The position numbers and the translations under genes are program-made. Positions 1-64,000 of a stretch of 64,000 nt of DNA are shown here, piece after piece. The stretch comes from Dethiobacter alkaliphilus. Its GTDB lineage: Bacteria; Bacillota; Dethiobacteria; DTU022; UBA8154. The DNA is taken from the NCBI GenBank assembly GCA_016841605.1, contig JAENYV010000001.1:493056-557055 (forward strand), given 5' to 3'. The stretch's first letter is position 1; each line of letters starts with the position of its first letter. The notes below the pieces were generated by a model. The model was given only the letters and a program-made list of their open reading frames with translations. It was not told where the DNA came from and did not search any database.

Positions 1-1
1 A

Positions 2-205
2 AACTTTGTTTTTGTTGATGTTAAAGTCGACTCCAGGGATTTATATCAATCTTTGTTGCGTAAAGGTGTTATTGTCCGGCCGGGTGATATCTTCGGTTAT
101 CCGCAATACTTACGCGTCTCTTTCGGGACGGAAGAGCAAAACTGCCGTTTTATCTCCGCTCTGGAAGAAAGCCTGGAACAGTTAGGAAGCAAATCCGCTC
201 TTTAA
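2..205 (+). CDS. Histidinol-phosphate aminotransferase-like protein, C-terminal end (partial)
   Basis: Open from the left edge of the window to a TAA at 203-205, giving 67 residues. The pattern RKGVIVRPGDIFG, then YLRVSFGTEEQN, is the usual C-terminal end of fold-type I PLP aminotransferases of the HisC family, where an Arg in 'LRVS' binds the substrate carboxylate. HisC converts histidinol phosphate and 2-oxoglutarate to imidazole acetol phosphate and glutamate, but related threonine-phosphate decarboxylases (CobD) share this end, so the exact reaction is not certain. The stop overlaps by 4 bp the end of the convergent PRC-barrel gene. Confidence 0.75.
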   Translation, partial: NFVFVDVKVDSRDLYQSLLRKGVIVRPGDIFGYPQYLRVSFGTEEQNCRFISALEESLEQLGSKSAL

Positions 206-1110
206 CTCCGGAAAAATCCGCTAATTTTTTCTCCGATAATTCCCACGCTTTCATCCACTTCCTGTGAGATGGCGGAAAGGAAAAGAGCGCCTGTTTTTCC
301 CTGGGCTTCAGCTATGCGGATGGTATTTTCCTCAATTATTTCACCGGCCAGGACCAGGGGGTGTCCCTGATTATCCTTGACAGTATAGTTGGCTTTTTTT
401 CCTAAGACATATTTTTTCATTTTTTCTCGCGTTTCTCGGGCCAGATCTTTTCCTTCCCGTGAAATTTCCCGATCCAGGTTATCCCATAGATCTTTTAGTT
501 TTTCAAGAATTTGGGAGGTGTTTTGTTTGGCACGATCCCGTTCCCGGTAAAATTCTTTATTTTCCTCATTTGGGAATGTATCGGCATTTTCATTGTAAGA
601 TTCTTCCTTTAAGGTTGGTTCCTGGAGATATTCCCTGAAATCTGAGCGCGCGATGATATAATCCCGTCCCAGATTCAGCACCCCTTCAATATGGAGAAAT
701 GTTTCGGCCCCACCTTTTATCTCTTCCTTGAAATCATAAAGAAGCAGGCTTTCGATTTTACCTGTTTGGGGATTAAAGGTATAATCCTGGACTTTGGCCA
801 AATAGTCGCCTTCCTGGGTAATAATGTTATTTCCCAGGAAGGAATATTTTTTCAGGGTTTCCATTTGAGCATGAGCATCTGCGGTAACCAGTTGTTTTTC
901 AGGTTCCACCGTGATAACATCTTTCCCAATATTATTAACCCGGTTGTACGGAATAAACTGTGAACGTCCTTTGAGAAACCCCTTTTCTCCGATCAGCAAC
1001 GCCTCGACTTTTTTTTCTGCAGGATCGACCAGTAAATCCTGAACTTTTCCGATCATGGAGCCGTCTTCCAGGCTGACTACCGGAAAACCCCTCATTATTT
1101 TTGCTCTCAT
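202..1110 (-). CDS. PRC-barrel domain protein, 302 aa
   Basis: The protein has two PRC-barrel-like segments. The first (residues about 3-80) begins MRGFPVVSLEDGSMIGKVQDLLVDP, a pattern (V..EDG..IGKV.D...D) typical of the family; the second lies at about 90-160 (IITQEGDYLAKVQD). Residues 165-240 are charged and probably helical, and the C-terminal part (about 245-295) resembles a further small beta domain. PRC barrels bind RNA or protein partners (RimM, photosynthetic reaction centre H subunit), but the role of these stand-alone clostridial forms is unknown. It is probably cytoplasmic, with no signal or membrane segment. It is transcribed divergently from tsaE and convergently with the hisC-like gene. 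Confidence 0.8.
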   Translation of the reverse strand: MRAKIMRGFPVVSLEDGSMIGKVQDLLVDPAEKKVEALLIGEKGFLKGRSQFIPYNRVNNIGKDVITVEPEKQLVTADAHAQMETLKKYSFLGNNIITQEGDYLAKVQDYTFNPQTGKIESLLLYDFKEEIKGGAETFLHIEGVLNLGRDYIIARSDFREYLQEPTLKEESYNENADTFPNEENKEFYRERDRAKQNTSQILEKLKDLWDNLDREISREGKDLARETREKMKKYVLGKKANYTVKDNQGHPLVLAGEIIEENTIRIAEAQGKTGALFLSAISQEVDESVGIIGEKISGFFRS

Positions 1111-1204
1111 TTGTTAAAAGCCTCCTTCAAGGTATTCCTACTTTAGTATGCTCTTTTCGAGTAATTCATACATATACATTATCATAAAATAGCAAAATAT
1201 TGTA

Positions 1205-1234
1205 TTGCAGGCTTTGTTAAAAAAAAGATATAAT
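1205..1234 (+). promoter_or_regulatory. Sigma-A type promoter of the tsaE-tsaB-rimI-tsaD operon
   Basis: TTGCAG at 1205-1210 and TATAAT at 1229-1234 with an 18-bp spacer, about 35 bp before the tsaE start. The -10 is a perfect match to consensus. Confidence 0.6.
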
Positions 1235-1269
1235 AAAACAAAATTTGTCTTGGACGGGGTGTTCCTTTT

Positions 1270-1752
1270 TTGCTGATTATCAGGAGCCAAAATGAAGAAG
1301 AAACGAGAGATATCGGCCGGATCCTTGGGAAGAGCGCGGCTCCGGGAACGGTCATCGCCTTGAAAGGAGACCTCGGCGCCGGTAAAACAGTTTTTGCCCA
1401 GGGCGTAGCCCGGGGAGCAGAGGTGCGTGAGATAGTAAACAGCCCTTCGTACGTCCTTATGAATATCTACCGGGGCCGGGTGGAGCTGTATCATTTTGAT
1501 TTTTATCGTTTGGAAGAGGAGGACGAACTGCTTGAATTGGGTCTTGAAGAATATTTTTACGGTGACGGAATAACACTGGTGGAATGGGCGGATAAATTTC
1601 CCCTAATTTTACCGGCAACCAGGCTGGAGATCGAGATAACAAAGGATAGGGAAAGGCAGGATTTTGTTCGGCATCTGTCTTTTAAACCCGTGGGTGAGTT
1701 CGATGATTCTATTCTGGAGGAAGTAAAAAAGTATGCTTCTACTGGCAATTGA
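1270..1752 (+). CDS. tsaE: tRNA threonylcarbamoyladenosine biosynthesis ATPase TsaE
   Basis: TsaE is the P-loop ATPase that regenerates the TsaB-TsaD complex while it transfers threonylcarbamoyl to A37 of ANN-decoding tRNAs. The Walker A motif GDLGAGKT lies at about residues 36-43, followed by the family segments SPSYVLMN and FDFYRL and the late motif VEWADKF. At 160 aa it has normal length. The start is a TTG preceded by a GGACGGGG stretch. It is the first gene of a four-gene operon, and its end overlaps the start of tsaB by 20 bp, so the two are probably translationally coupled. Confidence 0.95.
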   Translation: MLIIRSQNEEETRDIGRILGKSAAPGTVIALKGDLGAGKTVFAQGVARGAEVREIVNSPSYVLMNIYRGRVELYHFDFYRLEEEDELLELGLEEYFYGDGITLVEWADKFPLILPATRLEIEITKDRERQDFVRHLSFKPVGEFDDSILEEVKKYASTGN

Positions 1753-2446
1753 TACGACGACAAATGTCTGCAGCGTTGCTCTGGGCGATAGTGATAAGCT
1801 CTGGGCGGAAATAGTTTTGAATACGAAAAAGACCCATTCACAGCGCTTGATGCCGGCTATTCACACTCTTCTCCGGGATGCGGGTGTGGATAAAAGCCAG
1901 GTGGAAGGGATCGCTGTTGCCCTTGGCCCCGGCTCTTTTACGGGTATCCGTATTGGGTTGGCGACTGCCCAAGGCCTTTCCCAGGGACTGGATATCCCTG
2001 TTACCGGAGTTATGACCCTGGATGCCCTGGCGGAAGGATGCGGGTTCTTCCCCAGCTTGATTTGTCCTCTCCTGGATGCCAGAAGAGAACAGGTTTACAC
2101 CGGTTTTTATCGGGGTGGAGCCGGAGGCCCTACCCCTCTGGAATCGCCGGTTGCCCTGACCCTGGATGAATTAATTGTCAGGATTAAAAGCTTTAAAGAA
2201 GAAGTGATTTTTACCGGTGATGCCCTGGAGACCTTCAGGGAAAAGCTCCGTGCGGCCCTGGGTGAGAAATACACAGAGATGCCTTTTTCCTCCCGTTTAA
2301 ACCGTGCGGCCCTGGTTCTGCAGAAAGGGCTTAAAAACTGGGAAAAGGATGGTCCTGTATCTCTTTATGCTCTGAAACCTTTGTATATCCGTCTTCCTGA
2401 GGCGGAGAGGCGCCTCCTGGAAAGAAACAGGAGGCAAGAGGTTTGA
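1733..2446 (+). CDS. tsaB: tRNA threonylcarbamoyladenosine biosynthesis protein TsaB
   Basis: TsaB is the inactive ASKHA-fold paralogue of TsaD that scaffolds the t6A complex. The N-terminal LAIDTTTNVCSVAL and the motif ALGPGSFTGIRIGLATAQGL (residues about 65-84) are diagnostic. Length (237 aa) is normal. The start ATG lies inside tsaE behind GGAGGAAG, and the stop overlaps the TTG start of rimI by 3 bases. Confidence 0.95.
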   Translation: MLLLAIDTTTNVCSVALGDSDKLWAEIVLNTKKTHSQRLMPAIHTLLRDAGVDKSQVEGIAVALGPGSFTGIRIGLATAQGLSQGLDIPVTGVMTLDALAEGCGFFPSLICPLLDARREQVYTGFYRGGAGGPTPLESPVALTLDELIVRIKSFKEEVIFTGDALETFREKLRAALGEKYTEMPFSSRLNRAALVLQKGLKNWEKDGPVSLYALKPLYIRLPEAERRLLERNRRQEV

Positions 2447-2907
2447 ATAAAGCTGCTATTAAAATAACTGCAATGGTTTCGGATGATTTAGATGAAGTTA
2501 TGCGGATTGAGCAGGATTCTTTTACCTATCCCTGGTCCAAAAACTCGTTTCAGGGCGAGATCCTGAGCAACCGGTTTGCATATTATGTTACAGCGAAAGA
2601 TATCAGCGATTCTGTTATCGGCTATGCGGGTGCCTGGATTATCCTTGATGAGGCGCATATTACCACTCTTGCTGTTGACCCTTCCTGTCGGCAGATGGGG
2701 ACGGGAAGCCTTTTACTGGCATATCTTCTCCGGAAAGCAATTGAAGAAGGGGCATGCAAAGTATTTTTAGAGGTAAGAGATTCCAACCGGCAGGCCAGGA
2801 GAATCTACGAAAGGTTTGGATTTGAGGTTATCGGGAAAAGGAAAAGGTATTACCATGACGAGGATGCCCTGGTTATGGTACGAGCCTTGGAAAAAGTAAA
2901 GGGGTGA
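2443..2907 (+). CDS. rimI: Ribosomal-protein-S18-alanine N-acetyltransferase RimI
   Basis: GNAT-fold acetyltransferase. The acetyl-CoA pyrophosphate loop appears as RQMGTGSLLL (residues about 85-94), preceded by the beta-4 strand segment ITTLAVDP, and followed by LEVRDSNRQARRIYERFGF, which is the classic RimI end. The expected substrate is the N-terminal alanine of ribosomal protein S18. The start is a TTG overlapping the tsaB stop, with AGGAGG 10 bp upstream. The tsaB-rimI-tsaD order is common in bacteria. Confidence 0.92.
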   Translation: MNKAAIKITAMVSDDLDEVMRIEQDSFTYPWSKNSFQGEILSNRFAYYVTAKDISDSVIGYAGAWIILDEAHITTLAVDPSCRQMGTGSLLLAYLLRKAIEEGACKVFLEVRDSNRQARRIYERFGFEVIGKRKRYYHDEDALVMVRALEKVKG

Positions 2908-2911
2908 TTAA

Positions 2912-3949
2912 ATGTCACACCGTTCATTAATATTGGGAATAGAAACGAGCTGCGACGATACATCCGCCGGCGTAGTTCTCAATGGACGAACTCTCCTGAG
3001 TAATATTGTGTCTTCCCAGGACAGTCTTCATCACCGTTTTGGCGGTATTGTCCCCGAGATCGCCTCCCGCCGGCATCTGGAAATAATTAATCCGGTGATT
3101 GATGAAGCGCTGGACAAGGCAGGGGTAAAATTCGGTGACCTTGACGGGATTGCGGTTTCATATGGTCCAGGGCTGGTAGGATCTCTTTTAGTCGGAGTTT
3201 CAGTAGCCAAGGCTCTCGCTTTTTCTCTGGATCTGCCTCTGGTGGGGGTCAATCATATTGAGGGACATCTTTATGCTAATTTCTTAACGGATGAGACGAT
3301 TTCTTTTCCGGTTCTTTGTCTGGTTGTTTCCGGAGGGCATACCAATATCCTTTATGTGGAGGGGCACGGGGAAATCCGGGTTTTGGGGAGGACCCGTGAT
3401 GATGCGGCCGGTGAAGTGTTTGATAAAATTGCCAGGGCGCTGGAACTGGGTTTTCCCGGTGGCCCAATAATAGATCGTCTGTCCTGTGAGGGAGATCCTT
3501 CCGCTTTTTCTTTTCCCAGGGCTCTAATGGGCGAAGAGGGGAAACTTGATTTCAGTTTTAGCGGGGTTAAAACTGCTGTTTTAAACTGTATTCGTCAGCG
3601 AACCGGAAAGGAGAGAACCGAAAAGGGGACGGATAACGTTTTTTGCAACGTTGCCGCATCTTTTCAGGCAGCCGTAGTGGATGTTCTGGTCGAAAAGTGT
3701 CTTTTAGCAGCCAAGCAGAGAAGTGTTAAGAAATTTTTATTGGCCGGCGGGGTAGCGGCGAACAGTGAACTCCGGAGAAGGCTACGGCAACGGCTGGAAC
3801 CGGAGAAAATAAAAGTAATTTTTCCTCCTGTTGAGCTGTGCACAGATAATGCCGCAATGATTGCTTCTGCAGGGTATTACCGTTTACAACAAGGGATTAC
3901 AGCCTCTTATGATTTAAATGCTGAGCCGTCTCTGGGTTTAGGAGACTAA
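2912..3949 (+). CDS. tsaD: tRNA N6-adenosine threonylcarbamoyltransferase TsaD
   Basis: TsaD is the catalytic subunit of the t6A complex. LGIETSCDDTSAGVV at the N-terminus, the metal-binding HIEGH (about residues 113-117), SGGHTN (about 138-143) and GGVAANSELR near residue 275 are all present, as is the C-terminal FPPVELCTDNAAMIA. The length of 345 aa is normal. The start ATG is 5 bp after rimI, with AAGGGG just before it. It is the last gene of the operon; the 397-bp spacer that follows contains DnaA boxes. Confidence 0.97.
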   Translation: MSHRSLILGIETSCDDTSAGVVLNGRTLLSNIVSSQDSLHHRFGGIVPEIASRRHLEIINPVIDEALDKAGVKFGDLDGIAVSYGPGLVGSLLVGVSVAKALAFSLDLPLVGVNHIEGHLYANFLTDETISFPVLCLVVSGGHTNILYVEGHGEIRVLGRTRDDAAGEVFDKIARALELGFPGGPIIDRLSCEGDPSAFSFPRALMGEEGKLDFSFSGVKTAVLNCIRQRTGKERTEKGTDNVFCNVAASFQAAVVDVLVEKCLLAAKQRSVKKFLLAGGVAANSELRRRLRQRLEPEKIKVIFPPVELCTDNAAMIASAGYYRLQQGITASYDLNAEPSLGLGD

Positions 3950-4048
3950 ATAAATGTTAAAAAAAATGTTAAGAAAAACTAGGATTTATGTAAATAAATT
4001 TAAGGGAATATTTCCTTGAATTCGGGAATAGAATAATAGGATAGGTTT

Positions 4049-4090
4049 TTTTCCACAAAGTAATTCACATTATCCACAAAGTTATCCACA
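4049..4090 (+). promoter_or_regulatory. Cluster of DnaA boxes between tsaD and murC
   Basis: Two perfect DnaA boxes (TTATCCACA) lie at 4070-4078 and 4082-4090 in the same orientation, 12 bp apart start to start. One-mismatch relatives precede them: TTTTCCACA at 4049-4057 and TAATTCACA (against TTATNCACA) at 4061-4069. Four sites thus form a compact same-strand array. The rest of the 3950-4346 spacer is AT-rich and contains no gene that I can see. The array could titrate DnaA or let DnaA control murC. No dnaA or dnaN gene is nearby, so it is unlikely to be the chromosome origin. Confidence 0.6.
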
Positions 4091-4346
4091 GAAGAAAGCC
4101 TTTTTTTTGGGTAAAACAGAAGAACTGTTCACATTTTGGGATAAGTTCACATAAAATATTGCAGTTGCAACCCCGAATGTTTTTTCCGATAAGGAGAAAA
4201 AACGCCAACAGGGAAAAAATATGTTATTTAATGTCAGCGTTATACATAAAATAGATGCTGCCTGCGTGGGGATATAATTTAAAAATCAGGTAACTTTTAT
4301 GATCATAATTTTGGTATGAAGATTTTGATATGAAGAGAGGGGTTTC

Positions 4347-5756
4347 ATGTTAACAAATATTCATAAAGTACACTTTACCGGTATTGGGGGGTACGGAATG
4401 AGCGCACTGGCTCTCGTACTGCTGCAGGATGGTTTTGATGTGAGGGGCTCAGATATTAAACCTTCAAGGCTGACAGCAATCCTGGAAAAAGCGGGCGCAA
4501 AGATCTATCTGGGGCATGACGCTCTGCAGGTCGGGGACGCGGAGCTGCTTATTTACTCCACTGCTATCCCTTCCGATAATCCTGAAATTGAAACTGCCCG
4601 GGCCAAAGAAATTCCTCTCTGGCACCGTTCAAAGCTGCTTGCCGCGTTACTGAATGAAAGATACGGGATTGCCGTTGCCGGAACCCATGGCAAGACGACA
4701 ACTACAGCAATGATTTCACTCTTATTGGCTAGAGGCGGTTTTGATCCGACTGCTGTTATTGGGGGAGAAGTCTCCTTTTTTGATGGGAATGCCCGTTTGG
4801 GGAAAAGCCCCTATATTGTTGCGGAAGCTTGCGAGAGCGATCATTCTTTTCTCCGCTACAAACCATTAATTAGTTTACTGACTAATATTGAAGCGGATCA
4901 CCTGGAACATTATGAGGGGAATTTTGCTAAGTTGGTGGATACATACCTGGTCTTTATCAATAACGTCAGAGAAGGGGGAACGGTTTTTTTCTGCAGCGAT
5001 GACCCGCTTTTGAAAAAATTAAGAGCGGACTTTCGCCCACAGTCTGTTTCCTACGGATTATTCCCCGGTGCAGACATCCGGGGAGATGAAGTGAAAATCG
5101 AGGGACTTGGTTCTCGATTTCGCGTTGTTGCCAATGGGAAGCCTCTGGGAGAACTGGTCTTAAAAGTTCCCGGTTTACACAATATCCGCAATGCGCTTGG
5201 TGCTACAGCAATCGCCCTGTTTTTAGGCCTTGATTTTTCAGCAATCAGAGAGGCATTTTCCCTGTTCGAGGGAGCCAGAAGGCGTTTTGAAATTATCGGG
5301 GAAGCCGGCAAAGTTCTTATAGTGGACGATTATGCCCATCATCCCACGGAGATCAAGGCAACCCTTGAAGCGGCCCGGGAAAGCGGGAGGCGAATCATCT
5401 GTCTTTTCCAGCCGCACCGTTTTACACGGACAAATTTTTTATGGCCGGAATTTATAGAAGCTTTTGATGCAGCGGATCTACTCTTGTTAACCGATATTTA
5501 TCCGGCCGGAGAGGCCCCCATTCCGGGCATTACTTCCCGCAGGCTCGCGGAGAAGGTTAAAGAAAGGGGGCTTCAGCACGTCTACTATTTTGCTGAGCCA
5601 TCGGAAGCTGTTGATTATTTACAGGGTCTTGTCCGTGAAGGAGATATGGTCTTGACCATGGGAGCGGGAGATGTTTGGAAAGCCGGAAGAAGCCTGCTAG
5701 ACATACTTACTTCCAGGGAATGTGCTGTTTCCCCGGAAGTAACAAACTCAATATAG
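4347..5756 (+). CDS. murC: UDP-N-acetylmuramate--L-alanine ligase MurC
   Basis: MurC adds L-alanine to UDP-MurNAc in the first peptide step of peptidoglycan synthesis, using ATP, in the cytoplasm. The nucleotide-sugar binding GIGGYGMS is at residues 12-19, the ATP loop GTHGKTTTT at about 111-119, the Mur-ligase central motif EACESDHSFL follows near 161, and DDYAHHPTEI near 326 is MurC-specific. At 469 aa it is full length. The ATG follows AGAGAGGGG by 5 bases. It stands apart from other mur genes here, as a single gene after a DnaA-box spacer. Confidence 0.97.
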   Translation: MLTNIHKVHFTGIGGYGMSALALVLLQDGFDVRGSDIKPSRLTAILEKAGAKIYLGHDALQVGDAELLIYSTAIPSDNPEIETARAKEIPLWHRSKLLAALLNERYGIAVAGTHGKTTTTAMISLLLARGGFDPTAVIGGEVSFFDGNARLGKSPYIVAEACESDHSFLRYKPLISLLTNIEADHLEHYEGNFAKLVDTYLVFINNVREGGTVFFCSDDPLLKKLRADFRPQSVSYGLFPGADIRGDEVKIEGLGSRFRVVANGKPLGELVLKVPGLHNIRNALGATAIALFLGLDFSAIREAFSLFEGARRRFEIIGEAGKVLIVDDYAHHPTEIKATLEAARESGRRIICLFQPHRFTRTNFLWPEFIEAFDAADLLLLTDIYPAGEAPIPGITSRRLAEKVKERGLQHVYYFAEPSEAVDYLQGLVREGDMVLTMGAGDVWKAGRSLLDILTSRECAVSPEVTNSI

Positions 5757-5762
5757 GTACTT

Positions 5763-5793
5763 GGGGACATTCCTCTGAAAGAGGTGTGTCCCC
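5763..5793 (+). repeat. GGGGACA palindromic repeat, copy 1
   Basis: Perfect stem-loop: GGGGACA and TGTCCCC arms enclose a second stem CCTCT/AGAGG with a GAA loop. The same 31-bp unit occurs in exact reverse complement at 20175-20205 and in a diverged form at 39806-39837. A second partial unit (ACATTCCTCTGGAAGAG) follows at about 5809-5825. Confidence 0.8.
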
Positions 5794-5858
5794 TTACCAA
5801 AAGTAAATGACATTCCTCTGGAAGAGAAAAAGATTAACCGGTATCAGGAGGGACCAGT

Positions 5859-7970
5859 ATGCAGAAACTGTTTTATCCGAAGTCTATTGTAATTATAGGA
5901 TTATCATCAAAGCAGACAAATATATCCAGGCTTACCCTGGAAAATTTACTTCGTTGGGGTTACCGGGGCAGGCTCTTTGGCGTTAATCCCGGAGGTAATG
6001 ATGTACATGTAAATGGAATCAAGATGTACAAGCATTTGGAAGACCTTCCGGAAGTTCCTGACCTGGCATATTGCATGATTCCGGCCAAATTCATCCCCGA
6101 TATGGTGGAAAGCTGCGGCAGGTTTGGAATTACACGTATGGCCATCCCATCAGGAGGATTTTCCGAGTTTAGTGAAGATGGACGGACACTTGCCGCAGAA
6201 ACTCTTGAGATCGCCGGGAAGTATGGGATTCGTTTTGTAGGGCCGAACAGTATCTCCTTGGCAAATACTGAGAATGGCTTATGCCTTCCCTTCATACCGA
6301 TACGCAAGGTTCCGAAAGGGAAAATGTCCATTATCTCCCAGAGCGGCGGAGTTATCGTGATGTTGCTCAATTATCTTTTTGATGAAAAAATAGGATTGGC
6401 GAAGTTTGCCAGTATCGGCAATAAACTTGATTTAGATGAAGTGGATTTCCTCGAATACTTGGGGAAAGACCCTCAGACCGAGATTATCTGTCTTTATCTT
6501 GAAAGTATGGAGCACGGCAGCGACTTTATAAAGGCGGCAAAATCCATAGACAAGCCAATTATAGCTTATAAGTCAAATACAACCCCGGCAGGGAAAAAGG
6601 CTGCAATGAGCCATACTGCAGCAGTCAGCAATGACGATGATATCGTTGATTCAGCCTTTGAAGAGGCCGGAATTATTCGTATTAACAACTTCCTTGACTT
6701 TATTGAGCTGTCCAAGGCTTTTCATTTGCCTCCCATGAAGGGCAGGCGAATCATGGTTATGGGCCCTGCCGGTGGGTTTTCCGTTATGGGAGCGGATCTG
6801 TGTGAAAAGGCAGGTTTTGAGTTCGCAGACATGGGACAGGAATTCTACGACAGCCTTAGACAATTCAGTAATGCCGGTGTAATTAAGTTCTCCAACCCTC
6901 TGGATATGGGAGATCTTTACGATCCCCGGATTACAGCCCAAGTTATCTATTCGGTAATGCACTCTAATCAGGTTGATGGTTCCGTATTCATTAGTCAGCG
7001 TCCCCAGATGCCTCCGGGAGATAGTATGTTTCATAAGTTGATGCTTACCGACTTGTCTAATGAGCTTTGGGGTGCGATCCTGTCAGCGGGGAAACCTCTT
7101 GGAGTGTGCCTGTTCGGGACGACAAAAACGATCCGGCAGGCCAAGCGTTCAGTTGAATTTCCTATTTTCAACAGTCCGGAAGAGTTGGTCAATGCCCTGG
7201 CTGTTCAGATGAAATACCATGAGCGGAAGATGAAGAATCGTGAGCAAAAGGAGATTATTGCTACCCATTCGAATATTGATCGTAATGCTGCAAAACAATG
7301 GATGTCGGATAAACGTGGGGTTTACGGAGAGGAAGTTCTTGACCTTCTTGCTTGCTATGGCATTCCTGTGGCAGCTTCCAGGGTTGCCGGATCCGGGGAT
7401 GAAGCAGTTAAATATGCCCGGGAACTGGGGTATCCTGTAGTTATGAAAGTAGTTTCAACAGATGCCTTGCATAAATCCGATGTCGGTGGTGTTATTATTG
7501 GTGTCAAACAGCCCGGCCAGGTGGAGGAAAATTTCGGCACTATTCGTGATAATCTTTTAAACTACAAGAAGGATGCATGTTTTGAAGGAGTGAGAATTCA
7601 GAAGATGGCCCCGGAGGGCTATGATATGTTTGTGGGCGGTAAACACGATCCTTCTTTTGGTCCGGTAGTGTTTTTGGGGATGGGAGGCATCTATATCGAG
7701 GTGTTTCGAGATGTGGCAAACGCCTTATGTCCGGCAGAGACAGAGACAATTTATACGCGGTTGAAACGCTTGAAATCATACGAGGTGCTCAGCGGGTTCC
7801 GGGGAAAAGCACCCGGTGATGTACATTCTTTCGTTGAAATGGTAGTAAGAGTATCTTTCCTCTTGGCGGATTTCCCCGAAATTCGGGAAATTGATATCAA
7901 CCCTGTACGGGTATTTCCCCAGGGAGACGGTGTTATGGCTCTCGATGCAAGAGCACGTATTGGGGTATGA
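5859..7970 (+). CDS. ADP-forming acyl-CoA synthetase (acetate--CoA ligase family), fused alpha and beta subunits
   Basis: A 703-aa nucleoside-diphosphate-forming acyl-CoA synthetase. Residues about 1-130 form a CoA-binding Rossmann domain (FYPKSIVIIGLS at the start). Residues 140-450 are two flavodoxin-like succinyl-CoA-synthetase domains, with the phosphohistidine segment AMSHTAAVSND at about 248-258. The C-terminal part from about 490 is an ATP-grasp domain (GYPVVMKVVS, SDVGGV, GGKHDPSFGPV). Such enzymes interconvert acyl-CoA plus ADP and Pi with acid plus ATP plus CoA, often to make ATP in fermentation. The acyl substrate cannot be read from the sequence. The gene has a GGAGGG site 8 bp before the ATG and its own terminator downstream. 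Confidence 0.85.
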   Translation: MQKLFYPKSIVIIGLSSKQTNISRLTLENLLRWGYRGRLFGVNPGGNDVHVNGIKMYKHLEDLPEVPDLAYCMIPAKFIPDMVESCGRFGITRMAIPSGGFSEFSEDGRTLAAETLEIAGKYGIRFVGPNSISLANTENGLCLPFIPIRKVPKGKMSIISQSGGVIVMLLNYLFDEKIGLAKFASIGNKLDLDEVDFLEYLGKDPQTEIICLYLESMEHGSDFIKAAKSIDKPIIAYKSNTTPAGKKAAMSHTAAVSNDDDIVDSAFEEAGIIRINNFLDFIELSKAFHLPPMKGRRIMVMGPAGGFSVMGADLCEKAGFEFADMGQEFYDSLRQFSNAGVIKFSNPLDMGDLYDPRITAQVIYSVMHSNQVDGSVFISQRPQMPPGDSMFHKLMLTDLSNELWGAILSAGKPLGVCLFGTTKTIRQAKRSVEFPIFNSPEELVNALAVQMKYHERKMKNREQKEIIATHSNIDRNAAKQWMSDKRGVYGEEVLDLLACYGIPVAASRVAGSGDEAVKYARELGYPVVMKVVSTDALHKSDVGGVIIGVKQPGQVEENFGTIRDNLLNYKKDACFEGVRIQKMAPEGYDMFVGGKHDPSFGPVVFLGMGGIYIEVFRDVANALCPAETETIYTRLKRLKSYEVLSGFRGKAPGDVHSFVEMVVRVSFLLADFPEIREIDINPVRVFPQGDGVMALDARARIGV

Positions 7971-7988
7971 GTCTTGCAGATCCCGAAT

Positions 7989-8014
7989 GCCGGCGAAGCC
8001 GGCTGTTTTTTTTT
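7989..8014 (+). terminator. Rho-independent terminator after the acyl-CoA synthetase
   Basis: Stem GCCGGC/GCCGGC with GAA loop (7989-8003) followed by TG and nine T residues. Confidence 0.9.
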
Positions 8015-8096
8015 CCGTATTATTCTTTACCAGTTGCAGGAATTGACAAATATTTGTGGAATATTTAAATGTGGAATATCTTAAGGAGGATACTTT

Positions 8097-9797
8097 ATGA
8101 AAAAAACTGCCCTTTTCCTGGCAGGATGTTTATTTTTTTTCTGTTTTGTTACTTCTTCTGTCCTGGCGCAAACAATCGATATTGTTATGGGAAATGAAAT
8201 TAAAGTTTTTATGGAAGACGAACAACTTAGCTTTCGTTCTGCCCCCTTTATTCAAGATGGGCGGGTTATGGTCCCTATGAGAACCATACTTGAAGCTCTG
8301 GGGGCTACGGTAGAATGGGACGGGGCAACCAGAACTATTACTTCGACGCGTGCTGATACAATCGCTGTTTTAACGTTGGACTCCCTTTCCGCAAAAGTAA
8401 ACGGAAATGTTGTTACTCTGGATGCACCCGCCTGCATGGTAAACGAGGTAACATTTGTTCCTCTCAGATTCTTTTCCACAACATTCGGTGCTGAAGCTGT
8501 CTGGGACGGGGAAGCAAAAACGGTCCGTATTACACGACCGTCAACCATTGAAACGCTTACCATTATACCTGAGGAGCTTTCTTTAAAGAGCGGCCAGGAT
8601 TTTACTTTGACAGTGAAAGCAAGGCATAGTGACGGCAGTGAAGAGGTGATCGCCGCTGATCAGGTTAAATGGCAGACTACCAACTCCAATGTAGCTTCTG
8701 TTACGGATGGTGCGGTCTCTGCGTCAGGAACCGGAACAGCGGTGATTATGGCCGGTTACCAGGGCAAAACAGCGATCCTTAACATTAAAGTGGATGAATC
8801 ACTAACAGGAATTTCTCTTTCTCCTGTCAATGTGGTTCTGCAGGTGGGCGAAAAAAAAGACCTGACCGTTGAAGCCCGCTACAAGGAAGGTGTGCAGCAG
8901 TCACTTGATTCCGAGAAAGTAACATGGGTTACAACCAACAGCCGCGTCGCGACCGTAACAGACGGTAATGTTGTTGCCGTGAGTTCCGGCACTGTGACCA
9001 TTACGGCCCGCTACAACGATTATACCGCGACAGCTATTGTGGAAGTATTTAGTGATATGCCCATTGAGTTTAATGACCTGGAACTCCTGGCGGCCATTCG
9101 GGCCCAGCTGGGGAAAGCCTCCGGCTCTATCTACCGTTCCGAACTGGCCGGTTTAACCGGGCTGGTGGCGGAAGACAGGCTGATCGAGGATCTCTCCGGC
9201 CTGGAGTATTGTACCGGATTGACATCGCTTTCACTGAATAATAATCATATCCGGGATCTTTCTCCCCTCGCTTCCTTAACAAACCTGCGGAGGCTGGAAT
9301 TGGGATACAATCAGGTGCGGGATCTCTCACCACTGGCCTCGCTGACGAATTTAACCCGGCTTTCCGTGAACAATAACCAGGTTGTCGATATTTCACCTTT
9401 ATCCTCGCTGACCGATATAACCTGGCTTTCCCTGGCGACGAACCAGATTACCAACATTTCTTCCCTCTCTACAATGAAAGAGCTGGCGACCCTAAATATC
9501 TCCGGGAACAATATCACTAGCCTTTCTTCTCTTTCTGAGCTTTCCAGTCTAAATACTCTCCTGATGTGGAGCAATCAGGTCTCCAGCCTGGTACCTCTGG
9601 CCGATTTGTTAAACTTAACTGTTCTCAGCGCCTGGTCAAACAATATCAGCGATATTTCTTTGCTGGATGATTTCCCCAACCTGGCCTGGCTGGTAATTGG
9701 GGACAACCCCCTGGACCTTTCCAACGGTTCCGCGACGATGACTCTTCTCCGTAAACTTCGCAGCAGGGGTGTTTACGTAAGGACGGAAAGTTTTTAA
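8097..9797 (+). CDS. Secreted protein: copper-amine-oxidase-like stalk domain, BIG2 domains and internalin-type leucine-rich repeats
   Basis: A 566-aa exported protein. Residues 1-25 are a signal peptide ending SVLAQ. Residues about 30-155 match the 'copper amine oxidase N-terminal-like' domain common in clostridial envelope proteins (GRVMVPMRTILEALGA, then EVTFVPLRFFS). Residues about 155-320 hold two BIG2-type Ig-like domains (KWQTTNSNVASV, then VTWVTTNSRVATV). From about 350 to the end run 22-residue leucine-rich repeats of the internalin type (NLRRLELGYNQVRDLSPLAS). No sortase signal, SLH domain or membrane anchor is visible, so it is probably secreted or held non-covalently. Its role is likely binding of a protein or polysaccharide surface. 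It has an AAGGAGG site 7-8 bp before the ATG. Confidence 0.85.
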   Translation: MKKTALFLAGCLFFFCFVTSSVLAQTIDIVMGNEIKVFMEDEQLSFRSAPFIQDGRVMVPMRTILEALGATVEWDGATRTITSTRADTIAVLTLDSLSAKVNGNVVTLDAPACMVNEVTFVPLRFFSTTFGAEAVWDGEAKTVRITRPSTIETLTIIPEELSLKSGQDFTLTVKARHSDGSEEVIAADQVKWQTTNSNVASVTDGAVSASGTGTAVIMAGYQGKTAILNIKVDESLTGISLSPVNVVLQVGEKKDLTVEARYKEGVQQSLDSEKVTWVTTNSRVATVTDGNVVAVSSGTVTITARYNDYTATAIVEVFSDMPIEFNDLELLAAIRAQLGKASGSIYRSELAGLTGLVAEDRLIEDLSGLEYCTGLTSLSLNNNHIRDLSPLASLTNLRRLELGYNQVRDLSPLASLTNLTRLSVNNNQVVDISPLSSLTDITWLSLATNQITNISSLSTMKELATLNISGNNITSLSSLSELSSLNTLLMWSNQVSSLVPLADLLNLTVLSAWSNNISDISLLDDFPNLAWLVIGDNPLDLSNGSATMTLLRKLRSRGVYVRTESF

Positions 9798-9842
9798 ATA
9801 CTCAAGTCAGGAGAGAATGGAAATGCCGGGGGTGAATTAGAG

Positions 9843-10040
9843 ATGTCCGGAGAACAAGCAAAAGTAAATTGCTATAAATGCAAATATTTTTATATTACCT
9901 GGGATACCAATTTCCCCAGGGGATGCAGGCTCCTGGGCTTTAAATCCCGAGGTATTCCATCGGCAGACGTATTCAATTCTTCCGGAATCCCCTGCTTGAG
10001 TTTTGAGCCTAAGACAAAAGACCGGGTAAAACGGAGTTAA
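9843..10040 (+). CDS. Small conserved Cys-containing protein, 65 aa
   Basis: Begins MSGEQAKVNCYKCKYFYITWD and contains CxxC at residues 10-13 plus Cys at about 28 and 51. This spacing suggests a single metal-binding knuckle. The pattern CYKCKYFYITWD....P.GCR..GFK is one I recall from short conserved hypothetical proteins of anaerobes, but I cannot name a function. It lies 46 bp after the leucine-rich-repeat gene and may share its transcript; a symmetric hairpin follows. Confidence 0.65.
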   Translation: MSGEQAKVNCYKCKYFYITWDTNFPRGCRLLGFKSRGIPSADVFNSSGIPCLSFEPKTKDRVKRS

Positions 10041-10063
10041 CCTTTCAGCAAAAAATAATAATT

Positions 10064-10096
10064 AAAAGGGACTATCCCCCTCTGGGAGTCCCTTTT
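10064..10096. terminator. Hairpin downstream of the 65-aa protein, possibly bidirectional
   Basis: A 10-bp stem AAAAGGGACT/AGTCCCTTTT with a 13-nt loop. T runs on the right arm and A runs on the left arm let it work in both directions. Confidence 0.65.
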
Positions 10097-10121
10097 GTAA
10101 TTATCGTAATTATACGAAACT

Positions 10122-10160
10122 CGGGGCTTTAAGCAGCCATTTTTACTACTTGAAGCCCCG
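10122..10160 (-). terminator. Hairpin downstream of the DUF1540 gene
   Basis: Stem CGGGGCTT/AAGCCCCG enclosing 23 nt, 21 bp beyond the stop of the minus-strand DUF1540 gene. There is no strong T run, so its terminator role is tentative. Confidence 0.4.
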
Positions 10161-10180
10161 TCCTCCGGATTTGTTTTATC

Positions 10181-10423
10181 TTATTGCTTCATAACCCCAT
10201 CTTCATTAAAATTTTTCGATCCTTTCTCCACGAAAGTTTTACAGCAGGTATCCATACAGCTATTCGCAGGAGTTGACTTAAAATCCATATGATCCGGGGC
10301 ATCATAACTGTCTAGGGCAGAATCTCCTATTTTATCCGAGGTAACCATAATTTCGTTTGCAGCACATACATTGCCTTTTTTCCAGTAGTGGCAGTTTTGG
10401 ACGCTACAATAAATGTTGGACAT
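10181..10423 (-). CDS. DUF1540 domain protein, 80 aa
   Basis: Cysteines occur in two sets: CSVQNCHYWKKGNVC (residues 6-20) and CMDTCC near residue 56. This is the arrangement of DUF1540 domains, short Cys-rich modules frequent in spore-forming clostridia. They are thought to bind metal, but their function is unknown. A GGAGGCAAAAGA ribosome site precedes the ATG. It stands alone between the LRR gene pair and the c-di-GMP genes. Confidence 0.85.
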   Translation of the reverse strand: MSNIYCSVQNCHYWKKGNVCAANEIMVTSDKIGDSALDSYDAPDHMDFKSTPANSCMDTCCKTFVEKGSKNFNEDGVMKQ

Positions 10424-10639
10424 TCTTTTGCCTCCTCATATTAATTTTGCTAATTTTACATTGGCAATGTTAGTTTTAACCCTTTAGATTTTTTTATACA
10501 TTTTCCCTTTAACAGATATTTTGGCAAAATATATAAAAGATGCAGGGAAAAGACTGTTTTCAGAGAATAATTTCTATGTAACTAATGCCGTAACCCGAAC
10601 AAAATTTTTGCCAGGTATGGAAGAAGGAGGTCGGCTTTT

Positions 10640-12502
10640 ATGAAAAAACCGGAAATAGAGCAAGACCGGGAAGCTAACAGGGATTATTATAAACAAATAG
10701 CTAAAAAAACCGAAGAGCTTTTGAAAGCCGAACAAAATTTTTCCTCCGCTATTCTGGATACCGTGGGTAGCCTGGTGACTGTTTTAACTTCCCGGGGTGA
10801 AATTATGAGGATAAATCAAGCCTGCAGGCAGGTAACAGGTTTTGTATCCGAAGAGGTGGAAGGAAAGTTTTACTGGGACGTGTTTATTCCCGCCGAAGAA
10901 GTCGAACTGGAAAAGGCATTTTTTGAGGCACTTCAACCCGAACATTTCCCCTTAGAGTTTGAGAATCAGTGGGTGATGAAAAACGGGACCGTGCGGGATT
11001 TCTTGTGGTCCGATACGGCAATGCCGGGTAAAGACGGTGCTGTGCAATACCTGATCAGCAGCGGGGTCGATATTACAGAAAGAAAAAAAACTGAAGAGAC
11101 TCTCAGGGAAGCCAATGAAAAACTGCGCGCGCTCATTCACGCATCTCCTCTGGCTGTCATTTCGCTGGATTCCGCCGGCCGGATTACCAGTTGGAGCAGC
11201 GCCTCGGAGCGTATTTTCGGGTGGACGGAGAAAGAGGTTTTGGGAACATTTCCCCCCATGATCCCGGAAGACCAGCGGGAAGCATTTGAAACTTTGCGCA
11301 GGGATACCTTCCAGGGGAGGTCTTTTACGGCGATGCAAACACGCTATTTAAAAAAGGATGCTCTTCCTGTTGATCTCAGTTTATCAACGGCCCCTCTGCG
11401 CAACAGAGGGGGGCTGGTTCAAGGTATTATGCTGCTTGCCCAGGATATTAGCGAGCATAAAAAAGCAGAAGAAAAGATTAAATATTTAAGCTTTCATGAC
11501 AAACTGACAGGTCTATATAACCGGGCTTATTTCGAGGAGGAGCTAAAGAGGCTGAATACGGAAAGGCAGCTTCCCCTTAGCATTATTATGGGGGATGTCA
11601 ATGGATTGAAATTGGTTAATGATGCTTTTGGTCACAAAGAAGGTGATAGTTTATTAAAAGCAATTGCCGCTATTTTAAAAGATTCCTTTCGCAAAGAGGA
11701 TATCGTTTCCCGTTGGGGTGGAGATGAATTTGCTGTTCTTTTGCCGAAAACACCGTATAAAGTAGCGTTGAAACTGGTGGGGCGGGTAAAAAAAGCCTGC
11801 CGAAATGTTGACTGTACTCCCATTCATTTAAATATTGCCCTCGGTGCCGCTACCAGGGAAAGTCTTTCTCAGGAAATCGAAGAGGTGATCAAAAAAGCGG
11901 AAGCAGAAATGTATTTTAATAAGATGTTGGAGGCAAAAGGTTTCCGTATTTCTACGATTGCTTCACTTTTGCACACTCTGGGAGAAAAATGTTTTGAGAC
12001 GGAAGAACATGTCTGGCGAATGCAAAAGCTGGCGGCAGAGATGGGTGCTGCCCTGCAGTTGAATGATACCCAGATCGACAACTTGAGTTTGGCCGTGGCA
12101 ATGCATGATATCGGTAAAATAACCCTTCCCGAAAAAATTCTTTTAAAACCGGGACACCTTACGCAGCAGGAATGGCTTAATATTAAGAAACATCCCGAAA
12201 GAGGTTACCATATAGCCCTTTCTTCTTTGGAACTGGCTTTTTTGGCGCCTATTATTCTAGCTCATCATGAACGCTGGGACGGCAAGGGATATCCACAGGG
12301 ATTGCAAGGGGAAGAGATTCCGCTGTTGTCCCGTATTATTGCCGTTATTGATGCTTATGACGTTATGACGAATGAACAGATTTATAAGAAGGCGATTAGT
12401 TCGGAGGAGGCGCTTGCAGAAATAGAGAGATGTGCCGGGAGTCAATTTGATCCCAAACTGGCAAAAATTTTTATTAATGTTGTTGCGGGTGGAGGGAAAT
12501 AA
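10640..12502 (+). CDS. PAS-PAS-GGDEF-HD-GYP cyclic-di-GMP turnover protein
   Basis: A 620-aa soluble signalling protein. A PAS domain spans about residues 35-150, ending in the PAC-like SSGVDITERKK. A second PAS spans about 158-278 (LLAQDISEHKKAEEK). The GGDEF domain spans about 285-445 with the intact motif RWGGDEFAVLLP near 356-367. The HD-GYP domain follows, with MHDIGK near 488 and HHERWDGKGYPQGL near 542. Both the diguanylate cyclase and phosphodiesterase active sites look intact. No transmembrane segment is present, so it senses an internal ligand. AGAAGGAGG precedes the ATG; its stop shares bases with the ATG of the next HD-GYP gene, indicating a two-gene operon. Confidence 0.92.
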   Translation: MKKPEIEQDREANRDYYKQIAKKTEELLKAEQNFSSAILDTVGSLVTVLTSRGEIMRINQACRQVTGFVSEEVEGKFYWDVFIPAEEVELEKAFFEALQPEHFPLEFENQWVMKNGTVRDFLWSDTAMPGKDGAVQYLISSGVDITERKKTEETLREANEKLRALIHASPLAVISLDSAGRITSWSSASERIFGWTEKEVLGTFPPMIPEDQREAFETLRRDTFQGRSFTAMQTRYLKKDALPVDLSLSTAPLRNRGGLVQGIMLLAQDISEHKKAEEKIKYLSFHDKLTGLYNRAYFEEELKRLNTERQLPLSIIMGDVNGLKLVNDAFGHKEGDSLLKAIAAILKDSFRKEDIVSRWGGDEFAVLLPKTPYKVALKLVGRVKKACRNVDCTPIHLNIALGAATRESLSQEIEEVIKKAEAEMYFNKMLEAKGFRISTIASLLHTLGEKCFETEEHVWRMQKLAAEMGAALQLNDTQIDNLSLAVAMHDIGKITLPEKILLKPGHLTQQEWLNIKKHPERGYHIALSSLELAFLAPIILAHHERWDGKGYPQGLQGEEIPLLSRIIAVIDAYDVMTNEQIYKKAISSEEALAEIERCAGSQFDPKLAKIFINVVAGGGK

Positions 12503-13587
12503 TGCGCAGAATTTCCATTGAACAGATTCAACCCGGTTTAATTCTGGCCAAGGCGGTTTTCGGTTCCAAGGGCCAGTTGTTGTTAAATGCCGGTGTAGAA
12601 ATCAAAACTCAATATATCTACTACTTGAAGAAATTGGGAATAAATTATCTTTATGTCCGGGACGACAGACTGGAAGGGGTCCAGGTCGAAGATGTAATTA
12701 CGGAAGAGACAAGAATGGAAGCCCGTTCCCTGGTAAGGGAGATCATGAGCGACGGTGAGAGCAAATTTAAAAAGCAAAAATCTTTGCTCCTGTATGATGA
12801 GAAGATCATTCACTACATCACTAAAATTATCGATGAACTTTTAGCCAATAAGGATATTGTTGTCAACCTCATGGATATTAAGGCAGCCGGTGATTATATA
12901 TTTGCCCATTGTGTCAATACCTGTGTCCTGGCTACTTTAACAGCAACCAAACTGGGATTTAAAAGGCCCCGTCTGGTTAACCTGGCTACCGGCGCGCTTC
13001 TCCACGATGTGGGTAATGTGGCCGTTCCTCCGGAAATCCTCAACAAACAATCCTCTTTAACCGGGGATGAGTACGAAATGATTAAAAAGCATCCCCTTTA
13101 CGGTTATGAAATATTTAAAAAAAGCTCCCTTTTTTCTGCTGCTGCCGGGGCTGTTATTTACCAGCACCATGAGAGACAGAACGGACAGGGTTATCCCCAG
13201 GGATTAAAAGGGGGAAAAATTAATCTTCCGGCCCAGATTGTTTCGGTTGCAGACGTTTACGATGCGCTTACCTCGGACAGGCCGTATCGTAAAGCGTACC
13301 TGTCTTACCAGGCGGTTGAGATGCTTTCGGCCTTTGGGCAGGAATATTTCGATCTTGAGGTTTTGAAGGCTTTCCTCTCTTTTGTGGCTGCATATCCCAT
13401 CGGTACCCATGTTTTTCTCAGCAACGGCGAGAGCGGTCCGGTGATAGGCAATACTCCCGGTTTTCCTCTCCATCCGGTTATTAAGGTCATGTATTCCGGT
13501 GAAAGTTTGGCCCTGCATCCCAACCCTTACGAACTGGACCTCACCGAAACTCTCAATCTGTCTATTGTCAAGGTAATTGAGGATTAA
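12502..13587 (+). CDS. HD-GYP domain protein, probable c-di-GMP phosphodiesterase
   Basis: 361 aa. Residues 1-125 form an N-terminal region of the kind often found before stand-alone HD-GYP domains (RRISIEQIQPGLILAKAVFG). The catalytic domain spans about 130-300, with LLHDVGN near 172 and HHERQNGQGYPQGL near 225. The usual HDIGK is HDVGN here, so the Lys is replaced by Asn; the HD pair itself is kept. The first base of its ATG is inside the preceding GGDEF/HD-GYP gene, so the two proteins are probably made together and act on the same pool. Confidence 0.88.
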   Translation: MRRISIEQIQPGLILAKAVFGSKGQLLLNAGVEIKTQYIYYLKKLGINYLYVRDDRLEGVQVEDVITEETRMEARSLVREIMSDGESKFKKQKSLLLYDEKIIHYITKIIDELLANKDIVVNLMDIKAAGDYIFAHCVNTCVLATLTATKLGFKRPRLVNLATGALLHDVGNVAVPPEILNKQSSLTGDEYEMIKKHPLYGYEIFKKSSLFSAAAGAVIYQHHERQNGQGYPQGLKGGKINLPAQIVSVADVYDALTSDRPYRKAYLSYQAVEMLSAFGQEYFDLEVLKAFLSFVAAYPIGTHVFLSNGESGPVIGNTPGFPLHPVIKVMYSGESLALHPNPYELDLTETLNLSIVKVIED

Positions 13588-13601
13588 TTAAGTGACGCTT
13601 T

Positions 13602-14900
13602 TTACTTTTCCAGTTTAGAAATTATTTCCTCCAACTCAGCAAGAGGGATTTTTTCCTCTTTTCCGGTTTGCATATCTTTGAAAGCGATCTTTTCCTGCTG
13701 CAGTTCATTCTCTCCCAGGATAAGGACATAAGGAATACGCTCTTTATTGGCGTAGTCCAAAGATCTCTTCAACCGTTTTCTCGACATTTCCACTTCCACA
13801 TTGAGACCTTTTTTGCGCAAGTCCCGGGCGATCTGCAGGGTTTCTTTTTCCGTGCCCAAAGGGATGAGAAGAAAATCTACGGCAGGTTCAGTCCAGGTAT
13901 CATTATTTTCCATGCTCAGTGCGGTATAGATGACATCCAAGCCAAAAGAAATGCCTGCCGCGGGGTATTCCTCCCCGTTGTTTATAAATCCTCCTATTAT
14001 CCTGTCATAGCGTCCACCGCTGCCGATGCTGGAAGATATTTTTTTGTCGGAGAGGAATACTTCGTATACGGTTCCGGTATAGATTTCCAATCCCCTGGCC
14101 AGCAGAGGATTAAAGATGATCTTGTCCAACAAATTGAGGGCAGCCAGGTATTCCTCCAGTTCATTCAGTTCGGCAATGCCTTCCCGGACAAGAGGGCCGG
14201 AAGAGAAAGCAGTGTAGTAGTCCGGCCTCCTTCCTTCCCGGAAGATGCTGAAAATCTTCTTGATAATTTCCCGGGGAATTCCTTTGGCAGCCAGCTCCTC
14301 CCTTACGCCATCCTCACCAATTTTTTCCACTTTATCCAGCGAGATAACGGCTTCATTGACCTGGTTCCCCGACAGGCCAATATCCTCCAGGACTCCCGTC
14401 AACAATTTTCGGTTGTTATAGGAGATAAAAATATCCAGCCCCAGTTGTTCAAAGGCATCAAAGGCCATGGCCATCAATTCCGCTTCCGCGAGGGTGGACT
14501 TTACTCCGACAATATCCACGTCACATTGCATGAATTCTCTCAGTCTTCCCGTTTTAACAGGACCGTCCCGGAATACTTTCCCGATTTCGTAACGTTTAAA
14601 GGGCATACGCAGATTGGGATTCATGCCTATTACCCTGGTAAAAGGTACCGTCAGATCGTAGCGGAGGGCCAGTTCCCGATTACCCTGGTCTTTGAGGCGA
14701 TAAACCTCCTTGAGAATCTCTGTGCCTCCGCCGTACTTGGAAGCGAGAATATCAAACAGGCATAAGATGGGAGTCTCCAGGGGGCGATAACCATAGCGTT
14801 GAAAAACGTTTTCCAGGGTATTTTTAATTTTGTTTCTTAATTGTTGTTCCGCGGGAAGATAATCCCGGGTTCCCTTGAGATTTTTCAGGTCTATCTCCAT
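13602..14900 (-). CDS. hisS: Histidyl-tRNA synthetase
   Basis: A class II aminoacyl-tRNA synthetase that charges tRNA-His. LKGTRDYLPAE at the N-terminus, motif 2 around YEIGKVFRDGPVKTGRLREF (residues about 107-126), the histidine-A motif GLEIYTGTVYEVF near 255, and GGRYDRIIGGF near 285 are all present. A C-terminal anticodon-binding domain (about 330-425) is complete, which argues against the regulatory paralogue HisZ. At 432 aa it is slightly longer than many. It lies alone, convergent with the HD-GYP gene; no T-box leader is visible in the 277 bp upstream. Confidence 0.93.
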   Translation of the reverse strand: MEIDLKNLKGTRDYLPAEQQLRNKIKNTLENVFQRYGYRPLETPILCLFDILASKYGGGTEILKEVYRLKDQGNRELALRYDLTVPFTRVIGMNPNLRMPFKRYEIGKVFRDGPVKTGRLREFMQCDVDIVGVKSTLAEAELMAMAFDAFEQLGLDIFISYNNRKLLTGVLEDIGLSGNQVNEAVISLDKVEKIGEDGVREELAAKGIPREIIKKIFSIFREGRRPDYYTAFSSGPLVREGIAELNELEEYLAALNLLDKIIFNPLLARGLEIYTGTVYEVFLSDKKISSSIGSGGRYDRIIGGFINNGEEYPAAGISFGLDVIYTALSMENNDTWTEPAVDFLLIPLGTEKETLQIARDLRKKGLNVEVEMSRKRLKRSLDYANKERIPYVLILGENELQQEKIAFKDMQTGKEEKIPLAELEEIISKLEK

Positions 14901-14964
14901 GTACTGCTTTAACCTCCTAAGATATTCAGAATTCGGTAGTACTCCAGCGAAAAATAGTTATTAG

Positions 14965-15012
14965 CCGGAAAAAGTCGCACCTTACCTGGCGCTTCCCGAG
15001 CGCCTGGCGTAT
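14965..15012. repeat. Dispersed inverted-repeat partner, copy 1
   Basis: This 48-bp stretch, read in reverse complement, shares its outer 18-19 bp on both sides (ATACGCCAGGCGCTCGGG and AAGGTGCGACTTTTTCCGG) with 19885-19934; the middle 11-13 bp differ. It contains an internal hairpin (CCTGGCGCT with AGCGCCTGG). It lies in the 277-bp spacer between hisS and the protease gene, in which I see no other coding content. Confidence 0.65.
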
Positions 15013-15177
15013 AAGAAGGCCAATGGAAATTAGCTGTTTAAGCAGTTACAGAATAACATATGCTGTTAATTGTTTCAAGACGCGCTGGAAAAGAATGTTT
15101 TGTGTATTTCAGAATAAGGTGGGAACGATAAAAACAAAGTAAAAGAAGAATGCGTTTTTAAAAAGGGAGAATACGAG

Positions 15178-16005
15178 ATGCTTTTTCAGTTATTCTGGCT
15201 TTTATTTATTATCTCCGCTTTATTGCCGCTCCTTCGCCAGCGCCGCGTTAATAGCGCGCGTTTCCAGTCTATCAGCAACCTGCAAAAGAGAAGACATTCC
15301 CGGGTTATTACCATGATCCATCGCCAGGAATTTCTCAGCATTCTGGGTCTGCCTTTCAACCGCTATATTAATATTGAAGACTCGGAGCAGCTTCTGCGGG
15401 CTATCCGTCTGACTCCGGACAATATCCCCATTGACCTGGTGCTGCATACACCGGGGGGGTTGGTTTTAGCTTCGGAACAAATTGCCCATGCTTTGCAAAG
15501 GCACCCCGCCACGGTAACCGTTTTTGTTCCCCACTATGCCATGTCCGGTGGGACAATGATTGCCCTGGCAGCAGACGAAATCATCATGGATGAAAATGCG
15601 GTTCTCGGACCGGTAGACCCGCAAATTGGCCAGTATCCCGCTATCTCCATCCTGAAAGCGGTCGAACGGAAAACCCCCGATCAGGTCGATGACCGTACCC
15701 TGATCCTCGCGGATATAGCGGAAAAGGCTCTCCAGCAGGTGGAAGAAACGGTCTATACACTTCTTACCAAGCATTTTGACGAGGAGAAGGCGCGTGATAT
15801 CGCTCGGGTCTTAAGCCGTGGTCACTGGACCCATGATTTTCCTATTACCTGTAGTTTCTTAAGAGATCTGGGCTTGCATATTAATAACGAGATGCCCGGA
15901 GAAATTTATGCGCTGATGGACCTCTATCCTCAGCAGCCCCAGCGCCGTCCTTCGGTCCAATATATTCCCGTTCCGGAAAAAGTGGGGGGTGAAAGGGGGG
16001 ATTGA
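15178..16005 (+). CDS. SDH-family Clp-fold membrane-anchored serine protease
   Basis: 275 aa. An N-terminal hydrophobic segment (residues 1-18) anchors it in the membrane. The following domain matches the SDH_sah/ClpP-like serine proteinase family: LVLHTPGGLVLASEQIAHAL (oxyanion region), then HYAMSGGTMIALAADEI with the probable catalytic Ser in YAMSGGT at about residue 121, and MDENAVLGPVDPQIGQ. The probable role is cleavage of membrane or secreted proteins; relatives are SppA-like. ATG is preceded by AAAGGGAGAATACGAG. It is convergent with the minus-strand zinc-ribbon gene. Confidence 0.85.
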   Translation: MLFQLFWLLFIISALLPLLRQRRVNSARFQSISNLQKRRHSRVITMIHRQEFLSILGLPFNRYINIEDSEQLLRAIRLTPDNIPIDLVLHTPGGLVLASEQIAHALQRHPATVTVFVPHYAMSGGTMIALAADEIIMDENAVLGPVDPQIGQYPAISILKAVERKTPDQVDDRTLILADIAEKALQQVEETVYTLLTKHFDEEKARDIARVLSRGHWTHDFPITCSFLRDLGLHINNEMPGEIYALMDLYPQQPQRRPSVQYIPVPEKVGGERGD

Positions 16006-16025
16006 TAAATTTATGAATGAAAGTT

Positions 16026-16181
16026 TTAATCGTTTTTTTCATCATCAGTTTTACAGGAAAAACCGGCAAAATTTCCACATGTAAAAAGAGAATAGAGTAT
16101 TTCTCCACAATTGGGGCACTCAGTTACAAAGGTCTCGGGTGATTGAAAAGTGTATCCACATCTGCAAACCCATTTAACCAT
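16026..16181 (-). CDS. Small zinc-ribbon protein, 51 aa
   Basis: Starts MVKWVCRCGYTF, has CRCG at residues 6-9 and CPNCG at 22-26, so four cysteines in CxC...CxxC spacing form a likely zinc ribbon. Two more Cys occur at 35 and 43. A GGGAGAGAAAC ribosome site precedes the ATG. It begins 14 bp after the GGDEF/HD-GYP gene, so it is probably the last gene of the agr operon. Rubredoxin-like short proteins of this type have no assigned function. Confidence 0.7.
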   Translation of the reverse strand: MVKWVCRCGYTFQSPETFVTECPNCGEILYSLFTCGNFAGFSCKTDDEKND

Positions 16182-16195
16182 GTTTCTCTCCCTTT

Positions 16196-17896
16196 TTAAA
16201 AGTATTCCAGTAAGGAAAATGTTCTACGGGATGAGGTCAGGGCTTCTATAAAGGCTTCGACAACTTGCGGGTCGTACTGCAGTCCCCGGCAGCGGCCAAT
16301 TTCCTCCAGAGCTTCTTCACTGGATAGGGCTCTGCGATAAGGCCTGTTGGTCGTCATGGCGTCAAAACTGTCTACAACCCGTAGAATCCGTGCAAATAAA
16401 GGAATATTTTCTCCTTTCAGTCCATGCGGATAACCTGAACCGTCATAATTTTCATGGTGGTGCATAATCATAGAAATGACAGGTTGAAGTGTTTTGATCG
16501 GCTTCAGAATCTCCGCTCCCCATACGGGATGCCGGCGTACAAAGTCCCATTCAGTTTTCGAAAGGGGACCTGTTTTGTTTAAGACCTCCCGGGGAACTTC
16601 CAGTTTTCCCACGTCATGCAAAAAAGCGCCATACTCTAGAAGCCGCAGTTCCTCCAAGCTGAGCCCCATTTTTTCTCCCACTTTTCCGGCATAATGGGCA
16701 ACCCTTTCGGAGTGGCCGTACGTATATCTATCCCTGGCGTTAATAATAGTCATCAGTGTTCGCAGAGACTGGATCATCCCCAGGTCATTTTTCTTGGCCG
16801 AGCGGCTCAGGCGTTCCAGGACCGCGAGATAACAGCGCACTTTGTTGCGGCCTGTCCATTTGCTGCTGTAGAGGGCTTCATCAGCAACATCCAGCAGTTC
16901 CTGGAGATTTCTGGCGTGGTCGGGGAGGGTGGCGACTCCAGCGGAAACCGTCAGTTTTTCAAAGGGCTGGTCTGCTTCCCCGGGAAAAGTATGTTTTGCC
17001 ACGGCCTGGTGCAGCTTCCGGGCGATATCTGCTGCTTCTTTTAGCTCGAAAGCCGGGAGGATGACCGCGAACTCCTCGCCTCCGTAGCGGGCCAAAAAAG
17101 CTCCCGCAGGGATATTCTCCTGCAAAAGGGCTCCAATTTCACGCAGGACCCGGTCTCCCTGTTGGTGTCCGTAGGTATTGTTGTAGCGTTTAAAGAAATC
17201 AATATCAACGAGGATCAGGGAAAGGGGCCGCTTATTTGTTAAGGCCGTCTCAACCTCTTTTTTTAACTTTTCGTGAAAGCAGCGGTGATTGGCCAGCCCT
17301 GTCAGGCTGTCTTCATGGACCATTTGGGCCAGTCCTGCTGTTGTGTTTTTTTCGATCTCGATTATACCCCCTAAAAACCAGGCTGCCAAAAAAAAGATCC
17401 CGCCGAAGACCAGGGGCAGGTCAATGCTCTGCCCCTGGTCGGTTGGCGGAAAAATTCCGGTTAACGCCACAAGGCAGCCTGTGGCGGCCGCGGCAAAGGC
17501 CATTCCCCAGACGCGGCCCAAGGTAAGGCAAGAAAGGACCACAGGCAGCAGGAAGAGACCGCTCAGAGAGAGGTCTCTTCCGTTTCTCACAAAAACCAGT
17601 ACAATCAGCAGGAAAAGGGCCAGGTGCTTGGCTGTATTCCAGATGATCACGGAACGCTCCCTGCTATCGCGATGCAGGAAATGAACATCCAGGAGGATAA
17701 AAGCGGCTGCTGGGATAAGGACGCTAATAAATTTTACTGTAGTGATATAGAGATTACTGGCATATAAAGTAAAAGCATATAAACGCTCATTACAAAGAAA
17801 GATAACAACAGCGATCAAGTAGGCCATAACATGTGCACCCAACGTTAAATCAGCCAGTTTTACTTTTCTCTCCTGCTGCCATGCCTGCATCCCCAC
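16196..17896 (-). CDS. Six-TM sensor GGDEF/HD-GYP cyclic-di-GMP enzyme in the agr operon
   Basis: 566 aa. Residues about 18-185 contain six predicted membrane helices (first ones near 22-42 and 50-70) with short loops, forming a membrane sensor module rather than a periplasmic domain. The GGDEF domain follows (about 190-360) with DSLTGLANHRCF and RYGGEEFAVILP near 270. The HD-GYP domain (about 375-555) has FLHDVGK near 423 and HHHENYDGSGYPHGL near 475, both intact. Thus it may both make and break c-di-GMP. AAGGAG lies 7 bases before the ATG. It starts only 18 bp after the agrD stop, so peptide and enzyme are very likely co-transcribed. Confidence 0.9.
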   Translation of the reverse strand: MGMQAWQQERKVKLADLTLGAHVMAYLIAVVIFLCNERLYAFTLYASNLYITTVKFISVLIPAAAFILLDVHFLHRDSRERSVIIWNTAKHLALFLLIVLVFVRNGRDLSLSGLFLLPVVLSCLTLGRVWGMAFAAAATGCLVALTGIFPPTDQGQSIDLPLVFGGIFFLAAWFLGGIIEIEKNTTAGLAQMVHEDSLTGLANHRCFHEKLKKEVETALTNKRPLSLILVDIDFFKRYNNTYGHQQGDRVLREIGALLQENIPAGAFLARYGGEEFAVILPAFELKEAADIARKLHQAVAKHTFPGEADQPFEKLTVSAGVATLPDHARNLQELLDVADEALYSSKWTGRNKVRCYLAVLERLSRSAKKNDLGMIQSLRTLMTIINARDRYTYGHSERVAHYAGKVGEKMGLSLEELRLLEYGAFLHDVGKLEVPREVLNKTGPLSKTEWDFVRRHPVWGAEILKPIKTLQPVISMIMHHHENYDGSGYPHGLKGENIPLFARILRVVDSFDAMTTNRPYRRALSSEEALEEIGRCRGLQYDPQVVEAFIEALTSSRRTFSLLEYF

Positions 17897-17914
17897 AACT
17901 CCTTCAAGGTTTAC

Positions 17915-18049
17915 TTATTCTCCCCGCAGTTTGGCCGGTACTTCCGGTTCGTAATACATAACTGTACATGCAGATGCGGCTCCCGTACTGGCGATTATGG
18001 TAAGCATCACTACCGCGGCACCGGCCAGCCACACAAAGATTTTTTTCAT
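17915..18049 (-). CDS. agrD: AgrD-type cyclic lactone autoinducer pre-peptide, 44 aa
   Basis: This short gene encodes a 44-residue peptide: MKKIF then an amphipathic/hydrophobic leader, then ASACTVMYYEPEVPAKLRGE. A Cys followed a few residues later by a (D/E)PEVP-type tail is the signature of AgrD precursors, in which AgrB removes the C-terminal tail and a thiolactone ring is formed from the Cys. The ring would start at Cys28; the C-terminal residue of the mature peptide is probably Tyr32 or Tyr33 (inference). The GGAGGTG ribosome site lies 7 bp before the ATG and 6 bp separate it from agrB. Confidence 0.88.
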   Translation of the reverse strand: MKKIFVWLAGAAVVMLTIIASTGAASACTVMYYEPEVPAKLRGE

Positions 18050-18055
18050 CTCATT

Positions 18056-18694
18056 TCACCTCCTTCCTTTAAAAGTAATTATAAAAAATTGGCATAGCTT
18101 ATCAAATTTATCCACCAGCAGAATGCCAGGGGGGGTGATCATCAGCGCTGCTGAGGCCAGCCCGCCCCCTCCAGCAGCAGCCATACCCTGCAACAGTTCA
18201 CTGTTGTTCAAGGAGAGAAGGAGAAGGCCCAGACCCAGGAACAGTTCCATCCCCAGGGCCCGATCGCGCAATAATCTGCGCCGGGATGGATCCCTTACAG
18301 GTTTTTTGCTGTTGTTCGGCGCCCACCTCCAGGTAGCCCAGAGCGCCCAGGCGACGGTTATTGCTATCCATAGGTGGATTGGCACAAACGCGGTTGCCCC
18401 GCGGGAAAGCAGCACCACTGCCAGCGCTGTGAGGCAGCTTCCTACTGTACAGCGCCAGAGGGTGGAGCAGTGGGCTCCCCCGGCAAAACGGCGGATTAAC
18501 CACCAGCTGATCAGCACGGCCGCGGTTTCCGGCAGAAACCCCAGCAAAAAAGCGGCCAAGAGAGTTATTACAACTCCTGCAACAGCGGAGAGAAGGTATT
18601 CCAGCCCGTAGGCCACCACTTCCGTATCTTCCGCATTGAGGTCCCTTGCTTGTCCCAACTTTTGGGCGATCCCCTCTCCCAGATATTTTTTCAT
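18056..18694 (-). CDS. agrB: AgrB-type peptide-processing membrane protease
   Basis: 212 aa from the preferred start. AgrB is a membrane cysteine protease that trims AgrD. The catalytic pattern RRFAGGAHCSTLWRCTVGS is present, with the conserved His and, eight residues on, the Cys. Five or more hydrophobic segments follow. A longer reading frame extends to 18733, but the ATG at 18694 is preferred: it is coupled to the stop of the upstream gene (TGATG) and begins MKKYLGEG, as usual for the family. It sits immediately upstream of agrD. Confidence 0.9.
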   Translation of the reverse strand: MKKYLGEGIAQKLGQARDLNAEDTEVVAYGLEYLLSAVAGVVITLLAAFLLGFLPETAAVLISWWLIRRFAGGAHCSTLWRCTVGSCLTALAVVLLSRGATAFVPIHLWIAITVAWALWATWRWAPNNSKKPVRDPSRRRLLRDRALGMELFLGLGLLLLSLNNSELLQGMAAAGGGGLASAALMITPPGILLVDKFDKLCQFFIITFKGRR

Positions 18695-19173
18695 CAGACA
18701 TCTTTCCCCAGGTTGCGTCGTCTGCGCTGCCATTTGTCTATCAGCAGGGCCAGAAGAAGCAGCAGGATAATCTGTGGCCAGCCTCCGACAATATAGACAA
18801 AAACATTCCCAGCAAGCTGTTCATAGGAGAGCCCTGTTAAATAGAGAATCAGAGAAAAAACAACAGTTTCAGCGGCGGCAAGGGTAATTACAACAATGAG
18901 CGCGGATAGCAGGCTCCGGCTAAAGCGGACTTTTATGAAAAAATGAAGGAGAAGCGCTAATGCAAACATGGAGAGAATGGAATGCACCCCAAAGGTGAGG
19001 GGCAACAGGCGTACGGCGTATAAGAACACTGCCTGTATTATGCCCAGAGGGGCTATTTTGCGTATTTCCAGTTTTTCCCCAACCAGTGCCAGCGCCAGTG
19101 TGATATTAGCCAGGCATTCCGGTATACCTTGCAGCAGCCATTGAAGAATCGGGAGTTCCATAAAATTAATCAC
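18694..19173 (-). CDS. Membrane protein resembling an AgrC sensor domain without a kinase
   Basis: 159 aa with about five hydrophobic helices and a basic tail (DKWQRRRR). It begins MINFMELPILQWLLQGIPE and looks like the N-terminal transmembrane module of clostridial agr-locus sensor kinases, but no HisKA or HATPase domain follows; the stop is a clean TGA coupled to the agrB ATG. It may be a peptide receptor or partner for the GGDEF/HD-GYP protein, or an unrelated accessory protein. It is the first gene of the operon; no agrA-like LytTR gene is nearby. Confidence 0.7.
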   Translation of the reverse strand: MINFMELPILQWLLQGIPECLANITLALALVGEKLEIRKIAPLGIIQAVFLYAVRLLPLTFGVHSILSMFALALLLHFFIKVRFSRSLLSALIVVITLAAAETVVFSLILYLTGLSYEQLAGNVFVYIVGGWPQIILLLLLALLIDKWQRRRRNLGKDV

Positions 19174-19236
19174 TCCATTTTATCAGAAGTTTTGCTGTTA
19201 TTTAACCTTCTTCGACATGAAATTGGATAATCCTTC

Positions 19237-19280
19237 CTAAACTAATAAAAATTTTAAAGTTTAGAAAATTTTTTTTACAA
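19237..19280 (-). promoter_or_regulatory. Promoter of the agr operon with inverted repeat
   Basis: On the minus strand TTGTAA (19280-19275) and TAAAAT (19256-19251) are separated by 18 bp, 80 bp upstream of the first gene. An inverted repeat CTAAAC/GTTTAG (19237-19242 and 19259-19264) brackets the -10 and could be an operator. Confidence 0.45.
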
Positions 19281-19323
19281 GACGGCTTTTTATATACAAT
19301 GGTACAGGTTACCTGGTTTTAAT

Positions 19324-19352
19324 AAAAAAAAGTTGTCCCCGACGGGACAACT
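19324..19352 (-). terminator. Rho-independent terminator of the DUF4321 gene
   Basis: Perfect 9-bp stem AGTTGTCCC/GGGACAACT (19331-19352) followed, on the minus strand, by seven T residues (19330-19324). Confidence 0.9.
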
Positions 19353-19378
19353 TAAAAAATGTTTAGAGCCTGGGTATA

Positions 19379-19627
19379 TCATAGCCTGGTGTAGATGAAG
19401 AGGGCAATGAAAAAACCAATGACCGTGGCTATGTTTAACTTTAACGTTAATCCCAAGGTGACGGTGATCGCCGCCAGATCGATTGTGGCCGGGTTGAGGC
19501 CGATGGTCTGGCTGTAATGCAGGAAAGGAAAAAGATCTTTTAACAAATTTCCCAGCAGTGTCCCGAACATGCTTCCGATGACAAGAAGGATGATCAAGAT
19601 CCATGTATTTTTGGGTACTTTTGCCAT
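19379..19627 (-). CDS. DUF4321 family membrane protein, 82 aa
   Basis: Begins MAKVPKNTWILIILLVIGSMFG; two membrane helices (residues about 8-28 and 55-80) separated by LKDLFPFLHYSQTIGLNPATIDLA. This matches the small DUF4321 family of clostridia and relatives, whose function is unknown. It is a single-gene unit with its own terminator. Confidence 0.8.
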   Translation of the reverse strand: MAKVPKNTWILIILLVIGSMFGTLLGNLLKDLFPFLHYSQTIGLNPATIDLAAITVTLGLTLKLNIATVIGFFIALFIYTRL

Positions 19628-19749
19628 CTCGATTTATACTCCTTCATAACATGTGCTCTGAGCAGGCCTTCTGACCCTGACTGCGGGCTTTTTCTTTCCT
19701 TCTCTTCATATTTACACAAGAAATGGACTATTTGTCAAGAGTTTCCGGA

Positions 19750-20160
19750 AATTATTATTGTCTCGAAAATAACTAATGGCCATTTTCACCCTTCTAACGA
19801 TGAAAGCGCCGTACGAGCTGTCATGGGTGTCTACCGTGAAAAACTAATTGTTTACTAAACCGCTAATTTCCTCCCGGCTTTCGGATACGCCAGGCGCTCG
19901 GGTGAAGAGTCGGGCAAGGTGCGACTTTTTCCGGCCGTGCAAAGTCCCGGCGAAGCGCAGACCGTAAGCTTACCCTGCAGACAGGACGTCTGCAGCCGGC
20001 TCGCTGCCATGGAGGGCAGCTTGCCGGGTAGATAAGCGAAGGGCTAAGAAGAGCCGCTGGACTTGCAGGCAGGAAACCGGAGCACCGGTCCGGCGCTTTG
20101 CCCGAGTGCCCCGAGCCCCGGAGCCAGGTAAGCCATGGGGACAGTTTCATCGTCTTCCCA
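19750..20160. other. GC-rich non-coding stretch in a 746-bp spacer
   Basis: The spacer 19628-20373 has no convincing gene. Its middle (19860-20150) is clearly richer in G+C than its surroundings and contains several short palindromes (CTGCAGACAGGACGTCTGCAG). It carries the second copy of the 14965-15012 repeat and is followed by a GGGGACA palindrome. It looks like accumulated repeat debris. A 95-codon open frame on the minus strand lacks a ribosome site and has unlike-protein composition. Confidence 0.5.
19885..19934. repeat. Dispersed inverted-repeat partner, copy 2
   Basis: Outer segments ATACGCCAGGCGCTCGGG and AAGGTGCGACTTTTTCCGG are the same as in the reverse complement of 14965-15012. 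Confidence 0.65.
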
Positions 20161-20174
20161 TTTTCTTATGGTAT

Positions 20175-20205
20175 GGGGACACACCTCTTTCAGAGGAATG
20201 TCCCC
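20175..20205 (-). repeat. GGGGACA palindromic repeat, copy 2
   Basis: Exact reverse complement of the 31 bp at 5763-5793, including both stems, and it shares the flanking AAGTAC. Confidence 0.8.
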
Positions 20206-20316
20206 AAGTACTCCGCTACAAGTACTCCGCTAACGCTGCGGTGACGCTCGAACCGTCCTCATGACTTAAGCAACCGTCTTCACTGAATATATACAGCAAA
20301 TTGCAGTAAAGTTCCT

Positions 20317-20346
20317 TTGCATTTTTCTGAAAACAGATGATATAAT
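20317..20346 (+). promoter_or_regulatory. Sigma-A promoter of the HIT gene
   Basis: TTGCAT (20317-20322), 18-bp spacer, TATAAT (20341-20346), about 28 bp before the start codon. Confidence 0.6.
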
Positions 20347-20373
20347 AAGTGAGACAAGAGGGAGGTGGTATTT

Positions 20374-20706
20374 TTGGAAGAATGTGTCTTTTGTAAAATT
20401 ATCAGAGGAGAGATCCCGACCGAGTTTGTTTATGAGGATGAAAAAGTAGTTGCCTTTAACGATCTCAATCCGGCTGCACCGGTACATATCCTGGTTATTC
20501 CTAAAAAACATATTCCGACTTTGAATGATATGGGACCGGAAGAAAAAGAGCTGATAGGCCATTTAACCTGGGTTATCAAAGAGATAGCCCGGGAAAAGAA
20601 TTTGCACGAAAGCGGTTACCGGGTTCTAACTAATTGTGGGTCCGGGGCCGGGCAGGTTATTTTTCATCTTCATTTTCATCTTCTGGGAGGTAAACGTTTC
20701 GAGTAG
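20374..20706 (+). CDS. HIT-family nucleotide hydrolase or transferase
   Basis: 110 aa. The histidine-triad motif HLHFHLLGG lies near the C-terminus and the N-terminal CVFCKIIRGEIP contains a CxxC zinc pair. This is a member of the HinT/Hit group that hydrolyses adenosine phosphoramidates; its cellular role is usually undefined. The TTG at 20374 is chosen as start because GGGAGG lies 8 bp upstream; an in-frame GTG at 20365 overlaps that ribosome site. It is followed by rpsU with a separate strong promoter. Confidence 0.92.
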   Translation: MEECVFCKIIRGEIPTEFVYEDEKVVAFNDLNPAAPVHILVIPKKHIPTLNDMGPEEKELIGHLTWVIKEIAREKNLHESGYRVLTNCGSGAGQVIFHLHFHLLGGKRFE

Positions 20707-20776
20707 GGTGTTATTTCGTAATTATCTTTTTAAGATGATTCTTTTCTGAATTACGCCTAATTAACGTTCCCTCTCG

Positions 20777-20805
20777 TTGACAGCTAGATAGTGAAAAGGT
20801 ATAAT
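20777..20805 (+). promoter_or_regulatory. Consensus sigma-A promoter of rpsU
   Basis: TTGACA (20777-20782), 17-bp spacer and TATAAT (20800-20805) match the consensus in all twelve bases. Confidence 0.8.
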
Positions 20806-20879
20806 AAGCTGAAGGTTCGGGTTAACAGGCCGGTAGTTTTTTTTGGGGAATTGAGGTTTGGGCGAGGGGAGGGATACAG

Positions 20880-21062
20880 TTGACGGAAGTGAAAGTCGGG
20901 AAAAACGAGAGTCTTGATAATGCCCTCAGGCGGTTTAAGAAACAGTGTGCTCGGACAGGCATCCTTTCGGAAGTTCGCAAGAGGGAACACTATGAAAAAC
21001 CGAGCGTGAAGCGTAAGAAGAAAGCAGAAGCTGCCCGTAAAAAAAGGAGATTTTATAAATAG
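20880..21062 (+). CDS. rpsU: 30S ribosomal protein S21
   Basis: 60 aa, starting from a TTG behind [24 protein letters not shown] is the S21 signature and the C-terminus is a basic helix ([15 protein letters not shown]). It belongs to the small ribosomal subunit near the anti-Shine-Dalgarno helix and is needed for initiation. Confidence 0.96.
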
Positions 21063-21128
21063 TATTTTAGATTGATATCCATAAATGGACGAATACGACG
21101 AATACAATGAAATAAAAAAGTGCTATTG

Positions 21129-21175
21129 CATCCCCCTGTGAAAAAGGAAAAAGTTCCTATCTATTCAGGGGGATG
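21129..21175 (+). other. Hairpin between rpsU and nfeD
   Basis: A 10-bp stem CATCCCCCTG/CAGGGGGATG with an inner AGGAA/TTCCT stem. It lacks a T run, so it may be an RNA-processing or attenuation structure rather than a simple terminator. Confidence 0.5.
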
Positions 21176-21198
21176 TCGGCAATTAGGGGGGTGCCTGT

Positions 21199-22515
21199 TT
21201 GAGCTTGAAGAGGAAATGTTTTTTACCGCTGCTTTTATTTTGTTTTCTTTTCCTTTTATCCGGTGTATCCGCGGCAGGGAGCAATGTTTATACGATATCT
21301 GTGACGGGTGAAATCGGACCGGGTTGGCTGCAATTCCTGGAACGCTCCTTGCAGGAGGCTGAAGATAGCGGGGCGGCAGCCGTGGTTCTGGATTTTGACA
21401 CCCCGGGGGGGTATATAGATACGGCCATAGATGCCCGTAAGCTGCTTGATAAAGCCCCGTTTCCCGTTTATGCCTATGTTAACCCGCATGCTCTTTCCGC
21501 CGGCGCCTATCTGGCTCTCTCTGCCGACAAACTTTTTATGGCTCCGGGTTCGACGATGGGTGCTGCTGAGCCGCGGATCTTGGGCAGCAATGAACCCGTT
21601 GACGAGAAATTTCTTTCCTCCTGGGAAGGTGAAATGAGAGCCATGGCCGAGAGGCAGGGGAAAGACCCTGAATTGGCCGCAGCCATGGTCCGCCGTGAGA
21701 TGGTAATCGACGGAGTTGTCACCGGCGACGAACTTTTGACTCTGACCGCCCGGGAAGCGGAAGATTTGCATGTTAGTGACGGGACCGCGGCTACTGTGGC
21801 CGAACTGCCGGAACTCGTAGGCCTGCCTGATGCCGTGGTCTCTTCTCTTGTTCCATCAACCTGGGACAGAATAAGCGGATGGCTGATTAATCCGGTCGTT
21901 GCTACATTGATACTGTCTCTGGCTTTTATTTGTTTAATTGTAGAGGTTCTTACTGCCGGATTCGGGATTGCCGGTCTGTTAAGTATTCTTTTTTTCGGCC
22001 TTTATTTTGGAGGACATTTTTTTGCCGGAGTCAGCGGTTGGCCTGCTCTTTTTCTCTTTCTGCTGGGAGTGGTGTTGCTGCTGGTCGAAGCCTTTATTCC
22101 AGGTTTTGGAGTCTTTGGCGCAGGCGGGCTTGTCGCTGTCCTGGTCTCCATTGTACTTTCTTCTGTTTCGGCAGTAACAGGTTTGCGAACACTTCTTTTT
22201 TCTCTATTTATTTCCGGGGTTGCGGGTTACCTGGCTTTTAAGTATTTTCAGCGCAAAGGGCTTCTCCGGCGCTTTCTCAATCTGGAATCTTCCACCAGGG
22301 AACAGGGGTTCAGCTCATCCGCGGATTTGACTTTTTTGCTGGGAAAACAGGGTTTCTCTGTTACGCCCCTGAGACCCGCAGGGATTGTGGAACTGGATGA
22401 TGCCAGATTTAATGTGGTTAGTGAAGGGGCATTCATTACCACAGGTGAAGCTGTGAAAGTTATTAAAGTGGAGGGTAACCGTATTGTGGTTCGCTCCATA
22501 AAGAAAGGAGAATAA
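21199..22515 (+). CDS. nfeD: NfeD-family membrane-bound serine protease (long form)
   Basis: 438 aa from a TTG start. A signal-anchor (residues 4-24) leads into a ClpP/SppA-like protease domain: [13 protein letters not shown] near 57 and the catalytic [19 protein letters not shown] with the Ser near 98. After about residue 230 there are four to five membrane helices, and a C-terminal OB-like NfeD domain (about 375-435). Long NfeD proteins cleave stomatin/flotillin partners, and the flotillin gene floA follows after 2 bp, so the pair is an operon for membrane microdomain quality control. Confidence 0.92.
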
Positions 22516-22517
22516 AA

Positions 22518-23504
22518 TTGGGCGAGTTATTACCTCTTTTGTTTCTGCTTGTCTTAGTTATTATTGTTTTCTCCGTGCTTTTTAGTTTTATACCCATAAG
22601 GTTGTGGATCGCTGCTTTGGCAGCAGGAGTACCGGTCGGCATTATTACTCTTATCGGGATGCGCCTGCGCAGGGTTATTCCGGCAAAGGTCGTCGAACCC
22701 TTGATCAAGGCCACTAAAGCAGGGCTGCAATTAAATGTGAACAAACTGGAGGGGCATTACCTGGCCGGCGGAAACGTGGATAGAGTTGCCAATGCCCTGA
22801 TCGCGGCCCAGCGTGCCGATATTGAGCTGGGCTTTGAGAGGGCGGCGGCTATTGATCTCGCGGGCAGAAATGTTCTTCAGGCGGTACAGATGAGCGTAAA
22901 CCCCAAAGTAATTGAAACACCTGTTGTTGCTGCTGTCGCCAAGGATGGTATCGAGGTAAAAGCACGGGCCAGGGTGACTGTTAGAGCGAATATTGACCGT
23001 CTGGTTGGCGGCGCGGGCGAGGAAACTATTATCGCCAGGGTTGGGGAAGGAATCGTTACAACGATTGGTTCAGCGGATAACCATAAACAAGTCCTGGAAA
23101 ATCCCGACAACATTTCTCATACGGTTCTGAACAAGGGGCTTGATGCCGGGACAGCTTTTGAAATTCTTTCTATTGATATCGCGGATGTGGATGTGGGGAA
23201 AAATATCGGTGCACAACTGCAGACCGACCAGGCCGAAGCGGATAAACGGATTGCCCAGGCCAAGGCGGAAGAGAGACGTGCCATGGCCGTGGCCAGGGAG
23301 CAGGAGATGAAAGCCGCGGTCCAGGAAATGCGGGCCAAAGTTGTTGAGGCGGAAGCCGAAGTGCCCAAGGCTCTTTCCCAGGCGTTGCGGGAAGGGAAAT
23401 TGGGAGTAATGGATTATTACAATATGCAGAATATCTTTGCGGATACTCAGATGAGAGATTCCATTTCTAAGATGGGTAAACCCGGTAACCCGGAACAAAA
23501 GTGA
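22518..23504 (+). CDS. floA: Flotillin-like protein FloA
   Basis: 328 aa, TTG start with AAAGGAG 7 bp before. One N-terminal hairpin membrane region (residues 5-50), then the PHB/SPFH domain ([30 protein letters not shown]-like segment), and a C-terminal helical coiled coil rich in A, E and K (about 235-300). FloA marks functional membrane microdomains and affects membrane fluidity and protein secretion. The order nfeD-floA-yqfC-yqfD matches B. subtilis. Confidence 0.95.
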
Positions 23505-23685
23505 TGTTACTATTAAGCCAATAGCTGAATAAATAAGCTATCTTAGGCCACTATCAGAGGTCTGAAAACAGAGGTCTTAAAAATAGGGCCGGTGGACCCA
23601 AATGGGAGTTGCTACCTGGAAATGTTTTTTCCGGCCCGCCGGCTCTCCGGCCTCCGACCTCTGCTTCTAAGGAGGTGTTTTTCTT

Positions 23686-24135
23686 CTGAATTCGCTTCTT
23701 ATTTTTATTGTCATATTAATTTTTTCTTCTCTAATTCGGTCTTTTTCCGGTGCCGGGAAAAAAGTTGAGAGAAAAAGAGGGCGGTCTGACTCTACGAAAA
23801 AAATGGAACCGGATACTTTTGACGGGAGAGAAATTTTTTTGCCGGTAGAGGATGATGATGTTTTTCTGCCCCCCCATCTCTCTTCCAACGAGGAAGAAAA
23901 GAGTCTGAGGATGTCTGAAAAGGCTGAAAAGGAAAAGTCCGTCGCCAAAGAGGTTAAAGTTCGGCCGAAATCTCTTCATGTGCAGCCGGTTGTCTCAGCT
24001 GGAAAAGGAGAAGAGAGGCAAGGCGAAGAGCAAATATTTGACCTGGATGATTTCTTTTACGGGAAAAAACTTCCCCTGGCATTCATTGCGGCGGAAGTCT
24101 TCTCTCCTCCTCGGTCAAGACGGCGTTTTCGTTAG
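23686..24135 (+). CDS. Uncharacterised membrane-anchored acidic protein between floA and yqfC
   Basis: In frame with the ATG at 23803, the reading frame extends upstream to a CTG at 23686 that has AAGGAGG 10 bp before it. From there the product is 149 aa with an N-terminal membrane helix (LLIFIVILIFSSLI), followed by a hydrophilic, Glu/Lys-rich, probably disordered tail ending in RSRRRFR. CTG as a start is unusual, so a shorter form from 23803 (110 aa, without the helix) cannot be excluded. I do not recognise a family. Position in the flotillin/sporulation operon suggests an envelope role. Confidence 0.55.
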   Translation: MNSLLIFIVILIFSSLIRSFSGAGKKVERKRGRSDSTKKMEPDTFDGREIFLPVEDDDVFLPPHLSSNEEEKSLRMSEKAEKEKSVAKEVKVRPKSLHVQPVVSAGKGEERQGEEQIFDLDDFFYGKKLPLAFIAAEVFSPPRSRRRFR

Positions 24136-24174
24136 GATTCCTTGCTTAGCAGTCATTCATAACCCTGCTTTTTT

Positions 24175-24549
24175 TTGCATAAACTTGTAAGGAGGATGCT
24201 TGAGTATAAGTCAAAAGTCGAGACTTTTGACGAAAGTACGGGAGAGATAATTAAATTGAAACGTAAAGAATCCGGGGAAGAGAGAAAAAAATGGCAGGAA
24301 ACGGTGGCTGACTTTTTCGAACTTCCCCGGGAGCTTTTGTTCAATTTGCCCCGGGTTACTTTAATTGGGAACGTGCATTTCTATCTGGAAAATTACGGGG
24401 GTATTATTGAGTATAATGAGGAAATTGTGCGTTTGAAGGTTAAAGAGGGCGAGATAATTATCAAAGGCAAAGATCTCTCCATAAAAAATTTTTTTGCTGC
24501 AGAAATATTTATCGAAGGAAAAATTAAAACAATAGAGTACCAATTATAA
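24175..24549 (+). CDS. yqfC: Sporulation protein YqfC
   Basis: Up to 124 aa. The family core FELPRELLFNLPRVTLIGN, then FYLENYGGIIEY and IIIKGKDLSIKNF, is clear at residues 48-115. YqfC is a small conserved protein of endospore formers expressed under sporulation sigma control and always next to yqfD. The N-terminal start is unclear: the TTG at 24175 has no good ribosome site, and the ATG at 24196 directly abuts AAGGAGG. About 30 extra N-terminal residues relative to typical YqfC support caution. Confidence 0.85.
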   Translation: MHKLVRRMLEYKSKVETFDESTGEIIKLKRKESGEERKKWQETVADFFELPRELLFNLPRVTLIGNVHFYLENYGGIIEYNEEIVRLKVKEGEIIIKGKDLSIKNFFAAEIFIEGKIKTIEYQL

Positions 24550-24570
24550 TCCGGCAATTCCCTGGGGAAG

Positions 24571-25803
24571 GTGATTGATATTTCTTTGTTACCGGAACGA
24601 GGGGGACTTTTCCCCGGTTATCTGCTTGTCATAATTAAAGGTCGGGGGATTGCCAGGTTAATGAACCTGACGATAAGAGAAGGCATTCATTTCCGCGATC
24701 TCCGTTCCCAGGGCGAAACAATAACAGTAAAAGTTTCTCCCCGGGATTTTAAAAGGTTACGTCCTCTTTTAAGAAGAACAGGCTGTACCGTGCATATTCT
24801 TGAGAAAAAAGGAGGACTTCAGCTTTCCTTAGCGGGAAAACACCGCAGGGGATTTTTATTTGGTCTTATTCTTTTCTGTTTTCTCCTTTATTTTCTTTCT
24901 TCTTTTATCTGGAATATCAACGTTTCAGGCAATGAGAAGGTCAGTAAAGATGAAATTCTGGGAGTTCTGGAGAGAAATGGAGTAAGTAAAGGCATATTAA
25001 AGAAACAACTGGACCTTTCTCAGCTGGAAAGAGCCATCCTTTTGGATATCGAAGAATTAAGCTGGGTTGGTTCACGAGTCAGGGGAGTGTACCTGGAGAT
25101 CCAGGTCGTTGAACGTCTCAGAGAGCCTGTAGAGACGGATATGGTCGACCTGGTTGCCTCCAAGGACGGTTTGGTTGTGGATATTCTTGTTTTAGCCGGC
25201 AAAGCGGCGGTGGAGGCCGGGGAAACCGTTCAGAAAGGACAATTGCTTATTTCCGGTTTGGTGCCGATGGCTGAAGATCCGGACCGGGAGTTACAAGATG
25301 AGACACAAGATAGTGCATTGATCCCGGAGGGCAGAGTAAAAGCGCGGGGTATGGTCGAGGCCCTGGTCTGGTACGAGGCTTTTGCAGAGGTTCCCCTTTA
25401 TGTGGTGGATAAGGTGAAGACCGGCAATATGATCCGTTCCTTTTCTTTCTCTGTGAACAATAAGGACTATCATTTGTGGGGACCCAAAGATGTCCCCTAC
25501 CGTAATTATGAGATTGAAAAAATAAGGCATGCACTTGTATGGAGGAATCTACGTTTTCCTGTCGAACTAGTAAGTAATAAATGCAGGGAATTATCTGTTA
25601 ACGCCAGAACGATCCCCCCGTGGGAGGCCTTGCAGGAAGCCAGAAATCAAGCTTTGCGGGAAGTAAACCTTCAACTCCCCCGGGGCGGGGCTTCCATTAA
25701 GAAAAGATATGTAGATGATTATTATTTTTTAGAGTTGGGAACTGTGGGAACTCGTGTTATGATAGAAACGCAGGAAGATATTGCAGTACCGTTAAATAGT
25801 TAA
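24571..25803 (+). CDS. yqfD: Sporulation protein YqfD
   Basis: 410 aa with GTG start behind GGGGAAG. A cytoplasmic N-terminal part (residues 1-88) is followed by one membrane helix (GFLFGLILFCFLLYFLSSF, 92-110) and a large extracytoplasmic part containing a POTRA/FtsQ-like segment (NVSGNEKVSKDEILGVLERNGV). YqfD is required for efficient spore formation in Bacillus-type organisms. It lies 21 bp after yqfC and 37 bp before phoH. Confidence 0.92.
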   Translation: MIDISLLPERGGLFPGYLLVIIKGRGIARLMNLTIREGIHFRDLRSQGETITVKVSPRDFKRLRPLLRRTGCTVHILEKKGGLQLSLAGKHRRGFLFGLILFCFLLYFLSSFIWNINVSGNEKVSKDEILGVLERNGVSKGILKKQLDLSQLERAILLDIEELSWVGSRVRGVYLEIQVVERLREPVETDMVDLVASKDGLVVDILVLAGKAAVEAGETVQKGQLLISGLVPMAEDPDRELQDETQDSALIPEGRVKARGMVEALVWYEAFAEVPLYVVDKVKTGNMIRSFSFSVNNKDYHLWGPKDVPYRNYEIEKIRHALVWRNLRFPVELVSNKCRELSVNARTIPPWEALQEARNQALREVNLQLPRGGASIKKRYVDDYYFLELGTVGTRVMIETQEDIAVPLNS

Positions 25804-25840
25804 ATAAAATTCCCCTGGAATCAGGGAGGGATGTATTTTC

Positions 25841-26809
25841 TTGATCGAAAAACAAGTAGAATCCAGGGTTTTTTTGCAGGATACGGATGAGATATTTGCC
25901 TTGCTGGGAAAATTCGATGAACACCTTTCTCTTATTGAGGATACTTTTACGGTTAAGGTTATCCCCAGAGGAGATGAGCTGGTGGTTCAAGGTGCAAAAG
26001 AAGAGGTAGAGGAAGTCTTTTCGTTTTTGCAGGAACTTTTGGCGTTAATTCGGGGGGGACATCTTCTGACAACTCACGAGTTTCTTTACGGGTTAAAATT
26101 GGCCCGGCGAGGAGAAACCAGGGAGATTAAAAACCTCTTGAATGATCTTGTTGTCGTGACTGAACGTGGGAAGCATATTTTACCCAAAACTTTGGGGCAG
26201 AAAAAATATGTCGAATCTCTGCGGAGCCACGACATTGTTTTTGGCATCGGTCCGGCGGGAACGGGTAAGACATACCTGGCGCTCGCTATGGCGGTTTCCG
26301 CCCTGAAGAACAAGGTTGTTCAACGGCTGGTTTTAACCAGACCGGCTGTTGAGGCCGGTGAACATCTGGGGTTTTTGCCCGGCGATCTTCAGGATAAGGT
26401 CGACCCTTACCTGCGACCTCTCTACGATGCTCTTTATGATCTGATGGGAGTGGAGACTTTCTTAAAAAACAGGGAAAAGGGAATTATTGAGGTTGCTCCC
26501 CTGGCGTATATGCGGGGTAGAACATTGGATGATTCTTTTATTATCCTTGATGAAGCACAAAATACTACGTCGGAACAGATGAAAATGTTTTTAACACGGA
26601 TGGGGTTCGGCTCCAAAGCGGTTATAACAGGAGATATTACGCAGGTTGATCTCCCTCACGGAAAGTATTCGGGATTGCTTGAGGTCATGGAGGTTCTTAA
26701 AAAAATAAAAGAAATTTCCTTTGTTCATCTTACTGATGACGATGTTGTTCGTCATAACCTGGTCCAGAAAATAATTCAAGCTTATGCCGGATACGTAAAT
26801 AAACCATAG
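25841..26809 (+). CDS. phoH: PhoH family ATPase
   Basis: 322 aa, TTG start behind AGGGAGGG. Walker A FGIGPAGTGKTYLALAMAV near residues 135-153, Walker B DSFIILDEAQNTT near 230, and TGDITQVDLP near 264. PhoH/PhoL ATPases have RNA-helicase-like cores and are linked genetically to YbeY and rRNA maturation, which fits the downstream ybeY. Confidence 0.95.
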   Translation: MIEKQVESRVFLQDTDEIFALLGKFDEHLSLIEDTFTVKVIPRGDELVVQGAKEEVEEVFSFLQELLALIRGGHLLTTHEFLYGLKLARRGETREIKNLLNDLVVVTERGKHILPKTLGQKKYVESLRSHDIVFGIGPAGTGKTYLALAMAVSALKNKVVQRLVLTRPAVEAGEHLGFLPGDLQDKVDPYLRPLYDALYDLMGVETFLKNREKGIIEVAPLAYMRGRTLDDSFIILDEAQNTTSEQMKMFLTRMGFGSKAVITGDITQVDLPHGKYSGLLEVMEVLKKIKEISFVHLTDDDVVRHNLVQKIIQAYAGYVNKP

Positions 26810-26855
26810 TTTACGTAAGTATTTTCGAAATGCTAAAGAGGGATAAACCAAAGCC

Positions 26856-29000
26856 ATGGCGTTTTTGTTAAAACTTAAAAAGATTATAAAGATACCTTTT
26901 TCCCTGACAAAGAGCAAACACGGCCAAAGAATACTTTTGGGCATTGGTCTTTTTCTTTTTATTTACTTTTTTCTTCTTTTCTCTATTATGCCTCTCGGTG
27001 TCTCCGTAGAACTGGGCATACCAAGTCCAAAAACCATTTACGCGCCCAGGGAGGCTATTGATTATTATTCGACGGGTAAGCTCCGGGAAGAGGCTGCACT
27101 GGCTGTCGGGGAAGCCTTTGATTATGATCCTGCGGTACTGGAAGAAGGAAGGAACGCTCTGAACAGCTTTTTCCAGGAAGTTAAAAAAATTAAAGGTATG
27201 GATAATTTAAGCAGAGAGGAGAAAACGGTTCTTTTTCGGGACAGGATGGATGCCGGCATGCCCGAAGATTTTTTTCCTGCTCTTCTGGAACTGAGCGAAA
27301 CCAGTCTGGACGAGCTGCAAGCCAGTATTGAAAAAATTTTTATGGAGATAACGACACAGGGAATTAAGGAAAATGGGGAGCAAGCAGCATTAAGACAAGC
27401 CTTCCAGGATATTAACTTACTTTCTTTCAATTCCGAAATAAGACAGGGCATGGAAATTCTTCTCTATCCCCTGCTGAAGCCGAATATGATTTTTAACCCC
27501 GAAATGACGGAAACGAACCGGGAGCTGGCCAGACAGTCTGTGGAACCGGTCAGAATTTTAAAAAATTCCTTAATTGTTCAGGAAGGCGAAAAAGTAACGG
27601 AACGACATATTGCCCAACTGGAAACCCTGGGCCTCCTGGGACCGCGAGTATATACCAGCGGTTATTTCGGTCTTTTCTTTATTCTGCTTATTCTTTATGT
27701 TATCGTCATGTTCTACCTTTTCCTTTTCCATCGTGATATTTGGGAGAATGTAACCCACCTGACCTTACTGAGCCTGATTGTAGTTTTAACTTTAACTTTT
27801 GGTCTGGCTGGCCGGTATTTTAGCGGTTACCTGATGCCGGTAGCAATGGCCGGTATTTTGCTGACGGTTCTTTTCAGTTCCCGTTTGGCAATTTTCATGA
27901 ATATTATTTTATCGCTTCTCCTGGGCTTTATTGTGGACGGAGAATTTACTTTTATTTTTATTACTTTGCTGGGAGGCCTGGTGGCAATTTACAGCGTTTC
28001 CCACTTGCAGCGGCGTTTTGACCTGACCAAAGCAGGAATATATGTTGCCGCAGTAAATATGGTTTCAATTATCGCCACTTTTCTTCTTTTTAAAGGGTTT
28101 CAATTGGAATACGAGTATATCAGGGAATTCAGCATAGGTGTGCTGGCAGGAATCGGAAGCGGTCTTTTTTCTGCCGTTATGGCTATTGGCCTGCTTCCTT
28201 TTCTGGAAAGTGCTTTTGGCCTGACGACGGCAATAACACTCCTGGAACTCGCGGACCCCGGACATCCCCTTTTGCGCAAGCTTCTGATGGAGACCCCGGG
28301 AACATACCATCACAGTATTATGGTGGGTAACCTTGCGGAGGCTGCAGCCGAGGCCATTCAGGCCGATCCTCTTCTCTCCAGGGTAGCTGCTTTTTATCAT
28401 GATATCGGGAAAATTAAGAGGCCTTACTTTTTTGTTGAAAACCAGTTTACCGGGGAAAACCCTCATAATAAAATCTCTCCGAATTTAAGCTCCCTTATTA
28501 TCCGTTCCCATGTCAAGGACGGACTGGAATTTGCCAGGGAAGCAAAGCTGCCGCTGCCGATCAGGGAAATTATTCAGCAGCATCATGGGACAACATTAAT
28601 TTCCTTTTTTTATCAGCAAGCTGTGAATAATGCAGGTAAAGACAAAAATGAAAAAGGTAATCAGCTTTTACCTGAAGACGAGTATCGTTACGAAGGTCCT
28701 TTACCTCAGACAAAAGAAGCGGCTATACTTCTTTTGGCAGATTCAGTCGAGGCCGCGGTCCGTTCCCTTTCCCATCCCATGCCGGGTAGAATTGAAAGTA
28801 TGGTTAGACGTATTATTAAAGAAAAGCTCAATGACGGGCAATTTGACGAAGCTCCTTTGACTTTAAAAGATTTAGATAAAATTGGGGATACTTTTGTATA
28901 TATTCTCTCCGGGGTTTATCATCAGCGGATTGAATACCCGGAGAAAGAATTAAGGGCGGACCTGGAGAGGGGGAAACAAAAAAATGGCAGTACTGGTTAA
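26856..29000 (+). CDS. pgpH: Seven-TM HD-family cyclic-di-AMP phosphodiesterase PgpH (YqfF)
   Basis: 714 aa. One N-terminal helix (residues 30-48), an extracellular 7TMR-HDED domain (about 55-265), a bundle of seven helices (about 268-460), then a cytoplasmic HD domain: HSIMVGNLAEAAAEA near 487, FYHDIGK near 514, QQHHGT near 572. PgpH cleaves c-di-AMP to pApA in Firmicutes. The stop overlaps the start of ybeY by 17 bp. Confidence 0.93.
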   Translation: MAFLLKLKKIIKIPFSLTKSKHGQRILLGIGLFLFIYFFLLFSIMPLGVSVELGIPSPKTIYAPREAIDYYSTGKLREEAALAVGEAFDYDPAVLEEGRNALNSFFQEVKKIKGMDNLSREEKTVLFRDRMDAGMPEDFFPALLELSETSLDELQASIEKIFMEITTQGIKENGEQAALRQAFQDINLLSFNSEIRQGMEILLYPLLKPNMIFNPEMTETNRELARQSVEPVRILKNSLIVQEGEKVTERHIAQLETLGLLGPRVYTSGYFGLFFILLILYVIVMFYLFLFHRDIWENVTHLTLLSLIVVLTLTFGLAGRYFSGYLMPVAMAGILLTVLFSSRLAIFMNIILSLLLGFIVDGEFTFIFITLLGGLVAIYSVSHLQRRFDLTKAGIYVAAVNMVSIIATFLLFKGFQLEYEYIREFSIGVLAGIGSGLFSAVMAIGLLPFLESAFGLTTAITLLELADPGHPLLRKLLMETPGTYHHSIMVGNLAEAAAEAIQADPLLSRVAAFYHDIGKIKRPYFFVENQFTGENPHNKISPNLSSLIIRSHVKDGLEFAREAKLPLPIREIIQQHHGTTLISFFYQQAVNNAGKDKNEKGNQLLPEDEYRYEGPLPQTKEAAILLLADSVEAAVRSLSHPMPGRIESMVRRIIKEKLNDGQFDEAPLTLKDLDKIGDTFVYILSGVYHQRIEYPEKELRADLERGKQKNGSTG

Positions 29001-29430
29001 TAATATACAAGAGAAGGTGGTTGTACCGGCAGAGCTTACAAAACTCCTGGAGGAAGTCGGCGAGTTTGTTTTGCGTATGGAAGGTTACCCGGTGGAAAGC
29101 GAAGTAAGTATTGTTTTGGTAGATAACAGCAATATTCGGGCGTTAAATTTAACTTACAGGGGTTATGATTCTCCAACCGATGTTCTTTCTTTTTGTCTCT
29201 CCGATGGTCTGACCGGGCAGGAGAATGATCAAATTCTTGGGGATGTTGTTATCTCTATGGAGAAAGCAAAAGAGCAGGCCCGGGAATATGGACAAACTCT
29301 AGAGCGAGAGGTTGCTTTTTTAGCTTTACATGGTATACTTCACCTTATAGGCTATAACCACGATACCCTGGTGTCGGAAGCGGAAATGAAAGAAAAACAG
29401 GATTTTGTCTTAAAGTACTTTAAGCTGTAA
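28984..29430 (+). CDS. ybeY: Endoribonuclease YbeY, 16S rRNA maturation
   Basis: 148 aa. The zinc-binding motif HGILHLIGYNHD (H-x3-H-x5-H) is intact near residue 119, and SPTDVLSF near 62 is the second family block. It is a single-strand-specific RNase involved in 16S 3' end processing and ribosome quality control. Start inside pgpH with GGAGAGGGG just upstream. Confidence 0.96.
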   Translation: MAVLVNNIQEKVVVPAELTKLLEEVGEFVLRMEGYPVESEVSIVLVDNSNIRALNLTYRGYDSPTDVLSFCLSDGLTGQENDQILGDVVISMEKAKEQAREYGQTLEREVAFLALHGILHLIGYNHDTLVSEAEMKEKQDFVLKYFKL

Positions 29431-29447
29431 ATAATTAAATTTACAGG

Positions 29448-29810
29448 ATGATAAAGATGAAGCATACAACTTTCATCGGAAGTTTCAAAGATGCATTAAA
29501 GGGGCTATTTTTTGTTATTCGTCATGAAAGAAATATGGGTTTTCATCTTATTGCTGCCGCATTAGCTTTAGCGGCATCTTTGTATTATAAAATAGACAGA
29601 CTAGAACTGCTCTTTGTTTTTTCAGCTATCTTCCTGGTCTTTCTTACGGAAATGTTTAATACTGCCCTGGAAAAGCTGGTTGATCTGCATACCAGGGAGT
29701 ATCATCCTCTGGCCAGGATTGCCAAGAGGGTAGCGGCCGGAGCAGTGTTATGCGCGGCTTTTTTTGCAATTGTGGTCGCCTACCTTGTTTTTGCAGATAA
29801 AATGTGGTAA
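29448..29810 (+). CDS. dgkA: Diacylglycerol or undecaprenol kinase, DgkA type
   Basis: About 120 aa, three membrane helices. The active-site segment EMFNTALEKLVD (E-x-x-N-T-A-x-E) near residue 64 and HPLARIAKRVAAGAVL near 85 identify the DgkA family; Gram-positive members phosphorylate undecaprenol and recycle the cell-wall lipid carrier. The ATG at 29457, nine bases inside, is also a good start because AGGATG precedes it at better spacing. Confidence 0.92.
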   Translation: MIKMKHTTFIGSFKDALKGLFFVIRHERNMGFHLIAAALALAASLYYKIDRLELLFVFSAIFLVFLTEMFNTALEKLVDLHTREYHPLARIAKRVAAGAVLCAAFFAIVVAYLVFADKMW

Positions 29811-29908
29811 ACCGGAAGTTAGGAGCTTAGAAGCCGGGAGCCGTCATGAAAAAACGATTTTATCATCTTTTCTATTTAGAGGACTAGATTGTATGGGGGG
29901 GTTGAAAA

Positions 29909-30955
29909 GTGAAGTCCGGTTCCAGTCATCCAGTTGTAGACAATAAAATTATGATTCTTTTTATTGCGGTGCTGATTCTTAATACGGTTATGGTCGGATT
30001 TAATTTTAACTTTATTTACTCCCGTTATACGGATGCGAAAGAACAAGTCGTCTACAAACAGGTTGTGGCCCAGGATTTGTTGGAATACAGCAAGAAGCTT
30101 GCCCAGGATCTTGGAGTTCAGGATAGACCTTCAGTAAGAGAGGTATTGGCAGACTTTAACTATGAGATTGACCTGGCTAAAGACAGTGACGAACTATCAA
30201 GAGTAATTTTCAACAGCAGCCGGCAGGTGCAGGAAACCATCCTGAGGGAATGGGATACTCTTTTTCGGGAAAAGATTATAAATTTAATTAACCAGGATGA
30301 GAATCTCAAAAAAACTACGGAAAAAACGGAGTTTACCTTACGGATTTCCAGTTTAGAAGGGGCTGTTTGCGATCCTGAGCTTTTGCGCGAAGAAACGCTC
30401 ATTGAGGTTAACAACCTCTATACGGAAGGAGGCATGACACAGGAACAGGTTTTTCGTATTGAGGTGGAAGAGGGGCGGAGCCGCATGGTCGTCCCGTATA
30501 ATCCTTTGGATTATATCCAATCGTTAACGGAAGAGATTGACACATTGAGGGTAAATTTGCATGAAGTCAGGGTTGCTTCAGGTTTTGCCGAAATGTCCGG
30601 TCCCGGAATTATTATTAAATTTTATGATGCTCAAAACGGATTTGAAGCCAGTGATATTATCCACGATTCGGATGTCCGGGACATGGTCAACGAATTATTT
30701 GCCGCAGGAGCAAAGGGCGTGTCAGTCGGCGGTCAGCGTCTTATTGCCACATCCCCTATTCGTTGTGTAGGACCGGTAATCAGGGTGAATCAAAAAGAAA
30801 TATCCGCCAATCCGGTTGTTATTGAAGCGGTCGGTGAACCTGAAGTTCTCTCCAGCGGCCTGGATATTATTCGTTTTTCGCTGGAATTTCATCGCAACTT
30901 CCGTATTGATATCGAGGAAAAAGAAAATATTATTTTGCCTCCGTACAGGAATTAG
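29909..30955 (+). CDS. DUF881 family membrane-anchored protein
   Basis: 348 aa from a GTG. A single N-terminal helix (residues about 14-34) and a long helical segment precede the C-terminal DUF881 domain (about 215-340): MSGPGIIIKFYDA, HDSDVRDMVNELFAAGAKGVSV, RLIATSPIRCVGP. DUF881 (YlxW/YlxX-like) proteins are extracytoplasmic, of unknown function, and usually lie in cell-division or sporulation operons. Location between dgkA and cdd is not the usual B. subtilis order, so it is a lineage-specific insertion. The middle region (70-200) is unusual and not recognised. Confidence 0.8.
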   Translation: MKSGSSHPVVDNKIMILFIAVLILNTVMVGFNFNFIYSRYTDAKEQVVYKQVVAQDLLEYSKKLAQDLGVQDRPSVREVLADFNYEIDLAKDSDELSRVIFNSSRQVQETILREWDTLFREKIINLINQDENLKKTTEKTEFTLRISSLEGAVCDPELLREETLIEVNNLYTEGGMTQEQVFRIEVEEGRSRMVVPYNPLDYIQSLTEEIDTLRVNLHEVRVASGFAEMSGPGIIIKFYDAQNGFEASDIIHDSDVRDMVNELFAAGAKGVSVGGQRLIATSPIRCVGPVIRVNQKEISANPVVIEAVGEPEVLSSGLDIIRFSLEFHRNFRIDIEEKENIILPPYRN

Positions 30956-30964
30956 GAGGTTAAG

Positions 30965-31351
30965 ATGAACAGAGACGAAGAGAAGCTTTTACAGGAAGCC
31001 GGGAAAGTTCTTCCACTGGCTTATGCCCCTTATTCAAACTACAGGGTTGCCGCGGCTATCCTGACTGAAGACGGAAAAATATTTACAGGTGTAAATGTGG
31101 AAAACGCTTCTTACGGCCTGACTATCTGCGCCGAAAGAGCAGCCGTGTTTGCGGCCGTTTCCGCAGGTTGCCGTTCTTTTTCACACCTTGTTATTACCGC
31201 GGATGACGAAGATAATTTACCCTTTCCATGCGGGGCATGCCGTCAGGTCCTGAGGGAATTTTCCCCTGATCTGAAAATAATTGTGGCAGGGAAGGGGAAA
31301 ACTTTTTCTATGTCTCTGGCCGAGCTTTTGCCTTATTCTTTTCAACTTTAG
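30965..31351 (+). CDS. cdd: Cytidine deaminase
   Basis: 128 aa. The zinc ligands and catalytic Glu are in TICAERAAVFAAV (near 53) and PCGACRQVLREF (near 87). It deaminates cytidine and deoxycytidine for pyrimidine salvage. ATG preceded by AGGAGG at 7 bp; located just before era, as in B. subtilis. Confidence 0.96.
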   Translation: MNRDEEKLLQEAGKVLPLAYAPYSNYRVAAAILTEDGKIFTGVNVENASYGLTICAERAAVFAAVSAGCRSFSHLVITADDEDNLPFPCGACRQVLREFSPDLKIIVAGKGKTFSMSLAELLPYSFQL

Positions 31352-31400
31352 ACGTTAGAAGACTTTCGATTTTTGACTATCTTTAAAAAGAGGGACGTAA

Positions 31401-32282
31401 ATGTTTGTATCGGGTTTTGTTTCTGTTGTAGGTCGCCCCAATGTGGGAAAATCTACCTTAATTAACTCTTTTTTGGGGAAGAAAGTCCTGATTGTGTCTC
31501 CCAAACCGCAGACAACCAGAGATCGCATTCAGGCTGTTCTTACAAACGAAAGAGGCCAGCTTATTTTTCTTGATACTCCCGGAATGCATAAAGCCAGGAA
31601 TAAGCTGGGAGATTACATGGTAAATACGGCCAGGAGCTCCTTACAAGACGTTGATCTCATTCTCTTTGTGGTGGAAGCTTCTGCACCGCCCGGCCCGGGA
31701 GATGCACATATTGTTAATTATTTGCGCGAAGTGCGAACCCCGGTTTTCCTGGTGATAAATAAAATTGATGAGGCTTTGGAAGGATTTAACGAGAAACAGC
31801 TTCCTCTCTACCGTAAGCTGTTTGATTTTCGCGGAGTCTTTTCCGTTTCAGCCCGAACGGGAGAGAATCTGGAACAGTTATTGCGTGAGATTATGACAAT
31901 CATGCCTCCCGGACCCTCTTATTTTCCCCCGGAAATGGTTACGGACCGTCCGGAGCAGTTTCTGGTCGGGGAGATAATACGGGAAAAAATTATTCTGTGT
32001 ACCAAAGAAGAAATTCCCTATTCGGTGGCAGTGGAGATAAACCGCATGGAGCTGCAGGATAACGGGTTGCTTGTTATTGAAGCTGTTATCTTTGTAGAGA
32101 AAAAGTCACAAAAAAGGATCGTAATCGGAAAAGACGGCAATATGCTGAAACAAATCGGGACAGCGGCCCGACTGGAATTGGAGAAGTTTTTAGGGAGTCA
32201 CCTTTACCTGAATCTTTGGGTTAAAGTTAAAAAAGACTGGCGGCAGAAGGAGAGTGTATTGCGGCAGCTGGGTTATTATTAG
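31401..32282 (+). CDS. era: GTPase Era
   Basis: 293 aa. GTPase motifs G1 GRPNVGKST, G3 DTPG and G4 NKID are intact, with a C-terminal KH domain (IVIGKDGNMLKQIG near 240). Era binds the 3' end of 16S rRNA and couples 30S assembly to growth. Upstream AAAAAGAGGGACG gives the ribosome site. Confidence 0.97.
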   Translation: MFVSGFVSVVGRPNVGKSTLINSFLGKKVLIVSPKPQTTRDRIQAVLTNERGQLIFLDTPGMHKARNKLGDYMVNTARSSLQDVDLILFVVEASAPPGPGDAHIVNYLREVRTPVFLVINKIDEALEGFNEKQLPLYRKLFDFRGVFSVSARTGENLEQLLREIMTIMPPGPSYFPPEMVTDRPEQFLVGEIIREKIILCTKEEIPYSVAVEINRMELQDNGLLVIEAVIFVEKKSQKRIVIGKDGNMLKQIGTAARLELEKFLGSHLYLNLWVKVKKDWRQKESVLRQLGYY

Positions 32283-32293
32283 TCTGGTGGTGC

Positions 32294-33055
32294 ATGATAT
32301 TGAAGCATTTGCAGACCAGGGCGCTGGTCTTGAGATCCCGCCCGTTTGGCGAGAAAGACAGGTTGTTAACTCTTCTTTCCCTGGAAATGGGGAAGATAAG
32401 TGCCAGGGCTCCCGGTGCCCGCAATGTCAAAAGCAAATTGTCCGCGGGGGTTGAACCTTTTACCTGTGCATCGTTTCTTCTTTACCGGGGAAAATCCCTT
32501 TATACAATCACTCAGTTGCAAGTCGAAGAGCCATATGTGAATATCAGGGGAAATATTCGTGATTATGCCCTGGGACTGTATCTTGCCGAGCTGGTGGAAA
32601 AAACAGTGGAGGAAGGAGAAGCATGTCCGGAAATTTTCAGGCTTCTGGCGAGCTGCTGGCTTCTTTTAAATGAACAAAAAGGTGACAGGGATCTTCTGGC
32701 CCGTTTTTTTGAGTTGAATCTGCTTAATCTTCTCGGATATTGTCCCCATTTTGAAGACTGTATTTTTTGTGGAAACACAAAAGGTCCCTTTTTCTGGGAT
32801 AAAAGCGCGGGGGGCATTTTTTGTAAACCTTGCTCCACAGACCGGGTTTCTTTTCCTCTCTCCGGAGGAGCTATCGCCTTTCTCCGGAGTTTTTTATCCC
32901 TCTCAACCGGTAAAATTGTCAACCTGCGTGCGCCGGTTGGACAAAAAAAAGAGTTACAGGCATTTCTACAGCACTATTTCCACTACTGGACCGGGACCGG
33001 GTCTTTTAAAACGCTGGAGTTCTTACAAAAAATTAATGGCAGCAAGGGGGGATAA
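32294..33055 (+). CDS. recO: DNA repair protein RecO
   Basis: 253 aa. N-terminal OB fold (LQTRALVLRSRPFGEKDRLL), helical core, and a zinc site formed by CPHFEDCIFCG and GIFCKPC (residues 155-180). RecO loads RecA on SSB-coated DNA with RecR. It follows era by 11 bp, the common Firmicute arrangement. Confidence 0.95.
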   Translation: MILKHLQTRALVLRSRPFGEKDRLLTLLSLEMGKISARAPGARNVKSKLSAGVEPFTCASFLLYRGKSLYTITQLQVEEPYVNIRGNIRDYALGLYLAELVEKTVEEGEACPEIFRLLASCWLLLNEQKGDRDLLARFFELNLLNLLGYCPHFEDCIFCGNTKGPFFWDKSAGGIFCKPCSTDRVSFPLSGGAIAFLRSFLSLSTGKIVNLRAPVGQKKELQAFLQHYFHYWTGTGSFKTLEFLQKINGSKGG

Positions 33056-33102
33056 GAAACGGTATAAAATGCCAGACTAAAAAAAAGACTAAGGGGAAAG
33101 GA

Positions 33103-33462
33103 ATGTCCGGCATGGGAATAAACCTGGAAGAAGTGGAGTTTTTAAAGGCCAGGGCTAAGTTAAATTACCGGGAAGTGGTCGAAGTCCTGGAAGAGGCGGG
33201 GGGCGATCTTCTGGAAGCGATGGCTTTGCTGGAAGAAAAAGGTATAAAATTTACATCGGATGATGAAGATGAATCAATCTGCCAAAAGCTCTGGAAGAGG
33301 AGCAAAAGTATCAAAATTAAAGTAAACGGGCCGGAGGGGACGGTTTGCCGTATCCCTTTGCCTCTGGGTGTTGCTGCTGTCGCGGCATTCCCTCGCCTGG
33401 CAGTGTGGGGAGGCCTTGGGCTTATCCTGGCACGCTGTTTTTTGGAAATTGAGTCAAGGTAA
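33103..33462 (+). CDS. UBA/TS-N-like plus DUF4342 protein
   Basis: 119 aa. The first 45 residues (VEFLKARAKLNYREVVEVLEEAGGDLLEAMALLEE) look like a UBA/TS-N helical domain; the second part (SIKIKVNGPEGTVCRIPLPLGV, then a hydrophobic AAVAAFPRLAVWGGLGLILA) fits DUF4342. Function unknown. It sits between recO and glyQ. Confidence 0.75.
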   Translation: MSGMGINLEEVEFLKARAKLNYREVVEVLEEAGGDLLEAMALLEEKGIKFTSDDEDESICQKLWKRSKSIKIKVNGPEGTVCRIPLPLGVAAVAAFPRLAVWGGLGLILARCFLEIESR

Positions 33463-33486
33463 ATTTTTATAGTTTTTTTCTTCATC

Positions 33487-33515
33487 TTGACACCCGGACA
33501 ACTTTTTGGTAATTT
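33487..33515 (+). promoter_or_regulatory. Possible promoter before glyQ
   Basis: TTGACA (33487-33492), 17 bp, TAATTT (33510-33515). The -10 is a weak match; start of transcription would be near 33522, just before the hairpin at 33534. Confidence 0.4.
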
Positions 33516-33533
33516 TAGAGCGAATTAATGCTT

Positions 33534-33556
33534 ACCTTGAAGAGCAAGGTTTTTTT
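33534..33556 (+). terminator. Short terminator upstream of glyQ
   Basis: Six-bp stem ACCTTG/CAAGGT with AAGAG loop and six further T residues. It probably ends the phoH-to-DUF4342 transcripts; it lies downstream of a possible promoter, so attenuation is conceivable. Confidence 0.6.
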
Positions 33557-33579
33557 AATTCCCAGTTAGGAGGCGCATT

Positions 33580-34458
33580 ATGAATTTTCAGGAGTTAATC
33601 ATGAAGCTCCAGAGCTTTTGGACGCGGCAGGGATGTTTAATCCGGCAGCCTTATGATGTGGAAAAAGGGGCTGGGACAATGAACCCTGCCACTTTTTTAC
33701 GTTCTCTGGGGCCCCGTCCCTGGAAAGTAGCGTATGTCGAACCTTCACGACGGCCGGCAGACGGACGCTACGGTCAGAATCCCAACCGTCTTTACCAGCA
33801 TCACCAATATCAGGTTATCCTGAAGCCTGCACCGGAGAATATTCAGGATCTTTATCTGGCCAGTTTGGCGGAACTGGGACTAAATCCCAAAGAGCATGAT
33901 ATCCGTTTTGTGGAAGATGACTGGGAATCTCCGACCCTGGGTGCCTGGGGCCTGGGATGGGAAGTCTGGCTGGATGGGATGGAGATTACGCAGTTTACTT
34001 ATTTTCAACAAGTCGGAGGTTTTGACCTGGCCTTAATTCCTGTGGAACTGACCTATGGACTGGAAAGAATCTCGATGTATATTCAGGATTGCGACAATGT
34101 TTTTGACCTGGAATATGCTGATGGAATAAAGTATGGCGATATCTTCCATAAAGCTGAAGAAGAACATTCCCGCTACAGTTTTGAAGAGGCGGAACCTACC
34201 CTTATCCTGGATCTTTTCTCTCTATACGAAAAGGAAGCAACAAGGCTGCTGGAGAAGGGGATTGTCTTACCTGCTTATGATTACGTTTTAAAATGCTCTC
34301 ATACTTTTAATATTTTAGATGCTCGTGGAGCTATCAGCGTTACAGAGCGTACAGGCTATATCGCCCGTATACGGGAAATGGCCCGCCGATGCGGCCGCTG
34401 CTTTCTGGAACAGGGAGAAGAGGAAGAGGCTTTGGCCGGGGTAGGGACCGAGGAATGA
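33580..34458 (+). CDS. glyQ: Glycyl-tRNA synthetase alpha subunit
   Basis: 292 aa. [17 protein letters not shown] at the N-terminus, [39 protein letters not shown] and QVGGFDL are hallmarks of the bacterial alpha2beta2 GlyRS catalytic subunit. AGGAGGCGCATT precedes the ATG. The partner glyS follows after 27 bp. No T-box leader fits in the 117-bp spacer. Confidence 0.98.
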
Positions 34459-34485
34459 AACAGTATATAATGAGGAGGCGGAGAA

Positions 34486-36588
34486 ATGACGGGAAGTGAT
34501 TTTATCCTGGAAATTGGTACAGAAGAAATTCCCGCCCGCTTTATGCCCGGAGCCCTGGAGCAGTTCAAGGAACAGGCACTGGAGCTGTTGAAGAGCAACG
34601 GGCTGGCTTATCATGAGGTAAAGACATGGGGAACCCCTCGCCGTCTGGTTCTTTTTGTTGCAAATTTGGCCGGATTACAGGAAGACCGGGAAGAAAGAAA
34701 GAAGGGCCCCTCCAGGGATGCCGCTTTTGATGCGGACGGCAAACCGACCAGAGCAGCCCTGGGTTTTGCCGAAAAGCAAGGCTTAAGAGTGGATGAACTG
34801 GAATTTGAGCGTTCCGGGAAGAAAGAATATCTTGTTGCGGTGCGGAAAATACCCGGGAAAAAAACTCCGGAAGTACTTCAGGAAGTCCTTCCTTCACTGA
34901 TAAAAAGTATTGTTTTCCCCAAAAACATGGTCTGGGAACAAAGCAAGGTCAAATTTGCCCGGCCGATCCGCTGGATGCTTTGTTTGTTCGGAGAAGAGTC
35001 TGTTAACTTCTCTTATGCCGGGTTATCTTCCGGAAGGGAAACCAGGGGGCACCGTTTTTTAAATCCGGGTCCCTTTATTATTAGCAGCCCTTCTCACTAT
35101 TTTTCCTGTTTACAAGACGCGGGAGTCGTTCTGGACCATGAAAAAAGAGAACTTTTAATCAAAGAAAAAGTCGAAGAAGCGGCTCGCCGGCTTAACGGTT
35201 CGGCGAGCCTGGACCGGGACTTGCTGCTGGAAGTAACCTTCCTGGTGGAAAATCCCGAAGCTATTTCTTGTTCTTATCCGCAAAGCTACCTGGATTTACC
35301 CAGGGAAGTGCTGGTCACGACCATGCAAAGCCATCAGAGATATTTTCCTGTGGAAGATGAAACGGGTACTATCCGGCCGTTTTTTGTTGCTGTTTCCAAT
35401 AATGGTGCCGCTTCCCCGGATAATATCCGGCGCGGCAATGAAAAAGTTCTGAAAGCACGACTTGCTGATGCCCGTTTTTTTTATGATGAAGACCAAAAAG
35501 TTACTTTAGAGGAAAGAGTGCAGGATTTAAAGAATATTCTTTTCCAGGAGGACCTGGGTACTCTCTACGAGAAGACGGAACGCTTGCAGGAGCTAACAGG
35601 CTTCCTGATAGAAAAAATCTCCAATATGATAGATGAGGAAAGGCGGGCGTCCCTGCGGGCTGCTTTTCTGGCCAAAGCCGATCTGACTACTCATATGGTC
35701 GGTGAATTTCCGGAATTACAAGGAATTATGGGAAGAGAATATGCTCTACGGAGTGGGGAGACAATAGAAACAGCCGTGGCGATTTATGAGCACTATCTTC
35801 CCCGTTTTGCCGGTGACGTTCTTCCTTCCACCATGGGAGGGGTGGTACTCGCCTTAGCGGATAAAACGGATCACCTGGCAGGTTGTTTCGCTGTGGGAAT
35901 CCGTCCCAGCGGATCACAGGATCCTTATGCCCTCAGACGCCAGGCCCTGGGAATATTGCATATCCTTCTTTACCACAGGCTGTCTCTCTCCTTTGAGGAT
36001 TTAATCCGCCAGGCTCTGTTCTTGTTAAAGAAAAAATTGCCCCATTTAAGCGAAGAGAAAATTGAGGAATTGACAGAGGAGATCCGCCGGTTTACCTGGC
36101 AGCGGCTGCGGTATTATTTCCAGGAAGAAGGCATAGATTATGATATTATTGAGGCAGTTTTAAGCACATCGCTGGATAACATTACTTCTTTGGCGGAGAG
36201 GATACGCTTTCTGCAGGCAAACAGAGAGAGTGAAGAAATGAAAGATATTGCCGCCGCGTATATCAGGGTTGCCAATCTGGCCCGGAATGCTGCCCCCGGG
36301 GTAAGTCCCGACCGGGACTATCTTCTGGAAGAAGGTGAGAAGCAGCTTTATGCTTCAGTACTTCAGGCTGAAAAGGAAATCCATGTTGCCTGGGAAGGCG
36401 GAGATTTTGACGGCGTTCTGAAAACCATGGCCCTCCTTAAGGGACCGGTTGATGGTTTTTTTGAACAGATCCTTGTTATGGCTGAAGAGGAAAAAATTCG
36501 CAGCAACAGGTTGGCCCTTTTAAAAGGAATCAGCGATTTATATCAGCAAATGGCCGATTTTTCGAAAATTGTCTTTACAAAAGGATAA
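34486..36588 (+). CDS. glyS: Glycyl-tRNA synthetase beta subunit
   Basis: 700 aa, normal length. Begins DFILEIGTEEIPARFMPGAL; the HD-like region includes KADLTTHMVGEFPELQGIMGREYA and the late domain has GIRPSGSQDPYALRRQALG. The C-terminal anticodon-binding DALR-like part is present. AGGAGGCGGAGAA precedes the ATG. Confidence 0.98.
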   Translation: MTGSDFILEIGTEEIPARFMPGALEQFKEQALELLKSNGLAYHEVKTWGTPRRLVLFVANLAGLQEDREERKKGPSRDAAFDADGKPTRAALGFAEKQGLRVDELEFERSGKKEYLVAVRKIPGKKTPEVLQEVLPSLIKSIVFPKNMVWEQSKVKFARPIRWMLCLFGEESVNFSYAGLSSGRETRGHRFLNPGPFIISSPSHYFSCLQDAGVVLDHEKRELLIKEKVEEAARRLNGSASLDRDLLLEVTFLVENPEAISCSYPQSYLDLPREVLVTTMQSHQRYFPVEDETGTIRPFFVAVSNNGAASPDNIRRGNEKVLKARLADARFFYDEDQKVTLEERVQDLKNILFQEDLGTLYEKTERLQELTGFLIEKISNMIDEERRASLRAAFLAKADLTTHMVGEFPELQGIMGREYALRSGETIETAVAIYEHYLPRFAGDVLPSTMGGVVLALADKTDHLAGCFAVGIRPSGSQDPYALRRQALGILHILLYHRLSLSFEDLIRQALFLLKKKLPHLSEEKIEELTEEIRRFTWQRLRYYFQEEGIDYDIIEAVLSTSLDNITSLAERIRFLQANRESEEMKDIAAAYIRVANLARNAAPGVSPDRDYLLEEGEKQLYASVLQAEKEIHVAWEGGDFDGVLKTMALLKGPVDGFFEQILVMAEEEKIRSNRLALLKGISDLYQQMADFSKIVFTKG

Positions 36589-36618
36589 CAACACGCCCCA
36601 TTTAAAGCGATGTAGGAG

Positions 36619-37110
36619 ATGTTTGGTGTGGACGATAGTTATTTTCACAGGGTTGCTGCTGTCGACTTCGCGGTAAAGTACGACGACGGCCGGGACCCCC
36701 GGGGTTTGTTGCAGGCAGATGTGGTTTTAATCGGAGTTTCCAGGACATCGAAAACACCTCTGAGTATGTACCTTGCTCATCGAAAAATTAAAGCGGCAAA
36801 TCTGCCTTTGATTCCGGAGTCTGCTCCCCCGCAGGAGCTCTACCGGCTTCCTCCGTCAAAGGTTGTCGGTTTGACGATCAACCCGGAACTGCTCAGAGAA
36901 ATACGCCTGGAGCGCTTAAAAGTCCTGGGGTTAACAAATGGGAGTAACTATGCCACGAGAGAGCGAATTGCAGAAGAGTTGGACTATGCGGAAAGGATTT
37001 TCTTACGTATAGGTTGTCGGACTTTCGATGTTACCAACAAGGCGGTCGAGGAAGTAGCTAGTAAAATATTAAAAGTCATAAAGGAGTCTGAAAAGGATGA
37101 ACGAGGGTAA
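36619..37110 (+). CDS. ppdR: PPDK regulatory protein (kinase/pyrophosphorylase), N-terminally truncated
   Basis: 163 aa against about 270 in the family. Only the second half is present: [19 protein letters not shown], then the P-loop [25 protein letters not shown], and the end [22 protein letters not shown]. About 105 N-terminal residues are missing; an in-frame TAG lies 6 bp before the ATG and only 30 bp separate it from glyS, so the missing half is not hidden upstream. PpdR switches PPDK on and off by ADP-dependent phosphorylation and Pi-dependent dephosphorylation of a Thr. Its end overlaps ppdK by 14 bp. The product may be inactive, partial in function, or a natural short form. Confidence 0.8.
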
Positions 37111-39775
37111 ACAGGTTTACTTATTCCGTGAGGGAAATGCAGAAATGAAAAAGTTGCTGGGAGGAAAAGGGGCCAACCTGGCGGAGATGACACGCTTAAA
37201 TCTTCCTGTTCCTCCGGGCTTTAGCGTTACGACGGAAGCCTGCAACAACTATTATTCTCACGGAGAAACCCTGTCGGAAAAGCTCCGGGCGGAGATTGAG
37301 GAGGCGCTGGCAGAACTGGAGAGACAAAGCGGTAAAGTTCTGGGAGACAAGAAAAACCCCTTATTGCTTTCTGTCCGTTCCGGAGCGTATTTTTCCATGC
37401 CGGGGATGATGGATACAATTTTAAACCTGGGTCTAAATGATACGACGGTTGAAGCGCTGGCTGCCGCTTCCGGAGACAGGGCATTCGCCCTGGATTGTTA
37501 CCGCCGTCTTTTGCAGATGTATGGCGATGTTGTGCTGAAAATTGAGCATGAAACTTTTGAAAATGTTTTTGAACAAATAAGAACTCTTTTAAATATCCCT
37601 CTGGGGCAACGGTTAACGGTCGACGGATTAGAAAAACTGGTGGAGAAGTATAAGGAAATTATTATGCGGGAAAGCGGGAAGGAATTTCCCCAGGATCCCC
37701 GGGTCCAACTGCTCACCTCCATTGCCGCGGTCTTTGCTTCCTGGAACAACCAGAGGGCCATTGTCTACCGCCGTCTGAACGGAATTCCGGACAGCCTGGG
37801 AACAGCCGTCAATATTCAGGCCATGGTCTTCGGCAATCTGGGCGAGGGCTGCGGGACAGGGGTAGCTTTTACACGCAATCCCTCCACAGGCGAAAAGAAG
37901 CTTTACGGTGAATTTCTGTTTAATGCACAGGGTGAGGATGTTGTAGCCGGTATTAGAACTCCCCAGCCGTTCTCCGAATTAGCGGCGAAGTATCCGATTA
38001 TCTACAGCGAGTTTGAACGTATTTGCAAAATTTTGGAAAATCACTACGGAGATATGCAGGATATTGAATTTACTTTTGAAAAAGAAAAGTTATACATTCT
38101 CCAGACCCGCAATGCCAAGAGGACTGCCGCAGCTGCCGTCAAAATTGCTGTTGATCTGGTCTCCGAAGGAGTCTGTTCCAGGGATGAGGCCCTGCTAAAG
38201 GTCGAACCTGCACAGCTGACCCAGCTTTTACACCGGGGAATTGATCCTTCCATCACACTTAGCCCGGTAGATACGGGTCTTCCCGCTTCTCCCGGAGCTG
38301 CTGTGGGTAAAGTTGTTTTTGATGCGGATCTCGCCGAGCAAAAAGGTCAAAAAGGTGAGGATGTCATCCTGGTTCGTTCCGAGACAACGCCCGATGATAT
38401 TCACGGAATTGTTGCCTCTCAGGGGGTTTTAACCAGCAGGGGCGGGATGACCAGCCATGCCGCGGTTGTAGCCAGGGGCATGGGAAAACCCTGTGTCAGT
38501 GGTTGCGAGTCCTTGAAAATTGACCTTGAAGGGAAAAAGTTCCAGATTGGGGGGCAGATTGTCCGGGAGGGAGATATAATCTCTATTAATGGAACAACAG
38601 GGCATGTCTATCTCGGAGAAGTTCCGCTGGTTCCTCCCCAATTAAGTGAGGAATTCTCCCACCTTCTCTCCTGGGCGGATGAAGTGAGAAAATTAGGTGT
38701 AAGGACTAATGCCGACACGCCGGGTGATGCGCAAAAAGCCAGGGAATTTGGTGCCGAGGGAGTCGGCCTTTGCCGGACGGAACATATGTTTATGGAACAA
38801 GACCGCCTGCCCATCGTTCAAGAGATGATCCTCTCCAACTCGGAAGAGGAAAGAAAAAGAGCCCTCAGCAAACTGTTACCCATACAGCAGGGAGATTTCG
38901 AGGGGATTTTACATGCCATGGCAGGTAATCCCGTAACCATCCGTTTACTGGATCCTCCTCTCCATGAATTTCTCCCCAACCTGGAAGAACTCCTGGTGGA
39001 GGTAACGCTGCTCAAAGAAAGGGGAGCAGATGGTGCTATCCTTCAAGAAAAAGAAGAGCTGTTAAAAAAAGTTCGCAGCCTGTCGGAATTTAATCCCATG
39101 ATGGGGCACAGGGGATGCAGGCTCGGCCTGGTCTTTCCTGAAATTTACAGGATGCAGGTTAGAGCTATCAGCCAGGCTGTAGTCAATCTAAAGAAGGAAG
39201 GGCTGGATGTTTTTGCTGAAATTATGATTCCTCTGGTTGGGCATTTCCACGAATTGGAGAAGATGCGGGAGATGACTCTGGAGGAGATGGAGGCCGTCAG
39301 CCGTGAAACAGGGGTTGAACTGAACTTTCCCATTGGAACCATGATTGAGCTTCCCAGGGCCTGTGTAACCGCGGATCAAATCGCCCGTTTTGCGGACTTT
39401 TTTTCCTTTGGGACCAACGACCTTACGCAGACAACATTCGGTTTCAGCCGGGACGATGCGGAAGGAAAATTCCTTTCTTTCTATGTGGGTAAAAGTATTC
39501 TTCCGGAAAATCCCTTTGCCGTTCTGGACCGGGAAGGTGTGGGTAACCTTGTTGCTCAGGCCGTCAAATTAGGCCGTGAAAGTAAACCAATGTTAAAAAT
39601 GGGAATTTGCGGTGAACACGGGGGCGAACCCGCATCTATCGAATATTGTCACCGGATCGGTCTTAATTACGTCAGTTGTTCTCCTTTCCGTGTTCCTGTT
39701 GCACGCCTGGCAGCGGCACAGGCAGCGCTGGCTGAAAGAAAACCGGAAAAAATTCCGGAGAAATCAACGGTTTAG
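37097..39775 (+). CDS. ppdK: Pyruvate, phosphate dikinase
   Basis: 892 aa, full length. N-terminal ATP-grasp ([17 protein letters not shown]), the central phosphohistidine domain [21 protein letters not shown] (His near 455), and the C-terminal PEP/pyruvate TIM barrel ([37 protein letters not shown]). It interconverts PEP, AMP and PPi with pyruvate, ATP and Pi; in anaerobes it serves either glycolysis or gluconeogenesis. The start is embedded in the truncated ppdR gene. Confidence 0.97.
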
Positions 39776-39805
39776 GATAACCGTAGCTTGGCCGAACCGT
39801 AGCTT

Positions 39806-39837
39806 GGGGACATTCCTCCGGCATGGGGTGTGTCCCC
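39806..39837 (+). repeat. GGGGACA palindromic repeat, copy 3 (diverged)
   Basis: Arms GGGGACA (39806-39812) and TGTCCCC (39831-39837) are kept, and the inner stem has changed to CCTC/GGGG around CGGCAT. It follows ppdK, as copy 1 follows murC. Confidence 0.7.
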
Positions 39838-39861
39838 GCTTATTATCCCGGCACATTTATC

Positions 39862-41073
39862 CTAAAAAATGTCCGGCAGAAAACTTGCTATCTTTTCGAT
39901 CAGTTGTCTCCAAAGGGAAGAGAAAAACTCGCTGACAGAACGGTAAATAAGGGCCAGACGTCCTGCCCGGGCCACATCGGAGGCAGCCAGAAGGGGCTCC
40001 TCCCCGATCACTTTCCCGTCCAGGATGATTTGCACTTTTCCAAGAGGGGTTCCCTGCTCAACGGGGCTGGAGGTAATTTCCGGTACATCAACCCGGACAC
40101 TCAAATCATCTTTGCGGTCAAAAGGAATAACTACTTCAACAGCGCTGCCGACCTTAAGCCCGACTTCTTTTTCTTCACCTTTGGAAACTTGTATAGTGGA
40201 GATAATTTCACTTTCCGGGAAGACTTCTTCAATGCAATAGTTTCGAAAAGCGAAATTCAGCAGCGCTTCGCTGTCTTTTAACCTGACGGAATCACTGGGA
40301 GCGTTAAAGACGACTGTTATAAAGCGCATCCCGTTTTGCTCGGCAGTTCCGGCCAGGCAATAGCCGGCTTCGTCGGTATGTCCCGTTTTTAAACCGTCTG
40401 CCCCTGGAAAACGTCCCAGGAGAGGGTTGCGGTTCATTTGGGAGATATCGTTAAAACTAAATTCTGTCTGAGAGTAAAGTTCGAGAGCCTGGGGATATTT
40501 GCTGATCAGATAATGGGAAAGAACGGCGATATCTTCCGCTGTGCTGAAATGGTCGGGGTGGGGTAGCCCGGAGGCATTTTCAAATTGAGTATTCTGAAGA
40601 TTTAGTTCCCGGGCTTTTTTATTCATTTCCTGGACAAATGATGCTTCCAGTCCGGAAAGATGCTCTGACACGGCCACACAAGCATCATTGGCGGAAATAA
40701 TGGCTATTCCCTTCAGTAGATCGCCAAAAGATACTTTTTGACCGACATTCAGGAACATTTGCGATCCTCCTGTTTGCCAGGCTTTTTCGCTGATTGTTAC
40801 CTCTTCTTCCAATGTGACCCTTCCCTCATCGAGGGCTTCATATGCTAAAAGAAGGGTCATCATTTTGGTCAGGCTGGCAGGCGGCATTTGAACGTTCCCA
40901 TTTTGGGAAAAGAGTATTTCTCCCCGGGAAAATTCCATCAGGACTGCTGCACTGGAACTCACCTCCGGGAAAGACATCTCTGCAGACGCGACATTAATGA
41001 AGGGGAAAAGCCATCCTCCTCCCAGTATGCAAATGAGCGCAAGCGCCAGTATTTTTCTTTTTTGTTTTAGCAT
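39862..41073 (-). CDS. dacF: D-alanyl-D-alanine carboxypeptidase, DacF type
   Basis: 403 aa. Signal peptide (residues 1-31), then a penicillin-binding S11 peptidase: SxxK in PPASLTKMMTLL (near 67), SAN in IISANDACVAV (near 128), KTG in LKTGHTDEAGYCLAG (near 234). The C-terminal beta domain (about 285-375) is present, ending in an amphipathic membrane-binding helix. It trims the terminal D-Ala of peptidoglycan; DacF forms act in spore cortex or vegetative wall. Transcribed opposite to its neighbours with AGGAGG before the ATG. Confidence 0.93.
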   Translation of the reverse strand: MLKQKRKILALALICILGGGWLFPFINVASAEMSFPEVSSSAAVLMEFSRGEILFSQNGNVQMPPASLTKMMTLLLAYEALDEGRVTLEEEVTISEKAWQTGGSQMFLNVGQKVSFGDLLKGIAIISANDACVAVSEHLSGLEASFVQEMNKKARELNLQNTQFENASGLPHPDHFSTAEDIAVLSHYLISKYPQALELYSQTEFSFNDISQMNRNPLLGRFPGADGLKTGHTDEAGYCLAGTAEQNGMRFITVVFNAPSDSVRLKDSEALLNFAFRNYCIEEVFPESEIISTIQVSKGEEKEVGLKVGSAVEVVIPFDRKDDLSVRVDVPEITSSPVEQGTPLGKVQIILDGKVIGEEPLLAASDVARAGRLALIYRSVSEFFSSLWRQLIEKIASFLPDIF

Positions 41074-41160
41074 TAAAAGCTTCCTCCTTTTTTGTCTTAT
41101 TTATTTTCTCATAAACCGGAATCGAAATTCAAGTGAAATATTTTGGAGGGATAAATTTAA

Positions 41161-41775
41161 ATGATTATTTTAGGATTAAACGGAAGTCCTCATCGTGACG
41201 GAAATACAGCGGAACTGCTGCGGGTTTCCCTGCAAGCCGCAGAGGAAATGGGAGTAAAAACGGAAATGCTTTTTTTACAAGAAATACTGGAAAAATTGAA
41301 TAAACCTTACTGTAGCGCCTGTACGACGCCTTGTACAGGGGCATGTTACCGGGGGACGGAACTGGAACAGGTTATGGAGAGGCTGGGGGAGGCCGATGGT
41401 CTTCTCGTCGCCAGCCCGGTATATTTTGGGACAGTCTCCGCCCAGCTGAAAGGATTCTGGGATAAAACCCGCCGTCTAAGGAAAGATAAGAAATTGTTAA
41501 ATGTTGTCGGCGGGGCCTTAAGTTCGGGAGGAGGCCGCTTCGGTGGGCAAGAAACAACTCTGAAGACCATCCACAGCATGATGCTTATTCAGGGAATGCT
41601 TATTGTGGGAGATTGCTATGACGAAAAAGCTCCCGGTCATCATGGAGTCTGTTCCCAGCAGCCTTCCGGGGAAGACTCCTATGCTCTGAAGAGAGCGGTT
41701 GTTCTGGGCAAGAGAGTGGCCCAGGTATGTCAGGCAACCGATCTTCTTCGCCGGCAAAGGCGTGCAAACGGATAA
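41161..41775 (+). CDS. NADPH-dependent FMN reductase / iron-sulfur flavoprotein family
   Basis: 204 aa. Flavodoxin-like: LGLNGSPHRDGNTAELL binds FMN phosphate, SPVYFGTVSAQLKGFWDK is the second flavin loop. A Cys cluster YCSACTTPCTGAC (residues 45-57) resembles the iron-sulfur motif of Isf proteins. It would be an electron-transfer or quinone/metal reductase; substrate unknown. ATG follows GGAGGGAT, and dgt starts 26 bp later. Confidence 0.8.
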   Translation: MIILGLNGSPHRDGNTAELLRVSLQAAEEMGVKTEMLFLQEILEKLNKPYCSACTTPCTGACYRGTELEQVMERLGEADGLLVASPVYFGTVSAQLKGFWDKTRRLRKDKKLLNVVGGALSSGGGRFGGQETTLKTIHSMMLIQGMLIVGDCYDEKAPGHHGVCSQQPSGEDSYALKRAVVLGKRVAQVCQATDLLRRQRRANG

Positions 41776-41801
41776 ACTCCTGGAGAAAGGAACGAAAAAA
41801 A

Positions 41802-42806
41802 GTGTTTTTACGCAAAGATCTGGAGCAGCGGGAAGAACAATTATTATCTCCTTTGGCCTCACTGAGCAGTAAGAGCCGCGGACGAAGAGAACCTGAAAAT
41901 GAATGTGATGTACGGACTTCCTTCCAGAGAGACAGAGACCGTATCATTCATTCTAAAGCCTTTCGCCGCCTTAAACACAAAACCCAGGTCTTTATTGCCC
42001 CGGGCGGGGACCATTATCGTACGCGCCTGACCCATACCCTGGAGGTCGCACAGGTGGCCCGGACGGCCTCCAGGGCTCTTCTTCTCAACGAAGACCTTAC
42101 CGAAGCCATTGCCCTCGGCCATGACCTGGGTCATACCCCTTTTGGTCATGCCGGTGAAGAGGCGCTGGCGGAACTTATCCCCGGGGGTTTTAAGCATAAC
42201 GAGCAAAGTTTGCGTGTAGTCGATTTTTTGGAAGGAGAGAAGGGTCTTAACCTTACATTTGAGGTTCGCGACGGGATTTTAAATCATACCGGCGATACAG
42301 AGCCTCTCACCCTGGAAGGTCAGCTCGTTAAAATTTGTGATCGTATCGCCTATATAAATCATGACATTGATGATGCTTTGCGCGCGGGAATCCTTCAAGT
42401 GGAACAGTTGCCTGCCTACGAAATTAAGCTGCTGGGCCAAAACGGTTCGGAAAGATTAAATACCATGGTCCGTGACCTGATCGAAAATAGCTGGAGAAAA
42501 TCCCATATCTCCATGAGCGTTAAACTGCGCGGTGCGATGGAAGATCTGCGGAATTTCCTCTTCAAGCATGTGTATATCGGTTCGGCAGCCAAAAAGGAGG
42601 AGGAGAAAGCAAAAAGGATTATCAAGATGCTCTATAATTTTTGGCTGGAGAATCCCGAGAAATTTCCTCTTTATGTTAATTTTAGGGCCCAGAGGCAAGA
42701 TGTCGGCCTGGAGCGTTTTGTTTGTGATTATATCGCCGGCATGACGGACCAATATATTATTTCCCTCTATCAGGATATTTTTCTGCCAAAACCGTGGAAG
42801 GGATGA
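41802..42806 (+). CDS. dgt: Deoxyguanosinetriphosphate triphosphohydrolase-like HD protein
   Basis: 334 aa from the GTG at 41802, which follows GAAAGGAACG. A longer frame begins at 41727 inside the preceding gene, but homologous Dgt proteins begin near VFLRKDLEQREEQLLSPLAS, favouring the GTG. HD metal motif: RLTHTLEVAQVARTASRAL and IALGHDLGHTPFGHAGEEAL. Type: dNTPase that hydrolyses dNTP to deoxynucleoside and triphosphate. Located upstream of dnaG, as in other clostridia (dgt-dnaG-sigA). Confidence 0.93.
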   Translation: MFLRKDLEQREEQLLSPLASLSSKSRGRREPENECDVRTSFQRDRDRIIHSKAFRRLKHKTQVFIAPGGDHYRTRLTHTLEVAQVARTASRALLLNEDLTEAIALGHDLGHTPFGHAGEEALAELIPGGFKHNEQSLRVVDFLEGEKGLNLTFEVRDGILNHTGDTEPLTLEGQLVKICDRIAYINHDIDDALRAGILQVEQLPAYEIKLLGQNGSERLNTMVRDLIENSWRKSHISMSVKLRGAMEDLRNFLFKHVYIGSAAKKEEEKAKRIIKMLYNFWLENPEKFPLYVNFRAQRQDVGLERFVCDYIAGMTDQYIISLYQDIFLPKPWKG

Positions 42807-43002
42807 AGATTCCTGAAAAACAGGTAATAAAACACTTTGAAAGAATAATAATTGGTAATTAGTACATACTATGAGTAAGTTAAGGGTTAGTTCTGACAAT
42901 AGGGCAGTGGTCAGGAGGGGTATTTAAAGAAATTTTTGGGTTAAAAGCAGGAATATTTTTACGTACATCGAATATACTAAATAAGTTGGATAAAAAAAGA
43001 AG

Positions 43003-43109
43003 GAGGCCTGAGAGCGAGGAGATGATGAAGATAAATCATAAATTAGTTCACAAGGTCAAAATAGATGAACTAATATACTTGGCCTCGTCTCTTTGGGATG
43101 AGGTTTTTT
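43003..43109 (+). promoter_or_regulatory. Candidate terminator/antiterminator leader between dgt and dnaG
   Basis: A perfect-looking terminator lies at 43083-43109: a 9-bp stem CCTCGTCTC/GGGATGAGG (two G-T pairs) with a TTT loop and six T residues. Its left arm can alternatively pair with GAGCGAGG at 43012-43019, or GGCCTC at 43081-43086 with GAGGCC at 43003-43008; between lies a 9-bp hairpin ATTAGTTCA/TGAACTAAT (43042-43074). Mutually exclusive pairings upstream of a terminator suggest an attenuator. The rest of the 471-bp spacer (42807-43277) has no gene that I can see. Confidence 0.5.
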
Positions 43110-43277
43110 AACATAAAAGCAGAGGGCAGAAAAAGCAGTTGTCGGAAGTCAGGTGCCGGCGGGCCGGAAAAGCTATCCTGAAAAATATCATTTGGATAAA
43201 TTCTTAATTTAAAAAGTCAAAAAGAAAAGTTATGAGACATTTGCACGTTTGACATAAAGTTAGCCTGGGGGAAAAAA

Positions 43278-45095
43278 ATGCCTTATATACCGGCTAATGT
43301 TATTGAAGAGATTCGCAGCCGATTTGATATCGTGGAGATTATATCTTCATATATCGAACTGAAAAAAACAGGGAAAAACTATTCCGGTCTCTGTCCGTTT
43401 CATGCTGATAAAACGCCGTCTTTTACTGTTTCACCCGATAAACAGATTTTTCACTGTTTCGGTTGCCAGAGCGGCGGCAATCTTTTTACTTTTATCATGC
43501 AGATTGAAGAGCTCAGTTTTCCCGAGGCAGTACGTTTTCTCGGGGAAAAAGCCGGAATTAAGATAGAAGATCGAAGCTTTACCCCTGAAGAGAAAAAGGT
43601 GCTTTTACTAAGGGAAAATATGCAGGATCTCCTCGATACAGCGAAGAAATATTATGAGGAGATGTTATGGAAGGACCCTGAAGGGAAAAAAGCTTATTCC
43701 TATCTTTCCAGGCGGGGAGTTAATAATGAAAGTATCAAGACCTTCGGACTAGGTTTTGCCCTGGACAGCTGGACCGGGCTTATTGGAAACCTGCGGACTT
43801 GTAAACTGGAGCCGGAGGCGGCCTTTAAAGCAGGACTGGCGGGTAAAAAAGCTTCCAGATATTATGATTACTTTCGAGGTCGCATAATGTTCCCCATCCG
43901 GGATCAGCATGGTCAAATAGTCGGTTTTGGAGGCCGGATTATTGAACAGGGAGAGCCAAAATATTTAAACACACCTGAAACTCTCCTTTTCAACAAAAGG
44001 AAAACCCTTTACGGCTTGCATCTGGCGCTTCCACACATCAGGCGAGAAAAAGAAGCAATACTTGTGGAAGGTTATATGGATGTAATCCTTCTCCATCAGC
44101 ATGGTATTAAAACAGCCATAGCACCACTGGGTACGTCTTTGACAGAGAAACAGGTTTCCCTTTTAAGAGGTCGATTAGAAAAAATTACTCTGGTTTTCGA
44201 CGGTGATGCAGGGGGAGAAAAAGCTGCTTTAAGGGGGCTAAAACTTCTGAAAGATGAAGGCTGTCGGGTATATGTTGCCGAGTTGCCCGCGGGGATGGAT
44301 CCGGCCGACTTTATTCTCGAAAATGGAGAAGAGGCTTTTCGCCGGGATGTTTTAGATGAAGCCAGGTCGCTCATTGAATACCGGCTATTTAGTATCAAAA
44401 AGAAGAGCGACCTGCAGAAAGAAGATGGGCGTCTACATTATTGGCAAGAAGCACGTCGAATTCTGGCTGATTTGACCGAACCCGTGGAAAGAGATGCGTA
44501 TTTAAAAAAAATTGCTGTAGAAATAGGTATATCCCTAGAGGTATTACGAGGTGATTTGGAGAAGTCTTCTTCAGGAAGCAAACGTTCGCTTAAGAAGAGC
44601 CAAAAGGTATTTTCGGAAGAAAAGGAGACAAATTTTACCTTAAAAGAACTTGCCGAAAAAGAACTTCTCTCTTCCGTTTTGCAAAATCCTGCTCTTAACA
44701 TAGAATTGTGGAAACATATTGAACCGGATTTTTTTACACCCGGTCCCCTGCAGGAGATTGCCGGCATTCTTTATACTTTTTTTCAAGAACAGCAGGAAAC
44801 CAGTGTTTCAGTTCTGTTAAGTTACTTTTCCAACCAGGAGATGCATAAATTGATTACGGAGATGGCTACCCCTTTAAGGCGGGGTGAAGATACCAGAACC
44901 CACAAAAGAATGAATGATTGCCTGAAGAGGCTCAGGGTTTTACGCCTGGCTGAAGAAAGGGAGATATTACTGAAATCTATCCGAGAACGGACGAGTGTTA
45001 AAGAAGTTAGTGCCAGCCTGCAAAAATTCCAGGATTTAAAAGCCAGGGAAGAAGAGCTTTATCGCTCCGTGAAAGGAGAGAAAGTCGATGGCTAA
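43278..45095 (+). CDS. dnaG: DNA primase
   Basis: 605 aa. N-terminal CHC2 zinc finger ([23 protein letters not shown], residues 40-63), TOPRIM core with EGYMDV near 264 and [14 protein letters not shown], and a C-terminal DnaB-interaction region. It makes RNA primers for the replication fork. AGGGG-type site (GCCTGGGGG) precedes the ATG. It overlaps sigA by 8 bp in the classic macromolecular synthesis operon. Confidence 0.97.
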
Positions 45096-46191
45096 AGAAG
45101 TAGAAAAAAAACTGTCTATTCAAGAAATCCAGCATTCCTTGCTTCAAAAGGGGAAAAAGAAAGGAAATTTAACGTACAAGGAAATTATTGATGCCTTGCA
45201 GGATTTCAATCTAAATACCGAGGCTATCGACGAATTTTATGAAGAGCTCTCCCGCCAGGGGATTGAAGTCGTCGATGAGATTATTGAAATAGATGTCCTG
45301 GAAGAGGATTCCTTAAAACAAGCCCACGAGGAAGAAATAGAAACCTTTATTCCGGAAGGTATCAGTATCAATGATCCTGTCCGCATGTACCTGAAGGAAA
45401 TCGGGAAAATACCGCTTTTAACTCCTGAAGAGGAAATCTACCTGGCCAAAGGCATGGAGGCCGGCGATGAAGAATCAAAAAGGCGCCTTGCAGAGGCCAA
45501 CCTTCGTTTGGTCGTCAGTATTGCCAAGAAATATGTGGGCCGGGGAATGCTTTTTCTGGATTTGATCCAGGAGGGAAACCTGGGTCTCATTAAAGCTGTG
45601 GAAAAATTTGATTACCGTAAGGGCTATAAATTCAGCACTTATGCAACATGGTGGATCAGGCAGGCCATTACCAGAGCTATCGCGGATCAGGCGAGAACCA
45701 TTAGAATTCCTGTGCATATGGTGGAAACCATTAATAAACTGATCCGGGTTTCCCGGCAGCTTGTTCAGGAACTGGGTCGTGAACCGAGTCCGGAAGAAAT
45801 TGCCCAGGAGATGGATATCAGTGTGGAGAGAGTCCGGGAGATCTTAAAAATTGCCCAGGAGCCTGTTTCCCTGGAAACTCCTATTGGTGAAGAAGATGAC
45901 AGCCATCTCGGTGATTTTATCGAAGATCAGGAAGTCCTCGCCCCGGCAGATGCAGCAGCTTTTGAACTTCTCAGGGAGCAACTGGAAGATGTCCTTGATA
46001 CACTTACTCCCCGGGAACAAAAAGTCCTGCGCCTGAGGTTCGGTCTCGACGATGGAAGGACCAGGACTCTGGAGGAAGTCGGTCAGGTTTTTGGGGTGAC
46101 CAGGGAGCGCATCCGGCAAATTGAGGCCAAAGCTCTCCGAAAGTTGAGGCATCCTATGCGCAGTAAACGTTTAAAAGACTATCTGGACTGA
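45088..46191 (+). CDS. sigA: Primary sigma factor SigA (RpoD)
   Basis: 367 aa. Region 1.1 (residues 1-75) is present, followed by region 1.2 [22 protein letters not shown], region 2 ([24 protein letters not shown]), region 3, and region 4 ([22 protein letters not shown]). It directs RNA polymerase to TTGACA/TATAAT promoters such as those seen here. GAAAGGAGAG precedes the start. Confidence 0.98.
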
Positions 46192-46232
46192 AATTTTTTT
46201 GCTAAAATCGGTTAAAATATTATTTTTGATAC

Positions 46233-46261
46233 TTGACTACACTTACTGAATCAGTTATAAT
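46233..46261 (+). promoter_or_regulatory. Promoter of the tRNA cluster
   Basis: TTGACT (46233-46238), 17-bp spacer and TATAAT (46256-46261), 22 bp before tRNA-Asn. Confidence 0.75.
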
Positions 46262-46282
46262 TATTCTTGTTCGTTAGGGCAT

Positions 46283-46357
46283 TCCTCAGTAGCTCAACGG
46301 TAGAGCAACCGGCTGTTAACCGGTAGGTTGCAGGTTCGAATCCTGCCTGGGGAGCCA
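46283..46357 (+). tRNA. tRNA-Asn (GTT)
   Basis: Cloverleaf with acceptor TCCTCAG/CTGGGGA, anticodon loop CTGTTAA, T-loop GGTTCGAATCC and encoded CCA (46355-46357). Confidence 0.95.
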
Positions 46358-46365
46358 TTTTATCT

Positions 46366-46441
46366 GGGCCCATAGCTCAATTGGCAGAGCTCCCGGCTCA
46401 TAACCGGTCGGTTCTAGGTTCGAGTCCTAGTGGGCCCACCA
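46366..46441 (+). tRNA. tRNA with CAT anticodon (Met, or Ile2 after lysidine modification)
   Basis: Acceptor GGGCCCA/TGGGCCC, loop CTCATAA, encoded CCA. The anticodon stem CCGG..CCGG and acceptor do not have initiator features (no three G-C pairs at the base of the anticodon stem). Sequence similarity to B. subtilis tRNA-Ile2 in the anticodon and T arms makes Ile2 as likely as elongator Met. Confidence 0.9.
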
Positions 46442-46449
46442 TAAAGTAT

Positions 46450-46525
46450 GGCCCCTTCGTCTAATCGGTGAGGACACCAGCCTTTCAAGCTGGCAGCAGG
46501 GGTTCGAATCCCCTAGGGGTCACCA
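46450..46525 (+). tRNA. tRNA-Glu (TTC)
   Basis: Acceptor GGCCCCT/AGGGGTC, anticodon loop CTTTCAA, T-loop GGTTCGAATCC, encoded CCA. Confidence 0.95.
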
Positions 46526-46533
46526 TTTTTTTT

Positions 46534-46608
46534 GGGCGAATAGCTCAGCGGGGGAGCACCTGCCTTACAAGCAGGGGGTCGGGGGTTCAAATCCCTCTTC
46601 GCCCACCA
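46534..46608 (+). tRNA. tRNA-Val (TAC)
   Basis: Acceptor GGGCGAA/TTCGCCC, anticodon loop CTTACAA, T-loop GGTTCAAATCC, encoded CCA. Last tRNA before the accessory region. Confidence 0.95.
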
Positions 46609-46610
46609 CA

Positions 46611-46665
46611 CAAAGCGGCTAAAATCTAAAGGTATTATTAATGCCTTCAGGTTTTAGCCGCTTTG
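46611..46665 (+). terminator. Terminator of the tRNA cluster
   Basis: A 14-bp-class stem CAAAGCGGCTAAAA/TTTTAGCCGCTTTG with an inner AAGG/CCTT pair; no long T run but TTAATTT follows. Confidence 0.75.
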
Positions 46666-46767
46666 TTAATTTAGGTAAGGGGATTAATAATATTGTTTCT
46701 TCCAAATGTTTTATTTTTATGTATAAAAAAGGGTAAAGTTGTGATAGAATCAAAGGAGATTACTGCT

Positions 46768-46984
46768 TTGAGAAAAGGCAATAAAACTTATCAAAAGTCT
46801 TCCTAGAGATATTTCCCTTGAAGAAATTATTGAGCACTTAAAATTTATTGATGATAAAGATAAATCAATTTCAGAAGAAGTTGCTAATGATCCTGAATTA
46901 AAAAAAATGATTGCAGACAGCCGAACAGCCTATAAAACAAAAGAAATTTTCACTACAGAACAGTTTATAAGAGGCCTTGAATAG
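46768..46984 (+). pseudogene. Antitoxin-like gene with 5' frameshift
   Basis: From 46781 an open frame encodes a helical, charged 67-residue stretch (KLIKSLPRDISLEEIIEHLKF, then NDPELKKMIADS, ending FTTEQFIRGLE) similar to small antitoxins that precede RelE- or PIN-type toxins. No start codon exists in that frame; a TTG at 46768 with AAAGGAG upstream is in another frame. Removing one A would fuse TTG to the frame, so this looks like a one-base frameshift. No toxin gene follows. It fills most of the 350-bp gap before the oxidoreductase. Confidence 0.55.
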
Positions 46985-47014
46985 TGGTAGCTTTTTTTAT
47001 GCGGGAGGAATTTT

Positions 47015-48139
47015 GTGGAGAAAACCGACATTCTTATTATTGGCGCCGGGGTAATAGGTTTGGCCGTGGCAGCGGAGCTTTCCCATAAATTTAAGCATTG
47101 CTCCATAATTCTGATGGAACGGTATGGTAAATACGGCAGGGAGATTTCCAGCCGTAATAGCGAAGTTATTCATGCCGGGATTTATTATCCTGCCGAAAGC
47201 ATGAAAGCGCGCCTTTGTGTTGAAGGGAAAAATCTGCTTTACGATTTTTGCCGCCGTTGGAATGTTCCATTTAAACGTTGCGGCAAGCTAATCATAGCCC
47301 AAAATGTCGACGACATTCCTTCCCTGGAAAAGCTATTCAGTCAAGCCGAAAACAACGGAGTTCAAGACCTGGAGTTTCTTGATGCCGGCCAGGTTGCGCA
47401 ACTTGAACCAAATGTACAAGCACGTGCCGCCCTTTTATCACCTTCAACAGGTATTATCGATTCCCACCAACTTATGGCCCGCCTGGAATGGCTCGCCAGG
47501 CAAAACGGAGTTTTTCCGGCCTATTGTCATCATGTAACTGACGTAAAGCAGACAAATAACGGTTTCTTAGTCCATTATCTTAACCCTGATAAGACAAGTG
47601 ATCTTATCGAATGCAGCCGGTTAATCAATTGTGCAGGTCTGGAGGCCGGCACAATAGCATCTTTAGCAGGCATTGATGTCATAAAAGCAGGCTTTAAAAT
47701 TCATCTTTGCAAAGGTGAATATTTTAGCATCTCTCACCAGAAGTCAAAACTTATCTCAAGGCTTGTCTATCCTCCGCCATTAGAGGATCTGAAAGGGCTG
47801 GGGATTCATATTACGAAAACCTTAGACGGAAGAATCAGGCTTGGCCCAAATGCCTTCTACATAGAAGAGATAGATTATCAAGTAAATCCGGCGCATCGAA
47901 TGGATTTTTATCATGCCGTAAAGTCATTTTTGCCTTTCCTGGAACCTTCAGACTTAGCGCCGGAAATGGCCGGCATACGCCCTAAACTTTCAGGACCGGG
48001 AGAGCCTTTTCGTGATTTTGTGATAAAGCACGAAGCTGATCGTAATTTACAAGGGTTGATCAATCTACTGGGCATAGAGTCCCCCGGATTAACTTGTTGC
48101 CTGAGCATTGCACGCACGGTGACAGCTTTAATTAGATAA
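47015..48139 (+). CDS. FAD-dependent oxidoreductase, L-2-hydroxyglutarate oxidase-like
   Basis: 374 aa, GTG start with GGGAGG upstream. N-terminal FAD-binding DILIIGAGVIGLAVAAEL (residues 4-21), then SSRNSEVIHAGIYYPAESMKARLCVEG, a pattern of the LhgO/DadA-type DAO family. C-terminal GIESPGLTCCLSIA closes the fold. The likely reaction is oxidation of a 2-hydroxy acid or amino acid, but substrate is not readable. It stands between the tRNA-cluster gap and two recombinase genes. Confidence 0.8.
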   Translation: MEKTDILIIGAGVIGLAVAAELSHKFKHCSIILMERYGKYGREISSRNSEVIHAGIYYPAESMKARLCVEGKNLLYDFCRRWNVPFKRCGKLIIAQNVDDIPSLEKLFSQAENNGVQDLEFLDAGQVAQLEPNVQARAALLSPSTGIIDSHQLMARLEWLARQNGVFPAYCHHVTDVKQTNNGFLVHYLNPDKTSDLIECSRLINCAGLEAGTIASLAGIDVIKAGFKIHLCKGEYFSISHQKSKLISRLVYPPPLEDLKGLGIHITKTLDGRIRLGPNAFYIEEIDYQVNPAHRMDFYHAVKSFLPFLEPSDLAPEMAGIRPKLSGPGEPFRDFVIKHEADRNLQGLINLLGIESPGLTCCLSIARTVTALIR

Positions 48140-48142
48140 ATA

Positions 48143-49096
48143 TTGTTAACGGATGTGTTGCCTTCAATGGATAACAGCCTTATCCCTCACTGCCAAGAAT
48201 ATCTGGATTACCTGGAGATCGAATGCGGTAACCAGCCCCGCAGTATTGAGGCCTATCTTATTGATCTGCGCCTCTTTTTCCATTTTCTACGGGAAAAGGG
48301 TATGGCCCGGGAGCAGACAGACCCGGCGCAGTGCAATACGGGCCAGGTGCGCCCTGAGCACTTGCGCGCCTTTTTAGTATACCTGGCGGAAGAGCGGGGC
48401 AACGGTCCCCTGGCCCGGACCCGCAAACTGGCTGCCATTAGAAACTATTTCGGGTTTCTCTTCCTGACCGGCCGATTCAAAAACAAGAAAAACCCCACCC
48501 TTCGTCTCCCCAAAATTAAGAAGCCCCACAAACTGCCTATTTTCCTCAACCGGGAGGAAGCGGAAACCCTGCTGAAGGTTTCCCGCCTGGACAGTATCCA
48601 TCCCTACCGGGATTACGCCATGATGCGTCTCTTCTTGCAGACAGGCCTGCGTCTGGACGAGCTGGTTCAGTTGGAGCGGCGTCATATCAACCTGCCGGAG
48701 GAATACGTTTTTGTCCGTGGCAAAGGGGACCGGGAGAGGTTGCTGCCCCTGAGCGAGGCTACCATCGCCGCCTTGCGGGAACATCTGGAACGGACCATCC
48801 CCTTCGACCCGCCGCCCGAGCAAAAAGTATTTCGTAATCACCGGGGCCGACCCCTCACCTGGCGCGGTGTGCAGATGATCTTTGAGCGTATCTGCAAACA
48901 AGCCGGGCTGACAAAACCCGGACTCTCTCCCCATAAATTGCGCCACACATGTTTTACCCTGCTCTTGCGGGAAGGAGTGGACATCATGGTTTTAAAAGAA
49001 CTGGCCGGCCACAAAGACATCAACAGTACCGATGTTTATGCCCATGTGGATCTGGGTGATGTGCGGGAAGCGGTGGAAAAGCATCCGTTGGGGTAA
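48143..49096 (+). CDS. Tyrosine recombinase / integrase, XerC-like (first of a tandem pair)
   Basis: 317 aa. SAM-like N-terminal domain (about residues 10-110) and catalytic domain with TGLRLDELVQL (Arg I), GKGDRERLLPL (Lys), HKLRHTCFTL (His-x-x-Arg), LAGHKDINSTDVYAHV (His and nucleophile Tyr). All catalytic residues are present. Start uncertain: TTG 48143 or ATG 48167, neither with a good ribosome site. It lies 4 bp after the oxidoreductase. Two neighbouring recombinases near a tRNA cluster suggest island mobilisation or DNA inversion. Confidence 0.88.
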   Translation: MLTDVLPSMDNSLIPHCQEYLDYLEIECGNQPRSIEAYLIDLRLFFHFLREKGMAREQTDPAQCNTGQVRPEHLRAFLVYLAEERGNGPLARTRKLAAIRNYFGFLFLTGRFKNKKNPTLRLPKIKKPHKLPIFLNREEAETLLKVSRLDSIHPYRDYAMMRLFLQTGLRLDELVQLERRHINLPEEYVFVRGKGDRERLLPLSEATIAALREHLERTIPFDPPPEQKVFRNHRGRPLTWRGVQMIFERICKQAGLTKPGLSPHKLRHTCFTLLLREGVDIMVLKELAGHKDINSTDVYAHVDLGDVREAVEKHPLG

Positions 49097-49150
49097 AAGT
49101 GCATCTTAATCATGCGCACGTCAATATAAGGGTGTAGAGGGAGGAAGCTG

Positions 49151-50182
49151 ATGAACGATTACAATTTTAGCCCGAAGAAAAAAAGAGGCATCATCGTGCC
49201 GGGCAGAAAAAGGCGTTCCAGGTGGCTGCGGCAGCTTTATGTCCGGGAACAGCTTTCCATCTATGATATTCAGATCAAACGGGAAGATTTCCCCTGGCAG
49301 GAACAATATGAGCGTTATCTTTTGCAGGAAAGATGCCTGATGCCCATTACGGTAAAAGGCCATATCCATGTTCTGCGCCAGTTTTTTCGTTTCCTGCGGC
49401 AGCAATACAGTATGCAAACATTCAGGGCCGCGGAAGTCACCCCTGATCATATCCGCCGCTACCTGGCCTATCTGAAAAATGAGCGGCAGAACAGCGCGTC
49501 ATCACGAAACAGCAAGTTGGGTATTCTAAAAAGCTATTATATTTTTCTTGAATACTATGAATACCAGGAGGAGGGCCAAAATCCGCTCCTCTACATCCGC
49601 CGGGCCCGCGTCCCCAGCCGTCTGCCCGTCTACCTGACCCGGGAGGAGGCGGAAAAAATTCTGGCAGCCGCGGCGCACAGCTCCCATCCCCAACGCGATA
49701 CGGCTATTCTCAGGGTAATGCTGCAGACCGGCCTGCGCGCCGGCGAACTTTTGCGTCTGCGCCTCTGCGATCTTGATCTGACGGATAAGACGCTGCGCAT
49801 CAACGGCAAGGGTAGTAAGCAGCGCCTGGTGCCCCTGACGAAAAACACAATGCTTGCCCTGCAGGACTACCTCGCCGTCCGGCACCCGGGGGCGGAGGGC
49901 GAAGCCCAGGTGCTTTTCCTCAACGACAAGAATAAACCTTGGGAAGGTCCGGAGTTAAATAAGTGCTTTCAAGAGCTCTGCTCCGTTGCGGATATTCAAA
50001 AGACCGGTCTTACCGTGCGCAACCTGCGCCATACCTGCCTTACTCTGCTCCTGCAGAACGGAGCCAAACTTCCGGCCCTGAAAAAGCTGGCCGGGCATAG
50101 CAATTTAAGCAGCACTCAACGTTATATCCATATCACGCAGAACCAGTTGCGGGAGGCCATCAAAAAGCATCCTTTAGGGTAA
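49151..50182 (+). CDS. Tyrosine recombinase / integrase (second of a tandem pair), altered active site
   Basis: 343 aa, ATG behind AGGGAGGAAGC. The N-terminal extension is longer by about 45 basic residues (KKKRGIIVPGRKRRSRW). Catalytic domain has TGLRAGELLRL, NGKGSKQRLVPL, then VRNLRHTCLTL and LAGHSNLSSTQRYIHI. In the His-x-x-Arg box the usual His is replaced by Arg (V-R-N-L-R-H), while the Arg, the second His and the Tyr are kept. Both recombinases end in the same KHPLG, so they may be ancient duplicates. Confidence 0.85.
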   Translation: MNDYNFSPKKKRGIIVPGRKRRSRWLRQLYVREQLSIYDIQIKREDFPWQEQYERYLLQERCLMPITVKGHIHVLRQFFRFLRQQYSMQTFRAAEVTPDHIRRYLAYLKNERQNSASSRNSKLGILKSYYIFLEYYEYQEEGQNPLLYIRRARVPSRLPVYLTREEAEKILAAAAHSSHPQRDTAILRVMLQTGLRAGELLRLRLCDLDLTDKTLRINGKGSKQRLVPLTKNTMLALQDYLAVRHPGAEGEAQVLFLNDKNKPWEGPELNKCFQELCSVADIQKTGLTVRNLRHTCLTLLLQNGAKLPALKKLAGHSNLSSTQRYIHITQNQLREAIKKHPLG

Positions 50183-50315
50183 AGGGCCGGACGAATTATA
50201 GGAAAGAAATTTATGATGAAATCAACATATTGTATATAATATATATAATGCGCAATATTAGCGAGGTGCAAATACCCGAAAATTTCGAGCAGTTTAATTA
50301 GAAAGGAGCCTTCAG

Positions 50316-50717
50316 ATGAACCAACTTAAAAAAATAAGGTGGAAACAACGATTCATTAATTTTGAAAAATCATACAAAACGTTAAACAAATATATCAGTC
50401 AGCCCATAAATACAGAAATAGAACGAGCAGGTATTATACAATTATTCGAAATTGCTTTTGAGCTTTCCTGGAAACTGATGAAAGATTATCTTGAAGTTTT
50501 AGGATTTAGTGTGAAAAGTCCCAGGGAAACAATTAAACAAGCATATCAATTCGGTTTAATTGATGACGGACATATTTGGATTGATGCCCTTACTGATAGG
50601 AATTTAACAGTTCACACTTATGATGAAAAACTGGCGAAGAAGATGACTGAAGATATCGTTCAGATTTATTTCCCTGAATTAAAAAAATTATATGAAAAAC
50701 TAGTTAAGGAGCTATAA
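50316..50717 (+). CDS. HEPN-domain protein, nucleotidyltransferase-associated (HI0074 family)
   Basis: 133 aa, all-helical. The family pattern appears as FELSWKLMKDYLEVLGF and SPRETIKQAYQFGLI, with the HEPN RNase motif R-x4-H as RNLTVH near residue 93. In HEPN-MNT pairs this is the toxic RNase, blocked by AMPylation by its partner. GAAAGGAG precedes the ATG; the MNT gene follows after 2 bp. Confidence 0.88.
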   Translation: MNQLKKIRWKQRFINFEKSYKTLNKYISQPINTEIERAGIIQLFEIAFELSWKLMKDYLEVLGFSVKSPRETIKQAYQFGLIDDGHIWIDALTDRNLTVHTYDEKLAKKMTEDIVQIYFPELKKLYEKLVKEL

Positions 50718-50719
50718 AG

Positions 50720-51028
50720 ATGTATGGCCTGTTGGAAAGGGATCTTAACTATATAACGGAGGCCGTTAAAAAGTATCCCGAAGTTGAAGAAACCATCCTA
50801 TTTGGTAGTAGAGCTATAGGTAATTACAAAAAGGGATCAGATATAGATCTTGCCCTAATTGGCGAAAAGGTTGATAGAAAAATAGTAAGAAGATTGAGCG
50901 ATGATCTAAATGAAGAATATCCTTTGCCATACTTTTTCGATATTGTAAATTATAACGAGATTACAAATGAAGAACTAAAAAAGCATATCAACAGTGTAGG
51001 AAAGTCAATTTATAAGAGATGCAATTAG
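50720..51028 (+). CDS. MNT-type minimal nucleotidyltransferase (antitoxin of HEPN-MNT)
   Basis: 102 aa. Nucleotidyltransferase motif FGSRAIGNYKKGSDIDLALIG (G-S-x10-D-x-D) near 27-46, third carboxylate in DIVNY near 80. Translationally coupled to the HEPN gene. The C-terminal gene remnant that follows (codons SEEDASDEFYSMAEELEG, about 51027-51082) does not belong to it. Confidence 0.88.
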   Translation: MYGLLERDLNYITEAVKKYPEVEETILFGSRAIGNYKKGSDIDLALIGEKVDRKIVRRLSDDLNEEYPLPYFFDIVNYNEITNEELKKHINSVGKSIYKRCN

Positions 51029-51116
51029 TGAAGAGGATGCCTCTGATGAATTTTATTCCATGGCAGAAGAATTAGAAGGTTAATCTACTTTATATTATTG
51101 TGCTGTAACTTACGGA

Positions 51117-51279
51117 GTTGAGATAATATTTGCCTTAACTTGAAAAAAATGTGATGGAAGCACTTGACAAGAAAATTGGATTATAGTATTCTGTTCATGC
51201 GCTGAACTAATAATGATTAAAGATTAGCTGCTGATGTGCGTTTAAGCTTTCCGGAAGTTGTAAATTTAGTATGTACATA
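51117..51279 (+). repeat. 163-bp promoter-bearing repeat element, copy A
   Basis: Begins with GTTGAGATAATAT, followed by TTGAAAAAAATGTGATGG and a promoter TTGACA (51164-51169), 17 bp, TATTCT (51187-51192); then a hairpin GTTCA/TGAAC and the tail ATGTGCGTTTAAGCTTTCC, ending ATGTACAT. The segment before it is a remnant of the winged-helix C-terminal end. It leads to the TumA-TumE pair. Confidence 0.85.
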
Positions 51280-51311
51280 GAAGTATGCTTTTTAAGTGAG
51301 GTTAAAAAAAT

Positions 51312-51587
51312 ATGGACAAATTGAGTGTTAACAAAAAAGAAATAAAAGAATATCACAAATTAATAATAATATCTGAATTAGCGCCCTTGAAAGAACACAT
51401 TAAAATGATAGAGTTAAAGAAAGGGTGTTCTTTTCAGGAGTTTGAAAAACGAATAAAAAGTACATCGGAAATTTTTTCTGAATGGGATGATTATATTGAG
51501 TGGAAAGCCTACCGGACAAAACTAGAAGAACTTGAAAATAGAATTGAAGAAATAGAAAAGGTCCATCATGTTGAAGTTACTGATTGA
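51312..51587 (+). CDS. Small helical protein, probable TumA-type antitoxin
   Basis: 91 aa, mostly charged helices (MDKLSVNKKEIKEYHKL, ELKKGCSFQEFEKRIKS, ending KVHHVEVTD). It precedes and overlaps by 20 bp the TumE-like gene, the usual place of the cognate antitoxin. Identification rests on context; the sequence itself is not distinctive. It lies 32 bp after repeat copy A, from whose promoter it is likely transcribed. Confidence 0.6.
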   Translation: MDKLSVNKKEIKEYHKLIIISELAPLKEHIKMIELKKGCSFQEFEKRIKSTSEIFSEWDDYIEWKAYRTKLEELENRIEEIEKVHHVEVTD

Positions 51588-51912
51588 AAGCGAAATAATC
51601 CAAAGCTATGTAGTGCATGATTTTAAACAGGGAACAAATTTTTATTACCTGAAAGCTACGGCTAATCTAATTGACGGAACATTGCTTCATATACGGAAAT
51701 ATAGCTCAGATCATGAATACCACTATTCGTACCATTGGCAAAAAGAAAGTGGTGAATTAGTTGTAAGGTGGGATAACTCTCCTCATCACAATTATCTAGT
51801 TACTTTTCCACATCATAAGCATGCTGATAATAAGGTTTTACCTTCAACAGAAATTACATTAGAAGAAGTAATTACGTATATAACAAAAAAATTAGATAAA
51901 CAAATTTCATGA
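51568..51912 (+). CDS. TumE-family toxin (DUF6516)
   Basis: 114 aa. The combination SYVVHDF, LIDGTLLHIRKYS, YSYHWQKESGELVVRWDNSPHH and TFPHHKH is characteristic of the TumE/DUF6516 toxins, with conserved RWDN and HxH motifs. These act in TumE-TumA toxin-antitoxin modules, and the toxic target is not well known. Immediately downstream is a collapsed winged-helix gene and repeat copy B. Confidence 0.75.
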   Translation: MLKLLIESEIIQSYVVHDFKQGTNFYYLKATANLIDGTLLHIRKYSSDHEYHYSYHWQKESGELVVRWDNSPHHNYLVTFPHHKHADNKVLPSTEITLEEVITYITKKLDKQIS

Positions 51913-51924
51913 AAGCGAGTTAGC

Positions 51925-51997
51925 ATGGAAAGAGAACATCTTATCCTAAACTTCTTTACATAATAGAGCTGTAAACTTGTTGAAAAAGTTGAGATAA
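51925..51997 (+). pseudogene. Winged-helix gene collapsed to its two ends
   Basis: ATG plus nine codons identical to the winged-helix start (MEREHLILN) is joined to the last codons (like RAVNLLKKLR) with the whole middle deleted; the frame is interrupted by TAA after the first piece. It flows directly into repeat copy B. Confidence 0.8.
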
Positions 51998-52151
51998 TAT
52001 CTGCCTGAAATTGAAAAAAATGTGATGGGAGCACTTGACAAAAAATTTAAGGTATAGTATTCTGTTCATGTGCTGAACTAATAATGATTAAAATATTAGC
52101 TGCTGATGTGCGTTTAAGCTTTCCGGGAGTTGATAATTTCGTATGTACATA
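51988..52151 (+). repeat. 163-bp promoter-bearing repeat element, copy B
   Basis: Same layout as copy A: TTGACA at 52035-52040, TATTCT at 52058-52063 (17-bp spacer with different bases), hairpin GTTCA..TGAAC and the tail ending ATGTACAT. It leads into a decayed winged-helix gene. Confidence 0.85.
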
Positions 52152-52168
52152 AATGAAAGCGAGTCATC

Positions 52169-52306
52169 ATAGAAAGAGAACATCTGATTCTTAAACGAAG
52201 AGCAAACTACCCAGCGGCAAATAGCTGGCGGGAACAGGCCTTTCCTTGTGTTCCGTCAACCTTCTTCTTAAAAGAATGATCAAAAAAGGCCTGTCAAAAT
52301 AGAATA
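52169..52306 (+). pseudogene. Decayed fragment of the winged-helix gene
   Basis: ATA GAA AGA GAA CAT matches the start MEREH with ATG changed to ATA. The following HTH part (EEQTTQRQIAG, SVNLLLKRMIKKGL) is recognisable but broken by deletions and frameshifts. Confidence 0.75.
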
Positions 52307-52334
52307 AAATCTAAGAGGTAAGAGGTGCCCTGTT

Positions 52335-52592
52335 ATGAAATGGGTAGAGGTTAAAAAACTTTATCCTGATCAATATGTGTTGCTAGAAGAATTGGAGTCT
52401 GTAACTCAAGGCAACAAAAAAATCATAAAGGATGTTGCCATCATTAAATCAATACTAGACTCGAAGGAAGCAACAAGAGAATTAGTTCGTTCTAAAGGCA
52501 ATAGATTTGTATATCATACCTCAGAGGATGAAATCATCATAGAAATAGTTCAAAGTCCCAGATTTAGAGGTAATATAAGTTATGAAAATTAA
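52335..52592 (+). CDS. 85-aa partner of retropepsin-like protease, copy 1
   Basis: Begins MKWVEVKKLYPDQYVLLEELES and continues as a mixed helical/strand protein (RFVYHTSEDEIIIEIV). A homologue is at 56736 with the same ordering of conserved residues (W..E......Y......E.L.......NK.I.K..A.I). Stop overlaps the protease start by 11 bp, so the two genes are coupled. I do not recognise a known family. Upstream AGAGGTAAGAGGTGCC provides a ribosome site. Confidence 0.7.
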   Translation: MKWVEVKKLYPDQYVLLEELESVTQGNKKIIKDVAIIKSILDSKEATRELVRSKGNRFVYHTSEDEIIIEIVQSPRFRGNISYEN

Positions 52593-52965
52593 CCTTAGAG
52601 ATAATTTGCTATTTACCTCACTAACACTAATACATAATGATAGACAGATAATTATAGATAATATAATTATCGATACAGGAGCAGCGCAAACGCTGCTCTC
52701 TTCTGACATCGCAGAAAATATTGGAATTGTATATCAAAATGGAGATAGAATAATTAGAATGTTTGGTATAGGCGGAGAGAGCATTGCTTTTAGAAAAATT
52801 GTAGATGAAGTGAAGTTCGGTATAATATCCATCAAAGATTATTCACTTGATTTCGGTTATATCGACACGAGACACGGAATTAACGGTTTAATTGGGTTAG
52901 ATCTGCTGTTGAAAGTAAAAGCAGTGATTGATTTGCATTCTTTAGAGATAATTTTGAAGGGTTAA
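52582..52965 (+). CDS. Retropepsin-like aspartic protease (clan AA), copy 1
   Basis: 127 aa, the size of one pepsin lobe. The active-site motif IIDTGAAQTLLSSD (Asp-Thr-Gly) is near residue 29-42 and the second hydrophobic-hydrophobic-Gly motif GLIGLDLLL near 106-114, as in retroviral-type dimeric proteases. No signal peptide. It pairs with the 85-aa gene upstream; the same pair occurs at 56736/56990. Its target is unknown. Confidence 0.88.
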   Translation: MKINLRDNLLFTSLTLIHNDRQIIIDNIIIDTGAAQTLLSSDIAENIGIVYQNGDRIIRMFGIGGESIAFRKIVDEVKFGIISIKDYSLDFGYIDTRHGINGLIGLDLLLKVKAVIDLHSLEIILKG

Positions 52966-53016
52966 ACTACTTTTAATCCTGTAGTTGTATTTAATTAGAA
53001 TGAAAAGGGCTAATTT

Positions 53017-53535
53017 ATGGAAAGAGAACATTTGATTCTAAACTATATCCAAAACGAAGAACAGACAACACAAAGACAAATAGCCGGCGAAACAGGCCTT
53101 TCCCTGGGTTCCGTCAACCTTCTCCTTAAAAGAATGATCAAAAAAGGCCTGATCAAAATAGAACGCTTAAATGCCCGGACCATTCGTTATATCCTTACGC
53201 CTTATGGTCTGGCGGAAAAAAGCAAACTCACTTACCGCTATATTAAGCATTCCTATGCCCAGATTACCCGTCTGGCCTCTGCCGTAGAAAAATTGCTGGA
53301 AAAAATCCAGGTTGGGAAAGGCGAAGTTATCTACCTCTACGGTCCCCAAAACGAAGTTTTTGAGGTGCTGAACCTGGTACTTAGCAAAGGAAAGATCAAC
53401 CATGTATATATTACAGACGACAGACGTCTCCCGGAGCCGTCACCTCAAATTGCCATAATCGTCTGGGACCTCTCTGATGAAGAAAAATTTGCTCCTACAT
53501 ATAGAGTTGTAAACTTATTGAAAGAGTTGAGATAA
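53017..53535 (+). CDS. Winged-helix regulator, intact copy 1
   Basis: 172 aa. Residues 1-70 form a winged HTH: REHLILNYIQNEEQTTQRQI, then helix-turn-helix TGLSLGSVNLLLKRMIKKGL and wing RTIRYILTP. The C-terminal part (about 95-172) resembles a small Rossmann-like domain (GEVIYLYGPQNEVFEVLNLVL). Similar proteins appear before EPS/capsule loci in clostridia (MarR-like EPS-associated regulators), so control of exopolysaccharide genes is likely. AAAAGGGCTAATTT precedes the ATG. Copy at 59429 is identical over about the first 400 bp. Confidence 0.8.
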   Translation: MEREHLILNYIQNEEQTTQRQIAGETGLSLGSVNLLLKRMIKKGLIKIERLNARTIRYILTPYGLAEKSKLTYRYIKHSYAQITRLASAVEKLLEKIQVGKGEVIYLYGPQNEVFEVLNLVLSKGKINHVYITDDRRLPEPSPQIAIIVWDLSDEEKFAPTYRVVNLLKELR

Positions 53536-53544
53536 CTATAAGCG

Positions 53545-54169
53545 TGTTTTACAAAGTTGGCAACCTTAAGACCAACACCGAACTGTTGCGTGAATATAAA
53601 GAAGATAAAAAAGGCATCCTGGAGTAAGAGCCAAGACCAAAGAAGGCAAACGCAGATTAAATCCGGAGACACTTATGAAAAACTTAAGAAATGCATCACC
53701 ATTAACATAGTCGACTTTAACTGTACGCCGCTGAAAAGAGCATACACTAACCGATATGATAGAAGTACACTTCATGGAACTGCCTAAACTGTTTGACAAA
53801 GAGGTTCCCTCCGAACAAGATGACCCGGTTATGCAGTGGATGATCTTTATCGACGGGCAATCGAAAGGAGTGTTGGAAGTGCTGTCCCAAAAAAACAAAG
53901 ATATAAAAAATGCTTATGATCTGTTGCAGATTATCAGCCAGGATGAAAAAGCAAGAATGATTTATGAAGCAAGACAGAAAGAGATACATGATCAACTTAC
54001 CCGCATTAAATCAGCAAAAAAAGAAGGCAGAATTGAAGGTAGAAAAGAAGGCAGAGTTGAAGGTATGGCTGAAGTCGCCCAAAAGTTATTGAAGATGAAT
54101 ATGAGTATAGAAAAAATAGTAGAAATTACAGGTCTTACTCCTTCTGAAATAGTTAAAATGAAAAAATAA
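53545..54169 (+). pseudogene. Remnant of an Rpn-family PD-(D/E)XK nuclease (transposase-like)
   Basis: Pieces in different frames correspond in order to an Rpn protein: NTELLREYKEDKKGIL, then QIKSGDTYEKLKKCITINIVDF, then from 53756 DMIEVHFMELPKLF to EGRKEGRVEGMAEVAQKLL. The last part (53756-54169) is intact and ends LTPSEIVKMKK. Two internal deletions and at least one frameshift have removed the nuclease core. Rpn proteins promote recombination in enteric bacteria. Confidence 0.8.
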
Positions 54170-54203
54170 AGCCATCGAATTTAGATTGAAATTTGCTGAA
54201 AGA

Positions 54204-54366
54204 ATTGAGATAATATCTGTCTTATTTTGAAAAAAATGTGATGGGAGCACTTGACAAATAGATCCGAATTTAGTATTCTGTTCATAAGATGAACTGAAAA
54301 TCTGGGAAAATTCTTGGTGCTGATGTGCGTTTAAGCTTTCCGGGAGTTGTTAATTTCGTATGTCAA
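54204..54366 (+). repeat. 163-bp promoter-bearing repeat element, copy C
   Basis: TTGACA 54251-54256, 17-bp unlike spacer, TATTCT 54274-54279; hairpin GTTCA-TAAGA-TGAAC with changed loop but kept stem; tail GTGCGTTTAAGCTTTCC. It starts on a degraded winged-helix end and leads to the antitoxin/VapBC genes. Confidence 0.85.
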
Positions 54367-54485
54367 TAGAAATCCTTAACGATGATAAACTAATGTCGGC
54401 AATTGAGAAAGGAATACAGGAAGAAAATAAAGGTGAATTAGTGTCTCTAAAGGATAATATTGATGAGGTGAATTTAAATGGTTAA
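54366..54485 (+). pseudogene. C-terminal half of the 78-aa antitoxin gene
   Basis: Codons for EILNDDKLMSAIEKGIQEE and ending DEVNLNG match the C-terminal half of the intact gene at 56297; the N-terminal half is replaced by repeat copy C. Its end overlaps the VapB start. Confidence 0.8.
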
Positions 54486-54711
54486 CATACCGAATTTTAA
54501 AGAAAAAATAATAAATGAACTGGATGGCTTAAATTGGGAACAACAAAAAAAAATGCTGGATTACGTATTATCAATAAAATTATCGCAGATAAAAGGTACA
54601 AAAGGCAATGAATTACTGATGTTTTCCGGAGCCATTAACAAAGAGGATCTGGGAGCTATGATAAGTGCTATTGCTGAAGGATGCGAAAAAGTTGATGATA
54701 ACGGCTGGTAG
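54478..54711 (+). CDS. vapB: VapB-type antitoxin
   Basis: 77 aa. Ends with EDLGAMISAIAEGCEKVDDNGW, a tail found in antitoxins paired with PIN toxins, preceded by a short helical DNA-binding-like part. It overlaps by 17 bp the start of the PIN gene. GATGAGGTG provides the ribosome site. Confidence 0.85.
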   Translation: MVNIPNFKEKIINELDGLNWEQQKKMLDYVLSIKLSQIKGTKGNELLMFSGAINKEDLGAMISAIAEGCEKVDDNGW

Positions 54712-55090
54712 GTTCTTGTTAGATACAAACATTGTTATACGCTTATTCGGAGGAGACCCAATTGTTATAGATTGGATAAAAAAAGAACCTGAAATTTTTG
54801 TCCCTTGCATTGTATTGGGTGAACTATTTTATGGGGCGCAAAAATCAGTAAATATGGATGCCAATATCGTAAAAATAATGGATTTCTCTTCACGGGTTAA
54901 AGTTCTTCCTTGTGATACAGAAACAGCTCAGCATTATGGAAGTATTAAAAATATACTGCGGAAAAAAGGTAAACCTATTCCCGAAAACGACATCTGGATA
55001 GGTAGTATGGCTATACAATATAATTTATCTCTCGTTACAGGTGATAATCATTTTAAAGAGATTGAGGGAATTAAAATAATTGATATTTAA
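54695..55090 (+). CDS. vapC: VapC-type PIN-domain toxin RNase
   Basis: 131 aa from ATG 54695. PIN acidic residues are seen in FLLDTNIVIRLF (Asp), VLGELFYGA (Glu), ENDIWIGSMAIQYN (Asp) and LVTGDNHFKEI (Asp). Expected to cleave tRNA or rRNA when not bound by VapB. A longer frame to 54665 is less likely because 54695 aligns with family starts. Confidence 0.9.
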   Translation: MITAGRFLLDTNIVIRLFGGDPIVIDWIKKEPEIFVPCIVLGELFYGAQKSVNMDANIVKIMDFSSRVKVLPCDTETAQHYGSIKNILRKKGKPIPENDIWIGSMAIQYNLSLVTGDNHFKEIEGIKIIDI

Positions 55091-55229
55091 AAAGCAAAAT
55101 ATTATGTAATTACAGTAAGGTATACATGCATTGAGGCACGCTTATTTTTTAATACCTTTTAGCTAGTGACGTATTTAAATAGATATTAGAATTGGCTTTT
55201 CTTCAACTAAAACGAAAAGAGTATAATTA

Positions 55230-55748
55230 ATGGAAAGAGAACATCTGATTCTTAACTATCTCCAAAACGAAGAGCAAACCACCCAGCGGCAAATAGCCGG
55301 TGTAACAGGCCTTTCTCTTGGTTCCGTCAACCTTCTCCTTTCAAGAATGATCAAAAAAGGCCTCATCAAAATAGAGCGCTTGAACGCCCGGACCATCCGC
55401 TATATCCTTACCCCCCATGGCCTGGCGGAAAAAAGCAAGCTCACTTTTCGCTATATCAAACATTCCTATGCCCAGATTACCCACTTGGCCGCTGCCGTAG
55501 AAAACCTGCTGGAAAAAATTAAGGTTGGGAAAGAAGAAGTTATCTACCTCTACGGTCCCCAAAACGAAGTTTTTGAGGTGCTGAACCTGGCACTTAGCAA
55601 AGGAAAGGTCAACTATCTATATATTACAGACGACAGCCGGCTCCCGGAGACGTCACCGCGAACCGTCATCATCGTCTGGGACCTCTCCGATGAAGAAAAA
55701 CTTGCTCCTTCATATAGAGCTATAAACTTATTGAAAGAGTTGAGATAA
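55230..55748 (+). CDS. Winged-helix regulator, intact copy 2
   Basis: 172 aa, colinear with copies 1 and 3 but diverged (for example VTGLSLGSVNLLLSRM, TPHGLAEKSKLTFRYIKH). The winged HTH and the C-terminal YLYGPQNEVFEVLNLAL part are intact. Only this intact copy is directly followed by the promoter element, copy D overlapping its last 10 bp. Confidence 0.8.
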   Translation: MEREHLILNYLQNEEQTTQRQIAGVTGLSLGSVNLLLSRMIKKGLIKIERLNARTIRYILTPHGLAEKSKLTFRYIKHSYAQITHLAAAVENLLEKIKVGKEEVIYLYGPQNEVFEVLNLALSKGKVNYLYITDDSRLPETSPRTVIIVWDLSDEEKLAPSYRAINLLKELR

Positions 55749-55901
55749 TATCTGTCTTAATTTGAAAAAAATGTGATGGGAGCACTTGACAAAAAATTTG
55801 AGGTATAGTATTCTGTTCATGTGTTGAACTAATAATGATTAAAATATTAGCTGCTGATGTGCGTTTAAGCTTTCCGGGAGTTGATAATTTCGTATGTACA
55901 T
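55739..55901 (+). repeat. 163-bp promoter-bearing repeat element, copy D
   Basis: TTGACA 55786-55791, 17 bp, TATTCT 55809-55814; then hairpin, and tail ending ATGTACAT. It leads straight into the truncated MNT gene. This copy shows that the element begins at the tail of a winged-helix gene. Confidence 0.88.
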
Positions 55902-55903
55902 GA

Positions 55904-56083
55904 GGGGCAACAAGTGATCTTGATATTTTAGTGGAATTTGAAAAACCGGTAAGCCTTCTCCACTTAGTTTCATTTGAAAACTATCTCACAGATACTCTTA
56001 ATGTAAAAGTTGACTTGGTTCCTAAAAAGAATCTGCGAAAAGAATTTAAAGACTCGATTTTAAAAGAGGCTATCCTTATATGA
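55904..56083 (+). pseudogene. 5'-truncated MNT nucleotidyltransferase
   Basis: Codons GATSDLDILVEFEKPVSLL to KVDLVPKKNLRKEF..ILKEAILI match the C-terminal two thirds of an MNT protein; the G-S motif half is lost where repeat copy D ends. Stop TGA overlaps the next gene's ATG. Confidence 0.85.
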
Positions 56084-56217
56084 GTAGAAGTACTAAACTT
56101 TTCATAAAGGATATTCTCGAATATATGAATAGAGCCGAAAAATATACAGCTGGATATGATTTAGAAAATTTTATGAGTGATAGCTTAGTCTGTGATGCTG
56201 TGCTCCGGTGGATGTAA
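56080..56217 (+). pseudogene. 3'-truncated HEPN (DUF86-like) gene
   Basis: 45 aa, KLFIKDILEYMNRAEKYTAGYDLENFMSDSL is the N-terminal part of a DUF86/HepT-type HEPN protein, cut before the catalytic R-x4-H. Together with the preceding MNT remnant it is a dead HEPN-MNT module. Confidence 0.8.
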
Positions 56218-56296
56218 TTGAGTTAGATAGGGGATAATGTAGCGGATAATAGGTTTATTATAATCTGATATGGAGTAAGCAAGGAGGTAAATTATT

Positions 56297-56533
56297 TTGG
56301 CAAGCTCCAGAGAAAAGGCGCATAGAATAATAGACTGTCTTTCGGATAATAAAATAAATGTTATTCTTGAATATCTTGAATTTATTAAAATAAAAGAGGA
56401 AATAAAGGAAACAATTGAAATCCTTAATGATGATAAACTAATGTCGGCTATTGAGAAAGGAATACAGGAAGAAAATGAAGGTGAATTAGTATCTCTAAAG
56501 GAAATTTTTGAAGAGGTGAATTTAAATGGTTAA
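56297..56533 (+). CDS. Antitoxin-like protein, 78 aa (intact copy)
   Basis: Helical protein beginning with TTG (SSREKAHRIIDCLSDNKINVILEYLEFIK) and ending EVNLNG. It is full-length, while the copy at 54366 is truncated. AAGGAGG lies 10 bp before the start. Its last bases overlap a decayed VapB gene; no toxin follows. Family not certain, but the position suggests a Phd/DUF2281-type antitoxin. Confidence 0.7.
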   Translation: MASSREKAHRIIDCLSDNKINVILEYLEFIKIKEEIKETIEILNDDKLMSAIEKGIQEENEGELVSLKEIFEEVNLNG

Positions 56534-56700
56534 CATACCTAACTTTAAAGAAAAGATTATAAAATGAACTTGATAGCTTAAATTGGGAACAACAAAAAAA
56601 ATGCTGAATTACTTATTATCAATAAAATTATCGCAGATGAAAGGCACAAAAGGCAAAGAATTAACTGATGTTTTCCGGAACCATTAATAAAGAGGAGTAG
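56526..56700 (+). pseudogene. Decayed VapB copy
   Basis: MVNIPNFKEKIIK then a stop, with the remaining codons (LNWEQQKK, MFSGTINKE) in shifted frames: clearly related to the vapB at 54478. No vapC follows. Confidence 0.8.
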
Positions 56701-56735
56701 TTTACTGCTCAAAATCAGAATGGAGAGTGGGCTTG

Positions 56736-56993
56736 ATGCTCTGGGAAGAAATCAGGGAAAAATACGTTTCCTGCTGGTTACTCATTGAAGCCCTGGATGC
56801 TCGAACAGAATGTAACAAAAGAATCCTGAAACAGATAGCAGTAATTGACACTTTTGAAGAAAGTAATGAAGCGTTGCGTGCTTATCTTCAGTTGCATAAA
56901 ACTTCCCCCGAAAGGGAGTTGTACATAGTCCATACATCTCGCCACACGCTTGATATCGAAGAACAAAGATGGGTTGGAATACGAACAAGATGA
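56736..56993 (+). CDS. 85-aa partner of retropepsin-like protease, copy 2
   Basis: 85 aa from ATG 56736 (an in-frame GTG at 56727 is possible). Begins MLWEEIREKYVSCWLLIEALDA; alignment to copy 1 shows the same spacing and the ending after HTSR. GGAGAG lies upstream. Its TGA overlaps the ATG of the split protease gene by 4 bp. Confidence 0.75.
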   Translation: MLWEEIREKYVSCWLLIEALDARTECNKRILKQIAVIDTFEESNEALRAYLQLHKTSPERELYIVHTSRHTLDIEEQRWVGIRTR

Positions 56994-59328
56994 AAATTAG
57001 AATAGAAAATGGGTTGCCACTTGTCGAGGCAGTGTTGGTACATAACAACAATAGGCTCTTACTAGAAAATGTATTGGTAGATACGGGATCAGCATCTACA
57101 CTAATTTCTGCAGAGGATGCCATTAACTTAAATCTAAAACCGGAACCATGGGATACAATTAGAAGCATGGTGCGAGCTGTGAACACAGCGAGCAAAGAGC
57201 CCGCGAGTGTTCCACTTGACGCTGCTAATAGCTAGCGTCATTTGTAAGCTTATGAAATATAGCAGGAAAATCCTGTACGGTAAAGTCTAACCAACAGCCG
57301 TTACCGAGTCCTTGGAGCCGAAGCGGCAACGCCAAGCTTAAGCGTAGGACAGGGAGCCAACCGAGCCGAAAGCGTCAGCTGAAGTGATTGAGCCACGAAA
57401 TAATTGTAGAGTTAAAGAGGCCGATGCCGTCATGTTGGTAGCAGGCAGTACTGTGCAAACGTTTTGGTGAGTGAAGCACAGCTCTTTCGGGGTCTGAGAA
57501 CTTGGCGAGGGTGGATGAGAAATATTTCATGAGAACAGCTGAGGTCCTGTATGCTCTGGGCAGTCCCCAGTATGACAACGAACCTGGACAACAGGGGAGG
57601 ACATCAAACGGCATACAGGAAGTCCGATCAGTCCATAGTACCGTAGAAACCTGTGAAAGCAGGCAGAGGGAAGGGGCTGACATATCATAGCCCTAGGCAA
57701 TGAAGGTTGACTCAGACAGGAGCTGAAGCAAGTTGATAGCTGCATTGCATAGGATAAAAGAATGTGTAGAGAGGGCTGGAGGGGCAAAGGCTCAAAATCT
57801 GGCAAGTGCCATCAACGGAAAGACGCTATCGTCCGCCCATAAACTTATGGAAGGAAGGAAAGCGGTCGGGACTGATGGAATTAGCAAAGAGGAGTATGGA
57901 GCCGAACTCGACAAAAATCTAAGCAATCTGGTTTCCAGGATGAAAAGGGAAGCCTACAAACCGAAGCCCTCAAGAAGAGTGTACATAGACAAACCAGGCA
58001 GCAACGAGAAGCGGCCGCTGGGGATATCATCCTACGAGGATAAGCTTGTAGAGAAAGTTGTTGCAGAGCTACTTGAAATTGTCTATGAGCCGAAGTTTTG
58101 TAATGTCTCGTTTGGGTTTAGGCCGAAGCGGAACTGCCACCAAGCAATCAGAGAAGTGATAGAAGATATCCAATACCGTAAGACTAATTATGTGGTAGAA
58201 GCCGATATCAAATCGTTCTTTGATACGCTGGACCATGACTGGTTGGTGAAATTTCTGGAGCATGACATTGCGGACAGAAAATTTATCGGGATCATCAAAA
58301 GATTTCTAAAGGCCGGAATCATGGAGAACGGAAAGACAATACTGAAAGAAGAAGGCAGTCCGCAGGGAAATGGAGCATCACCGATTTTAGCAAATATATA
58401 TCTGCACTATGTCCTCGACGTATGGTTTGAGAAATCCTTCAAAAAAGGGTGTAAAGGCCAAGCATACCTTATCAGGTATTGTGACGACTTTGTCTGTTGT
58501 TTTCAATATAGGGAAGATGCAGAGAGGTTTTATTCGGAACTGATTACCAGATTTGAAAAGTATAACCTTGAACTGGCCCCAGAAAAGACGAAGGTATTGG
58601 AATTTGGACGGTTTACAAAAGAGAACCGGAAAAGAAGGGGACTGGGTAAACCGAGACGTTCAATTTTCTAGGCTTTACACTATTCTGTAGTGAAGATAGC
58701 AGAAAAGGCTTCTTTCGCGTCAAGGTAAAGACCGATAGGAAGAAAATGATAAGTAAGCTCAAGAAACTGAATGAATGGCTTAAATCCCATAGGCACCTTG
58801 CGATAAAAGACATTATCAGAAGGGTCAACCAATCGCTTACAGGACACTACCACTACTATGGGGTCACTGATAACAGAAGAAGTCTGGAACGTTTTCGACA
58901 TATGGTGGTAGCACTCCTTTACAAATGGTTGAACCGCAGAAGTCAAAGGAAGAGCTACAACTGGGAAAGCTACAGCAATGGACTTCTTATCATATTACCT
59001 ATCGTGCAACCTAAGACATATGTCAGCCTATTCTACAGATGATTGAATTATGATATGGGGAGCCGTATGCCTTAATAGGGCACGTACGGTTCTGATGAGG
59101 GTTGCGATTGGTGACAGCCGCAATCTACTCAAGAGGGGTATTGGTGGAAGTGAATATGTGTATGAAAAGCAGGTTGATAGTATAAAACTTGGTCATTTAG
59201 TCGTTACCAAGTTTAGAATTCAAATTGGTGCTATGAATTATGGTTTTAAAATAAGGGCGATCATAGGCACTGATTTTTTTTTAGACTCGCAAGCTATCAT
59301 TGATATGAAAGAAATGCGAATTTATTAA
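56990..59328 (+). CDS. Retropepsin-like aspartic protease, copy 2, interrupted by a group II intron
   Basis: Exon 1 is 56990-57169, exon 2 about 59134-59328. Exon 1 carries LVDTGSASTLISAEDA (active-site Asp-Thr-Gly); exon 2 carries RGIGGSEYVYEKQVDSIKLG and AIIGTDFFLDSQAIIDMKE. Joined at a codon boundary they give an unbroken 124-aa protein colinear with the 127-aa copy 1, including the IGG segment across the junction. Without splicing the protein stops inside the intron. The 85-aa partner is directly upstream. Confidence 0.85.
57170..59133 (+). mobile_element. Group II intron inserted in the retropepsin gene
   Basis: The 5' end GTGCGAGCTGTGAACACAGC at 57170 matches the bacterial GUGYG start. 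A domain V hairpin (GAGCCGTATGC to GCACGTACGGTTC, 59060-59092) and a domain VI stem-bulge (GGTTGCG..CGCAA, ending CTACTC near 59130) follow the reverse-transcriptase gene. The exact 3' end is uncertain within a few bases; a codon-phase end at 59133 restores the host frame. Intron orientation equals that of the host gene, so splicing would repair it. The non-coding 57236-57732 is intron domain I to IV RNA. Confidence 0.88.
57733..59042 (+). pseudogene. ltrA: Group II intron reverse transcriptase/maturase with frameshift
   Basis: RT domain residues 1-300 are complete up to 58650: GTDGISKEEYG, RPLGISSYEDKLVEKVV, FGFRPKRNCHQAI, EADIKSFFDTLDHDWL, EGSPQGNGASPILANIYL and the catalytic YCDDF (in place of YADD). 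The first frame then ends at 58669-58671. The sequence continues in another frame through ETFNFLGF to the maturase domain (SLTGHYHYYGVTDN) and ends at 59042. A one-base loss near 58650 explains it (KPETFNFLG split). Either the intron is immobile or the shift is programmed or a sequencing error. Confidence 0.85.
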
Positions 59329-59428
59329 GGTTTACAAATAGGGAATTATTATCCAAACATTTATTCGGTTTACTTTAGAGTCCTTAAGCTTTTTAACTCA
59401 TTAAACTAACAACGAAAAGGGCTAATTT

Positions 59429-59947
59429 ATGGAAAGAGAACATTTGATTCTAAACTATATCCAAAACGAAGAACAGACAACACAAAGACAAATAGCCGGC
59501 GAAACAGGCCTTTCCCTGGGTTCCGTCAACCTTCTCCTTAAAAGAATGATCAAAAAAGGCCTGATCAAAATAGAACGCTTAAATGCCCGGACCATTCGTT
59601 ATATCCTTACGCCTTATGGTCTGGCGGAAAAAAGCAAACTCACTTACCGCTATATTAAGCATTCCTATGCCCAGATTACCCGTCTGGCCTCTGCCGTAGA
59701 AAAATTGCTGGAAAAAATCCAGGTTGGGAAAGGCGAAGTTATCTACCTCTACGGTCCCCAAAACGAAGTTTTTGAGGTGCTGAACCTGGTACTTAGCAAA
59801 GGAAAGATCAACCATGTATATATTACAGACGACATACGTCCCCCGGAGCCGTCACCTCAAATCGTCATAATCGTCTGGGACCTCCCTGATGAAGAAAAAT
59901 TTGCTCCTACATATCGAGTTGTAAACTTATTGAAAGAGTTGAGATAA
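59429..59947 (+). CDS. Winged-helix regulator, intact copy 3
   Basis: 172 aa. Nucleotides 1 to about 400 are identical to copy 1, including 15 bases before the ATG (GAAAAGGGCTAATTT). The last 120 bp differ at six places, giving four amino-acid changes (Arg to Ile, Leu to Pro, Ala to Val, Ser to Pro). Likely a recent duplicate or converted copy. It is the copy nearest to the EPS genes. Confidence 0.82.
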   Translation: MEREHLILNYIQNEEQTTQRQIAGETGLSLGSVNLLLKRMIKKGLIKIERLNARTIRYILTPYGLAEKSKLTYRYIKHSYAQITRLASAVEKLLEKIQVGKGEVIYLYGPQNEVFEVLNLVLSKGKINHVYITDDIRPPEPSPQIVIIVWDLPDEEKFAPTYRVVNLLKELR

Positions 59948-59961
59948 CTATAAGCTAATAA

Positions 59962-60431
59962 GTGCTCAAATATCAGATAGGCATTGATATGAGAAAAGAA
60001 CTTGCAGAAGTTGAAATTGATGAAACATTGCCGCGCATAAAAGTGCCACCGGCAGACTTAGAAAAGCATTTACGTAATCATGATTTAGACCCAAACATAT
60101 CTACCGAACCGCTTCAATTATTTAGTGATGGTCATTTCAATGAAGCTGTAAGAAAAGCAAGTGAAAGGTTAGAAGACTTTGTTCAAGAAACATCAAACCT
60201 TGGTTTATCTGTATGGATTTAATGGCTAATGCTTTTAAAGATGGTACGTATATTGATGTTTCAAGCATTCAACCAGAAAACCATCAAGCATTTATTGAGG
60301 GGTTTAAGTATTTAACTATGGGAGCAATGGCATCAATTAAAAACATTTTTAGTCATGGTGATGAAGAACGACATAATCCAGAGGAATGCTTTGAAATGCT
60401 TTTGTTTATAAACGGCTTTTCAGAAACATAA
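59962..60431 (+). pseudogene. TIGR02391-family (Ymh-like) gene with frameshift
   Basis: The first frame (59962-60222) encodes DPNISTEPLQLFSDGHFNEAVRKASERLEDFVQE and then ends; the second (60213-60431) encodes MDLMANAFKDG and FKYLTMGAMASIKNIFSHGDE, the second half of the same family. At about 60208 the sequence needs one extra base to read LSGMDLMA in one frame. TIGR02391 proteins are of unknown function and occur in defence-rich areas. Confidence 0.8.
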
Positions 60432-60520
60432 AAACCATTGAGCAACAAAAATAACGACTAACAATTTAAGTAATAAACCACTAAACAAGTGTTTCAAATA
60501 AATAAAAGGAATGACAAGAT

Positions 60521-61639
60521 ATGGCTAATAGCGAAAAAATCTACCTTTCATCACCTCATATGAGCGATGAAGGGTATGAACTAAATTATATAAAAGAAGC
60601 TTTTGATACAAACTGGATTGCACCCCTGGGGCCAAACGTTAATGAATTTGAAAAAGAACTGGCTACTAAGGTTGGTATCAAATCCGCTGCCGCATTATCA
60701 TCAGGGACAGCTGCTATTCATATGGCACTTAAGGCTGCTGGTGTTGGTAAGGGAGATATAGTTTTTTGCCAGAGTTTTACTTTCTCTGCTACAGCTAATC
60801 CAATTATTTATCAGAATGCAACACCTGTATTTATAGATAGTGATTATGAAACCTGGAATATGGATCCCAATGCATTAGAAGAAGCTTTTAAAAAATATAG
60901 CGATAGAGTTAAGGCAGTTCTATTTGTTCATTTATATGGCTTATCGGCTGATATAGACAAGATTATGGAAATCTGCAACAAGCATAATGTTGTTGTTATT
61001 GAAGATGCTGCCGAATCCTTAGGAACCTTATATAAAGGCAAATATACCGGTACTTTTGGTGAGTATGGAATCTTTTCCTTTAACGGCAACAAGATTATTA
61101 CCACTTCTGGCGGTGGGATGCTTGTATCTAATAATGAAGAGAAAATTAAGAAAGTTAGATTCTGGGCCACTCAAGCCAGGGACCAAGCAAGGCACTATCA
61201 ACATAGCGAATTAGGCTTCAATTACCGGATGAGTAATGTTGTTGCCGGAATAGGCAGAGGACAGCTCAAGGTGTTGGATCAGAGAGCGGCTAAGAAGAAG
61301 TATATATTTGAGTTCTATAAAAGAGAGTTGGGATTATTAGAGGGTGTCAAGTTCATGCCTATCAATGAGTGGAATGAACCTAATTGCTGGCTAAGTTGTA
61401 TAACTTTAAATGGACAAGTTAAGCCGATAGATATTATGGAAGCTTTGGAAAAAGAAAATATCGAAACCAGACCCATCTGGAAGCCCATGCATATGCAGCC
61501 GTTCTTTGAAAAGTATGATTATATAGGTGGAGATGTAGGTGAAAAGCTCTTTGAGAATGGCGTTTGCCTGCCGAGTGATACCAAGATGAGCGATGGGAAT
61601 TTGAAGAGAATATGTGAAGTTATAAAGAATTTATGGTGA
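60521..61639 (+). CDS. DegT/DnrJ/EryC1/StrS family PLP aminotransferase
   Basis: 372 aa. Fold-type I sugar aminotransferase: SSGTAAIHMALKAAGV (near 65), VIEDAAESLGT (near 160), FSFNGNKIITTSGGGML with the PLP-binding Lys in GNKII (near 190), and FNYRMSNVVAGIGRGQL. It transfers an amino group to a UDP- or dTDP-4-keto-sugar for EPS or glycan synthesis. First gene of the EPS cluster; overlaps the next by 7 bp. Confidence 0.93.
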   Translation: MANSEKIYLSSPHMSDEGYELNYIKEAFDTNWIAPLGPNVNEFEKELATKVGIKSAAALSSGTAAIHMALKAAGVGKGDIVFCQSFTFSATANPIIYQNATPVFIDSDYETWNMDPNALEEAFKKYSDRVKAVLFVHLYGLSADIDKIMEICNKHNVVVIEDAAESLGTLYKGKYTGTFGEYGIFSFNGNKIITTSGGGMLVSNNEEKIKKVRFWATQARDQARHYQHSELGFNYRMSNVVAGIGRGQLKVLDQRAAKKKYIFEFYKRELGLLEGVKFMPINEWNEPNCWLSCITLNGQVKPIDIMEALEKENIETRPIWKPMHMQPFFEKYDYIGGDVGEKLFENGVCLPSDTKMSDGNLKRICEVIKNLW

Positions 61640-62370
61640 TGTATATGCAAACTGAGGTCAGAACAAATACTGTTCAGCATGTTGATAGTGTCGGGGTGTA
61701 CAGAAAATGTATAAAAAGGCCAATGGATTTTATCTTATCGTTATGCGCTATTATTGTGTTAGCACCTGTTTTGCTGATAATAGCAATATTGGTAAGGACC
61801 AAGTTAGGCAGCCCGGTGTTGTTCAAGCAGAAACGCCCCGGTTTAAATGAGAAGATATTTACCCTTTATAAATTCAGAACGATGACGGATGAGCGAGATG
61901 GGAATGGGGAGTTACTTCCTGATGCAATACGGTTGACGAGGCTTGGAAAGCTTCTAAGAAGTACAAGTTTAGATGAACTGCCTGAGCTTTTTAATATTAT
62001 CAAGGGTGATATGTCAATTGTAGGGCCAAGGCCGCAGCTCGTGCGGGACATGGTATATATGACACCCGAGCAGAGAAGAAGACACGATATTCGTCCTGGA
62101 CTTTCCGGTTGGGCACAGATCAACGGCAGAAACGCCATCGAATGGGAAGACAAGCTGAACTATGACTTGGAGTACCTTGATAAGGTTTCCTTCGGGTTCG
62201 ATGCGAAGATAGTGCTGATTACGATAATGAAAGTTTTTAAGACGGAGAGTATCAGTTATGAAGGAGTGGCTACGGCGGAGGACTTCGGTGACTATCTGTT
62301 GAGAACTGGGAAAACGAATCAAGAGCAGTACGACGAAGGTCGACAGAAAGCTAAAGAATTGGAATTATAA
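61633..62370 (+). CDS. Initiating sugar-phosphate transferase (polyprenyl phosphate:sugar phosphotransferase)
   Basis: 245 aa. One N-terminal membrane segment (FILSLCAIIVLAPVLLIIAIL) then VLFKQKRPGLNEKIFTLYKFRTM, DELPELFNIIKGDMSIVGPRPQL and RPGLSGWAQINGRNAI, the family blocks of WbaP/PglC-type enzymes. It attaches the first sugar-phosphate to undecaprenyl phosphate and starts repeat-unit synthesis. Start inside the preceding gene. Confidence 0.92.
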   Translation: MVMYMQTEVRTNTVQHVDSVGVYRKCIKRPMDFILSLCAIIVLAPVLLIIAILVRTKLGSPVLFKQKRPGLNEKIFTLYKFRTMTDERDGNGELLPDAIRLTRLGKLLRSTSLDELPELFNIIKGDMSIVGPRPQLVRDMVYMTPEQRRRHDIRPGLSGWAQINGRNAIEWEDKLNYDLEYLDKVSFGFDAKIVLITIMKVFKTESISYEGVATAEDFGDYLLRTGKTNQEQYDEGRQKAKELEL

Positions 62371-62382
62371 AGGAACGATCAG

Positions 62383-63207
62383 GTGACCATGGAAAAATAC
62401 AGTGTTTTAATGTCGCTCTATAAAAAAGAAAGACCTGAATACCTACGGCTTGCCATAGACAGTGTGTTGAACCAGAAGGTTGCACCTGATGATATAGTTA
62501 TTGTGAAGGACGGTTCTCTGACAGATGGACTGGAAGCCGTTCTTCAGGAGTATACAAATGCACATCCTACACTGTTCAACATTGTGGCGAGTGAGAAGAA
62601 CCTTGGTCTTGGCTTGGCCCTTAATCTCGGTTTACAGTACTGTAAAAATGAACTGGTCGCCCGTATGGACACAGATGATATAGCGAAACCTGACAGATGC
62701 GAGAAGCAGCTCAGGATGTATGAATCCACTCCAGACCTGTCTTTGCTTGGATCCAGCGTGGATGAATTCTATTCTGACCCTTCGCGGGTTGTTTCCCGTC
62801 GAGTTGTTCCTGCCGAACATAAAGCGATATATGAGTATGCCAAGAAGCGCAGCGCCTTTAACCACCCAACAGTGATGTATAAGAAGAGCAAGGTGCTCGA
62901 AGTGGGCGGTTACGGAGACTTAAGAAGAAATCAAGATGTAGACTTGTTCGGCAGAATGCTTTTCTCCGGTTGCATAGCTGGAAACATTGGAGAGAGCCTA
63001 CTGTGGTTCCGATCCAACGATGATTTGGCTAAACGTCGTAAGAGTTGGGAGAACACGAAGAGTTACATTGACACTATAAAGAAGTTCTGGAAGATGGGCT
63101 ATTCGAGTTTCGGTGACTATGTAGTAATCGCTGTGGCTCAGACCGGAATGTTTCTATTGCCGGTTAAACTCCAGCATTGGGTATATAAGAAGTTTTTAAG
63201 AAAATAA
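62383..63207 (+). CDS. GT2-family glycosyltransferase
   Basis: 274 aa. GT-A fold: VLMSLYKKERPEYLRLAIDSVL, IVKDGSL, and MDTDDIAKPDRCEKQL (D-x-D near 98) are typical of EPS GT2 enzymes. It adds a sugar to the growing lipid-linked repeat. AAAGGAACGATCAGGTGACC precedes the ATG. Confidence 0.92.
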   Translation: MTMEKYSVLMSLYKKERPEYLRLAIDSVLNQKVAPDDIVIVKDGSLTDGLEAVLQEYTNAHPTLFNIVASEKNLGLGLALNLGLQYCKNELVARMDTDDIAKPDRCEKQLRMYESTPDLSLLGSSVDEFYSDPSRVVSRRVVPAEHKAIYEYAKKRSAFNHPTVMYKKSKVLEVGGYGDLRRNQDVDLFGRMLFSGCIAGNIGESLLWFRSNDDLAKRRKSWENTKSYIDTIKKFWKMGYSSFGDYVVIAVAQTGMFLLPVKLQHWVYKKFLRK

Positions 63208-63254
63208 GAGTCTGGCCGGTGTAGGCAGTGACTATATAGAGAGAAGAAAAGGCT

Positions 63255-64000
63255 ATGAATCTTGAACAGAAAATAAACTACCAACTTAATAAATTTCCTG
63301 CTGTGAAGAAAATCATCAAGCGTGTGTACCAATTAGGTATGTATGCAATTTCTCCGAAGATTAAGTCAGAGGGGAACATTGTGCGTGTTTCACCCGATGA
63401 TGGCGCAGAGTATTTCTTTGGCTACTATGACAAATCTCCATGGGATGCCACCGGACGCTATATGCTTTGCATGAAGGCAAAGGACACATGGTCTGATGTC
63501 AGCCCCAAGGAGTCAGCTGAGATAATCTTGATTGACACGCAAAATGAAAACAAGGCTGAGGTGATTGCCCAAACGCACTCTTGGAACGTTCAACAGAGTT
63601 GTATGCTCCAGTGGTTGGCTCCAGATTTTTGCTCAAAAATACTCTATAACGATTTTAGGGATGGCAAGTACTGCTCAGTTATTCTCACATTGGCTGATAA
63701 ATCAGAGCGTGTAATTCCGTTCCCAGTTTATTCAGTCGTTGCGGATGGAACATTCGCTCTTTCCTTGGACTTCTCACGTCTTTATCGCCTGCGCCCTGGC
63801 TACGGTTATTACAACGTGCCAGAAGAAACAGCAAATGAAAAGCTGCCGGACGATCCATGTATTTGGCGTGTTGACTTAATCACAGGCGTTGTGACTTCTG
63901 TCCTGAAATACACGGATTTTGCCACCTTCCAACCACGCCCTGAGAGGCAGGAAAAAGACGCAGAACATAAGGTCAACCACATCATGATCAGTCCTAATGG
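63255..64000 (+). CDS. Uncharacterised EPS-cluster protein (cut by the window edge)
   Basis: Open from ATG 63255 to the window end, 248 codons. N-terminal basic segment (NKFPAVKKIIKRVYQLGMYA), then VRVSPDDGAEYFFGYYDKSPWDATGRYML and repeated W/D/Y-rich stretches (NVQQSCMLQWL; RLRPGYGYYNVP) that suggest a beta-propeller. I recall such proteins in polysaccharide loci, but the family name is not certain. No membrane segment is seen. Confidence 0.65.
   Translation, partial: MNLEQKINYQLNKFPAVKKIIKRVYQLGMYAISPKIKSEGNIVRVSPDDGAEYFFGYYDKSPWDATGRYMLCMKAKDTWSDVSPKESAEIILIDTQNENKAEVIAQTHSWNVQQSCMLQWLAPDFCSKILYNDFRDGKYCSVILTLADKSERVIPFPVYSVVADGTFALSLDFSRLYRLRPGYGYYNVPEETANEKLPDDPCIWRVDLITGVVTSVLKYTDFATFQPRPERQEKDAEHKVNHIMISPN

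Follow-up and report, generated by a model that had tools for sequence, protein, structure and literature searches.

Is a dense array of DnaA boxes in the spacer between tsaD and murC a site that acts on replication, a control element for a neighboring gene, or a product of chance? The array lies in the window, by which we mean the whole 64,000-nucleotide stretch of DNA analyzed here. An earlier note had described two perfect and two near-match boxes on one strand between positions 4049 and 4090, and had suggested a DnaA titration site or replication-coupled control of murC. All four boxes were located at those positions, between tsaD and murC.

DnaA boxes and flanking features of the array

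The tsaD ORF (positions 2912 to 3949, plus strand; Pfam TsaD, E = 1.5e-98) adjoins the array in the window as in most carriers examined, and the murC ORF (4347 to 5756, plus strand; Pfam Mur ligase domains) is the downstream gene in the window's lineage. The boxes, their spacing and their position can be read directly, and all are on the plus strand. An outer box, TTTTCCACA (4049 to 4057, one mismatch), is followed by box 5 of the element model, TAATTCACA (4061 to 4069, two mismatches), and by two perfect copies of TTATCCACA, box 4 (4070 to 4078) and box 3 (4082 to 4090). The array extends beyond 4090, with box 2, CTGTTCACA, at 4125 to 4133, 43 bp from box 3, and a weak extra box, AAGTTCACA, at 4143 to 4151. 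The weak box overlaps the right end, TTCACATAAA (4146 to 4155, plus strand), of an inverted-repeat pair whose left end is TTTATGTAAA (3985 to 3994, plus strand); the sequence GTTCACATAAAAT, at the weak box, is identical in three genomes of the window's genus. The element model R1, which uses sequence only and was built from 33 aligned elements, matched the window at 4047 to 4137 on the minus strand (G000:C30:497102-497192:-, 64.9 bits, E = 1.5e-17).

The window as a whole held 32 DnaA-box sites with one mismatch or less, versus 14.0 ± 3.9 in shuffles. A lone perfect box was seen on the minus strand at 1885 to 1893, within a tsaB-like ORF. Other genes seen in the window encode a protein with copper-amine-oxidase N-terminal, Big_2, and leucine-rich-repeat domains (8097 to 9797) and a PAS-GGDEF-HD signaling protein (10640 to 12502).

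Rarity of the array and its distance from dnaA

The window genome comprises 4,065,565 bp (4.07 Mb) in 36 contigs, with the window on contig C30 and dnaA on contig C17, so that the earlier description of the array as far from any dnaA gene holds as far as the assembly shows. The encoded DnaA has the ATPase, N-terminal, and box-binding domains. Genome-wide, the perfect 9-mer is enriched, with 71 copies (33 + 38) versus 15 for the reversed pattern. Two same-strand copies of TTATCCACA separated by 0 to 6 nucleotides were found once in the whole genome, and that pair belongs to the array by tsaD. The 9-mer counts predict about 0.006 same-strand perfect pairs within 20 bp, which bears out the view that a close perfect pair is unlikely by chance; the next-closest perfect boxes in the genome list are 186 bp apart. 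The second-best R1 match in this genome scored 22.6 bits and adjoins dnaA (C17:53295).

Across 21 chromosomes assembled in one or a few contigs, tsaD lay between 0.087 and 0.364 of the contig from dnaA (mean, 0.195; Kolmogorov-Smirnov P = 0.0023). Four of the 21 are without an element match by tsaD among the matches listed, and gene order alone may explain the distance pattern. The window assembly (4.07 Mb) is larger than those of two congeners (2.1 and 2.4 Mb), and a search of it for 16S rRNA gave no match; the assembly may be enlarged or may contain foreign contigs.

The array does not mark a replication origin

No other array in the genome is as strong, which is why a relocated origin was considered. 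GC skew and ORF strand were scanned in 20-kb bins over 580 kb of C30 and over 220 of the 262 kb of C17. Most of C30 showed positive skew and mainly plus-strand ORFs, and the bin holding the array (480 to 500 kb, +0.079) and the one following it (+0.070) were of the same kind. Around dnaA on C17, skew passed from −0.130 (20 to 40 kb) through −0.053 to +0.183 (60 to 80 kb), and the gene strand switched with it. At the array, the origin signature was absent: neither a switch in GC skew and gene strand nor an adjacent dnaA gene was found. Some features do resemble those of a relocated or second chromosomal origin, namely, the clustering of DnaA boxes in AT-rich DNA, an R1 match better than that of the region beside dnaA, and the neighboring bin at 460 to 480 kb, in which skew is slightly negative (−0.011) and ORFs lie mostly on the minus strand. 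That bin is one of two negative bins on C30, the other being at 120 to 140 kb (−0.054), and both are rich in minus-strand ORFs. Set against the positive skew at the array and the clear switch around dnaA, these features leave an origin at this site very improbable, and relocation was rejected on GC skew.

Conservation across the phylum

A TsaD alignment provided 589 named loci, and the best 80 of them, a selected rather than a random set, were inspected for at least three boxes (one mismatch or less) per 150 bp within 700 bp downstream of tsaD. Such clusters were present in 25 of these 80, among them loci of Bacillus, Anoxybacillus, Amphibacillus, Brevibacillus, Kroppenstedtia, Sporomusa, Phascolarctobacterium, Desulfosporosinus, Thermincola, Thermosediminibacter, Alkaliphilus, Ruminiclostridium, and others. 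Within the same best 80 of 589, none was found in the Lachnospiraceae-titled loci, in the four Clostridium-titled loci, in Selenomonas, Mitsuokella, or Anaerovibrio, or in the six loci from other phyla.

A sample of 139 genomes of the window's phylum was then searched with R1, which matched at E ≤ 0.001 in 113 of them; positional counts use the best 150 matches (E ≤ 3e-5), spread over 94 genomes. Among the matches listed, the best one of each genome was located at most 4 kb past the 3' end of tsaD in 62 of the 94 genomes, and within 1 kb in 60. At E ≤ 1e-9, it lay in the 4-kb range in 25 of 26 genomes among the matches listed, the exception (G188) having its tsaD cut by a contig end. Orientation relative to tsaD was the same in 62 of the 64 adjacent cases listed, and the two opposite cases belong to the window's genus; at least three of the 64 genomes with a tsaD-adjacent match (G000, G001, and G100) also supplied training sequences for R1. 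In the remaining 32 of the 94 genomes, the best match among those listed was not by tsaD, and some of these matches adjoin dnaA (G141 and G178); at E ≤ 1e-7, 19 of the 62 matches listed lie elsewhere than tsaD. Model-like arrays away from tsaD were seen at G164:C13:49700, G164:C30:557, G092:C1:2209492, and G085:C1:84999.

Boxes were also counted independently of R1 (at least three per 150 bp) in the first 500 bp of 136 tsaD-downstream regions; G091, in which no tsaD match was found, G188, whose tsaD runs off its contig, and G000 were not among them. By this count, 87 of the 136 regions carried an array, versus 2 of 393 control tiles taken from those loci, and at least one genome was positive in 49 of the 74 sampled families. 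Boxes in the phylum sample fell on the two strands in a ratio of 404:46, and box-to-box distances peaked at 9, 12, 21, 42 to 44, and 51 to 54 bp. Outside the window's genus, array orientation departed from the rule in G150 (minority) and was tied in G072. A strict four-box arrangement was present in 39 of the 136 loci versus 1 of 389 control windows, so the exact arrangement holds in part of the carriers. Among these 39, the distance between boxes 2 and 3 was bimodal (41 to 44 bp in 18 loci and 50 to 53 bp in 21), as expected where either box of the outer pair may be scored. The array is dispensable, since 49 of the 136 genomes lack it by box count.

This conservation, observed directly, bears on whether the boxes arose by chance or as a simple-sequence artefact. 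A single 9-mer is fairly common, with its 71 copies in the window genome, but the expected number of close pairs, the recurrence of arrays at the same place in those 49 families, the R1 positions by tsaD among the matches listed, and the excess over control tiles all contradict such an account, which we find hardly credible. Neither a high genome-wide frequency of the 9-mer nor a lack of conservation among relatives, the two outcomes that the earlier note had named as counting against the array, was seen in the genome-wide count and the comparison of tsaD-murC spacers.

The array and its inverted repeats in close relatives

A single MurC query against genome contigs retrieved no relatives; murC was searched in 60 relatives, and 30 murC loci were inspected. 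An array precedes murC in 25 of the 30 loci, including 20 of the 21 from the window's own family, so that conservation, which the earlier note had left to be checked, is present here as well as in the 136 tsaD-downstream regions. Two of the five array-less loci are cut by a contig end, 8 and 83 nucleotides from murC. The other three (G015, G032, and G033) showed neither a tsaD match nor an array near murC. Upstream of murC in G015 (L046), a repeated sequence of about 40 nucleotides (CGACTCTCGTTTTGCAGTGAACTTG...) stands where the array would be expected, and an array lies by tsaD elsewhere in that genome.

The layout in these relatives is a box, 42 to 44 bp, a box, 12 bp, a box, 9 bp, and a box, often with one more box 9 bp before the first. 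Read toward murC, the array gives TGTGGATAA in 22 of the 25 loci; the remaining three, all from the window's genus, carry it inverted with the box spacing kept. TTATGT stands just outside the outer box in all 25 loci, and a partner ACATAA lies 158 to 174 bp from it in 24, the value of 158 (L035) stemming from a second TTATGT. These inverted repeats, at a near-constant span of about 170 bp, bound the element in the window's family and order.

In the window's genus, the inverted segment spans the element from repeat to repeat (about 170 bp). Between the repeats, the three genomes of the genus agree at 116 of 174 positions, compared with 23 of 189 in the right flank, a count that includes gaps, two of the spacers being shorter. 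The inversion itself is a direct observation; recombination between the inverted repeats would be its simplest cause. The repeats were considered as a phylum-wide part of the element. This was ruled out: of the 39 loci scored in the phylum sample, the only six with ACATAA at the expected offset (+101 to +105) have murC as the next gene, and the remaining 33 showed none there.

Neighboring genes and control of murC

Of the ORFs that come next downstream of the array in the 87 positive loci, 74 are codirectional. Thirteen are called convergent, about 10 of them convincingly; the calls were mechanical, and three convergent ORFs (L208, L275, and L277) that begin right at the stop of tsaD are probably spurious. 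The next ORFs fall into 24 protein clusters, among them radical-SAM/DUF512 proteins (17), Lgt (15), 5-formyl-THF cyclo-ligase (9), MurC (7), and an acetyltransferase (4). In four Bacillus-type loci, tsaD is followed by a convergent ABC ATPase gene (Pfam assignment of one), with the array between the two, an arrangement like that at gcp/ydiF of Bacillus subtilis. Because the array stays 3' of tsaD while the next gene changes, with murC in only 7 of 87 loci, control of murC was ruled out as its phylum-wide role.

Separation of tsaD and murC was checked in seven relatives. In G026 (L058) and G028 (L060), where tsaD and murC are on different contigs, the array precedes murC; the array's other neighbor in G028 is a divergent gene. 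In G030, the array is on the tsaD contig, 6.4 kb downstream of tsaD. In G032, it lies just downstream of tsaD, and none was found in the 400 bp upstream of murC. In G015, an R1 match lies 111 bp downstream of tsaD on a contig separate from that of murC. A search for tsaD in G033 and G056 found none. The array thus accompanies tsaD phylum-wide but seems, in one family of the window's own order, to have stayed with murC.

The arrangement in G026 and G028 keeps a link to murC live in the window's order, and DnaA could control transcription of murC in this lineage, or of tsaD. Several observations are consistent with such control: the array's place upstream of murC in most of the murC loci inspected, inverted-repeat ends confined, at the scored offset, to the six murC-followed loci, and a codirectional next gene in most positive loci of the phylum. 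A promoter-like sequence directed toward murC, TTCACA-18-TAAAAT (4128 to 4157, plus strand), also overlaps two GTTCACA boxes and lies inside a block that does not differ among the three genomes of the window's genus. It is a weak candidate, as promoter-like matches in the region numbered 2 versus 2.5 expected in shuffles, showing no excess. Against control of murC are the variety of next genes, some of them convergent, the array of G032, the inversion with intact spacing in the window's genus, and the fact that gcp/ydiF, the Bacillus subtilis site at the corresponding position, is missing from the eight directly DnaA-regulated B. subtilis gene sets listed in a review (PMC8203912). We consider transcriptional control by DnaA unlikely. 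Of the earlier proposal of replication-coupled murC control, the general form fails across the phylum; within the window's order, G026 and G028 argue for it and G032 argues against it.

A candidate site for sequestration of DnaA

The reading that we favor, with modest confidence, is that the array is an extra-oriC DnaA-binding element 3' of tsaD, ancestral in Bacillota, that sequesters ATP-DnaA. An ancestral position just 3' of tsaD is probable. From sequence we infer DnaA binding at the window array, its cooperativity, and an effect on initiation, the role more weakly than the binding. DnaA would bind the tandem boxes cooperatively. The trio of boxes (steps of 12 and 9 bp) and the one or two boxes about 42 to 44 and 51 to 53 bp away are spaced at near-whole helical turns, and the box groups on either side of the gap of about four turns would probably join in one DnaA complex. 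Such a complex would keep ATP-DnaA from oriC and thereby restrain initiation, as proposed for the DnaA-box clusters of B. subtilis. In the window's lineage, short inverted repeats mark off the element at both ends, and the segment that they enclose has flipped in place in the window's genus.

Sequestration is supported by the sole perfect tandem pair in the genome and by the best R1 match (64.9 versus 22.6 bits), as well as by conservation across the phylum at the same place as a B. subtilis DnaA site. The titration site proposed earlier gains from the same three lines: uniqueness in the genome, conservation, and the gcp/ydiF position. Against sequestration at a tsaD site stand the arrays found with murC rather than tsaD in G026 and G028 and the one displaced from tsaD in G030, along with the 49 of 136 genomes negative by box count and the 32 of 94 whose best match among those listed is away from tsaD. 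In addition, DnaA overproduction of about 10-fold causes no overinitiation in otherwise wild-type B. subtilis cells, according to an excerpt of one review (PMC13220808), which speaks against simple titration.

A site of the DnaA nucleotide cycle, promoting ATP hydrolysis or ADP release as Escherichia coli datA and DARS do, is quite unlikely in our judgment. Sequestration and a nucleotide-cycle role look alike in sequence. The recurring multibox spacing exceeds what simple titration needs, the flanking repeats could be sites for a second protein, and the B. subtilis counterpart strongly prefers ATP-DnaA (PMC4447404, in excerpt); however, B. subtilis is described as having neither datA and DARS loci nor Hda or IHF in a review (PMC13220808). 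A bolder proposal, possible though doubtful, is that the tsaD 3' site is an ancestral Bacillota replication-control locus and the counterpart of datA and DARS, its spacing assembling a defined ATP-DnaA complex. The Syntrophomonadaceae-like lineage would then have made of it a flippable, murC-tied inverted-repeat cassette of about 170 bp, and in one genus boxes over a murC promoter would couple wall-precursor synthesis to replication.

The purpose of the extra-oriC DnaA-box clusters of B. subtilis is debated, and gcp/ydiF is among the strongest of them. Arrays at the gcp/ydiF position in about two thirds of the sampled families, with recurring spacing and a changing next gene, suggest selection on the site itself. 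One locus and a set of box spacings are thereby singled out for testing replication timing in Firmicutes without Hda, datA, and DARS. Two natural experiments bear on the array's target: its inversion in the window's genus, and the split among relatives, some of which have it by murC and others by tsaD.

Comparison with known DnaA-binding sites

The extra-oriC DnaA-box cluster is already known as a kind, and one member at the same position is known in B. subtilis. As far as the literature searched shows, what is new is the occurrence across the phylum at recurring box distances, the variation in the gene that follows, and, in one genus, an inverted form enclosed by repeats; no report of conservation of the gcp/tsaD site beyond B. 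subtilis was found in that literature, which excluded Ishikawa 2007 and Okumura 2012. The window array has at least three DnaA boxes within about 150 bp and lies outside oriC, as extra-oriC clusters do, and it shares its genomic place, 3' of gcp/tsaD, with an experimentally shown DnaA site.

In excerpts of PMC4447404, gcp/ydiF is one of eight high-affinity DnaA regions of B. subtilis (region 4 of the in vitro table), with 10 sites, Kd values of 0.15 μM for ATP-DnaA and 0.33 μM for ADP-DnaA, and 16-fold more DNA recovered with ATP-DnaA than with ADP-DnaA. Both gcp/ydiF and the window array are multibox DnaA clusters outside oriC, directly downstream of tsaD (gcp), and an array is also present in the four Bacillus-type loci where a convergent ABC gene follows tsaD. 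The two differ in that the B. subtilis region lies between two 3' ends, whereas the window array precedes murC, is flipped with respect to tsaD, and has the inverted repeats TTATGT and ACATAA as its bounds; the comparison is one of position. We take gcp/ydiF to be one of the six DnaA-box clusters that were deleted in B. subtilis.

Those six clusters (Okumura 2012, through excerpts of reviews) are likewise extra-oriC and are proposed to hold DnaA and delay initiation; cells without them initiate early (PMC5295017 and PMC13220808, in excerpt). A strong effect is reported only when all six are removed, and one passage of the same review states that, in B. subtilis, no clusters have been identified as playing a significant part (PMC5295017, in excerpt). 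What sets the present case apart is that the cluster by tsaD is widespread. The oriC of Bacillota (rpmH-dnaA) also carries clusters of DnaA boxes but, unlike it, the window array has neither a skew switch nor dnaA as a neighbor. The datA, DARS1, and DARS2 loci of E. coli are, like the array, noncoding chromosomal DnaA-box sites away from oriC, and their box arrangement differs from that of the tsaD array.

Follow-up and report, generated by a model that had tools for sequence, protein, structure and literature searches.

We consider it quite likely that a complete operon on the minus strand of the Dethiobacter alkaliphilus DNA analysed here (the window, 64 000 nucleotides) is an agr-type quorum-sensing system with a two-part receptor and c-di-GMP output, in which the ring peptide derived from AgrD would set c-di-GMP directly. 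It encodes, in order, a protein with five transmembrane (TM) helices, AgrB, AgrD, a 6-TM GGDEF/HD-GYP enzyme and a zinc ribbon. In the mechanism envisaged, AgrB would cleave and cyclise AgrD to yield a small thiolactone peptide, whose external form would be sensed by the 5-TM subunit, a putative detached AgrC-type sensor domain. Within the membrane this subunit and the enzyme's 6-TM domain would form a pair, and peptide binding would alter enzyme activity via the helix that runs into GGDEF. Cell density or confinement would thereby be relayed to the level of c-di-GMP with no involvement of a kinase or response regulator.

The operon and its boundaries

Gene calls bear out the order given in a preliminary description of this DNA, and the gaps reported there (an overlap, then 6, 18 and 14 bp) are correct when the longest open reading frames are taken as gene bounds. 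Homologues suggest later starts for three of the genes. The sensor gene, listed as 159 codons from a GTG at 19173, likely begins at the ATG at 19161 and would then occupy 18694–19161 (155 aa); its stop codon shares a TGATG overlap with the suggested AgrB start, the ATG at 18694. AgrB, the membrane protease and cyclase for the signal peptide, would thus extend over 18056–18694 (212 aa; longest frame 18056–18733), AgrD is at 17915–18049, and the enzyme would run from the ATG at 17890 to 16196 (564 aa; longest frame reaching 17896). The 51-aa zinc-ribbon protein (16026–16181), recognized from its paired cysteines, has a homologue only in L012, the nearest relative among the loci compared; it was accordingly rejected as a core part of the operon and is regarded as accessory.

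An intrinsic-terminator-like hairpin with a 10-bp stem and a T run (19353–19330), at the end of the upstream DUF4321 gene, sets the operon apart from that gene. A weak sigma-70-like promoter candidate (19251–19280; TTGTAA-18-TAAAAT, 9 of 12 positions) lies upstream of the sensor gene, though the number of such sites across the region falls inside the range given by shuffled sequence. Neither in the operon nor beside it is there a gene for a kinase or a response regulator, and an Rfam search over the whole window gave no c-di-GMP riboswitch near it.

Signal production

The AgrB assignment is firm (PF04647, 1.7e-30, 106 bits against a cut-off of 23), and this is the sole intact AgrB of the genome. 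AgrD matches TIGR04223 (5e-9, 36.1 bits against a cut-off of 19) and has the features of such precursors, namely the Cys/Ser position and an acidic, proline-containing tail. Judged by an alignment of 16 AgrDs and the pattern C-x4-[YH]-[QE]-P, the thiolactone ring is probably Cys-Thr-Val-Met-Tyr (CTVMY), followed by the predicted recognition tail YEPEVPAKLR.

A sensor domain detached from its kinase

The 5-TM protein has no Pfam match. Its AlphaFold2 model is confident (pLDDT 92.8) and consists of five long helices, for which a fold search found no PDB match better than E 1.6 and no significant match among viral proteins, the top one being a phage protein (E 0.014, TM 0.68); PDB sequence searches likewise gave no match, either for AgrB or for the sensor family. 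Its relationships become apparent from the family profile, which matches the N-terminus of GHKL proteins of 434–477 aa (4e-30 to 1e-24). In the nine full-length GHKL kinases examined the domain is N-terminal, and several of these adjoin agrB, agrD and LytTR genes. Elsewhere the sensor is a separate gene beside a 2-TM GHKL kinase, a 6-TM PAS/HisKA kinase or a 6-TM GGDEF/HD-GYP enzyme, and the lengths of sensor and split 2-TM kinase add up to that of the fused kinase. Judged by open-frame length, no one-chain fusion of sensor and GGDEF/HD-GYP enzyme was seen, all the long frames examined being kinase fusions. Homology to the sensor of Staphylococcus aureus AgrC is indirect: NF046015 matches are under the cut-off and, while they extend into the sensor region, are possibly carried by the kinase part.

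That the protein is of no known kind, or a profile match due merely to TM bias, was rejected on the finding that 85 of 91 stand-alone matches in a sample of the phylum have agrB and/or agrD nearby. By sequence homology, then, the protein represents an AgrC-type sensor domain in detached form, and its history includes several exchanges of output partner. The preliminary description had both AgrC and AgrA absent. This is so for AgrA (the two LytTR matches of the genome are on other contigs, C33 and C20) and for the kinase half of AgrC, the operon having no GHKL domain, but not for the sensor half. Since the sensor domain is shared with AgrC-type kinases, the missing parts are the kinase half and AgrA only.

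The enzyme

The enzyme matches GGDEF (2.4e-46) and HD_5 (4.4e-43) in Pfam, and its active-site motifs are intact: GGEEF, HDVGK and HHENYDGSGYP. It lacks an RxxD inhibitory I-site, PAGA being read at the equivalent place in the sequence. In the AlphaFold2 model six N-terminal helices precede the catalytic domains and the sixth is continuous with GGDEF. Among 41 enzymes compared, the HD and HHE..GYP-type motifs are intact in all, as against 28 with an intact GG(D/E)EF. From this difference, the conserved output is probably breakdown by the HD-GYP phosphodiesterase. The GGDEF of the window copy also looks intact, so this enzyme may switch between synthesis and breakdown.

The 6-TM domain (17337–17890) behaves as a conserved partner module for the sensor subunit. 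Searches with it located the strong and closest matches in agr loci, and a domain of the same type is carried by the PAS/HisKA kinases of sister loci; the match to 6TM_PilS is weak and below cut-off.

Conservation and exchange of outputs

Is the juxtaposition of agrBD and such an enzyme peculiar to this genome? The preliminary description had named conservation of that adjacency as a test, and it is found well outside the genus: close relatives share the gene order, and so do 29 sampled loci from 27 genomes and 20 families of the phylum. The order sensor, AgrB, AgrD and 6-TM GGDEF/HD-GYP enzyme persists among relatives until enzyme identity has fallen to about 33%; in the sampled loci the enzyme gene is usually immediately 3′ of agrD and the sensor gene generally abuts agrB. 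Conservation across 20 families excludes chance or an annotation artefact as the origin of the operon.

Among the 91 stand-alone sensor loci, gathered with a profile built mainly from enzyme-linked members, a 6-TM GGDEF enzyme is present in 29 and a kinase in 45. Eight loci scored as having no output are mostly an artefact of the limited HMM set, all four of those checked adjoining a PAS-HisKA kinase. In the sensor tree, well-supported branches carry at least six changes of the enzyme output. On balance it seems likely that agr is a modular platform in which a detachable peptide-sensing subunit is combined with exchangeable outputs (2-TM GHKL kinase, 6-TM PAS/HisKA/REC kinase or 6-TM GGDEF/HD-GYP enzyme), that AgrC is its fused special case, and that in a widespread branch the cyclic peptide directly controls c-di-GMP via a two-subunit membrane receptor.

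The proposed receptor and its alternatives

The preliminary description had left the choice of receptor between the six helices of the enzyme and the 159-aa protein. Because the family of the latter forms the sensor domain of AgrC-type kinases, the sequence evidence favours the 159-aa protein acting with the enzyme helices over the helices alone.

The 5-TM subunit might instead sense the peptide and signal to an unlinked kinase, with the enzyme merely co-transcribed and its 6-TM domain, which could sense another cue, responding to something different. We think this rather unlikely. It has to be entertained because a genome check for agrC and agrA did find GHKL kinases at unlinked sites, though with no obvious match to the window peptide: contig C20 has two of full length along with fragments and a LytTR regulator, and C13 has one of 283 aa with two TM helices. 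However, the N-terminus of the C20 kinases is of another kind, to which the sensor profile gives no match, and the C13 locus is decayed, with AgrB and sensor fragments, its own AgrD-like gene and a kinase lacking an intact local sensor. Furthermore, sensor and enzyme genes are still adjacent where agrBD is divergent (L046, L050) or absent (L042), and none of the 91 sampled loci combines the enzyme with a separate GHKL-type kinase.

Alternatively the enzyme's six helices might bind the peptide, the 5-TM protein assisting AgrB in peptide export or processing. The position of the sensor gene next to agrB would suit this, as would the 6-TM domain likewise being a dedicated module of these loci; but it is improbable given that in AgrC-type proteins the 5-TM domain shares one polypeptide chain with a GHKL kinase, as a sensor should, that the split-kinase partner has space for only about two helices, and that the pair in L042 survives without agrBD.

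That the peptide acts in trans on a second pair, on contig C19 (an intact 157-aa sensor and a 761-aa 6TM-GGDEF-HD-GYP-MEDS enzyme, without agrBD), or on both, so that the window enzyme would be one of two receptors, is highly improbable, the C19 sensor being only about 20% identical to that of the window and its nearest kin (L046, L050) having divergent agrBD of their own.

The preferred reading is thus of a sensor subunit and enzyme that we infer to pair and to respond to the peptide together. In line with a c-di-GMP output, the genome has three riboswitches of the c-di-GMP-I class as well as two PilZ proteins.

Relation to known systems

In the open-licence literature we found no published account of a split AgrC or of agrBD accompanied by a gene for a GGDEF/HD-GYP enzyme. 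Compared with the Staphylococcus-type agrBDCA, the operon shares AgrB, AgrD and a sensor domain homologous to AgrC-type GHKL kinases of the same phylum, but has a separate 5-TM sensor subunit, neither kinase nor AgrA, and a 6-TM GGDEF/HD-GYP effector. Signal-making genes without agrCA are not in themselves new: agr1 of Clostridium difficile is a partial locus of agrDB alone without linked agrCA (PMC3754575), whereas here the operon includes a candidate receptor and effector. The complete agr locus of that species also ties agr to c-di-GMP turnover, affecting c-di-GMP genes indirectly via AgrC/AgrA and transcription (PMC3754575). An AgrD of C. thermocellum was rejected as an earlier case, being without linked agr genes (PMC5322536).

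Direct action of a quorum signal on a c-di-GMP enzyme, as proposed here, has precedents in BDSF with RpfR (PMC6361424) and AI-2 with a dCACHE diguanylate cyclase (PMC7584622), the only two quorum signals with direct evidence in a 2022 census of c-di-GMP sensing (PMC8846402). Those involve a fatty acid or AI-2 and single-chain proteins with PAS or CACHE domains; they have no peptide, AgrC-type sensor or two-subunit receptor. RpfC/RpfG, responding to DSF, similarly has its quorum output through an HD-GYP phosphodiesterase, but by a kinase phosphorelay, and this operon has no kinase.

Significance

A sensor family with such varied partners is a natural kit for swapping outputs, and the detached sensor, as a confidently modelled unit of 155 aa, offers itself for the study of peptide recognition by AgrC-type proteins. 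Because the four-gene set recurs across at least 20 bacterial families, cell-to-cell peptide signalling may feed a second messenger directly, bypassing the usual kinase and regulator. Neither of the direct quorum signals in the 2022 census is a peptide (PMC8846402); were a cyclic peptide indeed to act on a GGDEF/HD-GYP enzyme, a single step would couple the principal class of Gram-positive signals to the principal second messenger of bacteria.

Operon anatomy

The agr operon comprises five successive minus-strand genes, from 19173 to 16026, spaced in order by an overlap and then by 6, 18 and 14 bp. They encode a 159-aa membrane protein (from 19173; likely start 19161 by homologue comparison), AgrB (PF04647, 1.7e-30; likely start 18694, likewise), AgrD (TIGR04223, 5e-9), a 566-aa enzyme with six N-terminal transmembrane (TM) helices and GGDEF (2.4e-46) and HD-GYP (4.4e-43) domains (likely start 17890, from homologues), and a 51-aa zinc ribbon ending at 16026. 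With the likely starts the first two genes overlap as TGATG. This gene order, with the AgrB, AgrD, GGDEF and HD-GYP profile matches, bears out the operon of the preliminary description. Upstream, a terminator-like hairpin (19353-19330) sets it apart from the DUF4321 gene, and 19280-19251 holds a weak promoter-like site. Nearby, a PAS-PAS-GGDEF-HD-GYP gene (10640-13587, plus strand) overlaps a second HD-GYP gene; further along the plus strand, at 57267-59133, Rfam finds RNA domains of group II introns (RF02005, RF00029).

A detached sensor

The 159-aa protein, for which Pfam gave no match, is, judged from its homologues, a detached AgrC-type sensor domain. Of 398 genomes sampled from the phylum, 147 contain matches to a profile built from 21 homologues, and many of these matches form the N-terminal part of 440-500 aa open frames. 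All nine such frames fetched (loci L085-L093) join the sensor domain to a GHKL kinase, and several adjoin AgrB, AgrD and LytTR regulator genes; they are full AgrC-type receptors. The staphylococcal AgrC model (NCBIfam) aligns to six of the nine from residue 27-88 onwards, with most of the model covered but a score far below cut-off. Elsewhere (L017, L020, L095 and many more) the sensor is its own gene, and the GHKL kinase encoded after it is 280-300 aa long, which leaves space at the N-terminus for about two helices; 155 aa of sensor and 285 aa of split kinase make up the fused length. AlphaFold2 models the window's sensor as five long helices (pLDDT 92.8), with no counterpart found among solved structures. 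A phage protein of similar fold (BFVD A0A8S5PKY4, Siphoviridae sp. ctOSJ35; TM 0.68, E 0.014) may, on the models, be a phage-borne peptide sensor.

Exchangeable outputs

AgrB and/or AgrD are present in 85 of the 91 loci with a stand-alone sensor gene, surveyed with flanks of about 5 kb where contigs were long enough. The six-TM GGDEF enzyme occurs in 29 loci (27 genomes, 20 families), with HD-GYP in the same open frame in 28 and its gene typically no more than 140 bp after agrD. Kinases, mostly of the split GHKL type, occur in 45 loci; none of the 91 combines the enzyme with a separate kinase of the GHKL type. In nine loci the six-TM domain is joined to a kinase that Pfam reads as PAS/GAF-HisKA-HATPase; some of these kinases also have a receiver. 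The HMM set used found no output in eight loci, though in the four that were checked against Pfam a PAS-HisKA kinase is the neighbouring gene. On a quick tree of 127 sensor domains, with a single support value, output labels cluster, but 14 changes are required to explain the enzyme label, of which well-supported branches force at least six; output was thus probably swapped repeatedly during the family's history.

The signal differs as well. Among the AgrDs of loci L095-L189, those linked to the enzyme have Cys in 25 of 27 readable precursors and those linked to a kinase have Ser (lactone) in 27 of 40, so the two output classes differ in signal chemistry, with a contribution from shared ancestry. 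The window's AgrD reads ...ASAC-TVMY-YEPEVPAKLRGE, with CTVMY as the ring predicted by analogy with other AgrDs.

Sensor and enzyme as probable partners

The preliminary description had made conservation of the agrD-enzyme adjacency a test of its proposed link from peptide to c-di-GMP, and the adjacency is kept, so that this test does not refute the link: among nine relatives from an AgrB search of named genome contigs, six (L012-L016, L019) retain the AgrB-AgrD-enzyme order. The sensor gene precedes agrB in five of these; the L019 contig starts within agrB. Further relatives with conserved order include L043, L044, L045 and L047. Sensor genes also occur in two or three tandem copies (L012:4868-6040; L043:3824-4924; L101:3309-4834), perhaps for several peptides or for a heteromer, and two loci (L013:776-2836; L052:1472-3742) hold another, divergent gene of GGDEF/HD type that points away from the sensor gene.

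In L046 and L050 sensor and enzyme lie side by side on one strand, with agrBD on the other, pointing away. The window's genome holds a second pair on contig C19 (L042:5222-7971), a 157-aa sensor and a 761-aa 6TM-GGDEF-HD-GYP-MEDS enzyme with MEDS C-terminal; no agrBD was found near it, and it would be an orphan or ‘eavesdropping’ receptor. Nine of the ten best matches to the window's six-TM domain, itself counted, lie in agr loci, the tenth at a contig end. Sensor and enzyme genes therefore travel together, as expected of receptor halves.

Could an unlinked receptor elsewhere in the genome take their place? It might, but nothing points to one. The search for agrC/agrA elsewhere did yield GHKL kinases, on contigs C13 and C20. 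C20 has two full-length and some partial copies plus a LytTR regulator, but the sensor profile does not match the N-termini of its kinases. C13 (L009:5379-6873) has an intact 2-TM GHKL kinase, but of AgrB it keeps only an N-terminal fragment and, after that, only a C-terminal one of the sensor; it also has an AgrD-like gene that differs from the window's (peptide with CCAGWFYEP); it is a decayed second agr locus. The window's AgrB is the only intact one in the genome. Since the genome is larger than sampled relatives, with 2.77% estimated contamination, a foreign contig is possible.

Output and meaning

All 41 enzymes keep the HD-GYP motifs (HD-x-GK, HHE..(D/N)G.G(Y/F)P) intact, whereas GG(D/E)EF is intact in 28 of them, which argues for phosphodiesterase as the probable conserved activity. 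The window's copy, with GGEEF and without the RxxD inhibitory site, may also be a cyclase; the direction of c-di-GMP output is one we infer. For reading c-di-GMP the genome encodes three riboswitches of the c-di-GMP-I class and two PilZ proteins.

Clostridioides difficile agr1 is likewise agrBD without agrCA, and AgrA in that species acts indirectly on c-di-GMP genes (PMC3754575). A 2022 census of c-di-GMP sensing gives two quorum receptors with direct evidence, RpfR (BDSF) and an AI-2 dCACHE cyclase (PMC8846402); part of a 2026 quorum review has AIP sensed through AgrC (PMC13220807). A search of openly licensed journal papers found no published description of agrBD with sensor and GGDEF/HD-GYP enzyme. 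Unlike agr with AgrC/AgrA, the operon has the detached AgrC-type sensor and the six-TM enzyme in their stead, and these, as receptor halves, would have taken over the AgrC/AgrA step. We infer that signalling step; the anatomy of what is a widespread modular agr variant is well supported, and the passage of signal from peptide to enzyme is directly testable.
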